Source of the DNA: Wuchereria bancrofti
Taxonomy: Eukaryota; Nematoda; Chromadorea; Rhabditida; Onchocercidae
DNA length: 64,000 nucleotides
NCBI GenBank assembly: GCA_005281725.1
Contig: SSBO01000009.1
Location: 2,644,969-2,708,968 of the forward strand
Direction of reading: 5' to 3'
In this document: piece by piece, positions 1 to 64,000 of the stretch
Position numbering within the stretch: the first letter of the stretch is position 1
Layout: every line of letters starts with the position of its first letter
The notes under the pieces: model-generated
What the model saw: only the letters and a program-made list of their open reading frames with translations
What the model was told of the DNA's origin: nothing
Databases searched by the model: none
Made by a program: the position numbers and the translations under genes

Positions 1-128
1 AAAATTTTTTTTAGCTATCACAATAATAAATAATGAAATCAATTTGTAATTTTATAAAGACTTTTTTCAATAAATATACAAAATAAATAAACGAACAAAC
101 AAATAAACAAACAAACAAGTAAACAAAC

Positions 129-247
129 CTTGTGTTACAATTGTTGGATTTATTATTCCTATCACAATAATACAATGGCGTGTCATCATTAATCGTTTCT
201 ATATGATTTGGAACATTTTGCGTTGATTCTGATCGATCACAAGACAT
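129..247 (-). CDS. First coding exon of an unidentified gene that leaves the window
   Basis: An ATG at 247-245 opens 39 codons plus two bases and ends at a good 5' splice site (ACAAG|gtttgt, exon edge at 129). Four bases upstream of the ATG is a splice-acceptor-like TTTTATAG, the usual layout for a trans-spliced nematode start. The encoded N-terminus starts MSCDRSESTQNVPN and is polar, rich in Asn, Ser, Asp and Cys, with no signal peptide or recognisable domain. The rest of the gene lies beyond base 1, so no product can be named. The exon has markedly lower AT content than the DNA on either side, which supports coding. The reading past the splice site (a Val/Phe/Leu run) is intron and should be ignored. 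Confidence 0.55.
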
Positions 248-3200
248 TAGCCTATAAAATTTTCAATTAAATTTCATTAGAAAATATTTTCAGGAAAAAA
301 AAGAATGGAAAAATTCACTCGAAAACATTAAAACTTGAAAGAGAACAGAATAAAAAACAAAAAACAAAAATATATATCCAAGATTTTAATTGGTAGAAAC
401 TAAAAATATCCTTACAAATCATTTAGCTCATTTAATATGAATGCTAATCAAATAATTTATTTCTAATTTAAAGTTATAATTAATTTATCTAATATTAACC
501 CTCTTTGATCAAGAATTCCTCGATTTATATTTAATGAAAATGAAAAAAATTCAGCAATTTACAAATGATTTTTATTTTATAATAAATACAAATATCTTCG
601 TAGCAAATTTTTTAAAGTAAAAAGTGTAAAATTTTAATTTTTTTTCTCTTACTTGAAAAATTGATGCAACAATTGTTTGGAATTTATATTGTGCTTTTCT
701 TTTCTTTTTTTTTTTTTGTTTTGTTTTGTTTGTTTTATTGTAGATAACAATTAGTATGAACGGAAATCAAAGACCTGATCAGGAATTTTCTGATGCAAAT
801 GAAAAGTGAAAAAGAAAATTCGCATTTTTTTTCATATTTCTTGATTGATTCTTAAATTTTCAGGGATGAATCACTTGAAACCATCATTTAAATGTTCTAA
901 TACGAAGTCTTTTTTAATGTTGAAAAAAAGAGAAAACGTCGTTTTCAGCCTTCAATTTTTCTTTTTTTTTTTGAAATTGGATTTTTTTTTTTCTTAAAAT
1001 AGTCAAATGTTAGTAATATGAAAGAATTAGTGAGCTATAAGATTATAAATGAAGTAATAAATTTATGACATTTGGCTTCCTAAAATTAAACTTACAGATT
1101 TGCAAAATTGACATAATTCAATGCAGTTATAGATTTAATTTCATAGAAATTGATTAATTGATTGATTGATTGCAAAATATATTTTAAAAAAAAATGATAT
1201 AATCAATATGATCAATGTTCCTTTAAATGTAATAATTTGAATCATAATATCGACGATATTGTAATTTAGACTATCACATTCAGATATTATGATTATGATT
1301 CAGATTTTGACATCTTATATTTTTAAAACATTTTTAATGTTTTTTTTTTAATTGAAATGTCATTTAACAGATCTTTTCATACACTTATTGTTGTGTCTAA
1401 GCATCAAAAAAAAAAAAACATTCAAAATTAGCATTTTCATTTCGCAGTAAATTTTTATTAGCAGAAAAGATATTACGAAATTTAATTATTAGTTACAACG
1501 TTATTTCTCGTTGTTATTTGCATCGAACGCTTCTCTCAATGAATAAGAAATATTGTGATTGATAAATTTAATTTTGAAATAAATTTTAAAATTTAACCTA
1601 TATTAAATTAAATATGAGATATGTTTATTAAAATCGTATTAATTTCATTATTATAAACTATGAATTCAATCTTTGCTTTTTTTTTTTTTGCTCTAATAGT
1701 AACTCACAGCAATGATTGTATATGAAGTTGGAAACAAAAAAACTGACAATAAAAATTCTACATACATTTGATAATTGATTAAATGAAATTCAAGAATGAT
1801 ATGATAAAATCATGCCAATTCTGACAAAAAAAAAAAATTGAACGAAATATGTTAGATTTAAAACTATTCGATGGTTTTGCTGCAATCATGAAATAAATTC
1901 CATTCTAGTGGGTCTGTTGAAACATTAAAAAAAAATTTTGAACATTAAAGATCATACGGTTCCTTAGGCGCTAATTGCAAAATATTCATAAATAAATGAT
2001 CAGAAATGTATTTTTCATGCATCTTTTTTGTTTCGCATTAGTGAAAAGAATAAATAAATAGAAAAAATTCATGAGACAGTTTTTGTAATAAATATTAGGC
2101 GCAAAAAAATTTGTATCTAATTTTTCATCCATAATTTCTTCTAGACACTTTTAACTCTCAACAATCATCGATTGATTGATTCAGTAATTCCAATATCAAA
2201 TTAAATCTCATTTCACCGACAACGGCGTTAATAATTAATAAATAACAATGACAACAATTAATAATAATAATAACAAACAATAATAATATTAGTGACAACA
2301 AACTTTATTAATTAAACAAGCAAAATTAAATAGCTCGATTGTTTGAAAAGACATAATAACTCTAAAATCTTTTTATTTTGCCATAATTTTATTGTATTAT
2401 TGTTTTAGTACTACTTCATATGTTATCGATGAAAAATATCCAAAAATGAAAAGTTCAAAGTTCGATGTGATGAAGCTCTTAGCTTATTAATATCTTATGA
2501 CTAATATCCGTGTAAATTAGCTTCGTATCAATAATTACTATAATTGGCTAACAGTGACTGAATTTTATTGTAATCAAATCATATCAGTAGGCATAAGTTA
2601 TGTCAGTTTGTCAAAAAGCTAGATGAAAGAGATAAGCCGAATAATTTTTACCTAATTCAAATAGGTAATGAAATAGTGACTAATTAGTCACTGTTTACTT
2701 TTTCAACTATTTAATTGTCAAAGTTTTATTATAACAGAAATGATTTCTTATCAATGCCATTAGCTTATTTCTAATCTAAACTTAACTTTTGATATAGAAT
2801 TTGAATTTAGAATGAATCAATTCAACTGTCTCTTTTTTTCCAATTTTTTACGATTGATATAACAGAAACGGATAAAAGAAATTTTCAACGTTTTAGTTAC
2901 ATATTGAAAAGTATGTGTATAGTGATTGAATGAAAGAAATCTAATTTTTTATCTTCTGAAGTGACCTTTGACCTACCATTATTATAAGGTAACAAAGAAA
3001 ATGACAATGCATATTTGCATGAACTTTTCAACATTTACCTTCATTCATTCTAAAAGAAACTGATTTTGTGCAAGAAAAATGAAAAAAAAAACTTGATATG
3101 AAATAAATTAAATGAAGACAATTTTTTCCGCCTATTTAATTTTTGATTTTTAACCTTATGAAAAATGATATTCAATACATTTCCCTTCGTTCTTATTTGC

Positions 3201-3685
3201 AAAGAAAAAAAAGACGTAATTCAACAAAATTTCTATTTTTTATTTTATAAATTATTTAAAAATCGTTAATGCTAAAATTGAAAACATGTTTTCTTTTTTA
3301 GAAATTGTAATATGTGAAAATTATGATTTCAATAAAAATTTTAACAAATAAAACATGCAATTAGAGGCAAATGTAAGTTCAACTAAATTTTGAAGTAATT
3401 AGATTTTTAATTCACTAATTCATAAAATGAAATCTGTAATCTTTTTTTAAAAAAAAAAAGATTATCACTTAACATTATTGCTGTTGCATGAGAAAATTTA
3501 CATACTTGCAAAAATCTTTGATGGTATAATTTATTAATAATAAATTGTTAAATTTGCTAATATGTTATTATCAAATTTAATGTTGCAGTAATGGATGAAA
3601 AGTTTGAAAATAACAATAATAAAACAAGGAGAAGTTTAATTTTTCATGAAAAATCAAGTTATGGTAAAATTAAAAATTTTAATTA

Positions 3686-3975
3686 TTATCAGAAGTGATT
3701 AGCTTGATGCTAATATCTTATATATTTCTCACAATGAAGTAAATAATAATCGAAGCCAATTGAAACTGGTATACTGACAAACAATGAATTAAATGTTGTT
3801 TATCAGAAATTCGTTGCTTGGCATTGATATCTTAGATATTTCTTGTAATGAAGTAAATAACCAAAGGTAATTGAAATTGATAACGATAATTGATAAATTA
3901 AGTGGTGGTGATTATCAGGAGTGATTAATTATTTGTATGCATATATATACATATTTTTCGCAATGAAGTATATAG
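3686..3975. repeat. Degenerate tandem repeat, period about 113 bp, three copies
   Basis: Three copies begin with TTATCAG at 3686, 3800 and 3912. Each continues through a diverged TGATATCTTA-like stretch to ATTTCT or TTTTTC and then an AATGAAGTA(A/T)ATA segment. The spacing is 114 and 112 bp. The copies are clearly diverged, so this is an old tandem duplication. No coding potential is seen. Confidence 0.6.
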
Positions 3976-4826
3976 ACAAAATAATTCAAAATTAATAATA
4001 ATAATTAATTTAATAAAAAAAATTAATTTAATAAAAAAGAAAAAAATATGATATCAGCTTGATAATGCTACTAAATCAAATTCTGCATTAACTTTAACAG
4101 TGCTTAAAAATTTTTAATTTACAAAAAGCTTTTAAATTAGCGGATAATTCATTTCCCAAATTAATCTAAAAAAATACATATAATAAAAAGAATTGTTAAA
4201 AATTGTTTAAAAAAATCAAAACTACGATAACGAATATACTTGATAATTCAAATGAATGAAATTATAAATGATTGATAATTTTAGCTGTTAAAACTTTATG
4301 CAAAAGCTTATCATTGTTAAATGAACATGTCTGCAATTTAATAAATCAGTGCAACATTAAAAACAGGTTTTTGCTTATCAAAAGCAGTAATGTCATTATA
4401 ACTTGTTGTTATCAATAAGTTATAATACGATGAATCATCATTTCATCTTATTTGTGCTCATTATTTCTAGTCGAAAAATTGTTCTTTTATTTTACTAATC
4501 TTTTTATAATTGCTGTTAATTTTTTTCTTCTTAATATTATTCATGCTAATAACAGAAGATTAGAATATATATATATTTTTTTTTGAAGCGAATGATAAAA
4601 TAAATGGTGTACTTAAAGGTTGTATTTCAGAATAATTTCTGATAACAGGAACAGCAATGATATGATCATCTTATCTTTTCAATGCCATTTTAAACTCTAT
4701 TAAAACAAATTTTTTTTTAAACAAATATAGAAAAAAATGAAAATTATAAAATAGTGGAAACAGTAGTCTGCACTTACAACAGATTCAAAGTAAATCTAAA
4801 TTATTACGTCATTTATATAGCTTAGC

Positions 4827-4830
<4 letters not shown>

Positions 4831-4901
<71 letters not shown>

Positions 4902-4980
4902 TGATAATAATAATAATAGTAGTAATAATAGTAATAATAATAGTAATAATAATAATAGTAATAATAGTAATAATAATAAT
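4831..4980. repeat. (AAT)n microsatellite
   Basis: About 65 bases of pure ATA/AAT repeat followed by a degenerate tail with interspersed AGT and GAT triplets. Open frames across it read as poly-Tyr/poly-Leu and are artefacts of the repeat. Confidence 0.95.
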
Positions 4981-5730
4981 TGAATATGAAATAGTTGTTT
5001 TCTTTTTCCTTTGAATATGAATTGCTGAAAGAAAAAGTCATTTTAGCTTCGTTTAATTAATTAATAATAAATTTATTAGTTTTTCCTTATAACTTCTTTT
5101 TTTGATTGACTACATGAACTTTTTCTCAACAATGGCTTTAAAATTATAGCAATGGAAATTGCTATAAATGATAAGTTTTAGATTCCTGAATGAATTCCCG
5201 AGAAACTTACAAATCCTCTCAAATGTGAAATTGCATAAATGACCGAAAAATATGAAAGTAATAGAAATAGCGCCAATATTTCCAAAAAAAAAAAAAAAAA
5301 AATGTATCATACTATTTGCAATGTTAAATTTTTGTTAAATTTTGTAAAAAATAAGTAATTTTTAGTTATATTTTGTACAGTAAAAGTTTAAAAGAAAATG
5401 TTTTTCAATGATTTTAGAAGAAATTATACACTAAGATGAATAATTGAATTTGAACGAATTGAATTCTTTTCCTTCCAAAGACAAATTATTGAGCTTTTGA
5501 CGATCGAAGTTAAAACTAATGACTAAATTTTTAACAAAATTCATTGAAATTGATAAAAGTGTGAAATAAAATGATCAGAGTTCTTATAAAAATTTCTGTA
5601 GAATGGAAAAGTTATGCATATTTTTCCACCATTACTGTTTGTGAATCATTCATTGAAACTAATAAGATGAAAAATTATAGGGAGCATAGGTCAACCTTTA
5701 ACATCATTATGATCTTTTAGCTTTAACAAT

Positions 5731-5824
5731 TTGCGCAGTGCATAAAAAAATTCAAATGAAAATGAAATACTGAAAATTGTCATTAGGAAGAGATTTTCCT
5801 TCAGAAGATAAAAGCACTGCGCAA
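5731..5824. repeat. Short inverted repeat (11-bp exact arms)
   Basis: The left arm TTGCGCAGTGC (5731-5741) and right arm GCACTGCGCAA (5814-5824) are exact reverse complements, with ACAA and TTGT extending the match outside. The spacer of about 72 bp is AT-rich. The arms are GC-rich relative to their surroundings. Confidence 0.5.
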
Positions 5825-8800
5825 TTGTCCGAGCACTGATTGGGTAGAAATGAAATCATTAATTGTTCTCAAGCATTCCATCACTTTTTTAACTAAAATT
5901 ATCTTTTATCTAAATAGTTAAATATTTATTCCTTCCCTAGGATTTAAATATTCTTAAAGTTTGACGATTAAAATCTTTTAAATTCCACTTCCAATTAGGA
6001 AATTTTTATGATTATAAGAAATATTTCAGTTCAGAGAAATCAAAAAAAAGGCGAAAAATAAATAAAGAAAGAAAGAAATTACCTTGAATATTTGATTTCT
6101 CCAAGTATTTCCTTCGTCATCCAAAACAATAGTTCCAATTGATCGTTCCAATTTCAAATAAATGTGACTGAAATTGAAATTTTCGGTTGAATGGAAGGAA
6201 GCAAATAAATTTATTTCATATTTAACCGCTAAACAAATTGAAAATGTAAAACTTTTGGTGTAAAAATCAAAATATTTGAATTCGTATGCTTCAAATCTGT
6301 TATCGATTAAAATATTGATCTGTCATTGCGCTAAATGACAATGTAAACAATTTCAACTATCATGAATTAAATTATTTTCCAAAACGATGCTAATAAAAAA
6401 TTACAAAGTGGAAATATTTTTAATACGAATCGATAGCAGATCGGTAATATAATGTATTAGAAAATACACATTAATTATTTGCAATTAAATTCAAGTAATA
6501 AATTTAATTTTGAATAATTTGAAAAAGTTGAATAAACAAAAATATAATGTCATAATTAAATTAATAACAATCTAAGAGAAATTTTCAACTATAACAAAAA
6601 GAGTTATTTTCTATGATACTATCATATTGCATTAATAATTCATATTTGATAGATTATTTGTAAAAAATGTACAATTTAATAATTCAAACATTGAAAGATA
6701 GAAAGAAAGGGTAATATGAAGTTTTAAAATAATTTAAGAAGTTTTGATAAACAGCAACCTTATCTATCATTTCTTTCCTTTGCTCTCTCTTATCAGCAAG
6801 CTTTTTAACAATGCTTCCTCTTTTTATTTGAAATAAAAAGTTTTTACAAAAGAGGGACTATTTCATCTTGTTTGAAGCATTTAATTATGTAAAAAGTGAC
6901 CACTGGCTATTTTGGTTTTATTAGTAACACTTATTGCACTTAGTATTTCATTCGTCTAATTGGGCAAAAAAAAAGTGAAATATTAAATATTAGCTATTTA
7001 AATATTAAAGGATGATTAATTAGATGATTATTGAACTAACATAGTTTTATAAAATTTTTTTTGTTCTTTTTTTATTTTTGATAATATTCCTAAAAACGAT
7101 TGTAATAGACCAGTTGACTGTTTGAAATTAAATTCAACTATTGAATTTGTCAAATCGTAAGCTGGCAGTTAAGTTAGCGAAAACATAATATATGATTAAA
7201 TTGAGAACCTAACAATCTAGGAAAAATTTCGTTTAACAAAAAATTTAATAATATAAGCGAAAGTTCTGTAATGCAAAAAAGAAAAGTTGTTCATATGATT
7301 TATTTCAAACTTTTTTTTTTTTGATCCTTTAGGTAAAATAAAACATTTCTTTCATGAAATTTAGCACAGAATGTAAAATAGGTGAATGAAGAAATGAAGT
7401 TTGATGACATTTCTATGTCATCATTCTTTTTTTTTTCTTTTTTTCGAGAATTAAATGAAAAGTTATTTTTAATATAATCTGTATCAAACCTTAAAAAAAA
7501 TGAAAGCAGATAACACCGTGCTTTACCTTAACCTTACTTAACTTTAATCAATTTATGATAGTTTAAATTCTTTTAAAAGAATAAATACTTGTTTTTTATT
7601 TTGTATATTATTTTTTGCATCTATTAATAGACAAAATATGTAATTTGGACTATTTAGGTAAGAATGAATTATTAAGTATTAAAAATTTTAAATTTAGCAC
7701 AAAGAATGAATTGAAATAAATAATTAATAATATTATGAACAGAAATAATAAGTATGATGCGCTATGTTAAGCAATAACTTAATGCATTGATTCATTTATG
7801 AAAAAAATTTTAATTATATGTTTACTTTACATACTGAAAAGCATTTTTGCTAATAGTTTAATAATTGTAAAAATCTCGTCCACTATTTTATGCATCCCGA
7901 TGATAAAAAAAATTCCGGAAAAGATCAGAACTTTTTTATCAAATCGAAACTTTACGCATGTATATCATCTAATGGAAAGCGTACAAAGTTTAAACATAAG
8001 AAATGATAAGAAATTCTTTTTTCTGATAAGAATTCGTAAACATAAGGGATTCATTTTTTTTTTCTACATTGAAAACAGCATATATTAAATTTGTTAGAAT
8101 AATTTTTGCAAAAATTCGCTTACAAATAAATTAATGTATTCATTTATCTTAGTAAGTAGGAAATTTTAATTCAAAAATTTTGCTCATTTTCATAGCAATT
8201 TAATCTAAAAATGAAAAAAAAAATTGTTGCATCATTTTATTTTTACTTTTCATTATTTTTTTTTGTATTTGTTTGAAAAAAAAAATCAAATGATAATAAA
8301 AATATTCATACAACAAGTTTTTGTTATTTTTTTCCTGCACCAAAAAAAAAAGTCATTTGCTAATAAACAATGTGTCATCATTTTTAATTCATTAAATAGC
8401 AATGCTCATTATATTGTAAATTTATCATATTTGATGTGATTCTTTTTTTTTACAAAATAATATTTATTAAAACTTATCACTTGATAAGTGACATCAGAGT
8501 AAATGACTATTTGCTCATTATTTTAACCAGTAATTTCATTATTTCAATTATTTTCTTCCTTCGCTTTCATTCATTTTCTCTCATCTTCTCTCCCTTTCTC
8601 TCTCTCTCTCCCTCTCTCTCTTTCCCTCTCTTTCAATATTATACGAAATCAATGACAATTATTGAGAGAAATATTTGCGATATAATTTAGACAAAAATGA
8701 AATATTTCGTTAATTAATGTCGTAAATTGCAAGTTTCCCGAAATTTTCTAAACAAATTTTTTTTTGGTTTTCCTTTTCAAAAGAAAAAAAAAGCAATAAA

Positions 8801-9097
8801 TTGATTTTATTAAAGCAATTTAAAATCACATTTATTTAGTTTTGGATTCACTAAATAAAATTAAAGAAAAAACACACACAGACACAACTAGCAAAGAAAA
8901 AAATGTTCCGTTAAAATTTAATAATTTTATTTCTAAGAATTATCGAATAGACTGAGAAATCAAGAAATAAGTATTAAAATTAAATAAGCAACAGGATTAA
9001 ATGGCGAATTTAAACAATGCAAAAAATCAAGCAATCATTTTTGCGTTAATTTAATAATGGTTACAATGTTTTACATTTTGTATGGAAATTGAAACTT

Positions 9098-9325
9098 CTG
9101 GATGGATTCATAGTAATCCAATTACCGGATGAACTCATATTACTTTACTTACTGGATCGATTTATATTACTTCATTTGCCGAATAAGTTCAAATTATTCC
9201 AATCACCAGATGGATTCGCATTACTTCATCTGTCGGATAGATTCATATTACTTCATTTACCGGATGGATTCATATTACTTCATTTACCGGATGGATTCAT
9301 ATTACTTCATTTACCGGATGGATTT
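9098..9325. repeat. 27-bp minisatellite, about eight to nine units
   Basis: Units of the form GGATGGATTCATATTACTTC plus ATTTACC are repeated head to tail. The last three or four copies are nearly identical and the earlier ones are diverged. Because 27 is divisible by three, two plus-strand frames stay open across the array, one reading a LPDGFILLH-type repeat. There is no sign that it is translated. It abuts the GC-rich segment and tRNA to the right. Confidence 0.85.
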
Positions 9326-9362
9326 CTTAATAGTGTCAAACCTTCACATCGTTCTGTTTCAG

Positions 9363-9523
9363 TAGCGTATGGTACAACAAAGGTGTTGGCAAAGTTAGGA
9401 ACGTTCAATTCAAACTCGTACCTGCGACCCTACGAACTGTGAATCATCCGGAAATGCTACTACTGCATGTTGCACGACAGTTTGTAGCAAAAGCGCATGC
9501 CACCTTGAACTGCATGACGAAGC
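9363..9523 (+). other. GC-rich open segment next to the tRNA; exon remnant or SINE body
   Basis: This segment is visibly richer in G+C than anything around it. On the plus strand the frame from 9334 is open to a TGA at 9568-9570, and a strong TTTCAG acceptor-like sequence ends at 9362. The frame reads with ordinary protein-like composition (it includes SVWYNKGVGKVRNV and LLLHVARQFVAKAHATL) but has no early ATG and runs into the tRNA. I do not recognise it. Seen from the tRNA strand, it sits directly downstream of the tRNA 3' end, where a tRNA-derived SINE body would lie. It may be an exon fragment, a pseudogene piece or part of a composite repeat. Confidence 0.35.
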
Positions 9524-9595
9524 AGGTCCCGGGGAGATTTGAACTCCCGTCGCAGGATTCAAAGTCCTGAGTGCTAACCACTACACCACGGGACC
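9524..9595 (-). tRNA. tRNA-Gln (anticodon TTG)
   Basis: The minus strand folds into an intact 72-nt cloverleaf. The acceptor arms GGTCCCG and CGGGACC pair fully, with discriminator T. The D region is GTGTAGTGGTTAGCAC, the anticodon stem CAGGA/TCCTG encloses loop CTTTGAA (anticodon TTG, reading CAA), and the T arm GGGAG-TTCAAAT-CTCCC contains a good B box. There is no intron. Unusually, no T-run terminator follows at once; the first TTTT is roughly 30 nt downstream on the minus strand, inside the GC-rich neighbouring segment. Confidence 0.93.
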
Positions 9596-10630
9596 GCATG
9601 ATTTAAATTTGCATTATTTCAATAAAATATTACTTTATCAAGTTGTTTATTTTAAAAGTTTGATGCATTGAAGAAAAGATGACCTTTGACATTGTATCTG
9701 ACAGCTGTCAATATCGATCACAATCTTTATGTGATTTGCCGTCAATTTCTGTAACATTTCGAAATCATTTCATTTTGAAAATTTTCGCGTTGAAATGGAC
9801 GATAGCACATCAATTTCTGATTCAACTTAATCTGATTACTAAGTGTAAAAGTTGATTGCAATTTTGATCGTTTTCTGAGGAAAATAAATGAATATTTCGG
9901 ATAGATTCCTGTCTATTTCTTTTTGAATTGAGAGAAATTGTAATTTCCAAAATTGATTTAAATTTTTATATTTAAAATTCTCTTAACTTTTCCGGAAAGG
10001 AACTTGTTATTGAACACTTTCAAAAAGTCATCAATCAGTATCATCAATTTTTGAGGTAGATAACATATATACTGGAAGAACATTTTCGGAATGAACAACA
10101 ATCCGTAGAAAGGAAATCAAAAAAACTCTAAAACATTAAAGTAAATATCTTACTTTCTTTCCTGAAATATGTTATTATTCTCAAGAATTCACGATAATTT
10201 CGAAAGTATTAGATGACAAGTTTCTTTCCGGAAAAGATGAGGAAATTTCAAGTGCAAAATGTAATAATTAAATAATGTTTTCTGTCTCAGAAAATTAAAA
10301 ACCGAATATTGCTGGTTGTAATGTGGAAGTCTCTCATGTCGTAGAATCGTTTGAACTTTTGCGCATTCAATGATTTGCATCAATTTGCTTTAGATGTGTT
10401 TTTGGTACCACAAAGTCATTTTTTTTTTAAGAACAAATCTATTTTAGGTAGAAATAATATGTGTTAAATAAGTCGGAAAGTTATAATTAAGAAGGAATAA
10501 TCAGTGAAGTAATGGAAATTGAAATGAAAATATGAGTTAAACTTGTAAACCTTTTCTCCTTTTTTTTTGAAATCTAATCCTAATTCATTATTAAAATTTC
10601 TAATATTTAAATAATTTCTATACTATTGGA
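9596..10630. other. Intergenic stretch with an imperfect inverted repeat
   Basis: AT-rich DNA between the tRNA and the first LTR. Arms at about 9985-10021 and 10201-10238 are imperfect reverse complements sharing the core TTTTCCGGAAAG and AACTTGT, with a spacer of about 180 bp, possibly a small MITE-like element or a hairpin transcript. The minus-strand open frame over the right arm (10189-10383) has no supporting splice signals or domain. No gene is called. Confidence 0.45.
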
Positions 10631-10635
10631 CATAT

Positions 10636-11153
10636 TGTCGCGAATTTCAATATCGCGAAGCTAAATATATGTTAATACTGCTTAATATAGCAATCCATTA
10701 TAATTTCCTTTGCAATGCATCGCACTCGTTTAGCTGACCTTTGATCTTATAACAATCCTATGCTATGAGCATCCACCATTTAATGTCAATTGTAACCAAC
10801 TATAGTTGCCACCCAGTGTAAGTTCTTTGTGATATCCATGCAATCCTTGCATTGTAACTATTGTCCATTGTAACCTATTGTTCAAGTAACTCCTTATCAT
10901 CTAACTAAGCGATTTCTTCTTTGTAAAAATGTCTGATTATAAACCACTCCCACATCTTAATATATATAATGCATCAGTTTTGTTGGATTTATCAAGATTG
11001 TACGGTTGCTTCTGTTAATAAAGGATTATTCTCTTCCTCTCTTACCCCACATACTTACATCTACATTCAACGAATCTCCCTGCAATCAACAACCTTTCCC
11101 GAAATAATAAATTAACTTAACAATCTACCAAGAGAAATTTTGCTTCCACAACA
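10636..11153 (+). mobile_element. Solo LTR of a retrotransposon, 518 bp
   Basis: The element begins TGTCGCGAATTTC and ends TTCCACAACA (TG...CA). It is flanked on both sides by the 5-bp direct repeat CATAT (10631-10635 and 11154-11158), the signature of integrase-mediated insertion. Inside, in plus orientation, lie a TATA-like AATATATATAATG (about 10960) and an AATAAA signal at 11017-11022, the order expected for U3-R-U5. There is no internal gag-pol and no second LTR nearby, so it is a recombination remnant. Five-base duplications are typical of Pao/BEL and several Gypsy families; the superfamily cannot be settled from the LTR alone. It shares its TGTCGC start with the LTR at 32866. Confidence 0.85.
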
Positions 11154-11583
11154 CATATTAGTATATTATTATTATTTTATATATTATTAGTGACAATTAT
11201 TGCATTCTTTATTTTTTTTAAATTTTAATCTGAGCTATCTTCATTGCAGTGTCTGAAAACTAGCATTTCGAGATATTTGAGATAGTTGATCGATTTGAAA
11301 ATTTATCAAAATAAAAATTCTATTAGATGTTCATTAATTAATAATTTATTTTTTAATTTTTTTTTTTTGAACTTTTTACAAAATAAGAAAGAGATGAAAA
11401 ATATTATTTATTTGCGTATGTATGTTTATGTGTACGGGAAGTATAAAGATTGAAGGAATATTTTACATAAATTGCTCTATTAAATTAAATAGTAAATTAA
11501 TTAATTAATTAATTGTCAAACAAGCACCAATACTGATATTGTTTTAATATTAATTTAATTAATAATAATTATGACAATTAAGT

Positions 11584-11589
11584 TTTATT
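11584..11589 (-). terminator. Poly(A) signal of the Argonaute gene
   Basis: AATAAA on the minus strand begins one base after the TAA stop of the Argonaute (TAA-G-AATAAA), implying a 3'UTR of only a few tens of bases unless a later signal is used. The 11.16-11.58 kb stretch beyond it is AT-rich and otherwise featureless. Confidence 0.5.
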
Positions 11590-11590
11590 C

Positions 11591-14500
11591 TTAAATGAAA
11601 TACATTCGTCCTTTAAATTTCTCCGATACTGTAACATATTCCTGTAATATTGTATCGCTATTACTCATTATTGATTGTGCGCAACCGTCCTGAAGAAAAA
11701 AAGAAATGAGAATTGATCAATTTTCAGTTTGGCTGGAAATTATATTATATGATGTTTAATTACATTTAATTATATTTCAAATTTTAAATGATTCACTATA
11801 ATTTCTTTTTTTTCGCATTGAAAGTTAAAAAATACTTTTTTTTTCAAAATTATTTTTTTTTTAAATTATTCATCCATAATAACACAATTATTTTGTTAAT
11901 ATAAAGTGAAGGCAAAGGTGAAGAAGTAATTTTGATCAGAAATTTCTCACAAATCTATCATTATTAATTATTATTATCATCATTGTTGTATTAGAAAACA
12001 AATAAATAAATAAATTTCAAAATTTTTAATTAAAAGAAATGTAACTTAATAGAACTCTAAAAAATTTACTTTAATACTTTCTGCATCTGAAAGATCATCA
12101 TCATCGATGATATGTCGTAAACTTGTAATACGTCCTGCAGAAATCAGTGATGATAACGATGAGGAAATAAGTGATGCAGCACCTGATATTAAATCTGATT
12201 CATATACACCCCTAAAAATAGGCAAAATATTTATTTTTATTAAAATATTAACAAAGAATAATTTAAATTATTGAATTAAGAAATTTAAATATTTATGTAA
12301 TGAAAATGACTTTAAAAAAAACAAAAAATTGAAATAAAATTTAAACATTTCATTCTTCTTTCCTTTATCAAACATTACTGCAATTATAAAAATGAAATAA
12401 GAAAAAAATTTTAGAAAAAAGAAAAATACATTTTTCGTTTGAGATGACATCGTGCACGTGTGGCAACAAGATCAGCGTAATAAACAGGTGCCGGAATGGA
12501 AACTGAACGAGCGCAACGTCCGTACGTATGACATATACTAAATGTTATTGATTGAAGCTCATCAGACGTGAATTTCGAATCATCCCAAAGAACATGATAA
12601 CGTGCTGGCCTAGAAGTACCCTGAAAATTTTACAATAATTTTGCATAATTCAATCTTTGAAAAAAAAAGAGGAAAGGTATGATCTTTGATTAATTTCTAA
12701 ATGCACTTATAATTATCAATGTTTTTAAAAAATTTTAGACTATGTAGAAGAATTTCTAATTATTTGTTACAAATTATACTCTTCCATTTTGTATTCTATC
12801 AAAATTAAAAAAAATTTTAAATTTGTTAAATCTTAATTTTAATTTGATTCTATAAGCTAATATTTGAAATTGCTTTTTTAATTACATCTAAAACAATAAT
12901 ACCTGAAAAAGAGAAAAAAATAAATTGATTAAAATGAAAAGAGAATTATTACCTGAATACCAAAATGTGAGCACAGATAGAAATCAAAACCTTCCGGTGA
13001 GACAATTCCTGTATCAATTACTGTACCTGGTGGAATATTTTTTGCTTTACCAACTGCATCACGCGCATACTTGCAAAACATTCGTGCATGATGACGTTTT
13101 TGCACGACAATATATGTAATTGGTGGTCGATAATCTGGTGATAACATCAAACACGCTGTACGAATACCTTGCATTTCTTCACGTAAAACCTAAAAGTAAT
13201 CATTTTCTTTTTTACCTCTTACTTTTTTACTATTATAAGTATAAGTGAAAAGTTTATTTTCGTCGTTTTTATGCTTAATTTTTTTTTTTAAGTTGAAATA
13301 ATATATATAAACAAAAATAATACATATAAATACTTTATTATTAAACGAGTCAGAACAAAAGAAAAAAAAAAAACAAACAAGCAAACAAAGAATAAAAGCA
13401 AAACAAAGATTATTATCTTTTTTTTTGCTTTCTAAAAATTAAAACAATAATAATCATTTAATACCTCACTAAATTGTCCTTCAGATACTCCATCACGATA
13501 AACAATGATACGAATTGGTTTCTGATGTGTCGTTTTATAGAAGCTAACAAGACGTTCACGTACAGCATCCAAAAGATAAACAACTGATTCACGACATTTA
13601 CGCTGGATTTTAATATTTGCGCCATATGATTGCGGATATAAGTCAAGATTAGCTACAATCTACAAAATGAATTTGATAAATAATCATCTAATGATTTTGA
13701 CTTTGTTTGACTATATATATATATATATATATCAATTCTTTATAACTATTAATTTGATTGTAAACAAATTTTAAATCATAAAAAAATTAAATTTTCAAAT
13801 TAAAAAAGAAAAAACAGAAATGAAATTTTGGATATACCGCCGCAACAGATGGAATATTCTGTCGTTCCTCATGTTGTGTTGGATGTGTAACATCAATTCC
13901 AATGATAAGAGTTGGCACATCGATCAGATATTTTTGAGTAATTGAATCAGCAATAACACGTGAATTAATCCCACCTAATTTCATATTCATTTTTAAAATC
14001 ATATTACAACAGGTGGCAGATGATGAACGCATGACATTTTTCATTAGAATACATTGTGACATAATTCCATGTATCATATCACTGCATTCTTTTACTGTCA
14101 CTGAAAGTATTTTAATTTTGCAATATTATATTTCAAATAATAATTATCAGTTATGACATCTTTCAGAATGATTAAAATTTGTAAATGTGAGTTGACTGTT
14201 AGTAAATTATCAAATTTAAATTGATTTTAACTTATTTTAATCTTTCTATTCTTCTCATTTCTTCATTGTTATTTTAACTCTCTATTAAAATTATTTTGTT
14301 AATATAATTTATTCATCCAAGCTTATTCGTTAAACTTTATCTTGTAAAAGTTGACTATTGTGGTATAAAAATTTTTTTTTTGATATGTAATAAAATTTGA
14401 AATAAAAATAATGAAATAAAAAAAAATGAAAGTTAAAAAAAATTATATGTATGAAAATTCAATAAAAACTTAAAAATTTCTAAGCTAATACTAAGATTGA

Positions 14501-17500
14501 AATGAATTATATGACCCAACTATATAGGTCAGAATTTTTTGTTGGTAGTACGACGATGACCAGATCACATGTTGTCCCTGTTTGTTTATATTCAGTGGCA
14601 ATTTCATTAAATAAAATGACAATGTCTTCTTTGGTACGACCATATTTCACTAAATCAGGCCAATTTGGAAATTCCATTCCCATTTGATTAGCTTTTTGCA
14701 TAAGTGTTTGACAGAAAGCTCTAAATTGAAACTTTTTTTCCCTTTTTGAACATAGAAATGATATAATTAATATAATTAGAAATGATATAATTGAAATAAT
14801 TGAAATTTATTATAATAAATTAAATAACAGAAAAAAAAAGTATTGCAATGATATTATTTCATTACTGAATGATAATTAATTATAAGAGAAGAAAAATTCA
14901 CTAACTGTAAATTATTCTGCTCACGTGGACTAACAATTGCTATCATTGAATAACTATGACAACTTGCAGGTAAATAAAGTTGTTGATTATCCATTGACCA
15001 TGCACCATCTTTTGGTGTAACAATTGGATCCTAAAATTTGTTAAATTATTACAGTTAATTTTGTTTATTTATTTATTTATTTTTAAAATTATTTTGAATG
15101 AATTTATTTAATTGAAAATAATGATAAAATGACGAAATTTTTGATAATATTATTGTTAGATTGAAATAATTATTGTTAAAATGTTTAAATTAAACCGTTC
15201 TACGATTATTTTCACCAAATAGTATACGAGGTGGTGTCAATACACGACCAATTGTTTCAAACATTTTTGGATTAATCTGTAAGCCAAATTCACGTAAGAA
15301 TGGATCATATTGAAAGCCAGCTTGCTCACATAATGATGCAATACGTTGTTCACGTGAAATTGCATCAACAGCTGCCGCCTAAATATCCTTTTCTTTTTTT
15401 CAAAAAATAAAATTTTTTTGAATTTCAGATAAATATCATGATATTTAATTTAATAAAATATATGTATAAATATTCTATTAATACTATTATAATTTTAAAA
15501 AATGCATAGAAATTAGAAATAACATTAAATTGTTATATGTTTGATAATTTTATAACATATAATCTGAAAATTAAATATTGAAAAAGAGATTTGAAATGAG
15601 TAAAGTGATTTATGAAATGATACATACTCGAATAATAGTTGATGTTTGTTTATCATTTAATTTCTTATTGTATTTTTGTGGTGTATCAAGCATACAAACT
15701 TCCAATGGAAAATAAATATTACGTGTTATTGGACCAACATGAACGCATGGTAATTTAGGAAATTTTAATTTATTATAACGTTCATTAAAATAATCAGCTA
15801 CAGTCATACGTCGTTCATTACCATCCTCATCTTTACCTTGAAACCTAAAATATATTTTCATTATTATTTTCATTATTAATTATTAACAAATATCTAAATT
15901 TGCCTTTAATATAAATATCAATTAAACTTTTGATTCACTTTTGATAATTTAACAATTTATAAGATTGGTTACAACTTTCTATTATATTAATTTCTATTTC
16001 ATTTTAATGAAAGAATACTAAGAGAAGATAATTAAATTTGCTATTTTACAATTAATAATCTAATGAAATAGCATAAATATTAGACTAAAGTTAATCAGCT
16101 GGAAGTTATAATTAATAATTTAATGAAATCGTATAAATATTCGACCAGAGTTGATCAGCTGGAAGTTGAAGACTATTGATACGATAAACACGGATCATAC
16201 CAGCACGATGTGAAATACGTACTTTAATTCCTTTTACAACATCACCAAAAATTTTTAACTCATGACTACTCAATGAAAAATCTTTGTGTAATTTTTCAGG
16301 CTGCAAAAATTTTTAAACTTTCGAAATTTTTTTAATGTAGATAAGGAATTTATAAAAAAAAATTAAGGTTATGAAAATTTTTTTTTTGCTTTTAATTCTT
16401 GCATTTTATAAAAGAAAAAAATTTAATAAATTTAAATAAATAACATTTTTTGCTTCATTCATTTCAAATTGTAAAGTTCTTTCTTAGTACAAAATTAAAC
16501 GAATACTATATTTGCAATTAATTAAGAAAAATTAATGCTATAAATTAAGAATAAAAATTACAGAAAGTGCTCCTCCCATGGAAATATGGCAATTATAATT
16601 ACGACGTCGATTATTTGTGTAACGTGAATGGGATGATGAATTACTGTAACCGCTACCATAACATGACCCACCACGTGCATTACGTGTACTACTTGATAAA
16701 GTATCACGTTGATCTTCCCTTGAATTTGATCGACAATAATAACCCGATTTTTCATTTAATACTTCACACATAAATTGTACCAAAGACATGTGCCCTTTAT
16801 AAAATGTTGTATGCGTTACTGTAAACAAAATAATTTTCTTCTCCGTAATGCCAATTGATTATAGCGAAATCCGGAATAAAACGGAAACTTTTTTATTTCC
16901 TTATTTTTCAATATATATATTTTTTTAATAATTTGTTATATTAAAAGTATGCATTGATCATTGATTAAATTATAAAATAATTCTTCAATAAGCATTCAAA
17001 TTTTATTCATAGTTTTAATTTAAGCTATAGAAAATTTATGATTGGGCTAACCATCGATGTTAAGAAGCGGTTTCCAACCAACTGCCACATGCGCAGATGA
17101 GAAAAATCCAGTCCACATCTCTCTGCCACCTTCTAAATCTAATGCAGTACCACCATTCACCGGTAAACGATAGCTTGATGATTTGTAAACAACAAAATTT
17201 GCAGAATTTCTAAAAAAAAAAATGCATATTTTAAGAACAAAAATTGATTTCAAAAAAAATTTTCTCCAAAATTAAAAATGCTTCTTTTTGCTGTAAAATT
17301 TTTAATATACAAATCTTGATAGCTTGAGTTTTATTTACAAATGTAATATACGTTTTCTAACGTAATACATGATACATAATACAATATTAGTAAAATTAAT
17401 ATTCTATTTTAGTTTGTTAATTATTTCAATTTAAAATTAGGAACAAAAAAGAAATAAGATTAAAGGTAATTTTTGTTTAAGTTATTTTTAAAATAAAAAT

Positions 17501-18760
17501 TTAAAATTCCAATAAATAATTAGAAAACGAAAAAAAAAATAATTAGCCGAACTCGACATATGGACAAGTAAGTGATTGACGAAATACAATATCAATAATT
17601 TGAATTGGAGTTAAAATTCTTTCGTCTAAATTATTCGTCCTTGTGCGCCGCATTTCAATCAGTACCGGGCCTACACACTGGAATGAAACTGCGCAACAAG
17701 TATGTTCGCGTGAATCTTTTGCCAATGATACATCACTTTCTAGCCGAATCTACAATAAATACTTTTCATATTATTAATTTAATCTAAGTTTAAATTTAAT
17801 TTTAGAAAAGTTTAACTAACAGATGGACGTCCTTCGGGAAATTCAATACGTGTTGGCGTATATAATTGATGTGCTCCGTCATATGCAACAGCAAATTTAT
17901 TTGGAAAATATTGGCGATGATCCATTATTACTTTCCAAAATATCGCGCGATTTTCCTCTCTATATTTTCACTTTTTTTTTTTTTTTTTGTTTATAAACTT
18001 TTCAATGCATGCATTGCAGATTTATATACATATAAATAAATGGTAAATTATGTAAATTTATTATGCCGTATTGAAAGTTATTTATATATTAGTGCATTTA
18101 TAAATTTTACCAAAATTAATCGAATTTTATTCCTAAATAATCCTATATCAAATTTAATAATTGAATAAATAACTTTATTTCTAAATAACCTAACATCAAA
18201 ATTAATAATTAAATAAATAATCTTACTTCTAAATAGTATTATTTGCATTAGAAAAAAACGATTGCTTTAGCCAAATTTTATCAAAACTACTAAAAGAAAG
18301 AAATTGGATTTTACAAATAATTATCTTGAAATTTCTGAAAAAAAAAGATAAACCTGTCAAGTTTTCTGGATCCCGGATGATGAATTTCTACATGATACTG
18401 TGTAACCATCATATTATTATTAGCAATTCCAACTTCAAAAAAATTCGACCGAATTGCAATCTGACGTCCAGCACGACCAAAATCCGGTCGAGAAGCCATC
18501 TCACGAAGGTTCATACATGCCAATTCCTAATTTCAAAAATTTTTGATGTCATTTAATTTCATTTATTTATTCTTGAATGCTGGCGACAAAAAAGAAGGAA
18601 AACTTAACCGAATTCTAAAATAGTTGAATACCTGAAGTAGTGGAGGAGAAAGATCACGTGGTGATCCAGTAAGACCTGATCCACATCGAGATCCTGATGA
18701 CGGTGAGCTTTTACGCTGTGAACCGGATAAATGCTCAGGTGAATGAATCCCTGAAACATT
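11591..18760 (-). CDS. Argonaute protein (AGO clade, ALG-like), 17 exons, about 1021 aa
   Basis: A small-RNA-guided silencing protein with N, PAZ, MID and PIWI domains. Exons (5' to 3'): 18760-18632, 18526-18354, 17959-17821, 17749-17547, 17209-17052, 16818-16562, 16300-16146, 15844-15628, 15378-15196, 15030-14906, 14720-14521, 14100-13838, 13659-13465, 13189-12953, 12620-12430, 12211-12070, 11689-11591; phases agree at all junctions except after 17547. Landmarks are [10 protein letters not shown] near residue 56, PAZ around 260-420, and PIWI motifs GIDVTHP (D716), CRES (E758), [10 protein letters not shown] (D790) and [14 protein letters not shown]. The fourth catalytic position, His in slicer AGOs (YYAHLV), is Asp here (YYADLV, D928), giving D-E-D-D. 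A Ser/Arg/Asn-rich stretch of about 60 residues (292-353) interrupts the PAZ. The C-terminus carries a long Ser/Asp-rich insert before the usual VTV...MYFI end. The start is uncertain: ATG at 18760 reads straight into exon 1, while an exon at 18974-18941 (MGNCDKDAGDSG) splices in the wrong phase. The AGO family is certain; the ALG-3/4-type subfamily is a guess. Confidence 0.95.
16060..16168. repeat. Partial duplication of an Argonaute exon end and its splice donor
   Basis: The sequence 16060-16107 is a diverged copy of 16123-16168; both contain TCAGCTGGAAGTT and AAATATT. The right copy spans the 3' end of the exon at 16146-16300 and its donor; the left copy lies in the downstream intron and carries a mutated copy of the same donor (ACTTTA|gtctaat against ACTCTG|gtcgaat). 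Confidence 0.6.
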
Positions 18761-21093
18761 TTTATCCTTTTTTTAAAAAAAAAAATGTAAATCTATAAAA
18801 TTTCTATATAAAAGAAAAGAAGGTTAATATTCAAGTTGAAAGTAACAAAATAACTCATTCAATAACTTTTTTCAATTTTTTTTTTTTGTAAAATTTTTTG
18901 ATAAAAATATTAAATTAATAAATGAAATTGTTATTCGAACCCGAATCACCCGCATCCTTGTCACAATTTCCCATTGAATTAATGATTAAAGTATGTAACA
19001 ATCACTAATCACCGCTATACAATGCAATATGAATAAATGCAATGAGCTTTTACATTTAATTTTTTGCTATTTATACAATCGTTATCTTAATTTATTTTAA
19101 TAAAATTTTTTTTGTTTGTGATTTCATTTTCATTTTTATAAATTTCATTATTATTTTATTAATTTTTTCGACACCAAATTACGTCACTCTTTTCGTACAA
19201 CGTTACCAAAAGTTATTGACTGATTCAAAAAAAAAAGAAAAATTTTGACAATGGAAAAAAACCAAAGATCTTTTGTTTTATGTTTAAAATAACTACAACC
19301 TACGTATTTACGTTACTTTCAATTGTGTAACTGCTGCAGAATCAGAATATTATATTAGAAGTAAATTAAAAATAAGAAAGCTTACTCTTTTACAATCATC
19401 GCATTTTAGTTTCAATTTTTTTCTTTATTAGAAAAATGATGAGATTTTTTTTTTAAATATTATCATAACAATAATAAGTAAACATGTATATGTTAATTAC
19501 TCTTTGTTAATTATCTTTTTTTGTTACAAACAAATTATCGAACAATGTGACAGAACACATTCATTTGAAAAAAAAAAGAATTTTTTTAGAGTTTAAAAAA
19601 AAAATGAGAAAAAGTAAAATAACTGAAATGAATTTTAAAACTTATATATATAGCTTTGAAAAAAGCGATTCTTAAATTCTTAAAGTTCTTAATTCTTAAG
19701 GAATTAAAAAGTCTGATAATTAAAAAAAAGTTATAAATTAGGAACTGAAAATTCAAAAATTAAAAATTAGGAACAAATGGTATACTGTTAAATTGAAAAC
19801 ACACAAAGAATCAAACGAAATAAATGGTTAATTTCAAAAAAGAAAAGTTTTTCTTAAAAAATTTACAAAATAATTAACTGAGTAATTAACTGACCAAAAC
19901 TATTGATTGTCCATTTGTAGGACTTAATCCATCATTAAATTACTATTTTTACAATTAACATTGAATTATTTTGTAATTTTATCAATGTATAATTAACCCG
20001 GAATTATTTAACATACAATTAATCTATAATCAATCAATACGTAATCAATATATAATTAATAATAATAATTAATAATATAATTAATCGTCTCTCATTCAAA
20101 AATGAAATTTTTTCTTTTCAGATTTGAATGAAAGACATTGAAAAGAAATTCAAGATTTTTTTGGGCAAAGAATTTTAGAAAAAAGGAATTACATTTAGGA
20201 ATTGGTAGGAAAAGGAAGTATGAGATTTTAGTCAGTATTAAACTAATCAATATTTTCTTAATATTTTATGCCTCCTTTTTCTGAATGAATATGTTAATTA
20301 CTTAATTAATTAAATGGCTGATTAGAGAGAAATTTTACTGATCCAAATTTTCTTCCAAATGCTATTGTCTATATCTATTTTTGATTTTATTTTGTGCTGC
20401 GTTTAAACGATATTGACAAATATTTTTTTTTGTTTTGTGGAAATTTTTATTTGACCAATAATATCAATCAATCATTTTCAAGATTATTTTAAAAATGTGA
20501 AAATTTTTAATTCAATTTTGGCAATGCTATTGAACGAGAGAATTAAAACAATTAAATTATTGTTATCACTTTTAGATAATTTTAATTTTCTGGTTCTGGT
20601 CATTCATTCATTGATAAACATAAGTGATTGAAAGCACAGATCAGTTTGAGTGCAGTGGTCAGTAATGAGTAGCCAACTGGATAACCAAATAATAATAAGG
20701 AAAAAGCATATAGCAAAAAAGTGACCATTACAGGACGATTATAAATTAATGGAATCGCTTAATTTTTTTTTTATCAAAGCAAATGAAGCTTGTTAGCCAA
20801 GCATTGCTTGAATTTATTATTTGTTACAATAATTAGTTAATTAGTAAGAAGAATAAAAAGTGACAGGAATTTTATTCATTTCATTGAATTTATTATTTGT
20901 TACAATAATTAGCTAATTAGTTAGAAGGATAAAAAGAGACTATTCATTTCATATAGCTTTTTTCAAGTATTCAAATGAAATTACTTTAATTCCATTGTAT
21001 TGGGAAGAAATTTTAGAAATTTTTTGTATGCATTTGTTAAAAAACTTTTTCTGGAAATTACTGTCACTTCAGCAGATTATAATACTAAAATTA
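18761..21093. other. 5' flank of the Argonaute and intergenic DNA
   Basis: AT-rich DNA between the Argonaute and the first MSP-domain gene. A possible 5' Argonaute exon lies at 18941-18974 (ATG at 18974, good donor). An imperfect direct repeat of about 75 bp occurs at about 20809-20960 (both copies contain GAATTTATTATTTGTTACAA). No other gene is seen. Confidence 0.5.
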
Positions 21094-23168
21094 TTATGCA
21101 TTATTGCTGGTTGCAATTAGTGGTAAAACCATCATTGGTTTGGGTAAGCTATCCTGAAATATTGTCCTTGGATTCTGATCTTCTTTCTTTGCCTGAAATA
21201 TATTTGTATTGAAATACTGAAATAAGTAGGAGCAAAGCAATTTAGAGAAAAGTACCAAATGATATAAAAATATTTAATTTTTTAAAAAGTTAAAAAATAA
21301 ACTTTTCCATTTTTCCATTTTTGCTTTAGCTAATTACCCAAATAACATTCAGAAATTATTCAAAAGATACCGTAGCAGCAAGGAAAACCATTTTATCCAC
21401 CTTAGCACCACCATTTTGGCGCAAAATGTCAATAGCTAACACTTGTCCTGGTTCAATGAAGGAATAAACAGGATTTACACGATATAATTTGCTATCGGAA
21501 CATTTCACCTGAAATTTAACACAAACGGGATTCTTTCTTTTTTGATAATAATAAAATTTATTGTTATGATTAATTTAAAATTAGACAAACAATTGAATTA
21601 AGAGTTTAATAAACATGAAAATAAAATAATGATGAAAAACTTTTGAAATTAAAAAAAATTCAAAACTTTTTTCTATTAAGTAATAAATAGATAAATTTGA
21701 AAATTTTTAATTTTTGAAATATTAAAAAAAAAAAACATGGGAAGAAAAAAGTATAAAAGTGCTAATATAATAAAGATAACCTTAATTGCTCGGCGTATAT
21801 TGGTTGGATTTGAAATGAAGACCTTTTGAACACCACCGGTTGTATTCCAATGTAATTCGATTGGTTCCATTTTTAGATCACGTTGTTCGTCTAAATAATT
21901 TTACTATTTTCATTTTATTTTAAAATTTCAGAAATTATCACTAATTTTTGTGGATATTTTTTTATTTGCAAATTAACGATGAATTTTCTACGATTAATTT
22001 ATTGCTAATTAAATCATCTATCAATTGTTCAAAAACTGTTTGTTTAAAGAATTTTTTTTTCTAGAGAATTAAATAATTTACCTTCTAATTTCTTGCTTCT
22101 TTTCGATGATATCTAAAAGTATAATTTGTCTCGATTATAAATCTTTAATCAAATTTGTTACTTAATTTTTTAAAAGTTATTTTGAAACAGTGCCAAGAAC
22201 ACTGATTAATTATTTAATTCTTGTTCACCAATTAATTCGAAATGATTACTGCTTTTGAGTAACTTTGTAATTTAACTAGAATAGATTATAGTCTGGTCAA
22301 GAATATATGAAATTTAATTGATTGAATAAATTAATCCGTTTAATTATTTGATATAAGTTTATTTAAAAAATATTGGTAGATTTCTTTTTTTTTCTTTAGA
22401 TTTCAATATTTATGATAATGATTATGTAATTTATATTTCTATAAAATTACAGATAAGTTTGATTTTATGGAGTATTAAATTTTAAGTGCGTTACTGAATT
22501 GCTTTTATTGCATTTATTGTGAAGAGTGAATAATAATCCGAGTGATAATGATAATTAATTAATTTATCCTACCTCAGCACTAATTCCACTGGATGTCAAT
22601 GGTTTAGCACGTTGACTTTGCTGAAATAAATTTTTTGAATTTCAATTTTCACTAAAATTTAAATTACAATAATTTGATCAAATAGTGAAATTAATTTGCC
22701 TTTAATGGTAAACTTCTCTGTCTGCGTGATTTGGAAGTTGAGTCAATCGATCGTGATCTCGTGCTGCGTGTTTTTTCCGTTTTCATTGATCTTTTGGATC
22801 CTATTTGATTTCCTGTCTTATAATTTCCAAACTTTTCATACTGTCCCATTTTCATAGAACCTTGTCCGGAATTACTTGTCATTTTTACCTAAAATTTTAT
22901 AATTTCAAATTAGAAAAAAAAAACTAATATTAATATCAGATTAAAATTTAAAAAATAATTTGTTTGTTTGAAATTTTCCAATTGAAATTGCTGATAATAT
23001 TTTCTACAAGTAAAAATAGTTGATCAGTAATTTGATTAAATTATATTTTTTATCTTATTTAGGAATACAGATGATTACTTGATGTATTGGTCGTGAATTT
23101 CCACAAGAAATTAAAGTTGCTATGAGAACAACCAGCGGTAGAATCACAAAACTCAATAGTATTTCCAT
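21094..23168 (-). CDS. Membrane-anchored MSP-domain protein A, 7 exons, 234 aa
   Basis: Exons: 23168-23079, 22888-22700, 22620-22573, 22112-22082, 21890-21781, 21508-21371, 21192-21094; all phases agree. Residues 3-22 (ILLSFVILPLVVLIATLISC) form a hydrophobic anchor or signal-anchor. Residues about 31-125 are a basic, Ser/Arg/Lys-rich linker. Residues 127-234 are an MSP-fold (Motile_Sperm) domain of the nematode sperm-specific SSP type, with WNTTGG, NPTNIRRAIKVKCSD, LYRVNPVYSFIEPG, IDILRQNGGAK and a final PMMVLPL strand. Soluble MSP-type proteins are normally only this domain; here it is tethered behind an N-terminal membrane segment. The exon 2 donor is GC (AAAG|gcaaat). The neighbouring gene at 24022-26372 is a tandem paralogue with the same exon layout. 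A sperm membrane or cytoskeletal scaffold role is inferred, not shown. Confidence 0.9.
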
Positions 23169-24021
23169 GATATTAAATATTTCCATTATTTAACTCATAA
23201 ATTTATGTCTAAAATTTTACAATTAATTGTCACGCAAACAGAAATAACAGTATGAGTGAATTTCAAGTTTTATATTTACTTTTATATACAATTATTAATT
23301 TGCATATGTCAACTTTGGCAATTATGAATATCAATAAATTTTAATTTTTAAGAATTGCATAATTTTAAGAATGATAATCAATCAAAAAACTTTGCATTTT
23401 TTAAATATTAACTTAAGTTAATTTTAACTTGTTTAATTAATTAATTAAAACAATTTAATTCGTGTCAATTAATATTTCATCCCTAATTTTATTTTCATTA
23501 CACTTGAAACATTAGTTTAACACAACTTATCACAACTGTAATCATTATGATGATAACGAAGCACTTGCAACGAAATTTTAGCTACATAGAGCATACTCAT
23601 CTTATCATTTATCAAATTTTATTTTTTTATTCGATGTCAAAAAAAAATAGTCTTTTGGGATATAAAAAATTAAGAACAATAGGAAACTTTTCCTAAAATA
23701 ATGTCTTATAAAGTTGTATTGATTCGTATTGATCATGAATGCTTTTGATAAATGATAAGGTGAATATCTTTGATAAATACTTTTTATTATTTCATTCACC
23801 ACTATTAATTATTAATTTTACAATGATCAAATGTGAATTGATTCGAAAGAATATTGCGTTTGATTTTTTTTTTAATTCAAACTTTATATCACTGTAAAGT
23901 TTTTGAAATGTTAAATAAAGAGATGTAACTTTATTAAAAATTTATCAAAAATTTATCAAAAAAAAAAAAGAAATGAATCAAAATTTATAGAATACATAAT
24001 AATTTGATAGATAATTTGGAT
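23169..24021. other. Intergenic spacer between the two MSP-domain genes
   Basis: About 850 bp of AT-rich sequence holding the 5' flank of gene A and the 3' flank of gene B. The spacing is too long for a typical tight nematode operon, so each gene probably has its own promoter. No further exon is supported. Confidence 0.5.
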
Positions 24022-26372
24022 TTACACAATGAGATTGTTAACTGTAAGAGGTAGAACAACCATTGGATATGAAAAATGTTTGTTAAATAACTTTGAAGCA
24101 TTCTCGTCACCTTTATCAGCCTAAAAAAAACAAAGTAAAAAGCTAACAATTTAAAATGTAAAAAAAGACTGAATGAAATTGTAAAATATCATAAAAATCA
24201 TCAATGAATTTAGAAATAAATTAATAGTAGCAGTATGAAGTGTTGAAACTTTTAAATAACACAAAAAAAATTAGAATATGACTTTAAATTTGTAAAAAAA
24301 AAGAAAAAGATTTCTACTTTTGTCCAGAGGAAAATCATTTTATCAGGTTTTGCGCCACCATTCTGGCGAATAATATCAATACCGGCCGTTTCACCTGGTT
24401 CAACAAAGCTATAAACATGACTAACACGATATAAATAATTATCCGAGCATTTCACCTACAAAAATTTTAAATTATAATAGATTTGGAAATTTTCTAAGAA
24501 TTTTATTGTAACATGTAAAATTTTTTGAAGGCAAAGTTTTGGAAATTTTAGATTTTAGGTAAAATATATTAATATGTGAAAGTAACGATGATATATTGGA
24601 ATTGATTATAAGTAGTTGACAACAAATAAAATATAATGATAATAAAAATGATACAAGTGATAATAATAATGATAAATATCATTATAATATCGCAAATTTC
24701 AATTACGGTAAATTCAAATTAACAAAAACAGAAGAAAAATCATTCCACCTTTATTGCTCTCCGTTCATCACTGGGATTTGTTAAGTATACTTTTTGAATA
24801 CCACCTGAGATATTCCAATTTAATAATCTTGGCTCCATTTTTAATCCTTCTTTTAGTTTCTCTATAATTGTTTAGTTTTTTTTAGACAGAAATAAAATTT
24901 GTTTCACTTTGATTTACTTTTCCTTTGTAAGTTCAATTATTTCAGATGAAAAAATTTAAATTAAATAAAAGTCATTGTGCAAAAAAAAAAAAGTTACCGT
25001 CTATATTTCGAATAGTAAAACCATTTGCAGTTGAATGCTGAAAATACGATATTTTGTTACACCTTCCAAATTTAAATAATTAATTATGGATCAAGGGGCG
25101 AAATATTTAATCGTATATTTCATGGTTGAGATTAAATTTCAATAAACCATTTTTTAGCAATAAAAATTTCTCAAATTTTATTTAGTTTTCATTGATGAAA
25201 TCGATTTTTGCTTTTTATTTTCATTTAATTGAACTGACAACTTAAATTTCTAAGTTGAATAGGATTAATGTAAGATTAACAAAAATAATTTTATGATCAA
25301 TCTTCTTTTGAAAAATCCAATAAAAATTTTTTTTTGGTTTTTTGATTTTTAAACTTTGAAATTTCAAAAATTTGATGGAAAAATAACTGAATAGGAAATT
25401 TTCTTTCACCGGTCAATAATTACTTTTATATTTTTAATTATTTCGTTTGACAATTAATTATTTTATATCAGATTTGAAACTGTGAGAAACTTTTATTACT
25501 TTTATTATTCAAATGGTGAGAAAAAAAACTCTGAACTGTAATATTTCAAAATTTAATTTTTCGGAATCAAACGAAATTTAATTTTCCAGAAAATTCATAA
25601 TGAATAAAACGAAGTTGGGTAACCTTTGGGAACCTTTCCCATCTACTGCTTTGTTTCTGTCTAGTTGAAAGATCTTCCACAGATTTGGTTGATGCTGATG
25701 ATTCGATCTGTTTTGATAACTTTCCTGATTTGCTCGTTTTTGATTTCGATTTCGATAATTTCTGTGCTTTTCGCTTTTCAACCCTCTGAAGAGTGTGAAT
25801 TTTTAAATTTAATAATTTTTTTTTAAATTGCAGCTAAACTTCCCAACAGTTACAAAGAGAAAAGAATAAAGAATGGCACTTCATTTAAATTGCTAATTTT
25901 TACTTACCTACATGTAACTGATAATTATTAATCATAAAAATGATTACCTTTGTGCTTTCCGTAGACATTGTTTTGCTATGTGATTTCTTTCCGCCGAATT
26001 TTCCAGTTTGACCAATTGTATCAGTTTTTGCATAATTTTTATCATTTTTTATACCCTCTTTATGCTAAAATTTGCTTCCTGAATTAAGTAATCTTTAAAA
26101 GAAATATAAATTTTGTATGGAATAAAACATTAATTCAAAACAATTATAGAGTAAAAATATGAAAATAAAGGTATTTATACAAATAATTGTTATTAATTAA
26201 TTGTAATAAATAAATTTGTTAAAAAGAGAGAAAAAAAAATTAAATTAAACAAGAAAACATTAATTACTTCCCGTTGTGGTCGTGAATTTTTTTCACAAAT
26301 AATTAATGAAGCGGTGAATAAAATTGATGATAAAATGATAAAACCGATCAATCCCTGCAGAACATCGAACAT
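24022..26372 (-). CDS. Membrane-anchored MSP-domain protein B, 7 exons, 257 aa
   Basis: Exons: 26372-26268, 26064-25948, 25785-25624, 25037-24998, 24861-24749, 24455-24318, 24120-24022; all phases agree. Residues 5-26 (LQGLIGFIILSSILFTASLI) are hydrophobic, followed by CEKNSRP, which parallels CGNSRP in gene A. Residues about 36-149 form a Lys/Ser-rich linker longer than in A. Residues 150-257 are the MSP-fold domain (NWNISGGIQKVYLTNP, ERRAIKVKCSD, LYRVSHVYSFVEPG, IDIIRQNGGAKPDKM, MVVLPL). The last two exons are 138 and 99 nt in both genes and introns fall at matching places, so the pair arose by tandem duplication. It faces head-to-head with the kinase gene at 26761. No signal for cleavage after the hydrophobic segment is evident, so a type II anchor is more likely than secretion. 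Confidence 0.9.
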
Positions 26373-26760
26373 TATTGCTACTATAATTGATCAATTTCCT
26401 CTTGGAGAAAATTTGAAAAACTGAAATTAAACGTTCATGCAGTGAAATAGAAGTGATTATTGTCATGTAATTTCTGCTTTTTATACTATGGTTAAAAAAT
26501 TTTTTGCATATTAAATTATAATTTAAGCATAAATTTTGAATAACACATTTTGAAAAAATTTTCATAAATGTTAGATTTAATCTTTAAGTTTTTGTATTTT
26601 CTCACATTTTAAAAAGTGAATAATTAAAAAATTTGTATAATATACAAATTTAGAAATGATTGACTATAAAAATGCTAGAAATGTTAGCAATAAGATGATA
26701 TACTTTGTAGTTTTCTTGGTTGAGTGGTTTGTACTTACAAAAATTGTTGCTTGATTTAGG
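26373..26760. promoter_or_regulatory. Divergent intergenic region, probable bidirectional promoter
   Basis: Only 388 bp separate the ATG of MSP-domain gene B (minus) from the ATG of the kinase (plus). Both 5' regions must lie here, which suggests shared or coordinated control. No specific binding motif can be named by eye. Confidence 0.45.
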
Positions 26761-29311
26761 ATGGATAGTGAGGAGGAGGAAGATTTCGGTCTTAAACCAG
26801 TTAGCAAATTTATTTTTGTAGTTTTTTTTTCTTTTTTATTTGATAACTTGTAAAAAAAAAAAGAAATCATTTTGAAATCTGGAAAAAAAAGAAATTTCAT
26901 TTCTTTATTTAGGGTTCGGTGATTGAATCATCTCATGCAAAGTATACAATTGATAAATTACTTGGTGAAGGTGGTTTTGGAGCCGTATACCGGGTCCATG
27001 ATTCCAATAATCCGACTATGGAGTATGCGTTGAAAGTAGAACGAAAACTTGAAACACGTAAAGATTCCAAACTCAAAATGGAGGTAAAATTATCCGGTTA
27101 ATGATGTCTGATCCGGTTAATGAATGATATCTACTTTCTTTGTACAACATCCGGTTAATGAATGATATCTACTTTCTTTGTACAACATCCGGTTAATGAA
27201 TGATATCTACTTTCTTTGTACAACATCCGGTTAATGAATGATATCTACTTTCTTTGTACAACATCCGGTTAATGAATGATATCTACTTTCTTTGTACAAC
27301 ATCCGGTTAATGAATGATATCTACTTTCTTTGTACAACATCCGGTTAATGAATGATATCTGCCTTTCATCATATTTTAAAATGATATGTCAGTTTTGTTA
27401 TGATATTTCTAAATGGCATCAGTAATTCTTTTTTTTAAACTTTTTTAAATTCGATATTTGTATGATCTAAGTTTACATTTTTGCTATAGCTATTGATAAT
27501 TGTTAACAATTTAAAACATACAAAGTATGCTTCTCTTTTTCTAGATCGCTATTTTGAAATTAGTCTCAATGGAACGAGCGGAGAAATCGCATTTTACAAA
27601 AATTATTGATCGAGGCAAGAAGGAGAAATTTTTTTTTCTTGTTATGCAACTCGTTGGAAAATCACTTGCCGATCTTAAAGCTTTACGACCGCATAAGGTA
27701 AATATTGTTATTTGAAGTTAAAAATGATTATTTCTATGTAAATAAGAGCTAGTATGTTATTTGTATGATTCAGTAATTAAATAGTAGGCCTAAATAATTA
27801 AGTAATTAAGTTAATAATTAAGTAGTTTAATCATAACATCTATCACTATTCACATAATAAATAAGCACGGTCACAATAAAAGAACATTTATTTGGTATCA
27901 TATCATGACATTATTTATTTCATAAAATTAATTATAAGCAAAAAATAAATTAAGAAAAATAAAGAAAATAAGAAATTCTGCCAGTTTAAAATTAATTAAT
28001 TGAACTTCCAATAAATAACTATAAACATTTGAGAATGACTGTATTACTAGAATTAATGAAAATTAAAATTGGAAATGAAATGAAATTATATCATAGGTAT
28101 TCTCAATGCATACTGGTTTGGGCGCATCGATACAATGTCTTGAAGCAGTGGAAGATTTACATAAACATGGTTTTATTCATCGAGATTTAAAACCAGCTAA
28201 TTATGCAACCGGTCTTGGAGCTCAAATACGATGCGTTAGTTTATTTTACATTTTTAAATTATTGTCAAATATTAGCTAAAATACATATGTAATTAATTTA
28301 ATGTAAAATAATTTTTTGAATTTAATTTGTAAAAAGAAGAGAAAATTTTACTAGTAATTTATTAATATAAAATTTCAGATTTATATTCTTGATTTTGGTA
28401 TAGCACGACGAATTCTCAACGATAAAGGTGAAATTAAGACACCTCGTGTAACAGTTGGTTTCAAGGGTACCGTAAAATTTGCACCTATAGCATGCCATAA
28501 ACGAAAAGAATTAGGCCCAAAAGATGATTGTGAATCATGGTTTTATCTTCTTCTCGATCTTCTTGTTGTAACAGGTATCAGGCTAATTATTTCAGTATTT
28601 CATGATAGGTAACAGGCTAATTATTTCAATATTTCATGATAGGTATCAGGCTAATTATTTCAATATGTATATTTCTTTATATAAAAAACTTTCTAATATT
28701 TGCCATTTCCGCTTATTTACTATTTTATAACTACTCCACTTCTTCAATAGCAAATTTTTTTGAGAAATTCAAGAAAAAAAATTGATTTAAGGTTTACCAT
28801 GGAGGAAAATATCGGATAAGAATGAAGTAATGAGGATGAAAGAAGAAAGTCGGATGAATCGAGACAAACTGTTGTATGGAATGAAATGCAAGGAAGAATT
28901 TGGCAAAATTTTAGAATACATTGATTCGTTACATTATGAAGACCGCGTTGATTATTCGTATATATATGAATTATTGAAAACGGTACCTTTCTTTTTTTTT
29001 TTCTTTTAATTGATATTATTATTTTTATTTTTTAATAAAAATCAAGTTTTACTCTATTTCTTCAAATGAATTAATTTAAGCATTAAACATACAGTTGATC
29101 TAAATATAATATCATTATTTGTTGCGATTCAGAAATTTGCAAAAATTAATTGAATAATTTTAGTAAGATGAAAGAGAATTATTGCATATAATATGTTAAT
29201 CTATGATCTTCTATGAATTTATTGATCTTCTATTAATTTCAGTCATCAGTAATTTGTGATTGCAAATTGACCGATCCATACGACTGGGAAGAAACAGCAC
29301 GAAAGAAATAA
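26761..29311 (+). CDS. TTBK/CK1-superfamily protein kinase, 7 exons, 318 aa
   Basis: Exons: 26761-26799, 26913-27083, 27545-27697, 28097-28234, 28379-28574, 28792-28982, 29243-29311; all phases agree. The start MDSEEEEDFGLKP joins GSVIESS, typical of worm TTBK-like kinases. Kinase motifs: glycine loop GEGGFGAVY (31-39), catalytic Lys in ALKVE (K54), HRDLKPAN (D151, N156), DFGIAR (D172), and CK1/TTBK-type features GTVKFAPIACHKRKELGPKDD and SWFYLLLDLL with GLPWR. No APE motif is present, as usual for CK1 relatives. All catalytic residues are intact, so it should be an active Ser/Thr kinase. The protein is a bare catalytic domain with a short tail. This family is greatly expanded in nematodes and often male-germline expressed; here it lies beside two MSP-domain genes. 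Introns 2 and 5 carry tandem repeats. Confidence 0.93.
27111..27360. repeat. 38-bp minisatellite in kinase intron 2
   Basis: Six complete, essentially identical 38-bp units start at 27111 and repeat every 38 bases to 27338, followed by a partial unit to 27360. Each begins ATCCGGTTAATGAATGATAT. A truncated related copy (TATCCGGTTAATGATG) sits at about 27091, only a few bases inside the intron. The near-identity indicates recent expansion. Confidence 0.95.
28574..28665. repeat. 34-bp tandem repeat starting on an exon/intron border
   Basis: Copies begin at 28574, 28608 and 28642 (GGTATCAGGCTAATTATTTC or GGTAACAGG...). The first base is the last base of kinase exon 5, so each copy recreates a G|GT donor-like sequence and also carries a TATTTCAG/TATTTCAA acceptor-like stretch. 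Confidence 0.85.
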
Positions 29312-30417
29312 TTCCAATTTTGAAGTGATAGAATAAGTTACCAGCTTTGTAGTATGCTAAAATTCTCTTCTTTTTTTGTAATGTTACAAAATTATTTTTG
29401 ATAGCTTACCAAAAATAATTCCATTGAATTGTAAATTTGAAAACTAGAAGTGCTCAATTGCATATACAAACACAATATGCTTAAAGTAATTGCTTAGTAA
29501 AAAAATTGCACAAAAAAAGAAATCAAAAAAAAATTTCCTTTTTTCTTACGCAATCTTTTACTAGCTATTGTTAAAAATAAAAAGAAAATGTGACAACAAT
29601 TCAGAACTAAAGTTTCGCTTCATTTCACCTTTTAAATTCGAGATTCTACAATTAATTGTTTAAACTTAACAATTCCAATCTACAACTGCATCACTACTTT
29701 GCGATAGATGATAAAAAGGTATGGCTATGATCTTAATAACTAATAAGAATTCAGCAAGCTCAATTTGAGCATTAACAACAAGACTCGTCAAGTTAATATC
29801 AATTTCTTAAATATATTCAACAAATTCATACAACTTTTTCCACTCGGAATAATACATTACAACAATAAAAGATTACCTGCTAGTTTATTTTCAAGATAGC
29901 TTTTAAATGTTACCAAAAATTTACCATTTAAAAATTATGCATACCTGACATCATAATCATAGTTGTCTCAGGAAACCAAACTTTATGCTCATATAAGATT
30001 GAAAGCAAGCATATCCTCTAAAATGGAAATTAATAAAGCTTCATAAAAAACTATTTTGTGAGAAAATACTGAAAATCTTGAGAAAAGCAAGTAAATTTAA
30101 GAAAAAGAAAGTAAAGCAGACTAATAATAGTATAAGCAATACCAACTTATTTACAACTTTGAAACATGTCTCTTTCAGACATGAAAATATCAAACTGAAA
30201 CACAAAAGATTTGGTATATAAGAATTATGCTAAGTGCATTTTTCAAATATATTCGCGAACACATATACATATTTCTTTTTGAACTTGAACACATGAATTA
30301 ATACTGTAGTTTTTAAACATTCAAAATCATTGCATCATTACTCTAACAACAAAGTGGATTTCTCGGTTACTTACACTTGATAAAAAATTTTCGTTCTAAG
30401 AATCAGATCCAAAAGTA
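29312..30417. other. Convergent intergenic region
   Basis: 3' flanks of the plus-strand kinase and the minus-strand HAD phosphatase. An AATAAG variant poly(A) signal is near 29332. The plus-strand open frame at 30377-30565 is antisense to the last phosphatase exon and is not called. Nothing else is evident. Confidence 0.5.
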
Positions 30418-32166
30418 TCACTTCACAAGATTTTTTTCAATTAAATCAACCGCTTCTACAAAACTCTCCACACAGTTCCTTGAAGCCTCAGGTATTTGCA
30501 GTTCATCGCCTGCAAAATTAGTTTTTAAATTTGTAAAATTGGATATGAACTGGAGCGAAGTATAATTCTGTAACTTTAAACTATTTTAATTTGCAAATTA
30601 GTAAACACGGATATCAATTAAGCATAAGCATAAGCAGAAATGGAAGGCAATCAAATTCTGTTATCCTTTTTCATTAATGGCATTGACGAATATTAACTAA
30701 TTTACTAGTTTATTCCTAGTTTTAACATGAAATTACGAGTGGAATTTTCCATTACATCGTTAAATTGTATTCAAATTGAAATATATAAATGAAATTATGA
30801 TTATATGAAATAAAACATCGAAGAAACCTTCACAATATTTGCCAGTTTTTACAAGGATTGCATGCATTCCAGCATTAATAGCCCCAAGAACATCATCTCG
30901 AACATCATCACCAATCATTACAGTTTGTTGTGGCGTTAAAGATTCATCGGTACTAGCTAAAGCCGTCAAAAAGAACGCACGTTCCGGTTTACCGACGACA
31001 TGAGACTAATGAAAAAAAAAGACCTATATTACATCTAATTTCATTTTCCATTTTTTTTTTTTGGAGAAAATAATAAATGGATTTTAAAAATAAAAATGAT
31101 AAACCAATGTATGGGTCTAAGCAATGCAATAATAGCTCTATTAAAAAAGATTTACTTTAACATCCGCAGCATATTCAAGAGCTTCTATGAATGGACCTGG
31201 TCCCAATGACAAACCATCTTTTTGTTTATAATATCGTCCTTTATGAACGGCAATCAGTTTCGCTCCCTCTAGTAGTAATCGAAATGCTTTATTTAAAGAT
31301 GCAAAAGTGAATTTGGAGGGAGCAAGTCCAACAACTACTGCATTCGGCTCCTTAATATCCACATCTAAATCATATCATCAATTAATGCACTCTTATATTA
31401 TCATAATTAATGATTTGAGACAAAAAAGAATGTAGTTAGTGAATATTTCTAAAATAAGATGTAGTTAGTGAATATTTCTAAAACAAGGAAATAAAATGCA
31501 GATTAATCATACTCTTCAATTATACTAAATTAAATAAAATATTTGATAATATTTACCTGCAAAATCTTCAAGTGCAGCATTTTCTAGAAATAACAACGGT
31601 CGTAGATTATCCTTTTTGACGAGATGTTTAGCTGCCGTAAGTGAAGTAAATATTTCTGATCGTTTAATTTCCAATCCAAGCTTCTTAAGGCGTTCATGAA
31701 GTCTATCCGATGATTCCTGAAAAATAAAAATGAAATTAAACTCGAAAAGTTTCCTAACTTTTTTAATTCTGGATTTAACTGATTTTCCAAAATTATCGAT
31801 GCAAACAGAGACTAATGTTTTATACAGAAAGACTTAAGATATTGAATAAAATGATTATCTAAGAAAGTTATAGGAATAGAATTGAAAAAACAAAATACCC
31901 TAAATTTTATTGAAATTTGAAAATTCATAGAGAAGATTTAATACAACATACTTAAATAATAAGTACGGTTAGATGTGATGCAATATTTCATGAAATATCA
32001 TCGAAAGATTAAGTACCTTTGTTGTATTGGTAACAAATTTGATAGCATAATGAGGATTATGCCTCAATCGTTGTAGAGCCGCTGGAACACCCGCAATACA
32101 AATATCCTCAACATGTAACGTTCCGGATAAATCAATTAGTACAGCAGTGCGTCCAACTGATACCAT
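30418..32166 (-). CDS. HDHD2: HAD-like hydrolase, HDHD2 orthologue, 5 exons, 262 aa
   Basis: Exons: 32166-32017, 31716-31557, 31364-31156, 31005-30828, 30509-30418; all phases agree. The length matches animal HDHD2 (about 259 aa). Motif I is DLSGTLH (D12): the nucleophile Asp is kept while the second Asp of the DxD pair is Ser, as in HDHD2. Motif II is FVTNTTK, motif III is VVGKPE (K179) and motif IV is MIGDDVRDD (D206, D207, D210, D211). Conserved family blocks include [19 protein letters not shown] and ILVKTGKY. The C2-type cap lies between motifs II and III. It is a soluble cytosolic phosphatase-family protein whose physiological substrate is poorly defined. No neighbour suggests an operon. 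Confidence 0.96.
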
Positions 32167-32860
32167 TTCAACACGATCAAATTATAATAATAACGAGATG
32201 ATAACTGATCAATACTAGTGATATTAACCAAAGACGATCGATGGAACTGATAACCGATCAGTACTAATATTAACAGTACCAATCCCACGAGAACATTGAA
32301 CAATGCTTTTCGCTCAATGAGAAGACGATGTTATAAAATTTCAATAGTTTCCACTGTCAAAATAGTGTGCTAATAAATGAGAGAGCCGAGAAGTGAGCTG
32401 ATAGCGAAAAGTATCGATGAAGCCCAGTGTGTCATTGGTAAATATAACACTGAGCCTTAGGCTTGCTAGCCTAGTGGATGAGCACTGGGGATAAGTATTA
32501 CTGGTACTTTGGTGCACTTTAGGTGGTGTGGAAATAGAAATATATCATTGTTATTGTTGTAAAAAGGATAGAATAACAATGCTAGCGCAAATGTCACTTA
32601 GAAATTTAACTGTTATTATTACGGACTAAATTGTTGGACTTATTAATTGTAGTTTTTTTTTCCTTTCTTTTGTTATAATGAATTATTGCGTCTGTGATTG
32701 AAGAGAAAGTGTTAATCATACATTACAGCACTTATAGTTTTTTTTTTTTTTCGATTATATATTTACAAATTACTTTAATCAATTAAACAGTAATTAATAC
32801 GGCAATAAATCGATTATATCATATGTGAAAATTATTCAGTAAAGAACAAAGAAAACAATA
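32167..32860. other. 5' flank of the phosphatase gene
   Basis: Upstream DNA with a slightly GC-richer patch at about 32390-32530. That patch includes TAGCCTAGTGGATGAGCA (about 32467), which resembles a tRNA A box, but no B box or cloverleaf follows. It may be a decayed tRNA-derived repeat. No gene. Confidence 0.4.
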
Positions 32861-32865
32861 ATACT

Positions 32866-33379
32866 TGTCGCTAAAGATGAACAACAAAGGTGATAAAATT
32901 ACAGTGATATGTACAAGGTTGTAAAATTAAGAATGTGTAGCTAAAGACTAACAATTCATGTTAACACTTTCTTTGTTTTAAATTAAATCTCCTTATACAT
33001 TTACATTACTGTATTAACTGACTTTTAATCTTCTTTGTTAAATTAAATATCAATCCTTTGTATTGTAAATTAAATCCCTTCTACAATATACACTATTGTC
33101 TAAAACGACTTTTAATCTTCTTGTTCCCCAAATCATCCAGTAACCCCTCTTTACTTCCTTACTAAATCATTATTATAGTTTTTCTTTCTTATATGGTGTG
33201 GTTGGATCAAGGGTTCTAAAACGCTTTAGCTTTATCCGCTTATGTTATAATGTTAATTTATACTAAAGAGTTGTATCTTCAAGTGATTTATATTAATTTT
33301 TGTGTTTTAAAATTTGTGGTTTTATTACCCAAGTTTGAGGTAATTAACAATAAAGGATCAAATTCAAAATTTCGCGACA
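32866..33379 (+). mobile_element. Solo LTR, 514 bp, carrying an SL1-like sequence
   Basis: The element starts TGTCGCTAAAG and ends TTTCGCGACA, so its termini TGTCGC/GCGACA are perfect inverted repeats. It is flanked by the 5-bp direct repeat ATACT at 32861-32865 and 33380-33384. In plus orientation a TATA-like TATATTA (33289) is followed 29 bp later by an SL1-like 22-mer (33318-33339), then GTAA, and an AATAAA at 33349-33354, 25 bp before the element's end. An imperfect direct repeat with an 88-bp period lies at about 32979-33125 (two copies of GACTTTTAATCTTCT). No internal region or partner LTR is present. It shares TGTCGC with the LTR at 10636 but differs in body sequence. Confidence 0.85.
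33318..33339 (+). other. SL1 spliced-leader-like 22-mer followed by a 5' splice site
   Basis: The 22 bases match the conserved nematode SL1 leader at 21 positions; the one difference is T for A at position 6. They start GGTTTTATTACC and end AAGTTTGAG. They are followed at once by GTAA, as SL1 is in SL RNA genes, but the sequence after that does not resemble the rest of SL1 RNA, and no clear Sm site or 3' stem-loop is seen. By chance such a match is not expected in 64 kb. See the findings for interpretation. Confidence 0.8.
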
Positions 33380-33384
33380 ATACT

Positions 33385-34959
33385 GAATGAATGTTTCTCC
33401 CGTAGAATATTGATTCCAATTAAGGAAATTGAATTTGGATAAAATAAAATAAAAAAATTAAGAAGTTGAAAATGTGAAAATGATATCACACGGCCTTTTT
33501 TCTTTCTGATATAAAATAATAGTTATCATTAAAATGTAAAATATTTTGTGTTTTGTGTCTGATTACTCTTATATTTTTAGGAAAGTTTTTCCCACTTTCC
33601 CTCTTTTTTCTCAAATCAAATCCTTGGCGAAATCTATTGCATGCAAATGAAGTACTTTTTGTTAACCTCGCAAAAATTTATTTGATTTCTTTGAACAAAA
33701 GTAATTCTTCAATTTGAGAGATAAATTCGAACGTAAGCTCTGTTGCAATTTCTTTTCCTTCCTGATCATGTATATTTTCCTTAGTCTAAATCATTTCAGC
33801 ATTAGTAGCACTTTTTAAATAATGAATTTTTAGGATTTACTGAGATGAGGTACGAGGTATAGATGTCAGAATTGTTATATTTAACTTTAAAACCAACCGC
33901 TGTGAAGAAATGTGCGACATTTCCATTCCCTGAATTTCAGAAATAAAATTATAGATTTGCATATGAACACAGACAATTCATGATTTCAAAATTTAATAGC
34001 CTATAATTCTCAGCGACAGCCTTCTTACTATGCGTTCTGCTGTCCTAATTTTAGCGAATTTCTATTTATCTATTAATATATTTACACGTAAGATCCTTCC
34101 ACTATCAACTTGATCTCCTTTTGAAAGAATGTTGAATCATTGATTTAAATGTAATAAATTAAAAAAATAGAACTGTTGAGTTCAGCCGATTGATACAATA
34201 CACTAAGTTAAAATATGCCAATGATAAGTAAAAACATTAGCAACAAGGTAATATTTCTGAAAGTAAAGTTACAGTTTTTAGAACAACATTTGAAACAGCC
34301 GTAATACTACCTTCAATCTAAACTATCATTTTAAAAAATTGAAGGATGATAGCTTCCATTTTTAGACACCATATATTGATAGTATATAAGAAGATTCAAA
34401 TTTTCTCTTCAACAGTTTAAACAGTACCACTAACTTTTACTTATTAAGAAAAATAGTTTGTCGCGTAATACAATACAGATTTTATTTTATATGTTTATAC
34501 AGTAGAATAATGCATTTTAACTTTAAAAAAAGAGAGATTTTTGGAAATTCTTTACACATTGAGAATTTATTAATAAAATTGCATGATAGTGCTTCGCCTC
34601 TTTGAAGTGAACAATCATCTCTCATAAACATAATAAAATGTTTTAAAGAAAAAAAAATATTGCAATTGATCAGAACTAATATATATATATAGCAAGAAAT
34701 TATACATACAACGAAAAAGCTAAACAGAAATCATAGCAAAAACATTAAAATTAATCCATTGCAGAATGAATCAGTCTTTTTTGTATCACTATTAACATGC
34801 ATATAAAATATATATAACAAGAAAAAGAGCTATTGATAATTTCAATAGCTTATTCCAGAACAACATATGATAATGCTTATAAATTAACATCTTAAATATG
34901 TCAATTTTTTCTGAGTTGAAAGTGATTCAAAAATGCAATAATCGAAGTAGTATTTCATC
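33385..34959. other. 3' flank of the myosin V gene
   Basis: AT-rich DNA downstream of the myosin stop codon. A minus-strand AATAAA is near 34566-34571, about 390 bases past the stop, and could be the poly(A) signal. No coding exon is supported. Confidence 0.45.
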
Positions 34960-37900
34960 CTATAACAACTTACAAACTGCTTGCAAATGCAAACATGTGG
35001 GCAACGATAATGTTTCCAGGTTAAAATCCGAATACACAAATGGCTCAGAATTGAAAGGTGTCAAATAAGTACCCATCATAATCAACGTATTCTGAAACAT
35101 TGTTTATCGATAAAACATATAAGAAATTCAAAATGCAAAGATTCAAAGTTTCTGAATTTAAAATTATATTACAGCTTACCGATTTACTAAATTCTGAAAG
35201 AAAAAAAAACTTACAATATCAGCATCTGTTCCACCATTTGCTCTTGTCCTGGCATTTAACCTTTCAGAAACTTTGATTAGAAAATCAGGACTCAACCGTC
35301 TTTCTTCAAAGCCATCTGTTGGTGCATAATGTTGCAATATTGCCATCACCTGCAATTAAAGTCACTGATAGCATTGGTCAAGAAATGCATCACATTATGC
35401 TATTGAATGGGTATACCTGCAGTGAAAATTCAATCAGAAGTTGTTAGTGAAATTATATTCATCAAATATCAAATATATACATTATAAAATTATTTAAAAA
35501 ATTACTAAAATATATGGTGAAACTTTATCATAAGTATTCGTAAAATTTTATCACAAGATTGATGCATGAGCGCAATTGATTTGTAATTGCAATATTGATA
35601 AAAGATGCAATTGCATTATTTTTGTATTTGGATAAATATAAAAAGATAATTTAAGCAATACTACAAAAACTACCCTAATTAAACAGCTGATCTTAAGGTA
35701 TTCAAAAGTTTAATTCGTAAGGTAATATGTGTGTTCATGATGAATTAATTTGTCTTAACAAATATTGTTACAATCTTCAGCTTTCTTATTCCATAATTAT
35801 AAGTTGAATTAAATCATGCATGGCACTGAAAAGATAAGCTTCCACTCAACAGAAATTCTTCATCAAAATTAAAGTTAAATTAAAGAGTTCCAGTCACCTG
35901 TTTTGGCTTCAATTTTGAGGTCATCTCACCGCATAAAGTGTCCAAATTTGATTCATCTTTTTTAGATTGCAGCAAATGAGATGCTTGCACCAACGGTTCC
36001 AAAGTTTCACGATGTATAGATAGTCCATTGACAGAAAGCCATGACTGTACTTCGGTAACATTATGTCTGGAATGTTGAATTAAATTTAGTGTAGCACATA
36101 GCTAGGAAAACAGAGTCATAGTTTTTTGTGATATGCATCATTTTACTTAATTTTACTAATTAAAAATTCCTAAATTATAATTTTATTTAATTAAATTATA
36201 ATCTACTTGATTTGTATAGCTTTTTCGAAATTGCACAATTCTTTTCTAAACATCAAATGATTTAATGCTAGCGCACAAATCCAATAGGTCATTTGTCCGA
36301 ATACTTGTCCCAATAGTACAGAATCTGCTCCATATACTTTGAGTTTGTTTTGAATGAAATTTAGCTGAAAAAGATGAATAAAAGCATGGCGATACGTGAT
36401 TTGAACCATTAAGTTTATAACAAAAGAAGCTTATTGATGGATTTCATTTTAAAAATTAATAAGAAATGTAAATTATTTGAATATGTAATTCATTCTGAAG
36501 TTAGCTTGTAAAATGAATAATACTAACTAATTCAATTAAATCATCTAAAGCGCGCTGCGAACTTTGCTCCTTCATTGACCGTCGTCGTTCATTATTCTCT
36601 GCGCTGATACCATTCATCATCTTTTGACTCGATTCATGTTGCAAGATAGCAGGAACTATCAAATAAGAGCTATTTTTTTGAGTTAAAAAAAAATTGGAAT
36701 TTTGAAATTCTATAATGTTACAAAAAATCAATTTATATCTTGAAAAATTAACCTATTTTTGGCGAAAGTACTGGTTCAATAGATCGCTTTAAAAGATTTT
36801 GGAATGATTCTTCAACTCGAGCACGAAGTTGATTCCGTAAAGGACTTAGATCAAAATTTTGCATTCGTTGATTATTTTGTTTTTCAGAATTGGCCATAGA
36901 CCATTCCTGAAAAAAGGAACAAATTCTTATCCAGCAAAATAATCGTCTATATTTTAAAGAAATGAAAATCATTATTTGAAAAATCCTTATTATATTGCAC
37001 GAAAAAAAAGAAAATTTTTTTTCAAATTTATTGCACAATGCCTTACATTGTTATTTTCACCGCTATACTGTCGTAAAAGATTCAATAAACGCCACGAATT
37101 AACCAACCATAATGATAATACATCCATATCATTTGAATGCTAAAAATGGATGACAGTTAGAAATAGCACTAAACTGACTATATTTCAAAAATCTGAGCAA
37201 AGAAAGCTTAATTAGGTAAAAGTTAGAAGTTAGTAAAAATTATAATATAGCAAATGTAAATAAATAATGATTGTTACTTATTTGAAACGATATAGACAGA
37301 TATCATTATTTTTCAAGTTTTCTGTTCAATACTTCTCTGTCATCGCCAAAAAAAAGCAGAATTCAGAAAAAGAAATTAAAATTAGAAAAAAAAAATGATA
37401 GTGCTGCAATTTCTTCTTTCTCTAATTAATATAAGGACAAATAATGGCAATTAGCATCTCAGAATGTTACAAAATATCGATGTAATAAAATCTTAAATGA
37501 TAACGAACTGATAATGTATCCTTCAGCACTATATGAATAGCTGAAAATAAACCGGTAAGACCCGCTTCGTCTTTGATATGATCATAGTACCGGAAGGCTG
37601 CAAGCAGAAGATATGCCGGCAAGCAAGGTGTTAAGAGACGAGCAAGTCGTGGCTTCAAATCTGTAAGCTAATATAATTTGGCAGATTTAATTCAACTAAA
37701 CATTTGTCTATTTTTTCATTTTTTGCTTCAAAAATTTTAAGAAATATAATAAAAAACAATGGGAAGTTATAGGAGAGTGAAAATGAAGAAATAATAAAAT
37801 ATCCTAAACTTTTTTGAAATTTGAAAATTCATAGAGAAAATGTCTTGAGATTCAATATGACATGCTTCAATTGTAACTTTAATTGAATCCAATGAATCTC

Positions 37901-40900
37901 ACTCCTTTTTTGAAGTTTAAAATTTCAAAATTTTAATCTTGCGCAATAAAATAGAATTTACCACAAACAAGTATCCTTGTGAATTCTGGTACATTAAAAA
38001 CTTCTAGAAGTGAAGAATGCTCAACATTATCTTTCTTTAGCATTTCCAAACGAATGATATCTGCATCAGAGGCATTATCTGAAACAATAAAAATCTTTTA
38101 AAATATTTGTTTCATTGAATAACTACTGAAACTACCGAAATATGTCATAAATCATTAGGATTCGGCTAAAAATCCAGTATTTATTCTACTCTCACATTCC
38201 GCTCATAATAACTTCTTTGGTATGTTGCAAAGTATCTTCTCTGATAGCTTAAAATTTCTAAAATGCACAATCAAAGAAAAGACTGATTAAATTTAACCGA
38301 GTGAAAAAGTGATCCGTCCAGAACAACCACGTAGCTGTGCTCTCACTTCGGTCAGTTCATCGGACTGTCGATTGATTTTGTCTTGTAAACCCTAAAAAAT
38401 ATACAAAAAATTAATCAAATGAAAAATAAGAAAAATGTAGAAAATTCAAAAATTTCCTAAAAAAAGTCTTATTCATACGAAACTAAAATCAATTCAACTT
38501 AATTCAAATCCAATATGCTAGATTATATTCAAATTAATTAATTCAAATGATTGTTTATTACACATGCAATTTCCGAAATTGTTTAATTATTTTTGTTCAG
38601 TAATGCAGCAATAAACAACTTAAATCAACTCAGTAAAAATGTACGTTTACGACTTCTTCTTCTTCAAGGATCAAAAAACTGAAATTATGTTTAATATACC
38701 AAATTCTCAGATGCCAATTGATTCAGTTGTTGATGAATATCGGATAATGTTTCTTTTGTCGGATGACTGTCGTCCGTCGATTTCTGCAATTATTTTTATA
38801 CGTAGCTATTTTTTAAGTTTCTACATTTTATTAAAAATATATTCTCAACTTTTTATTTTCTAAGCATCAACTTGATTAGAATTTTTTTCATTCAATTTTA
38901 ATTACATTATATTACAACTTTATGGCTAAATATACATCTTCTCTTTCTGAATGAAATTAGAAGACTAATTAGCTAGAAAAGATTAGTGAGTCTCGTGAAA
39001 CTTAAAATTTGAAAACTTTCGTTATGTATTAGATTATTTATTGCGTATACTTTATACGCATAATATTGAATAAAGTATCATTAATTAATCAATTAATTCA
39101 TGATATACAAATATTTAACGTTATGACACAATATAAATCATACAAAATTTGTTTTCATTTTCTAAAATAAACTTTTTTTGAGTGTAAAATCTTCACTTAC
39201 ACTTCTGGAATGCGTTAGAATATCACCTTCGACATCATCAATGGGAAAGGTAAGTTGATAAAAATCAGACGAAGAAAGACGACTCAAATGATGACTCGAA
39301 GAGAAATACATGGATAAAGTCGTCAAGCAATTCAAATAATTATAATTTCTTTTCAAATTCTTTCATACATAACACATCATCAAACAGTGAGAGTAGCATG
39401 AATGATAACTGAATTGCTTGTCATTTAAATCTACAAAAATAATAAATATCTATTAAATTTATATATTTCATTAAAAATTGAAATTCACAACTTGATTAAA
39501 ATAAGGCAAAATGATTTTTTGTATTTGAAAATGATTATATTTGTAAAATATTTGTCGAAAGAACCTATTTAAATGATCTATTCAAAATAAGAATTCATGT
39601 CAAAGATAAATTTTAAAATTATGTTAAACAATATCAATCATAATGTTCTTGACAAATAATATTAATCATTATAGTTATATCTATGAAACTTAAAATTATC
39701 AAAAAATAGAATGAGTGATTTTATAAACCAAATAATTCAGAAAAGAAATATGAGATAAGATTAATAAAATAAAACTAAATAAAATATGATGAAATTTTAA
39801 AAGTGGTATAAAAAAAAACATGGTAGAGTAAACACTTACTTAAAATAGCTATACAAAAAGGAAAACTGATAGATAACTTATTAAATGAGAATGAATATTT
39901 CAAGAATGAAATAAAGATTTGTTGATCATAGAAGATATCTTCTATTATATCATATCAACAAGATACTGAAGAAGAATTGAGTTGCTGAAGAAGAAGAAGA
40001 ATGATGTTGACATAAACAACATTGTATTTCAACTTGACTGAATCCATGTATTCGTGTATAATTACTGTCACATAATGATGACCTATTTAATTGTCACTTG
40101 TACTATGGTAGTTCATCCATTCATTCAATATGTCAACAGATTAGAGGAAAGTAATGTTATGTCTATCAAAATGATTTTACTTTGATAATAGCTCTGTTGT
40201 AATTACTTTCCTCTCTCTTTCTCCCTTTCTCTCTCTCCCTCTCTCACTCTTTCTCTTCCTCTCAAATTCCTTAATGAAAACCAAATGAAAGTACTAAAAC
40301 TTAATAAATTTCTATAATGAAATGGGATTTTTCCTTTTTAAATTATAAATAATAATAATAATATATAGTTAAGATATAATTACTATGCTCTTAATTATAA
40401 TATGATAGAGGATGCAGTAGAAATTTTTAATGTCAACAAAAGTACTAGCATAGGTTTAAATTAAAATAAAAATAAATAAGCGGTCGTATACAGGATTTAA
40501 AGGAAGTTATTTACAACAAAAGAAAGAGAGAGAGAAGCATTTTTGTTTATTGTGAGAAAATGTATGAAATGATATGATATGTACTTAATTACTCGATGTA
40601 AACATCAAGTCTAACGACATTTTCATTTCTACATCCAATCATCAATTAGTCTCTTTTTGATAAAATAAGCTTAATATATTGTTTGAAGATAAGTGCAGTA
40701 AACAATAATGTAATGATGTAATTCCAAAATAATTTCTCATTAATTATAAACTACTCAATCACTCTGTAATAATCATTGCAACTAGGCCTAATCTATTCAT
40801 TCTTATCTTATCTAAGCAAGTAATCTTTCTTCTTATCTCTTGCAAATTCGAAATTATACCATTTTAAAATTCAAATCGTTCATCTACACAAATTAAACTC

Positions 40901-43900
40901 AGCAGATATTCTGACTACAACTATTAATTAACAAAAATGATGCAGAGAATACGAAAAGAGCATGGTATAAAGATGACAGAAATATTAATTATTAACCATT
41001 AATTAACAAAAATTATCTAGAAGACATAGTTTCCATATGAAAATAGCACAGTATAATGATTATATAAAAGAATTCATTGATACTAATAGCAACAGTTCAA
41101 GGAAATAAATTAGATTAGAAATATAGTATTGAAAAATTAACATTGCAGGAAAAATTATATCCAAATAATCTTGAACAAAGTAAACCTAATCAGACCAATC
41201 TAATCTAAGAAAGGCGAGTAGGTTTATCAGATAAACACAAGAAATTTCGAGAAAGAACAATAGAAATAAATTAGGCGGAAATGCAGTATTCGTGGGAAAG
41301 TTTGATTTAAAAAACGATAGAATTTGAGAAAATTTTAAAGACAAATCATCGATTATTTGTCTATAGAAATTAATTCATTATAATAATTAATGCTATTTCT
41401 TGTGTTAAAAATGTTTATGATTAAAATAATAAAGAATTAAGAAAAGTGTAATAACAAATGTTTGCATTAAGTTGTAAATGATTTAAAATATATTACACTT
41501 ATAGAAATATGTTAGAGAAATAATTTTGTCATATTTATTTGTATTAGAAAATTTTCCAATTAAAAAAAAAAAAACTACAAAAGAAACTTAAAGTACTCTG
41601 ATAATACTCAATTATCAGATGCACAAAAATTTGTTTTATTATTTGACAGGAAGTAAGCAAAATATGCTATTATTTGGCATGCTACATTCATGCGTAACTC
41701 ATTCACGTACCTCCACGTAATTACTTACTTCAAAGAATCATTTTACTACTAATTAAAGATTATTTAATTATAACCTCAAGGAAAAAATTCCTTCTATCCC
41801 TAAGTAAACAACAAACAAAAATCCTGAATAAAATATTTGGATATTTGAAATTTTTTAAAAGAACACTCGATTATTTCAACAATAAGAGATAACTTAAGAT
41901 AATTCTTGACAAGAATTTAACGAAAATGAAATTTTGATGGATAAACAAAAATAAAAGTAGGAATGTAGTATAACCAAAAATTTGAAAAATATCCAAAAAA
42001 AGAGCTAAGTCTAAAAATAGAATTAATTTTGAGGCAGGATTAGATGTTTTTTTCTTAAATCCCTTACAATCTTATTTTTATTACCTCTACCATAATACTC
42101 TTATCAATAATTAATTTAAAAAAAAAAGTTGCAGACATACTGATAATGAAACTACTAAATGGAACATTTTTAAATAAACTAATTGCGGAAGTTTATTATT
42201 TTAAATTCAATTTTCCTGTAGCTCTTTTTATTTTGTATATTCAAATAATTTTTAAAAGTAAAATATGAAAATTTCATAAAATTTGATCAATACGTCAAAG
42301 AGAAATTGGAAAAAAAATGAAGAAATCAAATGGTTGTTAGAAGAGAAATGCTGTAAAAAGGATGAAAAATAGGGATGTATACTAGATGAATGATTATGAC
42401 AAAGGCAAGAATGATGAATAATTCATTTTGAAAGGAAATAATGAAAAAGAATGAAATGGAAGAAATAAAATAAAGCATTTCTCTTGCACTTACAATGTTA
42501 TCCAATAAAAGTTATTCATGTCAATTGCGCATTCATTCGCTCTTTTACGAATGGTATACTGTTGAATGAATGAAATGAATGAAATGAATGAAATGAATGA
42601 AATGAATGAAATGAATGAAATGAATGAAATGAATGAAATGAATGAAATGAATGAATGAATGAATGAATGAGTAGTACTTGGGAAATATTAATTAGGATAA
42701 GTTATGCATTATAGTTTTATAGTTTATTACTAAAATACTTATCGAATCTTTTAATTTCTTTTAANNNNNNNNNNNNNNCTCTTGCACTTACAATGTTATC
42801 CAATAAAAGTTATTCATGTCAATTGCGCATTCATTCGCTCTTTTACGAATGGTATACTGTTGAATGAATGAAATGAATGAAATGAATGAAATGAATGAAT
42901 GAATGAATGAATGAGTAGTACTTGGGAAATATTAATTAGGATAAGTTATGCATTATAGTTTTATAGTTTATTACTAAAATACTTATCGAATCTTTTAATT
43001 TCTTTTAAGTTTTAAATTCTGATGAGCTTTGACTTTAATTCAGTCTTGAATTATAAAAGAAAAATGTTAAAACAAAGAAATATTAAAATAGATAGTATAC
43101 ATATTGAAATTTGTTTCATTAATTCATTGATGCTCAAACTTCAGTTTAATAAATCTTTAAAATTTTTTAAACATACCATATCTTATATAATAATAACCAC
43201 TTGTTTGCAAAGAGAGTTCAAATATATACATTTTAAACGTTTCAAACGATTTAAAATTTGAAACTCATGAATGAAATGAGCGTTTAAAAAGATTTTCTAC
43301 CCACTACGTTATTTTTACCTATTATAATGGTAGGTTGTGGTACAAGTCAAATAGAAATGATCTGATCAAAATGAAAATTTTGAAATAAGTTGAAGAAGGT
43401 AAAAAAATCTATTTCTATTTAAAATTTACTTTTTTGCCTCAGGAATTTATGATGCTTTTTGAAGCGCAAAAGTTTATGAAAAATTTATGAAACGCAAAAG
43501 TTGAATTTATGAAGCAACACTTCAACTTTTGCGCCCATCAACTCCTTCACATCTCTTTTCTAATCCTCAATGGTTAATAAGCGGAATTAAATTTTAAAAT
43601 ATAACAGAAAAATTTTCTAAAAAAAATTAAAAAATCGAAATTATAAAATAAAAAATTAAAAATTTTCGCTGGAATGAGATCATTATAGGCAAACAAATTT
43701 CAAGAAATGACATCCAAAATCATTCTATCATCGTGAATTAAAAAATTTTTTAATATTATATTATTATATTTATACATAATATATTATGTAGAGGGCAGTG
43801 CTTTGCTTTCAATGCAAATGGGACACTTTTTTTAATCCATCAAAAACAAAANNNAATTTCAAGAAATGACATCCAAAATCATTCTATCATCGTGAATTAA

Positions 43901-46900
43901 AAAATTTTTTAATATTATATTATTATATTTATACATAATATATTATGTAGAGGGCAGTGCTTTGCTTTCAATGCAAATGGGACACTTTTTTTAATCCATC
44001 AAAAACAAAAAAATAATAATAATAAAAATAAAATGAGCTATCGAAGTAAAGAAAAAACGCATTTATATCTTTTTTTTATTTCCTTTTTTCTTTAATAAGT
44101 GAAAAAGCAGAGAAACAACAAATAAATCGTTCATTACAAGAAAAGAAAATCATCTATGCGAGATGATTTTCTTTTCCTATTAATTAATTAATTAATTAAA
44201 TGAATCAAAAAACTGATAAGTTAAAAAAATAAATTATAGAAATAAATAAATTAATTAAAAACATAAAATAAAATGAGAATTAATAAAAATAGTTCATGTT
44301 TATATGTTTGTTGTTTAAAACCGTTTTTTTTTTAGAAATTTGATAGCAAATTGAAAATGAAAAGAAATAGGAAAAAAAAGGCACATATTAGAACTGTTTT
44401 CCAAAAATTCCAGTTCTTTCTCTTCTATCCCATCACATTCAAAATAAAATTACAAAAAGTAGTCAATCTACTAGAACTTGTTGACATACACACACATACA
44501 TACATACACACATATATATGTGCATACGTACGTACACAGTTGAGAATTACTAAAGTAATTTATTGTATAAAATTTTCAAATTTATTTATATAAAAGGATA
44601 TAAGCGTTTTTATGGAAAAATTAATACCTATCTAAACCTTTTATTCTTTAGAAGGGATTTACATTATTTACAAAATAATTGTATTATTTGTTTAAAATAA
44701 TATAAATAATTAATACCTCCATAACATAGTAAATGTGAATTGCTCTTCAATATCTTATACGAATATTTATAATTAGTTACTATTTCAATTAAAGTTTAAC
44801 TAATATCACAATCCTAATTCGTAAATTTTACTTATTAGGACAATTAGCCAAGTTTGGATAAACTAAAATTCTACAGAGCTCCTTTTAATGCTCACTTACC
44901 TTTGAAGTTGTGAATTCATTTAAACGTTGTTCCAATCGCTCAATTTCTGCATTTCTTTCAGTGATTGTTCGCGACAACATTCTGAAACTTCAGTTTTTTA
45001 AAAAATTTCGAACGAAAAAAAAATTACGAATTGAAAAATATTTTCATTTCAGACACTGCTTACTCATTTTAATGAGTCTGACTAGCAATTTATGGTAATA
45101 ACAAATTAGCTAGAAAGAATTAATATTCACTGTATATGTGACTTCAACTGGCGACATTGCCTTCCTAATTTCAATTCTTCATCCAAGTCACTGCAAGAAC
45201 TATCATCGCTTTGTATGCCAGACCATTGGTCACTATCTGGACGTGGTGAATTTGAAACTTGAGCTCGCTGTTCGAATCGTGCCGCCAATATAGCTCGTAA
45301 CTCAACAGCTTCTTCTCGACGCCTACAAAAAAAATAAATTTAATAATAAATATTTTATAGTGGCTAAATGCAAACGCAACTTCTTTCCCTTTTCTTTAAA
45401 AAAAAAAACTGTAATAGTTATCAGAAAGCTTCATAAAATTAAAATTCATGATTACACTATGAAATTGCATAAAACTGATTATCATTTTTACAGCATATGT
45501 AAAAAGTGTATAAATCATTTCAGTAATTAAACAAATAAATAACGAAGCGCATATAGAAAAGCTCTGTACAAGATTAAACATTTGTTTTTTAAAAGTGCAT
45601 AAGAAGTTCAAATGCAATAATGCAAATTAACTTCTTTTAAACTATATGAAAATCAACAGTTAAGGAAAAAGTTATGGCTGCGAAATAAATTTAAATGATA
45701 AAGAGAAAAAATATTTTTTTTTAAATGCAAATATACCACAGCTGTATTTGAGAGTAAATCCATCCGCGTACCTATCATTTTCTTCTAATATTTTTTCAAC
45801 AAATGACTGAAAATTCATTGCTTCAGAGCCATTTTGCACTTTCTCTTCAAGTAATCGTTCCATTTCATCTTTAAGCTTCTTATATGCCAATTCAAGTTCC
45901 TACAGTAATGAAATTTTTTTTCTAATTTTTGCGTTTCTAAATTCCTCTTTTTTTGAACCACTTCGTTATGAAACATCCTAAAATTTGAATCAAGACTTCA
46001 AAGTTTGAAGAAACTAAAAAATTTTAGTAAATCAGGAACAAAACGTAATTTACTTGCATTCGCTGTGCTTCAAAAGTCTTCATAGCAGTTCGCTTATCTA
46101 AATTTTCGATCAGCAAATTAGCATCCATTATTGATTTTAAACGATCGTTTTCTCTTGAAATTTGCTCCATTCTGTAAAAAAAAATGATTGTATCAAATTT
46201 TAATTATCCATAACGAGTAATACGGAAATCTTAAATAGACAAGGTCTTTCAAGATATGTTGAGAGAAGTTATGGCTTCTCATGAATATAGCAATTAAATA
46301 TTTAACAACAATAGCTAAAGTTCTGCTTTTCTTTCCCATTAATTCTAATTTTAATGTTGTAAATGTGAATGAAAAAAAGCAAACTTTCGTTAAAATGATA
46401 AGGGTTGTATTTGTATAATTAAAGACTGATAAGCAGCTTGAATTAATCAGAATATCACTGCAAACTAGACAAGCATACTTGGAGCGAAGAGTATTAATAA
46501 CATGTTGTTGCTTGAGTATAAGGACCACTTCATCAATCTCATTACTTTCTAAGCCAACAGTAACTATTTTACCGTTTGTACCACCGATCAACATCGATCG
46601 ATTCAAACTTTTTTGTGACAGTCGCATGCCTTAAAAGATATTATCGTTATTACTTGCTAACTGTTTATACAATTTGATGATAACAAATGAAAATACTCTT
46701 TCTACAACACCAAACTCGTTCCATATTACAGATCATAGATTAAAGAAAATTATTATAAAATCATCAGTGATACATTTACCATCTTTCAATAGTTACCAAA
46801 AACATAGATTTAATAAAAAAACTATATAAATTTTTATAAAATTATAAAAATCTTATTCATTTGAAGGAATTTTATTAAAAAAAATAAAAAGTGAATAATA

Positions 46901-49900
46901 AATAATGAAATAAGAGACGCTATTATCATTAAGCTATATGAAGATATAATCGTTACCATGTGGGCAATTCAATTAGCTGCGAAATTAATTAAAATATTTA
47001 ATTTAAGACTTTTGATATTGTTTGAAAGTCTACTTAAAAATGCATATATAAAGAGAAATAAATTTGCTGCTGAAAAAATCAGGAATAGATAAAACCACTA
47101 TTGGAAAAAGCAATAATGAAAAAAAAAAATGAAATTATTTAATAAATTTTTAAAGTAAAAATTCACTTCCAGTTCGGCTTAATGCTGGACTAGCTAGAAG
47201 ATTAGCATTTGCAAGCAATTGTTCACGCATTTGTGATATTTCTTGTTCCGATGCCAAGTAACGATTCTTCTCTGTAATGATGAATATTTTAAACGAATTT
47301 CACTGGAGAAAGCAAAAGTAAGTTAGGTTTTAAAATACATCTTTTCCTTCTTGCACATCTACCGAACAATGAAAATTAACAAAACAAACTTCATTAGAAC
47401 ATAAATAAACTTTAAGAATTTAAAACTCTGCAACAAATACCCTTTAAAAGTAATTTAAATGTAAACCTCTAGCTAACTCAACATCCACCAATTTCTTCTG
47501 CTTCATTAAATTGTTGTAACGAGTACGAAGGCCTGATAATTCAGTATTCAAAGCATTTATTTTAGCAATTGTTTCTTCAAATTCCTGAAATTTTTGGACA
47601 AAAATTTGAAGAAATTAAATTGATCTAAAGATATTTTTGGCATAAACCGTATGGTTAAATGATATTCAAATCAAATGAATGATAATGTTGATCGTTCAAT
47701 ATTTTCATTTCTCACCAATTATCATCATTTGACAGACATTAAATGGCTGTCTGATCAGCTAATATCGATAAGAATAATTCAGACGCATGCGCAACGATGA
47801 TATCTCATCTTTTGTCATTTACTTTCCTTCGATTGTGTTTGAAGCTATTTGTCAAAAATTTTTCTATGCCTCAGTTTCAATTCTAAACAGCAATAAATAA
47901 TCTATGTATAATTTCACAAATTCATAAGAGAGAGTTAGAAATAACCATTTTCAATTTATCTTTTGTATTTTGTAGTTCTTCCTCTAATTTAATATTCTTT
48001 GCTGCTTCTTCTTTCCGACTAGCTTCTAATAACTTCACTTTTGCTTCCAAATCTTCTGCATGTGCTTTAGTAGCCAACAGTACACATCTGTAATAACTAA
48101 TAATAATACAATAATAATAACAAATAATAATTATAATCTCAAATTGATAGAATCATTGATAAAAATTATGTACTAAGGAACTATTTCGTATGCATTTATG
48201 TATAAGTGAGTACGATCTATACACGCCTCAATAGAATTGTTTTAAATTCCTATTCAAATATCGCACTGAAAATTAGGACTGAAGATGACTGAATATAATC
48301 ATATTAGTGAACCAAAATTCAAAAAAAATTTTGTTGATGGTAACCTAATTCAACAGCAATTCAAGATAATAGAAAATAACTTTAAAAAAAAAACTGTAGT
48401 AAAAAATAAGTGGCTTGAATCATAAGAATGATAAAGAAATCTCAAGAATAATAGTGGAAATTCCTCAAAAAATGAATGCGTTAACTATTAGAAATCACTG
48501 TTTTATAAATAAGAATAACAATAAAATCATGATTGAAAGCCATTTTACAATGTTTGATATCAAAAATTGCTTTTAGGAAACATTTTTCTCAAAAGGAAGA
48601 AAAAGAAAAATGCAGTGATAAAGAGATAAAGATGAAATAAATTTTTTAACTGAAAGAAAGAAATGCAAATAATAGAGAATTTCAATAGGGTATAATTAAA
48701 ATTTTAAATAAAGGATATAATTAAAGAGGACAAAGAAAAACCTTTGTGTCTCCAAATTCGCCATTTCTACTCGCATTTTATCAGCTTCTGCTGAAATTGT
48801 CCATAATCGACCATTTTCTGCATTCTGGATTAAATCGTAGAAGAAATATGCTAGCGTGACTTTTTAATTGTTTAAATTTAAACAATTGAAAGATTTGAAA
48901 AAAATTTGCTGATTTGAAATTTCTGCACTTGAAAAATTTGTCCAATATCAAGTTTAAATTTGAACATATAACATTCTAAATTTTGTGTTATTGCTATATG
49001 CAAAGAAAAAAATGGGAAATCGGAGAAGATGCACACTTAGAATATTGTATAAGGTTTCCAATAGCAATAAGTAAGAACTTTCCCCATACTTTCATAAGTT
49101 GTAAGTAACTAATCAAGATTGGATCCATCCTACCATTAAGGTTTATTTATAGTAGAAGTTTCATTCAAAATATCTGAATACTCTATTTTTAAGGTCAGCA
49201 GTTTCATTCTTATTACTCATGATTACTAAAATATTTAAAAAAAAAAAACCATGAAATCGAGTTTTTGCTGCAACGAAATGATCTTATTTTCAAGGCCTCT
49301 ATTTAGTTTTTGCAAATGTCCAACAGATCGGGCTTCAATCTAAAAATACATAGAAATTTAATGAAGGTTAATAAAAAAAAAAAAGTTCCTCAATTATAGA
49401 GTAATCAAGTCCTCATTGATAAGTTCTAGCTTGAAAATTTCATAAGTACTAATTTTTCATTTTTTTGTTCACAAAAATAATTGATAAATTGACTGAAGCA
49501 CAAAAATACACATAAATTTTTTTCAAAGAGTAAAATAATTTGATTTTTTTGGCAAACAATAATAAAACCGTGATAAACCAATAAATAGAAGAATAAATAA
49601 ACAAATTAATATTAAGATTAAAATGCTTCTGTAAAATAAATTACTTGCATTCTTGCTAAAAATGTACTTTAAGCAAATTATTTGCTAACAGAAAATAAAC
49701 AAAAATATTACCAATATTTTACGCCTATTATTTACATTAAATTATTAAATAATTAACTTTAACAAATATTACTTACATATTTTTTGCAATTCATCACGAG
49801 TAAATTAGCAGTAAAATGATAGATGACAACTAATATTATGAATAAGAAAGCAAATAAAAGCTATTCATGATGATTATATATCAAAACGAAGTACATAAAT

Positions 49901-52900
49901 GACAAGTGCTAACCTTCAATTCACGTAGACGCCTCTTTGCAAGCCATTGTCGCACTTGACATTGTATCATGACGATCTTTTTGTTATGCTCGATCTGATG
50001 ACGTCTCACTAACCAGCCACGACAATATTTTTGAATTATGATTGCTTTCTGCTCGTGTCGTAACTAAAATTGAAAATAAATTTATGAGCAATGAATAGAA
50101 ATATTAATGTAACGAAAACGAGGAAATCCATTTTTCGATTGAAATCGGTTGAAATTTTAAAAAAAAAAAGGAAAATAAAAATGACTGGTCAAAATTAGAT
50201 TTGATGTTGTAAATTAGACAATTCTTTGTAACTTATTTCAAATTTCAACTAACGTTTAAAAATACGTTTGAAAAGTTGAAGTCTGTTCAACAACTGAAGT
50301 TATCATATAAAGCTGATGATGGTAATTTAATAGAGTGTAATATCAAGTCAAAACAAAGGAAAAAAGTAAAAAGAAATAAAGTATATGAATGTGTTTATGT
50401 AGGATTATTAAAATCTGAAATGCAGATTTCTAATATAGGAAAATAATTGAGAAATATATGGCACTTTAGATTGAGGATAAGTTAAAAATCGAATATACGA
50501 GCAATTGTCGACTTATAATAAAACATTCATATTATATAAAGGATAAGAAAGTAGCTACATACTAATCCAACTTTTTAAACAAAGAAAATTTAGATTAATT
50601 AGAAAGTGTGCTCTTAATTAACGAACAGTTACAAGTTATTTAGAAAAAGAAGCAATTAAAATTGAGTCGAACTTGTAAAAAATTAAAATAGTTGAATTTT
50701 TTAAATTGCATTTTGAGGTATGAAACCGACTAAGAACATATTGGTGATTATTGAAAATCAAATAAAGGAGGAAACCAGACATATCACAAAATTTAGGCCA
50801 GAGACATTCATAATGATAAATTCTTTCGGTTCAAATTTTAGATATTAATATTTATTATTCCTGTTTAAAAAAAGTGAAAAAAAGAGAGCAAACAAATGAT
50901 TCGAAGAATATTTTGGAATAATCACAGCGATTATTATGAACAGGAAGATTTTCACTTCCATGTTAAAAAACAAAAAAAAAAAAAATTGCTGAAATTTCCA
51001 GAAATTTCACGAGGAAAATGACACATGAAATTGAATAAGTAGGGAATGAATTAACCTTGGAATTTTCATGTCATTCTTCTTGATTAACTCATGAATGGAT
51101 CATTAAAAGTTCACAAGAATTTCATGGAATGTCCCAATAACTAACCAAAGAGGATAATACTATTCAAACTACTCGAGATGATTGTTTCTGTGATCAATAA
51201 AGTAATTTAGAAATATTAATTTCAGAATGACCTTTAACTAGGACAAAAATTTTTAAATTTATAGCTATTATATAACATATATAATTCGTATGTAATCATG
51301 CAGATTATATATCTCAGTGAGAGCTTGTACCAACTGACACCTAAACAATTGATTACTATAATATATCTTACTAATACAATACATGAAAGATATTAGAATT
51401 ATTGAGATTATAATGAGTTGGAAACGATCCTAGAACATATTCATTAGTAATATTCATTAATTCATCATTCATTCATTCACTAATAATAAATATTAATAAT
51501 ATACATAGGCTATTCCAAATATTTCATTCCTATCCACTAATTATATATGTCGGCTTTTCAACATCTAAAAATTGATCATTCTTAACACTGCGGTGATAAA
51601 TTTAAATACCTTTTCTATTCTTTGACGTATTAGCGATGCTCGATAATGGGTTTGTATCATGATAATGACTGCTTTCAATAATGTGTAATGACGCTGTGCT
51701 GTATGGCGACGAAATGCAGTTTGTATACAAATTGCAGCACGATACATTTGAAGATATTTCATGCGTCTGTACATCAGGAATGCACGAGAATAAAGCTAAA
51801 AGACATTCCAGAACTGACATCACTTTAAAATGATTTGAAAATTTAATTAACTATTATTAGTTATAATTTATGAAAAAACAACGCAAATCTGAATGAAAAA
51901 TGAACAGACACATGGGAAATACCTGAATTTTCAGTAATGATTCTTTGATATTTTGATACTTTTTCCGACAGATGTAACCTTTCCAAATTTTCTGAATCAT
52001 TATTGTTGAATTTGCTAATTTTTCGTGAAGTACTCTTTCCAATAAAGCTACTTGTCCAGTTCGAAAGAATATCTTTGTTTTACCCAAAGCATACATTTTA
52101 TTCTGCAATGCATTAATATTGCAAAATTTTACTGATAATAATTATAAACTACATATAAATAAGAAAATGACAATATTTAAACATTTCATTCGATATCATT
52201 AATTTTCAAATTTCATAAAGAAATTGCACAATCTTCCAAAATTCAATTAAAAATTCTTAACGCAAATATAGAATCGAACATCTTATTCAAGAGTCGCCGT
52301 AAAACCGATTTTAAGCGGAAAACAAAAAAGAGTTCTGTCTTCGGAAGTTTTCCCTTCATTTGGTATAAAAAGTAGGTAAGCTTGCCAAAAGTTATGCTAT
52401 CTCAGAAATTAAAATAATAGATTTGGATATAAACATGATAATATGATAAGAAACTATGAAATGAGAGAAGTCAATTTTTAAAATTTACTGCAGATAATTG
52501 TTTTGGACCGCAACAAACTTGAATAATAGTGTAGAATGAGAACATACCTCAAGATATTTACTACATGCTTTTTCTGCAAAAATTCTTGGTTCTTCTAGCC
52601 ATAACTTCTTTTCTGGATAAAGAACACGGTACCTTCGAGAAAAATCTTCATACATCCATCTACAAATAAACTACAGTGATTTAATAAAGAGTATATTTTG
52701 CTGCTAATAGATAGGCAAATACTTGCAAAATAAAGTCATAAAACATTTAAAGAAAGTCAGTAAAAAAAAGCTAAAAAATATTCAGTAATAATTTTTAGCT
52801 TCCTATAAAAAGCTTCACAGCCTATTGATAATAGCTCATCCAGCTTTATCACAATTTGGTTAATTTGTAAAGATTAAAGAAAAAACTTAAGCATTGGATA

Positions 52901-55900
52901 ATTTGATAAAAAAGAAAAATAATTACCGTAATTAATACCTTGAAGGATATCCGGCAGCTGATATACGTACCGTTTCAAGAACTCCGCAAGCTCGGAGCTG
53001 TTGAATAGCTCGTTTAGGTGTGAATGTAAATGGTAATTTCTCATCATTCGGCTTGATACAACGTACGTAGTGTGGCCGTGTGGTACTTAGCACTGCCATT
53101 AATTCACGCAATGAATCGCGAAACTATAACGTGGATTTAAATCAATGAAACAACGATGAGTTAAGTCAATTCTGAATTTAGTTTATAGCTGAAAATTTTT
53201 TTAGAAATAAAAAAATAGCACGACAATTCTTACTAATCCCTTCGGCTAGAATTAAAATTTTGGAGAAAAAAAATTAAAAACAAATGTCATATAATTCTTC
53301 TCATTTAAATAGCTGAAAATGAACAATGAAAATTTTTACTTTACTTGACGCTATTTATTTATTAAATTTGGAAAAAAAAATATTTAGAGGCAGACAAAAG
53401 GATGTGAATTATAAACTGTGGACTTTCCATTAGCTTACATTCCACATCCAACTGTTACAGTAGAAAAATCATATCATTTTATATCATTTTTTTAAAGCCT
53501 TAATTTTTTTACTGAACCAATTGTAAAAAAACTAACAACTGAGAAATATTGCAAAATTATTGAAAAACACAATAATTGCAAGCATACCTGGAAAGAGACG
53601 GATTTCTTCATGGAATGCTCGGTATTAGGTATAAGAAAGTTGGTTCCACGTCCGAATGGTTTTTTGTCATTTTCAACATTCAGTATCTCACGCATTAAGT
53701 CGAACTGAAATTGAAATTAAAAAAATAAAACTAATGTTTCGTGAAATATCATACCGTTATTGAATGTCATTTATTTTACAGCATATTCAATGTTTAAATA
53801 TATGATATTGTCATCGACCGGTTGTTAATCTAATTAACTAAATTAGCATTTATTGATGTCGGTATTTTGAGGTAGTTAATATTTAAGACTTTCTGGAATA
53901 GCAAAAAGATAATCAAAATAAAAGCTTTTCAAACAAATGCATTTAATAGAGATTTTTGTTTGCTTACTTTCTATTATTTAATTATTAATATTATCATTAT
54001 TAACCTTGCTATTCTTCATAACAGCTATTAACTGTTGACTTATTGTATCCTTATTCTTCGCCAAGAAACCATCGACATTATAAGTAACATCGGCAGCAAA
54101 ATGTCTGATTATGAATGTTGGATTCTGAGAAAAGAGAAATTTTTCAAGCAAAGAACTCCAAATTCTATTTAAAAAAATATGATTTTTTAAGTCATACCTT
54201 TATCTTCGGTAACTGGAAATGTTGCGTTTTTTTGAGCGATTGGCATGTTCGTAACTTCTCTAGCCAATCTCGATCAGTTCCCTGACCCATCTAAATAGAT
54301 TTGTTTTTATAATGTCTAAATTTTATACGTTCAAATAATGTATCTCAAATAATACTCAAAAGTAAGCAGCTAGAATATTTTGTATAAAATAGCTTCAAAG
54401 CTATTAGTGTGAGTGTAAATAATGCATAATTTACTTACAATTACTAAATTTTTTCTATTTATAATTACTTCAGCTTACTTACTTTACTCTTAATAAGACT
54501 ATTAACTGTGCTACAATAATTTCCTTAAATATTCGATGGAAAGTGTACCTTGCATTGTTCATCAAGATAATCAATGATGCCAGGTCTACCTTCTATCAAA
54601 TCTATACATGGCTGATTGTCATAAAAATCAATCCGTATCCAGTCAATTTCCTCTCGTTCATATTCCGACTGTTCAAGTTTAAATACATGCTAAAATTTCA
54701 TTGATAAAATAAGGATATGAAAAAATTGTTCATAACCGTTTACTTCTCTTTTCTTTGTTTAGTAAAACAAACTAAATTCAGTTTTCAAATCTTGGATTTT
54801 CGAAAATCTGATCAGAAATTTCCACAATTTTTCTTTCTTGATTCTTACAAATTTTCCAGAATTTTTACCTTTTTTTTTTTATAAAACACATGAAATATAA
54901 AATATTCTTCAACTAGCAATAACTGTTTGTGTGTAACATATTCGAGTACATTGGACAGTACATTCCAGTAAAATAAGGTAAAATCACCGGCTAAGTAAAA
55001 TCAAAAAATGCATACTACAATTTCTAATTAACAGACATTTGAAGTTGACCTGACAAAATTGCTGCTGAAGTTTTTCATTTGCATAATTAATGCAGAACTG
55101 TTCGAAACTGTTAACTTCCAAAGTTTCAAATCTGTAATAAGCGTGAAATCAAAAGCAATTCTCAATAATAGAAATAAAATGACAAAATTTCGAAAGATTT
55201 GAAAAAATCCAACTTCATATCTGAGATAAATCACGAATTTTAAAATGGTAAACTTCTCAAAGTAAATCAGACAAACCCATAGATGTCGAGAACTCCAATG
55301 AACCGTTCAGTGTTCTTTGACTTATTGCTTTTCATTTGTTCTCCCAAAGCTTCGTTTACTTTTTTCACTATCCAAGCAAACGCTGCGGCATAAAGAATCT
55401 TAACTAATGCATCCCGGCGTTCTATTGCCTTTAAGATTGCAAGATTTTGTATTTCATGGTAGAATTTTAGAAAGTTCATTTCATTTCTCCAAACAGAGAT
55501 AGAAAATAAACGAACGTAATGAAATAAATTTTAAGAAAAACGATGTCAGATATTTTTCAGAAATAATACAGAAATTAAAAAAAAAACTAGCTTCAGCAGT
55601 AGTCAGTGGTTTCCGAACAGATTCACCTCCAGCAATAATTTCGCGAGTAATTAACCACATGCATAAATCGTTTTCGCTTACTTCGTACATTTTTTCACAC
55701 AGTTGACTGATTGTATCGGAAGTACTTTGCTTAAGATAACACAGAATCAAAAAATTCGAAAGAGTTATACAAACAAATAATTTCACAAATGTTTCAATTT
55801 TCATTAATTAAAATTTTTCTCATTTGAAGATGATGAATAAATTATTCCAAGAAATGTAAATTTCAGAAACTTTCTAGATTCCATTATATATGTGAAACAA

Positions 55901-58236
55901 TCTAACAAATTCAAACATTCTGTAGCATAAAATTGGCAAGCTAACAGAAAGCGTAATTATGTGCAAAATTGAAATCATCTCAAACTTTACAACTATCACA
56001 GCACAATAAATGGAAACAATTATTTTAGGATAAACAAAATTAAATTTCTATTAAAACCATTTAAATTTTAAACAATTGTTAAATGGATAGATATTGAGAA
56101 GTGTCATTTTTAATAGCATATTATCTGGTAAATAACTTACATCAATTTTTGTACATTCATTGGATCTATCAACAAATCTGATATTGCCAAACAGAAGAAG
56201 ACCTGCAAACAAACGAAGTATCGACTTTTGAGTGTCAGTTGAAATGCGAAGAAGATCAAATGCAGCCATCGTTTGTAGGAAATCATTCTGATCGTCGACT
56301 GCTTCTATTTCACCGCTGTTTCCTTGAGACGTAAAAAAATATGAACGCCAATCACCTATAATTTACTTTTATTTCTTTATCAGACTATAAAGAATTGCTT
56401 AGAAGAAATAAAGGAGATTTAGTTAAGTGGAAGCTCAAATGTATAAGTTTAACCTAACAGGAAGCATTTTGTTTAGTCAAATCTCTTAGTAAGTTTCGCT
56501 TTTAAAATTTTCCAGTAGTCCAGATAAATTGAGGTGATGAAACACAGTAAATACATGGTAAGTGATTAGTATTGTTAATTAGTTATCAGCAAGAACAAAT
56601 TGAAATACTAAACGAATACCTAGTTTAAGGTCCTCCAAAAGAGTATGCGATCGTGATGCACAAATTTGATAAAAAATATGGTAGTTACGTTCATTTTCTG
56701 CCTAAAATAACGGGCATTATTAATTAAAATTGGAAATAGTTACAGTTAAAATTATAGCGATCATCAGGAAATACGGATAGTTTAACAAACGAACTAAGTC
56801 GACAGCACCAATTGTTAAGTTTCAGTCAATTTCTATACTAATTTCTGAATTTTATTAGTCACCTGAAATACGACACGACTTTTTTCCAGCAAATAAGTTC
56901 TCATCTCAGCACCAGCAATACCAAAATGATCATTGAAATCAATTTGTATATATTTTCCAAAACGAGAAGAATTATCATTTCGAATTGTTTTCGCATTTCC
57001 GATTGCTTCCATTATTGGATTTGATGCCAAAACACGATCTTCAATACCTGCTACCGGTTTATTGCCGTATGATTTGCTCGATGATGAACATGCCACTGAT
57101 GCCAGGTATCTAAAATTTACAAAAAAATTCAAGCATATATTCTTTTTAATTAAAAAAAATTAATCCTCTGAAAATTAATATTTTTACCTCATAACAAACT
57201 TAGCAGAAACTGTCTTGCCAGCACCAGATTCACCGCTAACAATAACAGATTGATCTTTACCAAATTTAGATAAATCAAAAAATGCTTCTTCTGCGACAGC
57301 ATAAATATGAGGGTCAAGTTCTCGTACTTGTTTACCAACACCGCGATATACCTGTATTTAAATATTTCGATGATTAATCAAATCTTTTAAGAAACATAAT
57401 AGGATGATACAGGTAAAAGTGTGTATTTGAGAAAAAACTTTTGGAAACAAAATTGATTTACTTCATATGAATTTCAATCCATTATTCTCAATTATGTTTA
57501 AATGAAGATATAGTATAAGTACCTGTATAACGTCATCTCCGTAAAGTTGCGAACAATTCGCATATGGATTAATAGCTACTAAAACAATACCACAATAAGT
57601 GTAAATTGCTTCTCGTTTAACAAATCGAAAACTAAGATGATTGAGAACGGCAGGTTCATGCAAATAACTTAATGTTGTCAAATCATCGCAACCAAGTAAC
57701 ACGTCTGGATTACGTAAGAATGGAAGTTCTTCCGATTCGTCAATTTCCGTCACCTAAAAATATTACTCAATTATGATAATTATTTAAGTTTTGAAAAAAA
57801 TGAATTGCTATTTAGTAATGCAAAAAGTATTATTAAAAAAATCATAACTTACTTGTCCATCTTGTAGCTGTATCTTATTTCGTGAATTAAACTTGAAATC
57901 ATCTAATAATTCACCACCTATCCAAACTTTTTCTGAATCTCTTAACCATATACGTGTACCTATGAAAAAATGATAATGAATGTACAATTCTGCAAAATTT
58001 ATTGACGATTAAATTCTTTCAACATTGTAAGAATGCAAAAAGTAATTTGAAATTTTTTGTACAAATCTATACAAAAATTACACTTTTTGCTTTTGTTTTT
58101 TTTCTCCTTTTTTGTTTTTTGAATAAATAAATTTTGATTTATAAAAAAATAATTTAAGAAATATACCTTTTTTGTAATTTTCAGTAGTAAATAGCTTCCT
58201 TCGATTAATTGTTACAAAATCATTCATCACGTGCAT
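34960..58236 (-). CDS. hum-2: Class V unconventional myosin heavy chain, 40 exons, about 1799 aa
   Basis: An actin-based cargo transporter. Exons: 58236-58167, 57959-57853, 57753-57523, 57351-57188, 57109-56863, 56701-56620, 56355-56141, 55729-55589, 55428-55277, 55131-55050, 54689-54549, 54290-54198, 54124-54005, 53704-53588, 53123-52939, 52659-52548, 52102-51923, 51795-51610, 50063-49914, 49339-49250, 48824-48742, 48087-47946, 47584-47467, 47271-47167, 46629-46479, 46171-46054, 45899-45772, 45322-45131, 44981-44900, 38783-38700, 38391-38298, 38078-37962, 37660-37509, 37139-37047, 36906-36753, 36655-36528, 36364-36207, 36066-35898, 35349-35215, 35091-34960. Phases agree throughout except between exons 8 and 9. 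Motor: P-loop GESGAGKT (176-183), switch I NDNSSRFG (235-242), switch II DIYGFE (467-472), [10 protein letters not shown]. Neck: six IQ motifs (about 775-925). Coiled coil about 926-1385, then a globular DIL cargo-binding tail ending [15 protein letters not shown]. Full length for the family (about 1850 aa). Intron 29 is 6.1 kb and contains both assembly gaps. Confidence 0.97.
39201..39311 (-). CDS. Candidate alternative first exon for a motorless myosin V tail
   Basis: Inside the 6.1-kb intron 29 an ATG at 39311 opens 37 codons ([18 protein letters not shown], then ...HSRS) ending in a strong donor AGT|gtaagt at 39201. The phase (0) is exactly that needed to join exon 30 (38783). No usable acceptor lies upstream in the matching phase, so it is not an ordinary internal exon of the long form. 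The composition is Ser-rich and coding-like. It would give a protein lacking motor and IQ repeats, with the distal coiled coil and DIL domain. Inferred only. Confidence 0.45.
42481..43008. repeat. Sequence duplicated across an N gap, with (GAATGAAAT)n
   Basis: 42481-42764 and 42779-43008 are the same sequence on either side of 14 Ns. They differ by 54 bp, exactly six units of the 9-bp repeat (42562-42671 against about 42860-42914). This looks like two contig ends, or two haplotypes, left unmerged. Confidence 0.9.
43696..44010. repeat. Identical 156-bp sequence on both sides of a 3-N gap
   Basis: 43696-43851 and 43855-44010 appear identical and are separated by NNN at 43852-43854. Most likely an unmerged contig overlap, not a biological duplication. 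Confidence 0.9.
44140..44176. repeat. Perfect hairpin, 16-bp arms, 5-base loop
   Basis: GAAAAGAAAATCATCT (44140-44155) is followed by loop ATGCG and its exact reverse complement (44161-44176), inside myosin V intron 29. It is too short for a typical pre-miRNA. Confidence 0.8.
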
Positions 58237-61200
58237 TTCCAAATGATATGAAAAATCAATATAAGCAGTTTATGGTATATTTGTTAGTTTCTTATCGTTA
58301 GAAATAATATCAAATCTATAAGCAAAAGATATATTACAAAAGAAACAAAGCAAGAAATAATCGACAATGATAACTTAATAATACTTTGATACAAATTGAT
58401 AAGATTATATACCCTTCTTATCATCTTATCAACACTTATAAACACTAATAAAATGATGAAGTTTGTTAGTAGAAGGTATAAGAAAATGTTAGCATAAGTT
58501 TAAAATGTTTTATATTTAGCTGATAAGATTAAGTCTAATTTTGAAAGTTACTGGAGAATTAAACCATAAAAATTTTATCTCTTCAAAGGTAAATAACAAT
58601 TAAACAATAATAAAATCACAAAACATGCCCTAAATTCTGTGAAATTATTCATTCTTACTCAACATTTCTTATCTAATGTCTTAATCTTACCCGAGATTTC
58701 CTGATAATTATTCTCATTCATTTTCATGCATCTAAACGCTATAAAAAACATTTCAAATTAGACGTTTTTGTCAATAAAAATAAGTGTAAAATAAATAGTT
58801 TGAATGTAAAATCAGATTCTTATGAAAATAATGTTAAAATCTTGTAAGTAATAATAATTTACAATAATAATTAATAATAATTGATCAATACATAATAATA
58901 ATTATAATAATAACAACAATAATAATAGTGATAATAATAACAATGGTAATAATAACAATAATAATAGTAGCAATAAAATAAGAATAACAAATAACGATGA
59001 CAATAATAATAAAATGTTGCAATTCATGAAGAAAAGAAGTGGACAATGTCCTCAACAGTTGACAGTGGTCATTGGTTGTGGACAGAACGTGACAATCCCA
59101 CATTTACAATGTGATGGATGGGTTAAAGAGGATGAAAGTTATACAGAATGAAGCTCATTTTGTTATTATTAATTTTGTACTAATACAATTGGCACTAATG
59201 TCTCATTGTAAAATAGTAGTACAAAAAAAAAAAGAGAAAAAGATTGTAAAAATTTATCTTACGAGAGAAATCTTTAAAGCAAAGAAAGGGAGAGAGAGAG
59301 AAAAAAGAGAGATGAGAATAAATTTAATAAATAATTCATTTATTAGTGGACAAAGGATATTATATCATCTTAGCTTAGCAATTCTTTCGTGGATATAAAC
59401 AAACGAAAAAGTAAAGAAAAAAAAAGAGGTAAAAATTTCAAAAAAAAAAAAATGAAAAATGACCTTGATTCATTCATCGATCAAAATTGCTTTTCGTTAT
59501 TCTGTCATGGAAATTTCATTTTTGGTGGTAACAAAAAAGAAAAAAACTTAGATTAATAAAAGTTTGAAATTAAAAAAACTTTTTAAATTTAAATAGTTTT
59601 AAATAGTTTGTAAAATGAAAAATCTTTATGCACCTTTTTTATTTTACAACAATAATAATCATTTATATGACAAACAAACATTGCCCTTTTTTTCTTTTTT
59701 CATTTTTATCAATGTTATCACCAAATCAAATCATACAAGAATGTTATAAATTTATCTATTGCATAATTAGTCAGCATTTAAGAGATAATTTTTCCATTTA
59801 TTGAAAATACTCAAAAAAAAACTTTAAAAACAGTTTGTTACTTTTTAAAATTTGATTCTACTGCTTTCGTTTCAGTTGTTTCGTTCCTTTTTTTTGCATT
59901 TTGGAAAGTATATAATAGAAATTACTTTATCAATATTATCATCAAAATTGTTTTGATATTTAGAAAGAAATAGTTGTAGCAGTAAACAAACAATGGCTTT
60001 TAAAAAGAAATTCGGTTTTAAATGTTCACAACAAAGATATTCTCAATAATAAAATTTCAAAAAAATATAAATATTATATGAAATGTGAGAGAGAGAAAGA
60101 TTTGAATTTTTAAATAATCTCACAATATTTGCATTGAATAATATGATAATTAATTCTGTGCAAATTTAATTAATACCTAAACACAAGAGTTAAAGATAAT
60201 AATTTCGAGAGTTAATTATTGAATTACCGTTTTTTTTTTCTTTTTCTTTTTGGGAAAGGAATGAATGAGGTAAAATTAAAAGAATGAAATGAATGATAGT
60301 AAGTTAATTGCCAAAATTTGCAAGATCCATTTGCTTTCTTGAGGATTACTGATGACAATGACCTTGCATATAATATAGATATGAGTTACCTTGGAAACGA
60401 ATGTTAAAATGGCCATTGTTAATTTCAGAAATGGAAATGAAGTTGCTAACAATATGAAAGTTAAATACAAATATCAATAAATTTGCGAAAAATTTTCTCT
60501 CATTTCAACCAATTAACTTTTGTTTTGTTTTTTGTTTCTGCTAATTTTTGTTTTTTTTTTTCTGACTTTTATTTTTCTTATATAAAATTTATGCTTTTGT
60601 TTATATCAAAAGGTCTAAAGAAAAAAAGAAAAGAAACGAAATTATTTACAATATAATTTCACTTCATCCTCATCGAATAGTCTTAATAGTTGTGAAAAAT
60701 AAGTAAATAAGTAAGTAAATAAGAACTAGAAGTTAGAGCATTATTAAAATTGTGAGGAATTATTTAAAATAAAGCTAAATGCTAAAGTTGAATATTACTT
60801 TTTGTTAAAAAAAAAATTAAGAAGATATTATTGGCAAGAATTCTAAATTTATCTGTGTAAGAAGAAGACAAACTTGTTGAATTATCTTAAAAGTTGCTAA
60901 ATATAAAGAATAATTGCAATAGTAAATTTTAAAAAAAGAGAAAAATAGAATTTAATATGGAGAGTTTCAAATGTTTCTTTTTTTTATACTAAATTTGTCG
61001 ATTTTCAAATTAAATTTCTAACTGATAAAGAAACAGAATTTAAAAAAGCAGGAAAAACTTCTAGTTAAAAGCATTTTTAATATTACTACTCTCAAATTAG
61101 CACGATAATAATTAAGTAAAAAACAATGATTGTAACATTTTGAATTTTTGATTACTAATGATAATTAAAATACTTGTCACTTTTACCTTTCAATTTTTTT

Positions 61201-64000
61201 TAAATTTCAAATATCTTCTTATCCATAACAGACAGATAGGATATTGGCTAATAAGAAGAGACAAAAGGGTGCAAAGTATCAAAATTAACAAAGCAGTCAT
61301 TTCCATTAATTATTGACATTTTTGGAAGTGAAAAAAAAAAAAAAACAAAAATAAAGAATGAATGATTAAGCATTTATGTATGAAAGCGCAATCAATAAAA
61401 GAAGCAAAGCGCAATCAGTAAAAGAAGCAAAGCGCAATCAGTAAAAGAAGCAAAGCGCAATCAGTAAAAGAAGCAAAGCGCAATCAGTAAAAGAAGCAAA
61501 GCGCAATCAGTAAAAGAAGCAAAGCGCAATCGGCAATCACTTTTTTATCGATAAATCCAACCTCTCTCTCTCCCTCTCCTTCTCTCTTACATACACATAA
61601 TCTCGCTTATGTGTGATTCAATATTTGAATAAAATGAATTGAATAGAAATTTTTATAGGAGCAATATTTCAATATTATTTTGCGCGTTTTGCTATTATAA
61701 AATATTATTGGCAATCGCTTTTTATAGATTTTAATAATTTTATAACATATCACCATAATATTATCAATTTATAAACAATTTACACAAATAGAAAAAGCGA
61801 CAAGTTCATATACAATTAATGGATAATATTTTAATTTCAATAATTATTTTAATTAAAAAAATGGATCTTATTAAATGGTATAAACTTTTGTAATTTCATA
61901 ACATATCGTTATGATAACATCAATTTGTAAACAATTCAAAAACCAAGAAAAAAAATATTTCATCCTTAAACTAAGATTTTAATGAAATCACAAATATAGC
62001 TGTAATTAGCAAATAAGAAGAAAGTTATTGAATTTCTTTCTTTTCATATGTAATTAAAATTAAAATCTTTGTAACTAAAATCTTTATCAAATGAACTTCG
62101 TTTACTTTCTTCATTAAATGATAATCTTTGTTGACCTGTTTATCACTAGAAAAATCACAATTAATTTTTACACATTTCTAGCAAGATTTTTGAAATATTT
62201 TCTCATTTTCCAATAAGTTTATTAAATAAAAAAACAATCAATATTATTATTTCATATTATAATTTTTTTTTTTTTTTTTGAGTAAATAATTCACTTAAGA
62301 TTATATAAAAACTATTCATTAACCAATCATATAACCATCATAAATATGCAAATATGATATATTGAAGATCATTATGAGATATATCAAAAGTGAATATGAA
62401 ATGATAAAATTGAATCTTTAAAAGTTCAAAAATTTTAACATATTTTTTCGATTCTTTAATTAAAACTACTCAAAAAAAAAGAAAAATGAAACAAGAATGA
62501 AGCGATGGATAATCAATGAGTAAAAATTCAATTCACTTTTTCTGGGCGATTATATTTTGCAATGAAGATAAGTGGTAGGAAGTAATTATCTTACCTGTTT
62601 ATTTACCTATCAACTTGAATCTCACATCTTATTTACTCTACTACTTTTCAATCAATTGCAACTATTGTAGCATATCATTAAATATAGTTGTGAAATGTAC
62701 GAAAAAATTTGTTGTAATATTGAAAAAAGAGAAAAAAAATCTTAGAATCTGATGAAAAGAACTGGTTTTAACTAGCTAGCATATGTGAATTTATCATTTG
62801 AATTGACCTTTTAAAATTTCACTACCTTTTTGATGATTATTGATATTAATTTAAAATTAACATCAATAATTAAGGCGCAAATTAGCATTTGTTAATTGAG
62901 CTTACAGAAGTGAAATTGTATTGAAAATTTGCTAAGATATTATCTTGAAGAAAGCGCAAAAGAATACATTACTTTCAGAAGAGAAAAAAAGAAAATTTAC
63001 TATAATACTTCAAATTTTAAAGAAGCGAATTTAAAGGAGCTAAAATATTAAAAGAGTTAATTCCATCGAGAATAAAAAAAATGTATTGAGAATCGTACAG
63101 TTAAGCTTAGTCTAACTTAAATTAAATCTAACTTAAATCATATCTAATCCTAATTTTAACTAATTTAAATTACATCTAATGCTAATCGATCGTTTAATAA
63201 AAATACTAATGCAAAAAATTTCAAATTTCTTTCTCTTTGAAATGAGCAAAACTTACAATTTCAAGAATTAAAAGTAATTGATCTGTTTGCAAATTGCATT
63301 CAAAATTGGAAATGAATGAAATAATTAATAGTTAGTTATATGTTGAAGACAGCAATAAACGGAAGTATAAATAAGTATAAATTAGGGACAAATAAAAAGT
63401 ATAAATTAAAGACAAATAAATTCAAACTATGAAATAATGAATACAAATGCAAAAAAAAGAACAACAAAAAATTTTTTTGATCCGTAATAATTTCAAATGA
63501 AAATGTTCTGATCATTACTGTGTATAAATATTCAAATCGAATTCAAAAACTAAAATTTGCTAATAGTTAAGCAAATAAGCCTTACATTTATCAAGTATTA
63601 TGAAAACAAGAAGGAGAAGAAAAGAAAGAAATCAAATTTTTAAACGATTATTAATTTTCAATGTATTATCATAAGACCAGTAATTAAAATTTCGATTTTT
63701 AATTATTTCATATATTTTATGATCATTTCATCAATGTTGAAATAAATGATTTTAAATTACATCGTTACAAAAGAAAAGAACTCAGTGATCCTATTGGAAT
63801 TAAAAAGTTACACAGAAATTTAATTGAATTAAAACAAAATTATTTCTACAAAAAAAAGGACAAATTAGACAATGATTTTCCATGAAGGAGAAATGGACAA
63901 ATTGGAAAATTGAAAAGCTATTTATATCTTTTAATAAATACATATTGAAATGAAAATAATCATATTAAGCGCTTTAAATGGCGCAAATAGCCTTTGAAAT
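58237..64000. other. 5' flank of the myosin V gene, no supported gene
   Basis: AT-rich DNA with an AAT/AAC-type low-complexity tract (about 58850-59020), purine-rich runs and CT-rich tracts (about 61560-61590). Open frames at 58885-59103 (minus), 59111-59398 (plus) and 60276-60470 (minus) lack splice or domain support. The promoter of the myosin should be near 58240. Confidence 0.55.
61386..61532. repeat. 23-bp minisatellite, six units plus a partial
   Basis: Units GCGCAATCAGTAAAAGAAGC plus AAA start at 61386, 61409, 61432, 61455, 61478 and 61501, with a broken seventh at 61524. Copies are identical except for one base in the first, implying recent expansion. Confidence 0.95.

Follow-up and report, generated by a model that had tools for sequence, protein, structure and literature searches.

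SL1 spliced-leader sequences inside the LTRs of BEL/Pao-type elements in Wuchereria bancrofti

The worm Wuchereria bancrofti puts a 22-base sequence, the spliced leader SL1, on most of its own messages. In an animal that replaces most of its mRNA 5' ends, an LTR element risks the loss of its 5' repeat. The repeat R is what retroviral minus-strand DNA anneals through, either within one RNA or between two (PMC3187697), and in HIV-1 the exact 5' G matters for the minus-strand annealing step (PMC4668388).

The closest described system comes from Brugia malayi, in which BEL/Pao was the only LTR class found by one survey (PMC3118150). Foster et al. (2020, PMC7181701) reported 316 SL1 places in this species, 196 of them close to the 22 nt of the SL1 RNA gene and 120 integral; 60 of the 120 integral copies lie within 1 kb of PAO, sometimes at both sides and on the same strand. 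Here we describe how an SL1 sequence of W. bancrofti compares.

An SL1 copy in a solo LTR

The stretch of DNA analysed, 64,000 nucleotides in length and called the window throughout, contains a solo LTR of a lineage that we name A (Table 1). Within it, GGTTTTATTACCCAAGTTTGAG matches SL1 at 21 of 22 positions, with T instead of A at position 6, and GTAATT stands directly 3' of it. No other SL1 match with up to three mismatches occurs anywhere in the window, and a shuffled control gave none in 100 shuffles. This re-reading agrees with a preliminary description of the same DNA, which had reported the match, the GTAA behind it, the TGTCGC/GCGACA ends and a 5-bp duplication. The same description had drawn attention to a TATATTA 29 bp before SL1. 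The motif does begin at this distance, but it is found in just 5 of the 10 aligned copies of the LTR. The spacing between TATA and SL1 varies among LTR copies and representatives, and a TATA at a fixed distance from SL1 was rejected for that reason. The T at position 6 is confined to one copy among those aligned and reads as private decay, so that the LTR family would not be expected to yield T6-leader messages.

Table 1. Features of the window (window positions) and LTRs with 5-bp target duplications, by lineage
Feature	Position or length	Strand	LTR length 3' of SL1	Remarks
ATACT, left copy of 5-bp target duplication	32861–32865	.
Solo LTR, lineage A, TGTCGC...GCGACA	32866–33379 (514 bp)	+		U3 part at 16 places, 12 reach its end
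U3, putative border with R	32866–33317	+		border from positions of SL1 and poly(A) signal
TATATTA	33289–33295	+
SL1 sequence, probable start of R	33318–33339	+
LTR tail (remaining R + U5), starts GTAATT	33340–33379 (40 bp)	+
AATAAA, likely poly(A) signal	33349–33354	+
ATACT, right copy of target duplication	33380–33384	.
tRNA-Gln gene (anticodon TTG)	9524–9595	-
Tandem array of a 38-bp unit	27073–27414
LTR, A	514 and 503 bp		40 bp	found by script
LTR, B, TGTCGCC...TTTTTACA (GCA in L009)			about 189 bp	ends and duplications read by eye: GAAAT (L021), ATGTG (L027), AAGGT (L009)
LTR, C1	835 and 826 bp		160–167 bp	found by script
LTR, C2	431–454 bp		64–66 bp	found by script
LTR, C3	393 bp		11 bp	found by script
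LTR, Cd (double-SL1 type)	544 bp		94 bp	found by script
LTR, D	439 and 458 bp		43 bp (D3), 11 bp (D5)	found by script
LTR, E	731 and 721 bp		418–419 bp	found by script; AAAAC, GTCAT, each one of several candidates

SL1 across the genome and its LTR lineages

The genome searched (86.5 Mb, 108 contigs) holds 330 places with at most one mismatch to SL1 (A or T at position 6), and none for the reversed pattern. A search of viral contigs gave no SL1 match. Sorted by the next bases, exact SL1 is followed by GTG at 83 places, by GTT at 94, by GTA at 24 and by A, C or T at 28, a total of 229 that leaves out exact SL1 followed by GA, GC, GG, GTN or an unread base. GT comes next at 201 of these, four SL1 RNA genes included. 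Those four genes (L071–L074) and 20 LTR-type places make up the GTA class; since all SL1 RNA genes seen here read GTA after the leader, the non-GTA classes are not SL1 RNA genes of that kind. Thus SL1 RNA genes are just four among the 229 listed exact places, and the contexts inspected are mainly LTRs of several BEL/Pao-type lineages. In a scan that covered L071–L073, 5S rRNA genes were seen near L072 and L073, and none in the stretch scanned around L071.

Lineages A to E were named by the sequence upstream of SL1 and sorted by eye from 78 distinct contexts with at most three mismatches to SL1; only three SL1 RNA genes and a match probably due to chance fell outside. Examples of A, B, C1, C2, C3, Cd, D and E have LTRs that end in TG...CA and are flanked by a 5-bp duplication of the target, although our end-finding script gave no ends or false ends at many other loci. 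SL1 lies close to the 3' end of the LTR in A, C2, C3 and D, but not in B, C1 and E. On contig C1 a C3 element is complete, with 398-bp LTRs that are 99.5% identical and GTTAC at either side. Both LTRs contain exact SL1, and the DNA between them matches Pao A17 in two pieces. For lineage A the link to A17 is a fragment at a contig end (C60), which is a hint. Judged by structure, the elements would be BEL/Pao-type LTR retrotransposons that transpose by reverse transcription.

Does SL1 accompany these elements, or do the searches merely find it because they began with it? We searched with U3 only, so that copies were not chosen via SL1. For lineage A, all 12 of 16 matches that reach the end of U3 are followed by SL1 (7 exact, 5 with one edit), and for lineage B the same holds for 41 of 41 best-scoring copies (37 directly adjacent and exact, 1 exact but offset by a single G, 3 with one or two edits). 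For lineage C, 40 of 41 matches reach the end, and SL1 is next in 39 of these 40 best-scoring copies: 33 are exact and adjacent, 1 further copy is exact and 5 have one or two substitutions, while the remaining one holds the first 12 bases of SL1 and then N. Candidates scored were 14 of 14 for A, the best 40 of 85 for B and the best 40 of 159 for C. Overall, SL1 follows U3 in 92 of 93 U3-found copies, those of B and C being best matches. A check that the preliminary description had proposed, whether other copies of the LTR carry the 22-mer, is thereby answered in the affirmative. In several BEL/Pao-type lineages SL1 occupies a single, constant border within the LTR.

Two B-type LTRs deserve separate mention. 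In L095 (C12:1411717-1412040), a single case, U3 and SL1 are separated by an additional G, a mark that an RNA with one surplus G at its 5' end could leave. In L104 (C8:560440-560780) SL1 is followed by an additional TTTGAG and then by GTTTGAATAATAAAG. This pattern would result if SL1 were trans-spliced onto the AAG within the SL1 that the LTR already has, and slippage duplication of six bases would explain it equally well.

The coding neighbours were approached from the A17 side. Among the 36 strongest A17 places, half lie within 9 kb of an exact SL1 copy of the same orientation, and the remaining 18 lack one; under uniform density 0.024 would be expected per place and strand. Exact SL1 on the opposite strand accompanies 6 of the 36. 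SL1 flanks A17 at both sides, on the same strand and within 5 kb, at 4 of the 36 strongest and 6 of the 80 typed places. Seen from SL1, only 36 of the 229 exact places lie near any of the 80 typed A17 places, which implies that most SL1 copies reside in solo or broken LTRs or beside untyped places. The 2-kb 3' flanks of five Pao elements, whose LTRs were not located, contain no SL1 with up to six edits.

Poly(A) signals lie near SL1 more often than in shuffled flanks: 9 of 13 representatives, which are partly related to one another, have one up to 12 nt before or up to 20 nt after SL1, compared with 5.65% of shuffled flanks. The signal begins 5–10 bases 3' of SL1 in A, B, D1, D3 and D4; D2, D5, E1 and Cd2 have none near it.

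Partners switch across SL1. The 40-bp tail of A recurs behind a C-type U3 (Csw, Cd), and GTGCGGAAAAACAATC stands after both U3 C and U3 E. The order in C1 and in Csw/Cd is an E-like or A-like LTR start, a C-type U3 starting at its first base, SL1, and E- or A-type sequence. Such composite LTRs (L062, L065, L076 and relatives) place a C-type U3 within an LTR of E-like or A-like type and join it to the tail of that LTR at SL1; they look like nested insertions, after which the DNA between two SL1 copies was lost. We have for this reason softened an interpretation of the partner switches as proof of first-strand transfer. From their arrangement SL1 appears to act as a recombination joint; the composites do not prove strand transfer.

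Conservation and possible roles of SL1

Pieces around SL1 were aligned for A (10 copies), B (13), C (28) and D (10). A variant counted as shared if two or more copies had it; columns whose variants were all private formed a separate class, and Fisher tests were applied. Shared variants occupy 2 of 88 columns in SL1 against 61 of 350 in the flanks (p=6.4e-5), while private-only columns number 16 of 88 and 60 of 350 (p=0.87). Much of the contrast comes from lineage D, in which every copy was found via an SL1 search; without D the shared-variant columns are 1 of 66 and 29 of 300 (p=0.025), and single lineages are not significant (A p=0.21, B p=0.60, C p=0.17). Recruitment of many copies by SL1 searches, foremost those of D, lowers the variation in SL1, and some aligned copies are possibly local duplicates. 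Ranked by raw divergence, SL1 comes 26th of 107 alignment windows in A, 28th of 72 in B, 10th of 72 in C and 3rd of 72 in D.

Lineage-level changes are rarer in SL1 than in its flanks. Shared variants arise in moving lineages and private ones mostly after insertion, which suggests that SL1 is constrained while the element is mobile and neutral later. SL1 thus seems to be conserved during element movement and to decay once inserted, and is apparently kept by selection in the LTRs. Two inherited variants, G22A in two D copies (L009, L080) and G2A in three C copies of one region (L100–L102), indicate that exact SL1 is not indispensable.

What could a host leader do at this position? Our tentative preference, held at somewhat less than even confidence, is that SL1 forms the start of R and gives the element RNA both a host-like 5' leader and a repeat for strand transfer. 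Element RNA would initiate at the first G of SL1, so that its 5' end is SL1 itself, and its 3' end would be made just beyond the second SL1, placing SL1 at both ends. The 5' end of such an RNA would resemble that of a host message after trans-splicing, while SL1 would supply the repeat for the first strand transfer of reverse transcription. SL1 probably entered the LTRs by capture of the leader from a trans-spliced RNA, in one or a few events, after which selection would have maintained it. Messenger 3' ends are generally formed 10–30 bases beyond the poly(A) signal. In the C3 LTR, AATAAA ends immediately 5' of SL1 and 11 bp remain behind it; R would therefore overlap SL1 and these 11 bp, or start upstream and run through the signal, and the spacing leaves little room for any R but SL1. 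R need not end near SL1, since the LTR continues 160–419 bp past it in B, C1 and E.

Host trans-splicing adds the identical 22 bases, so a trans-spliced element RNA could still perform the first strand transfer. In a further variant the host spliced leader is itself the R repeat: trans-spliced element RNAs would gain their 5' repeat from host splicing, which would supply, and may refresh, a replication signal. We rate this as rather unlikely. Initiation is preferred over trans-splicing because inherited SL1 variants exist and no acceptor common to the LTRs was seen; strict renewal by trans-splicing in each cycle is weakened by G22A and G2A.

The published view, inferred in PMC7181701 as far as that account is drawn on here, is that Pao RNAs received SL1 by trans-splicing and carried it along on integration, without a role for it. 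The likeness to SL1 RNA genes is limited to the 22 leader bases, as such passive capture would have it, and the B copies are young, so that little divergence is expected regardless. Against it speak the shared variants, which are scarcer in SL1 than in the flanks when private ones are not, and the regularity with which SL1 follows U3, and we find a purely passive SL1 doubtful. Compatible with SL1 as the start of R is a function as a core promoter (initiator) element, where the DNA site would matter and not the RNA. In Ascaris the SL RNA gene is said to use its SL1 sequence as a promoter element, and SL1 is both conserved and fixed at the putative start site here; the upstream flanks, however, are unlike those of SL1 RNA genes, and we regard this role as unlikely.

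The GT that so often follows exact SL1 raises the further idea of a built-in first exon with its own 5' splice site, which would be cis-spliced to acceptors of the element or of downstream genes and yield pseudo-trans-spliced messages. A parallel exists in Echinococcus, where an LTR-started transcript is cis-spliced to an ancestral trans-splice acceptor (PMC4558846). But GT is absent after SL1 in D1–D4 and E2, and the bases behind GT vary (GTAATT, GTTTGA, GTGCGG, GTGTCT, GTTTCA), which makes this use distinctly improbable. The preliminary description had also proposed that the LTR RNA passes SL1 to other messages in the manner of SL RNA. The window copy invites the thought, as its GTAATT is the same as in SL1 RNA genes. 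Nevertheless, the Rfam SL1 model (RF00198, cut-off 75 bits) scores 111.9–123.1 bits on three true genes (L071–L073) and 26.4 bits (E 0.5) on the window LTR. Sm-like matches occur in 3 of 13 representatives, each beyond the LTR end and none inside, whereas the SL1 RNA gene has such a site at +50. The 60 bp upstream and the 40 bp downstream of SL1 do not clearly resemble the SL1 RNA gene (z at most 2.6 and 2.4, respectively). Together with the missing GT in D1–D4 and E2, these results speak against leader donation, which we reject as hardly credible. The downstream z values of at most 2.4 also led us to reject capture of SL RNA together with the start of its intron. Two other suggestions of the preliminary description fared better: capture of SL1 from a trans-spliced RNA and mimicry of a trans-spliced 5' end would both predict a likeness to SL1 RNA genes that is limited to 22 bases, as found.

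If SL1 does start R, a leader inside the LTR would be a simple escape from the loss of the 5' repeat, and a new dependence between mobile elements and splicing. Element RNAs may then begin and end with a sequence that the host adds to most of its messages. Caution is also advised, as read selection by leader and gene annotation may mistake retrotransposon ends for trans-spliced genes.

Relation to known systems

The nematode SL1 RNA gene (Rfam RF00198) and the window LTR share 22 bases; the LTR is without the SL RNA-like downstream part, an internal Sm site and a 5S neighbour. Like the BEL/Pao elements Tas and Pao (PMC3118150), the elements described here have an A17 peptidase, LTRs in the range of 0.2–1.2 kb and 5-bp duplications. 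They differ by the host spliced leader inside the LTR, which is absent from that description in the portion consulted. Some messages of Cer1, an LTR element of the nematode Caenorhabditis elegans, likewise carry SL1, but there SL1 is added by trans-splicing and the element is of the Ty3/gypsy class; its 8-kb RNA is not trans-spliced, which is one way of keeping R (PMC3315495). In Echinococcus, transcripts started in ta-TRIM solo LTRs also meet host trans-splicing acceptors, although a spliced leader inside the LTR is not described in the parts of PMC4558846 used here.

The SL1-PAO sequences of B. malayi (PMC7181701) are very likely the same elements as those of W. bancrofti. The proportion of SL1 RNA genes differs, with 196 close matches among 316 places there and 4 of 229 exact places here, which collapsed arrays or another definition may explain. 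In the open-licence literature, as far as its excerpts extend, we found no account of SL1 inside LTRs or as R. The sections of PMC7181701 drawn on here describe the leaders as flanking and co-integrated; they do not place them inside LTRs at a fixed border and contain no conservation test. Measured against that account, the association of SL1 with Pao as co-integrated leaders was already known, and what is new is the position within the LTR and its conservation.
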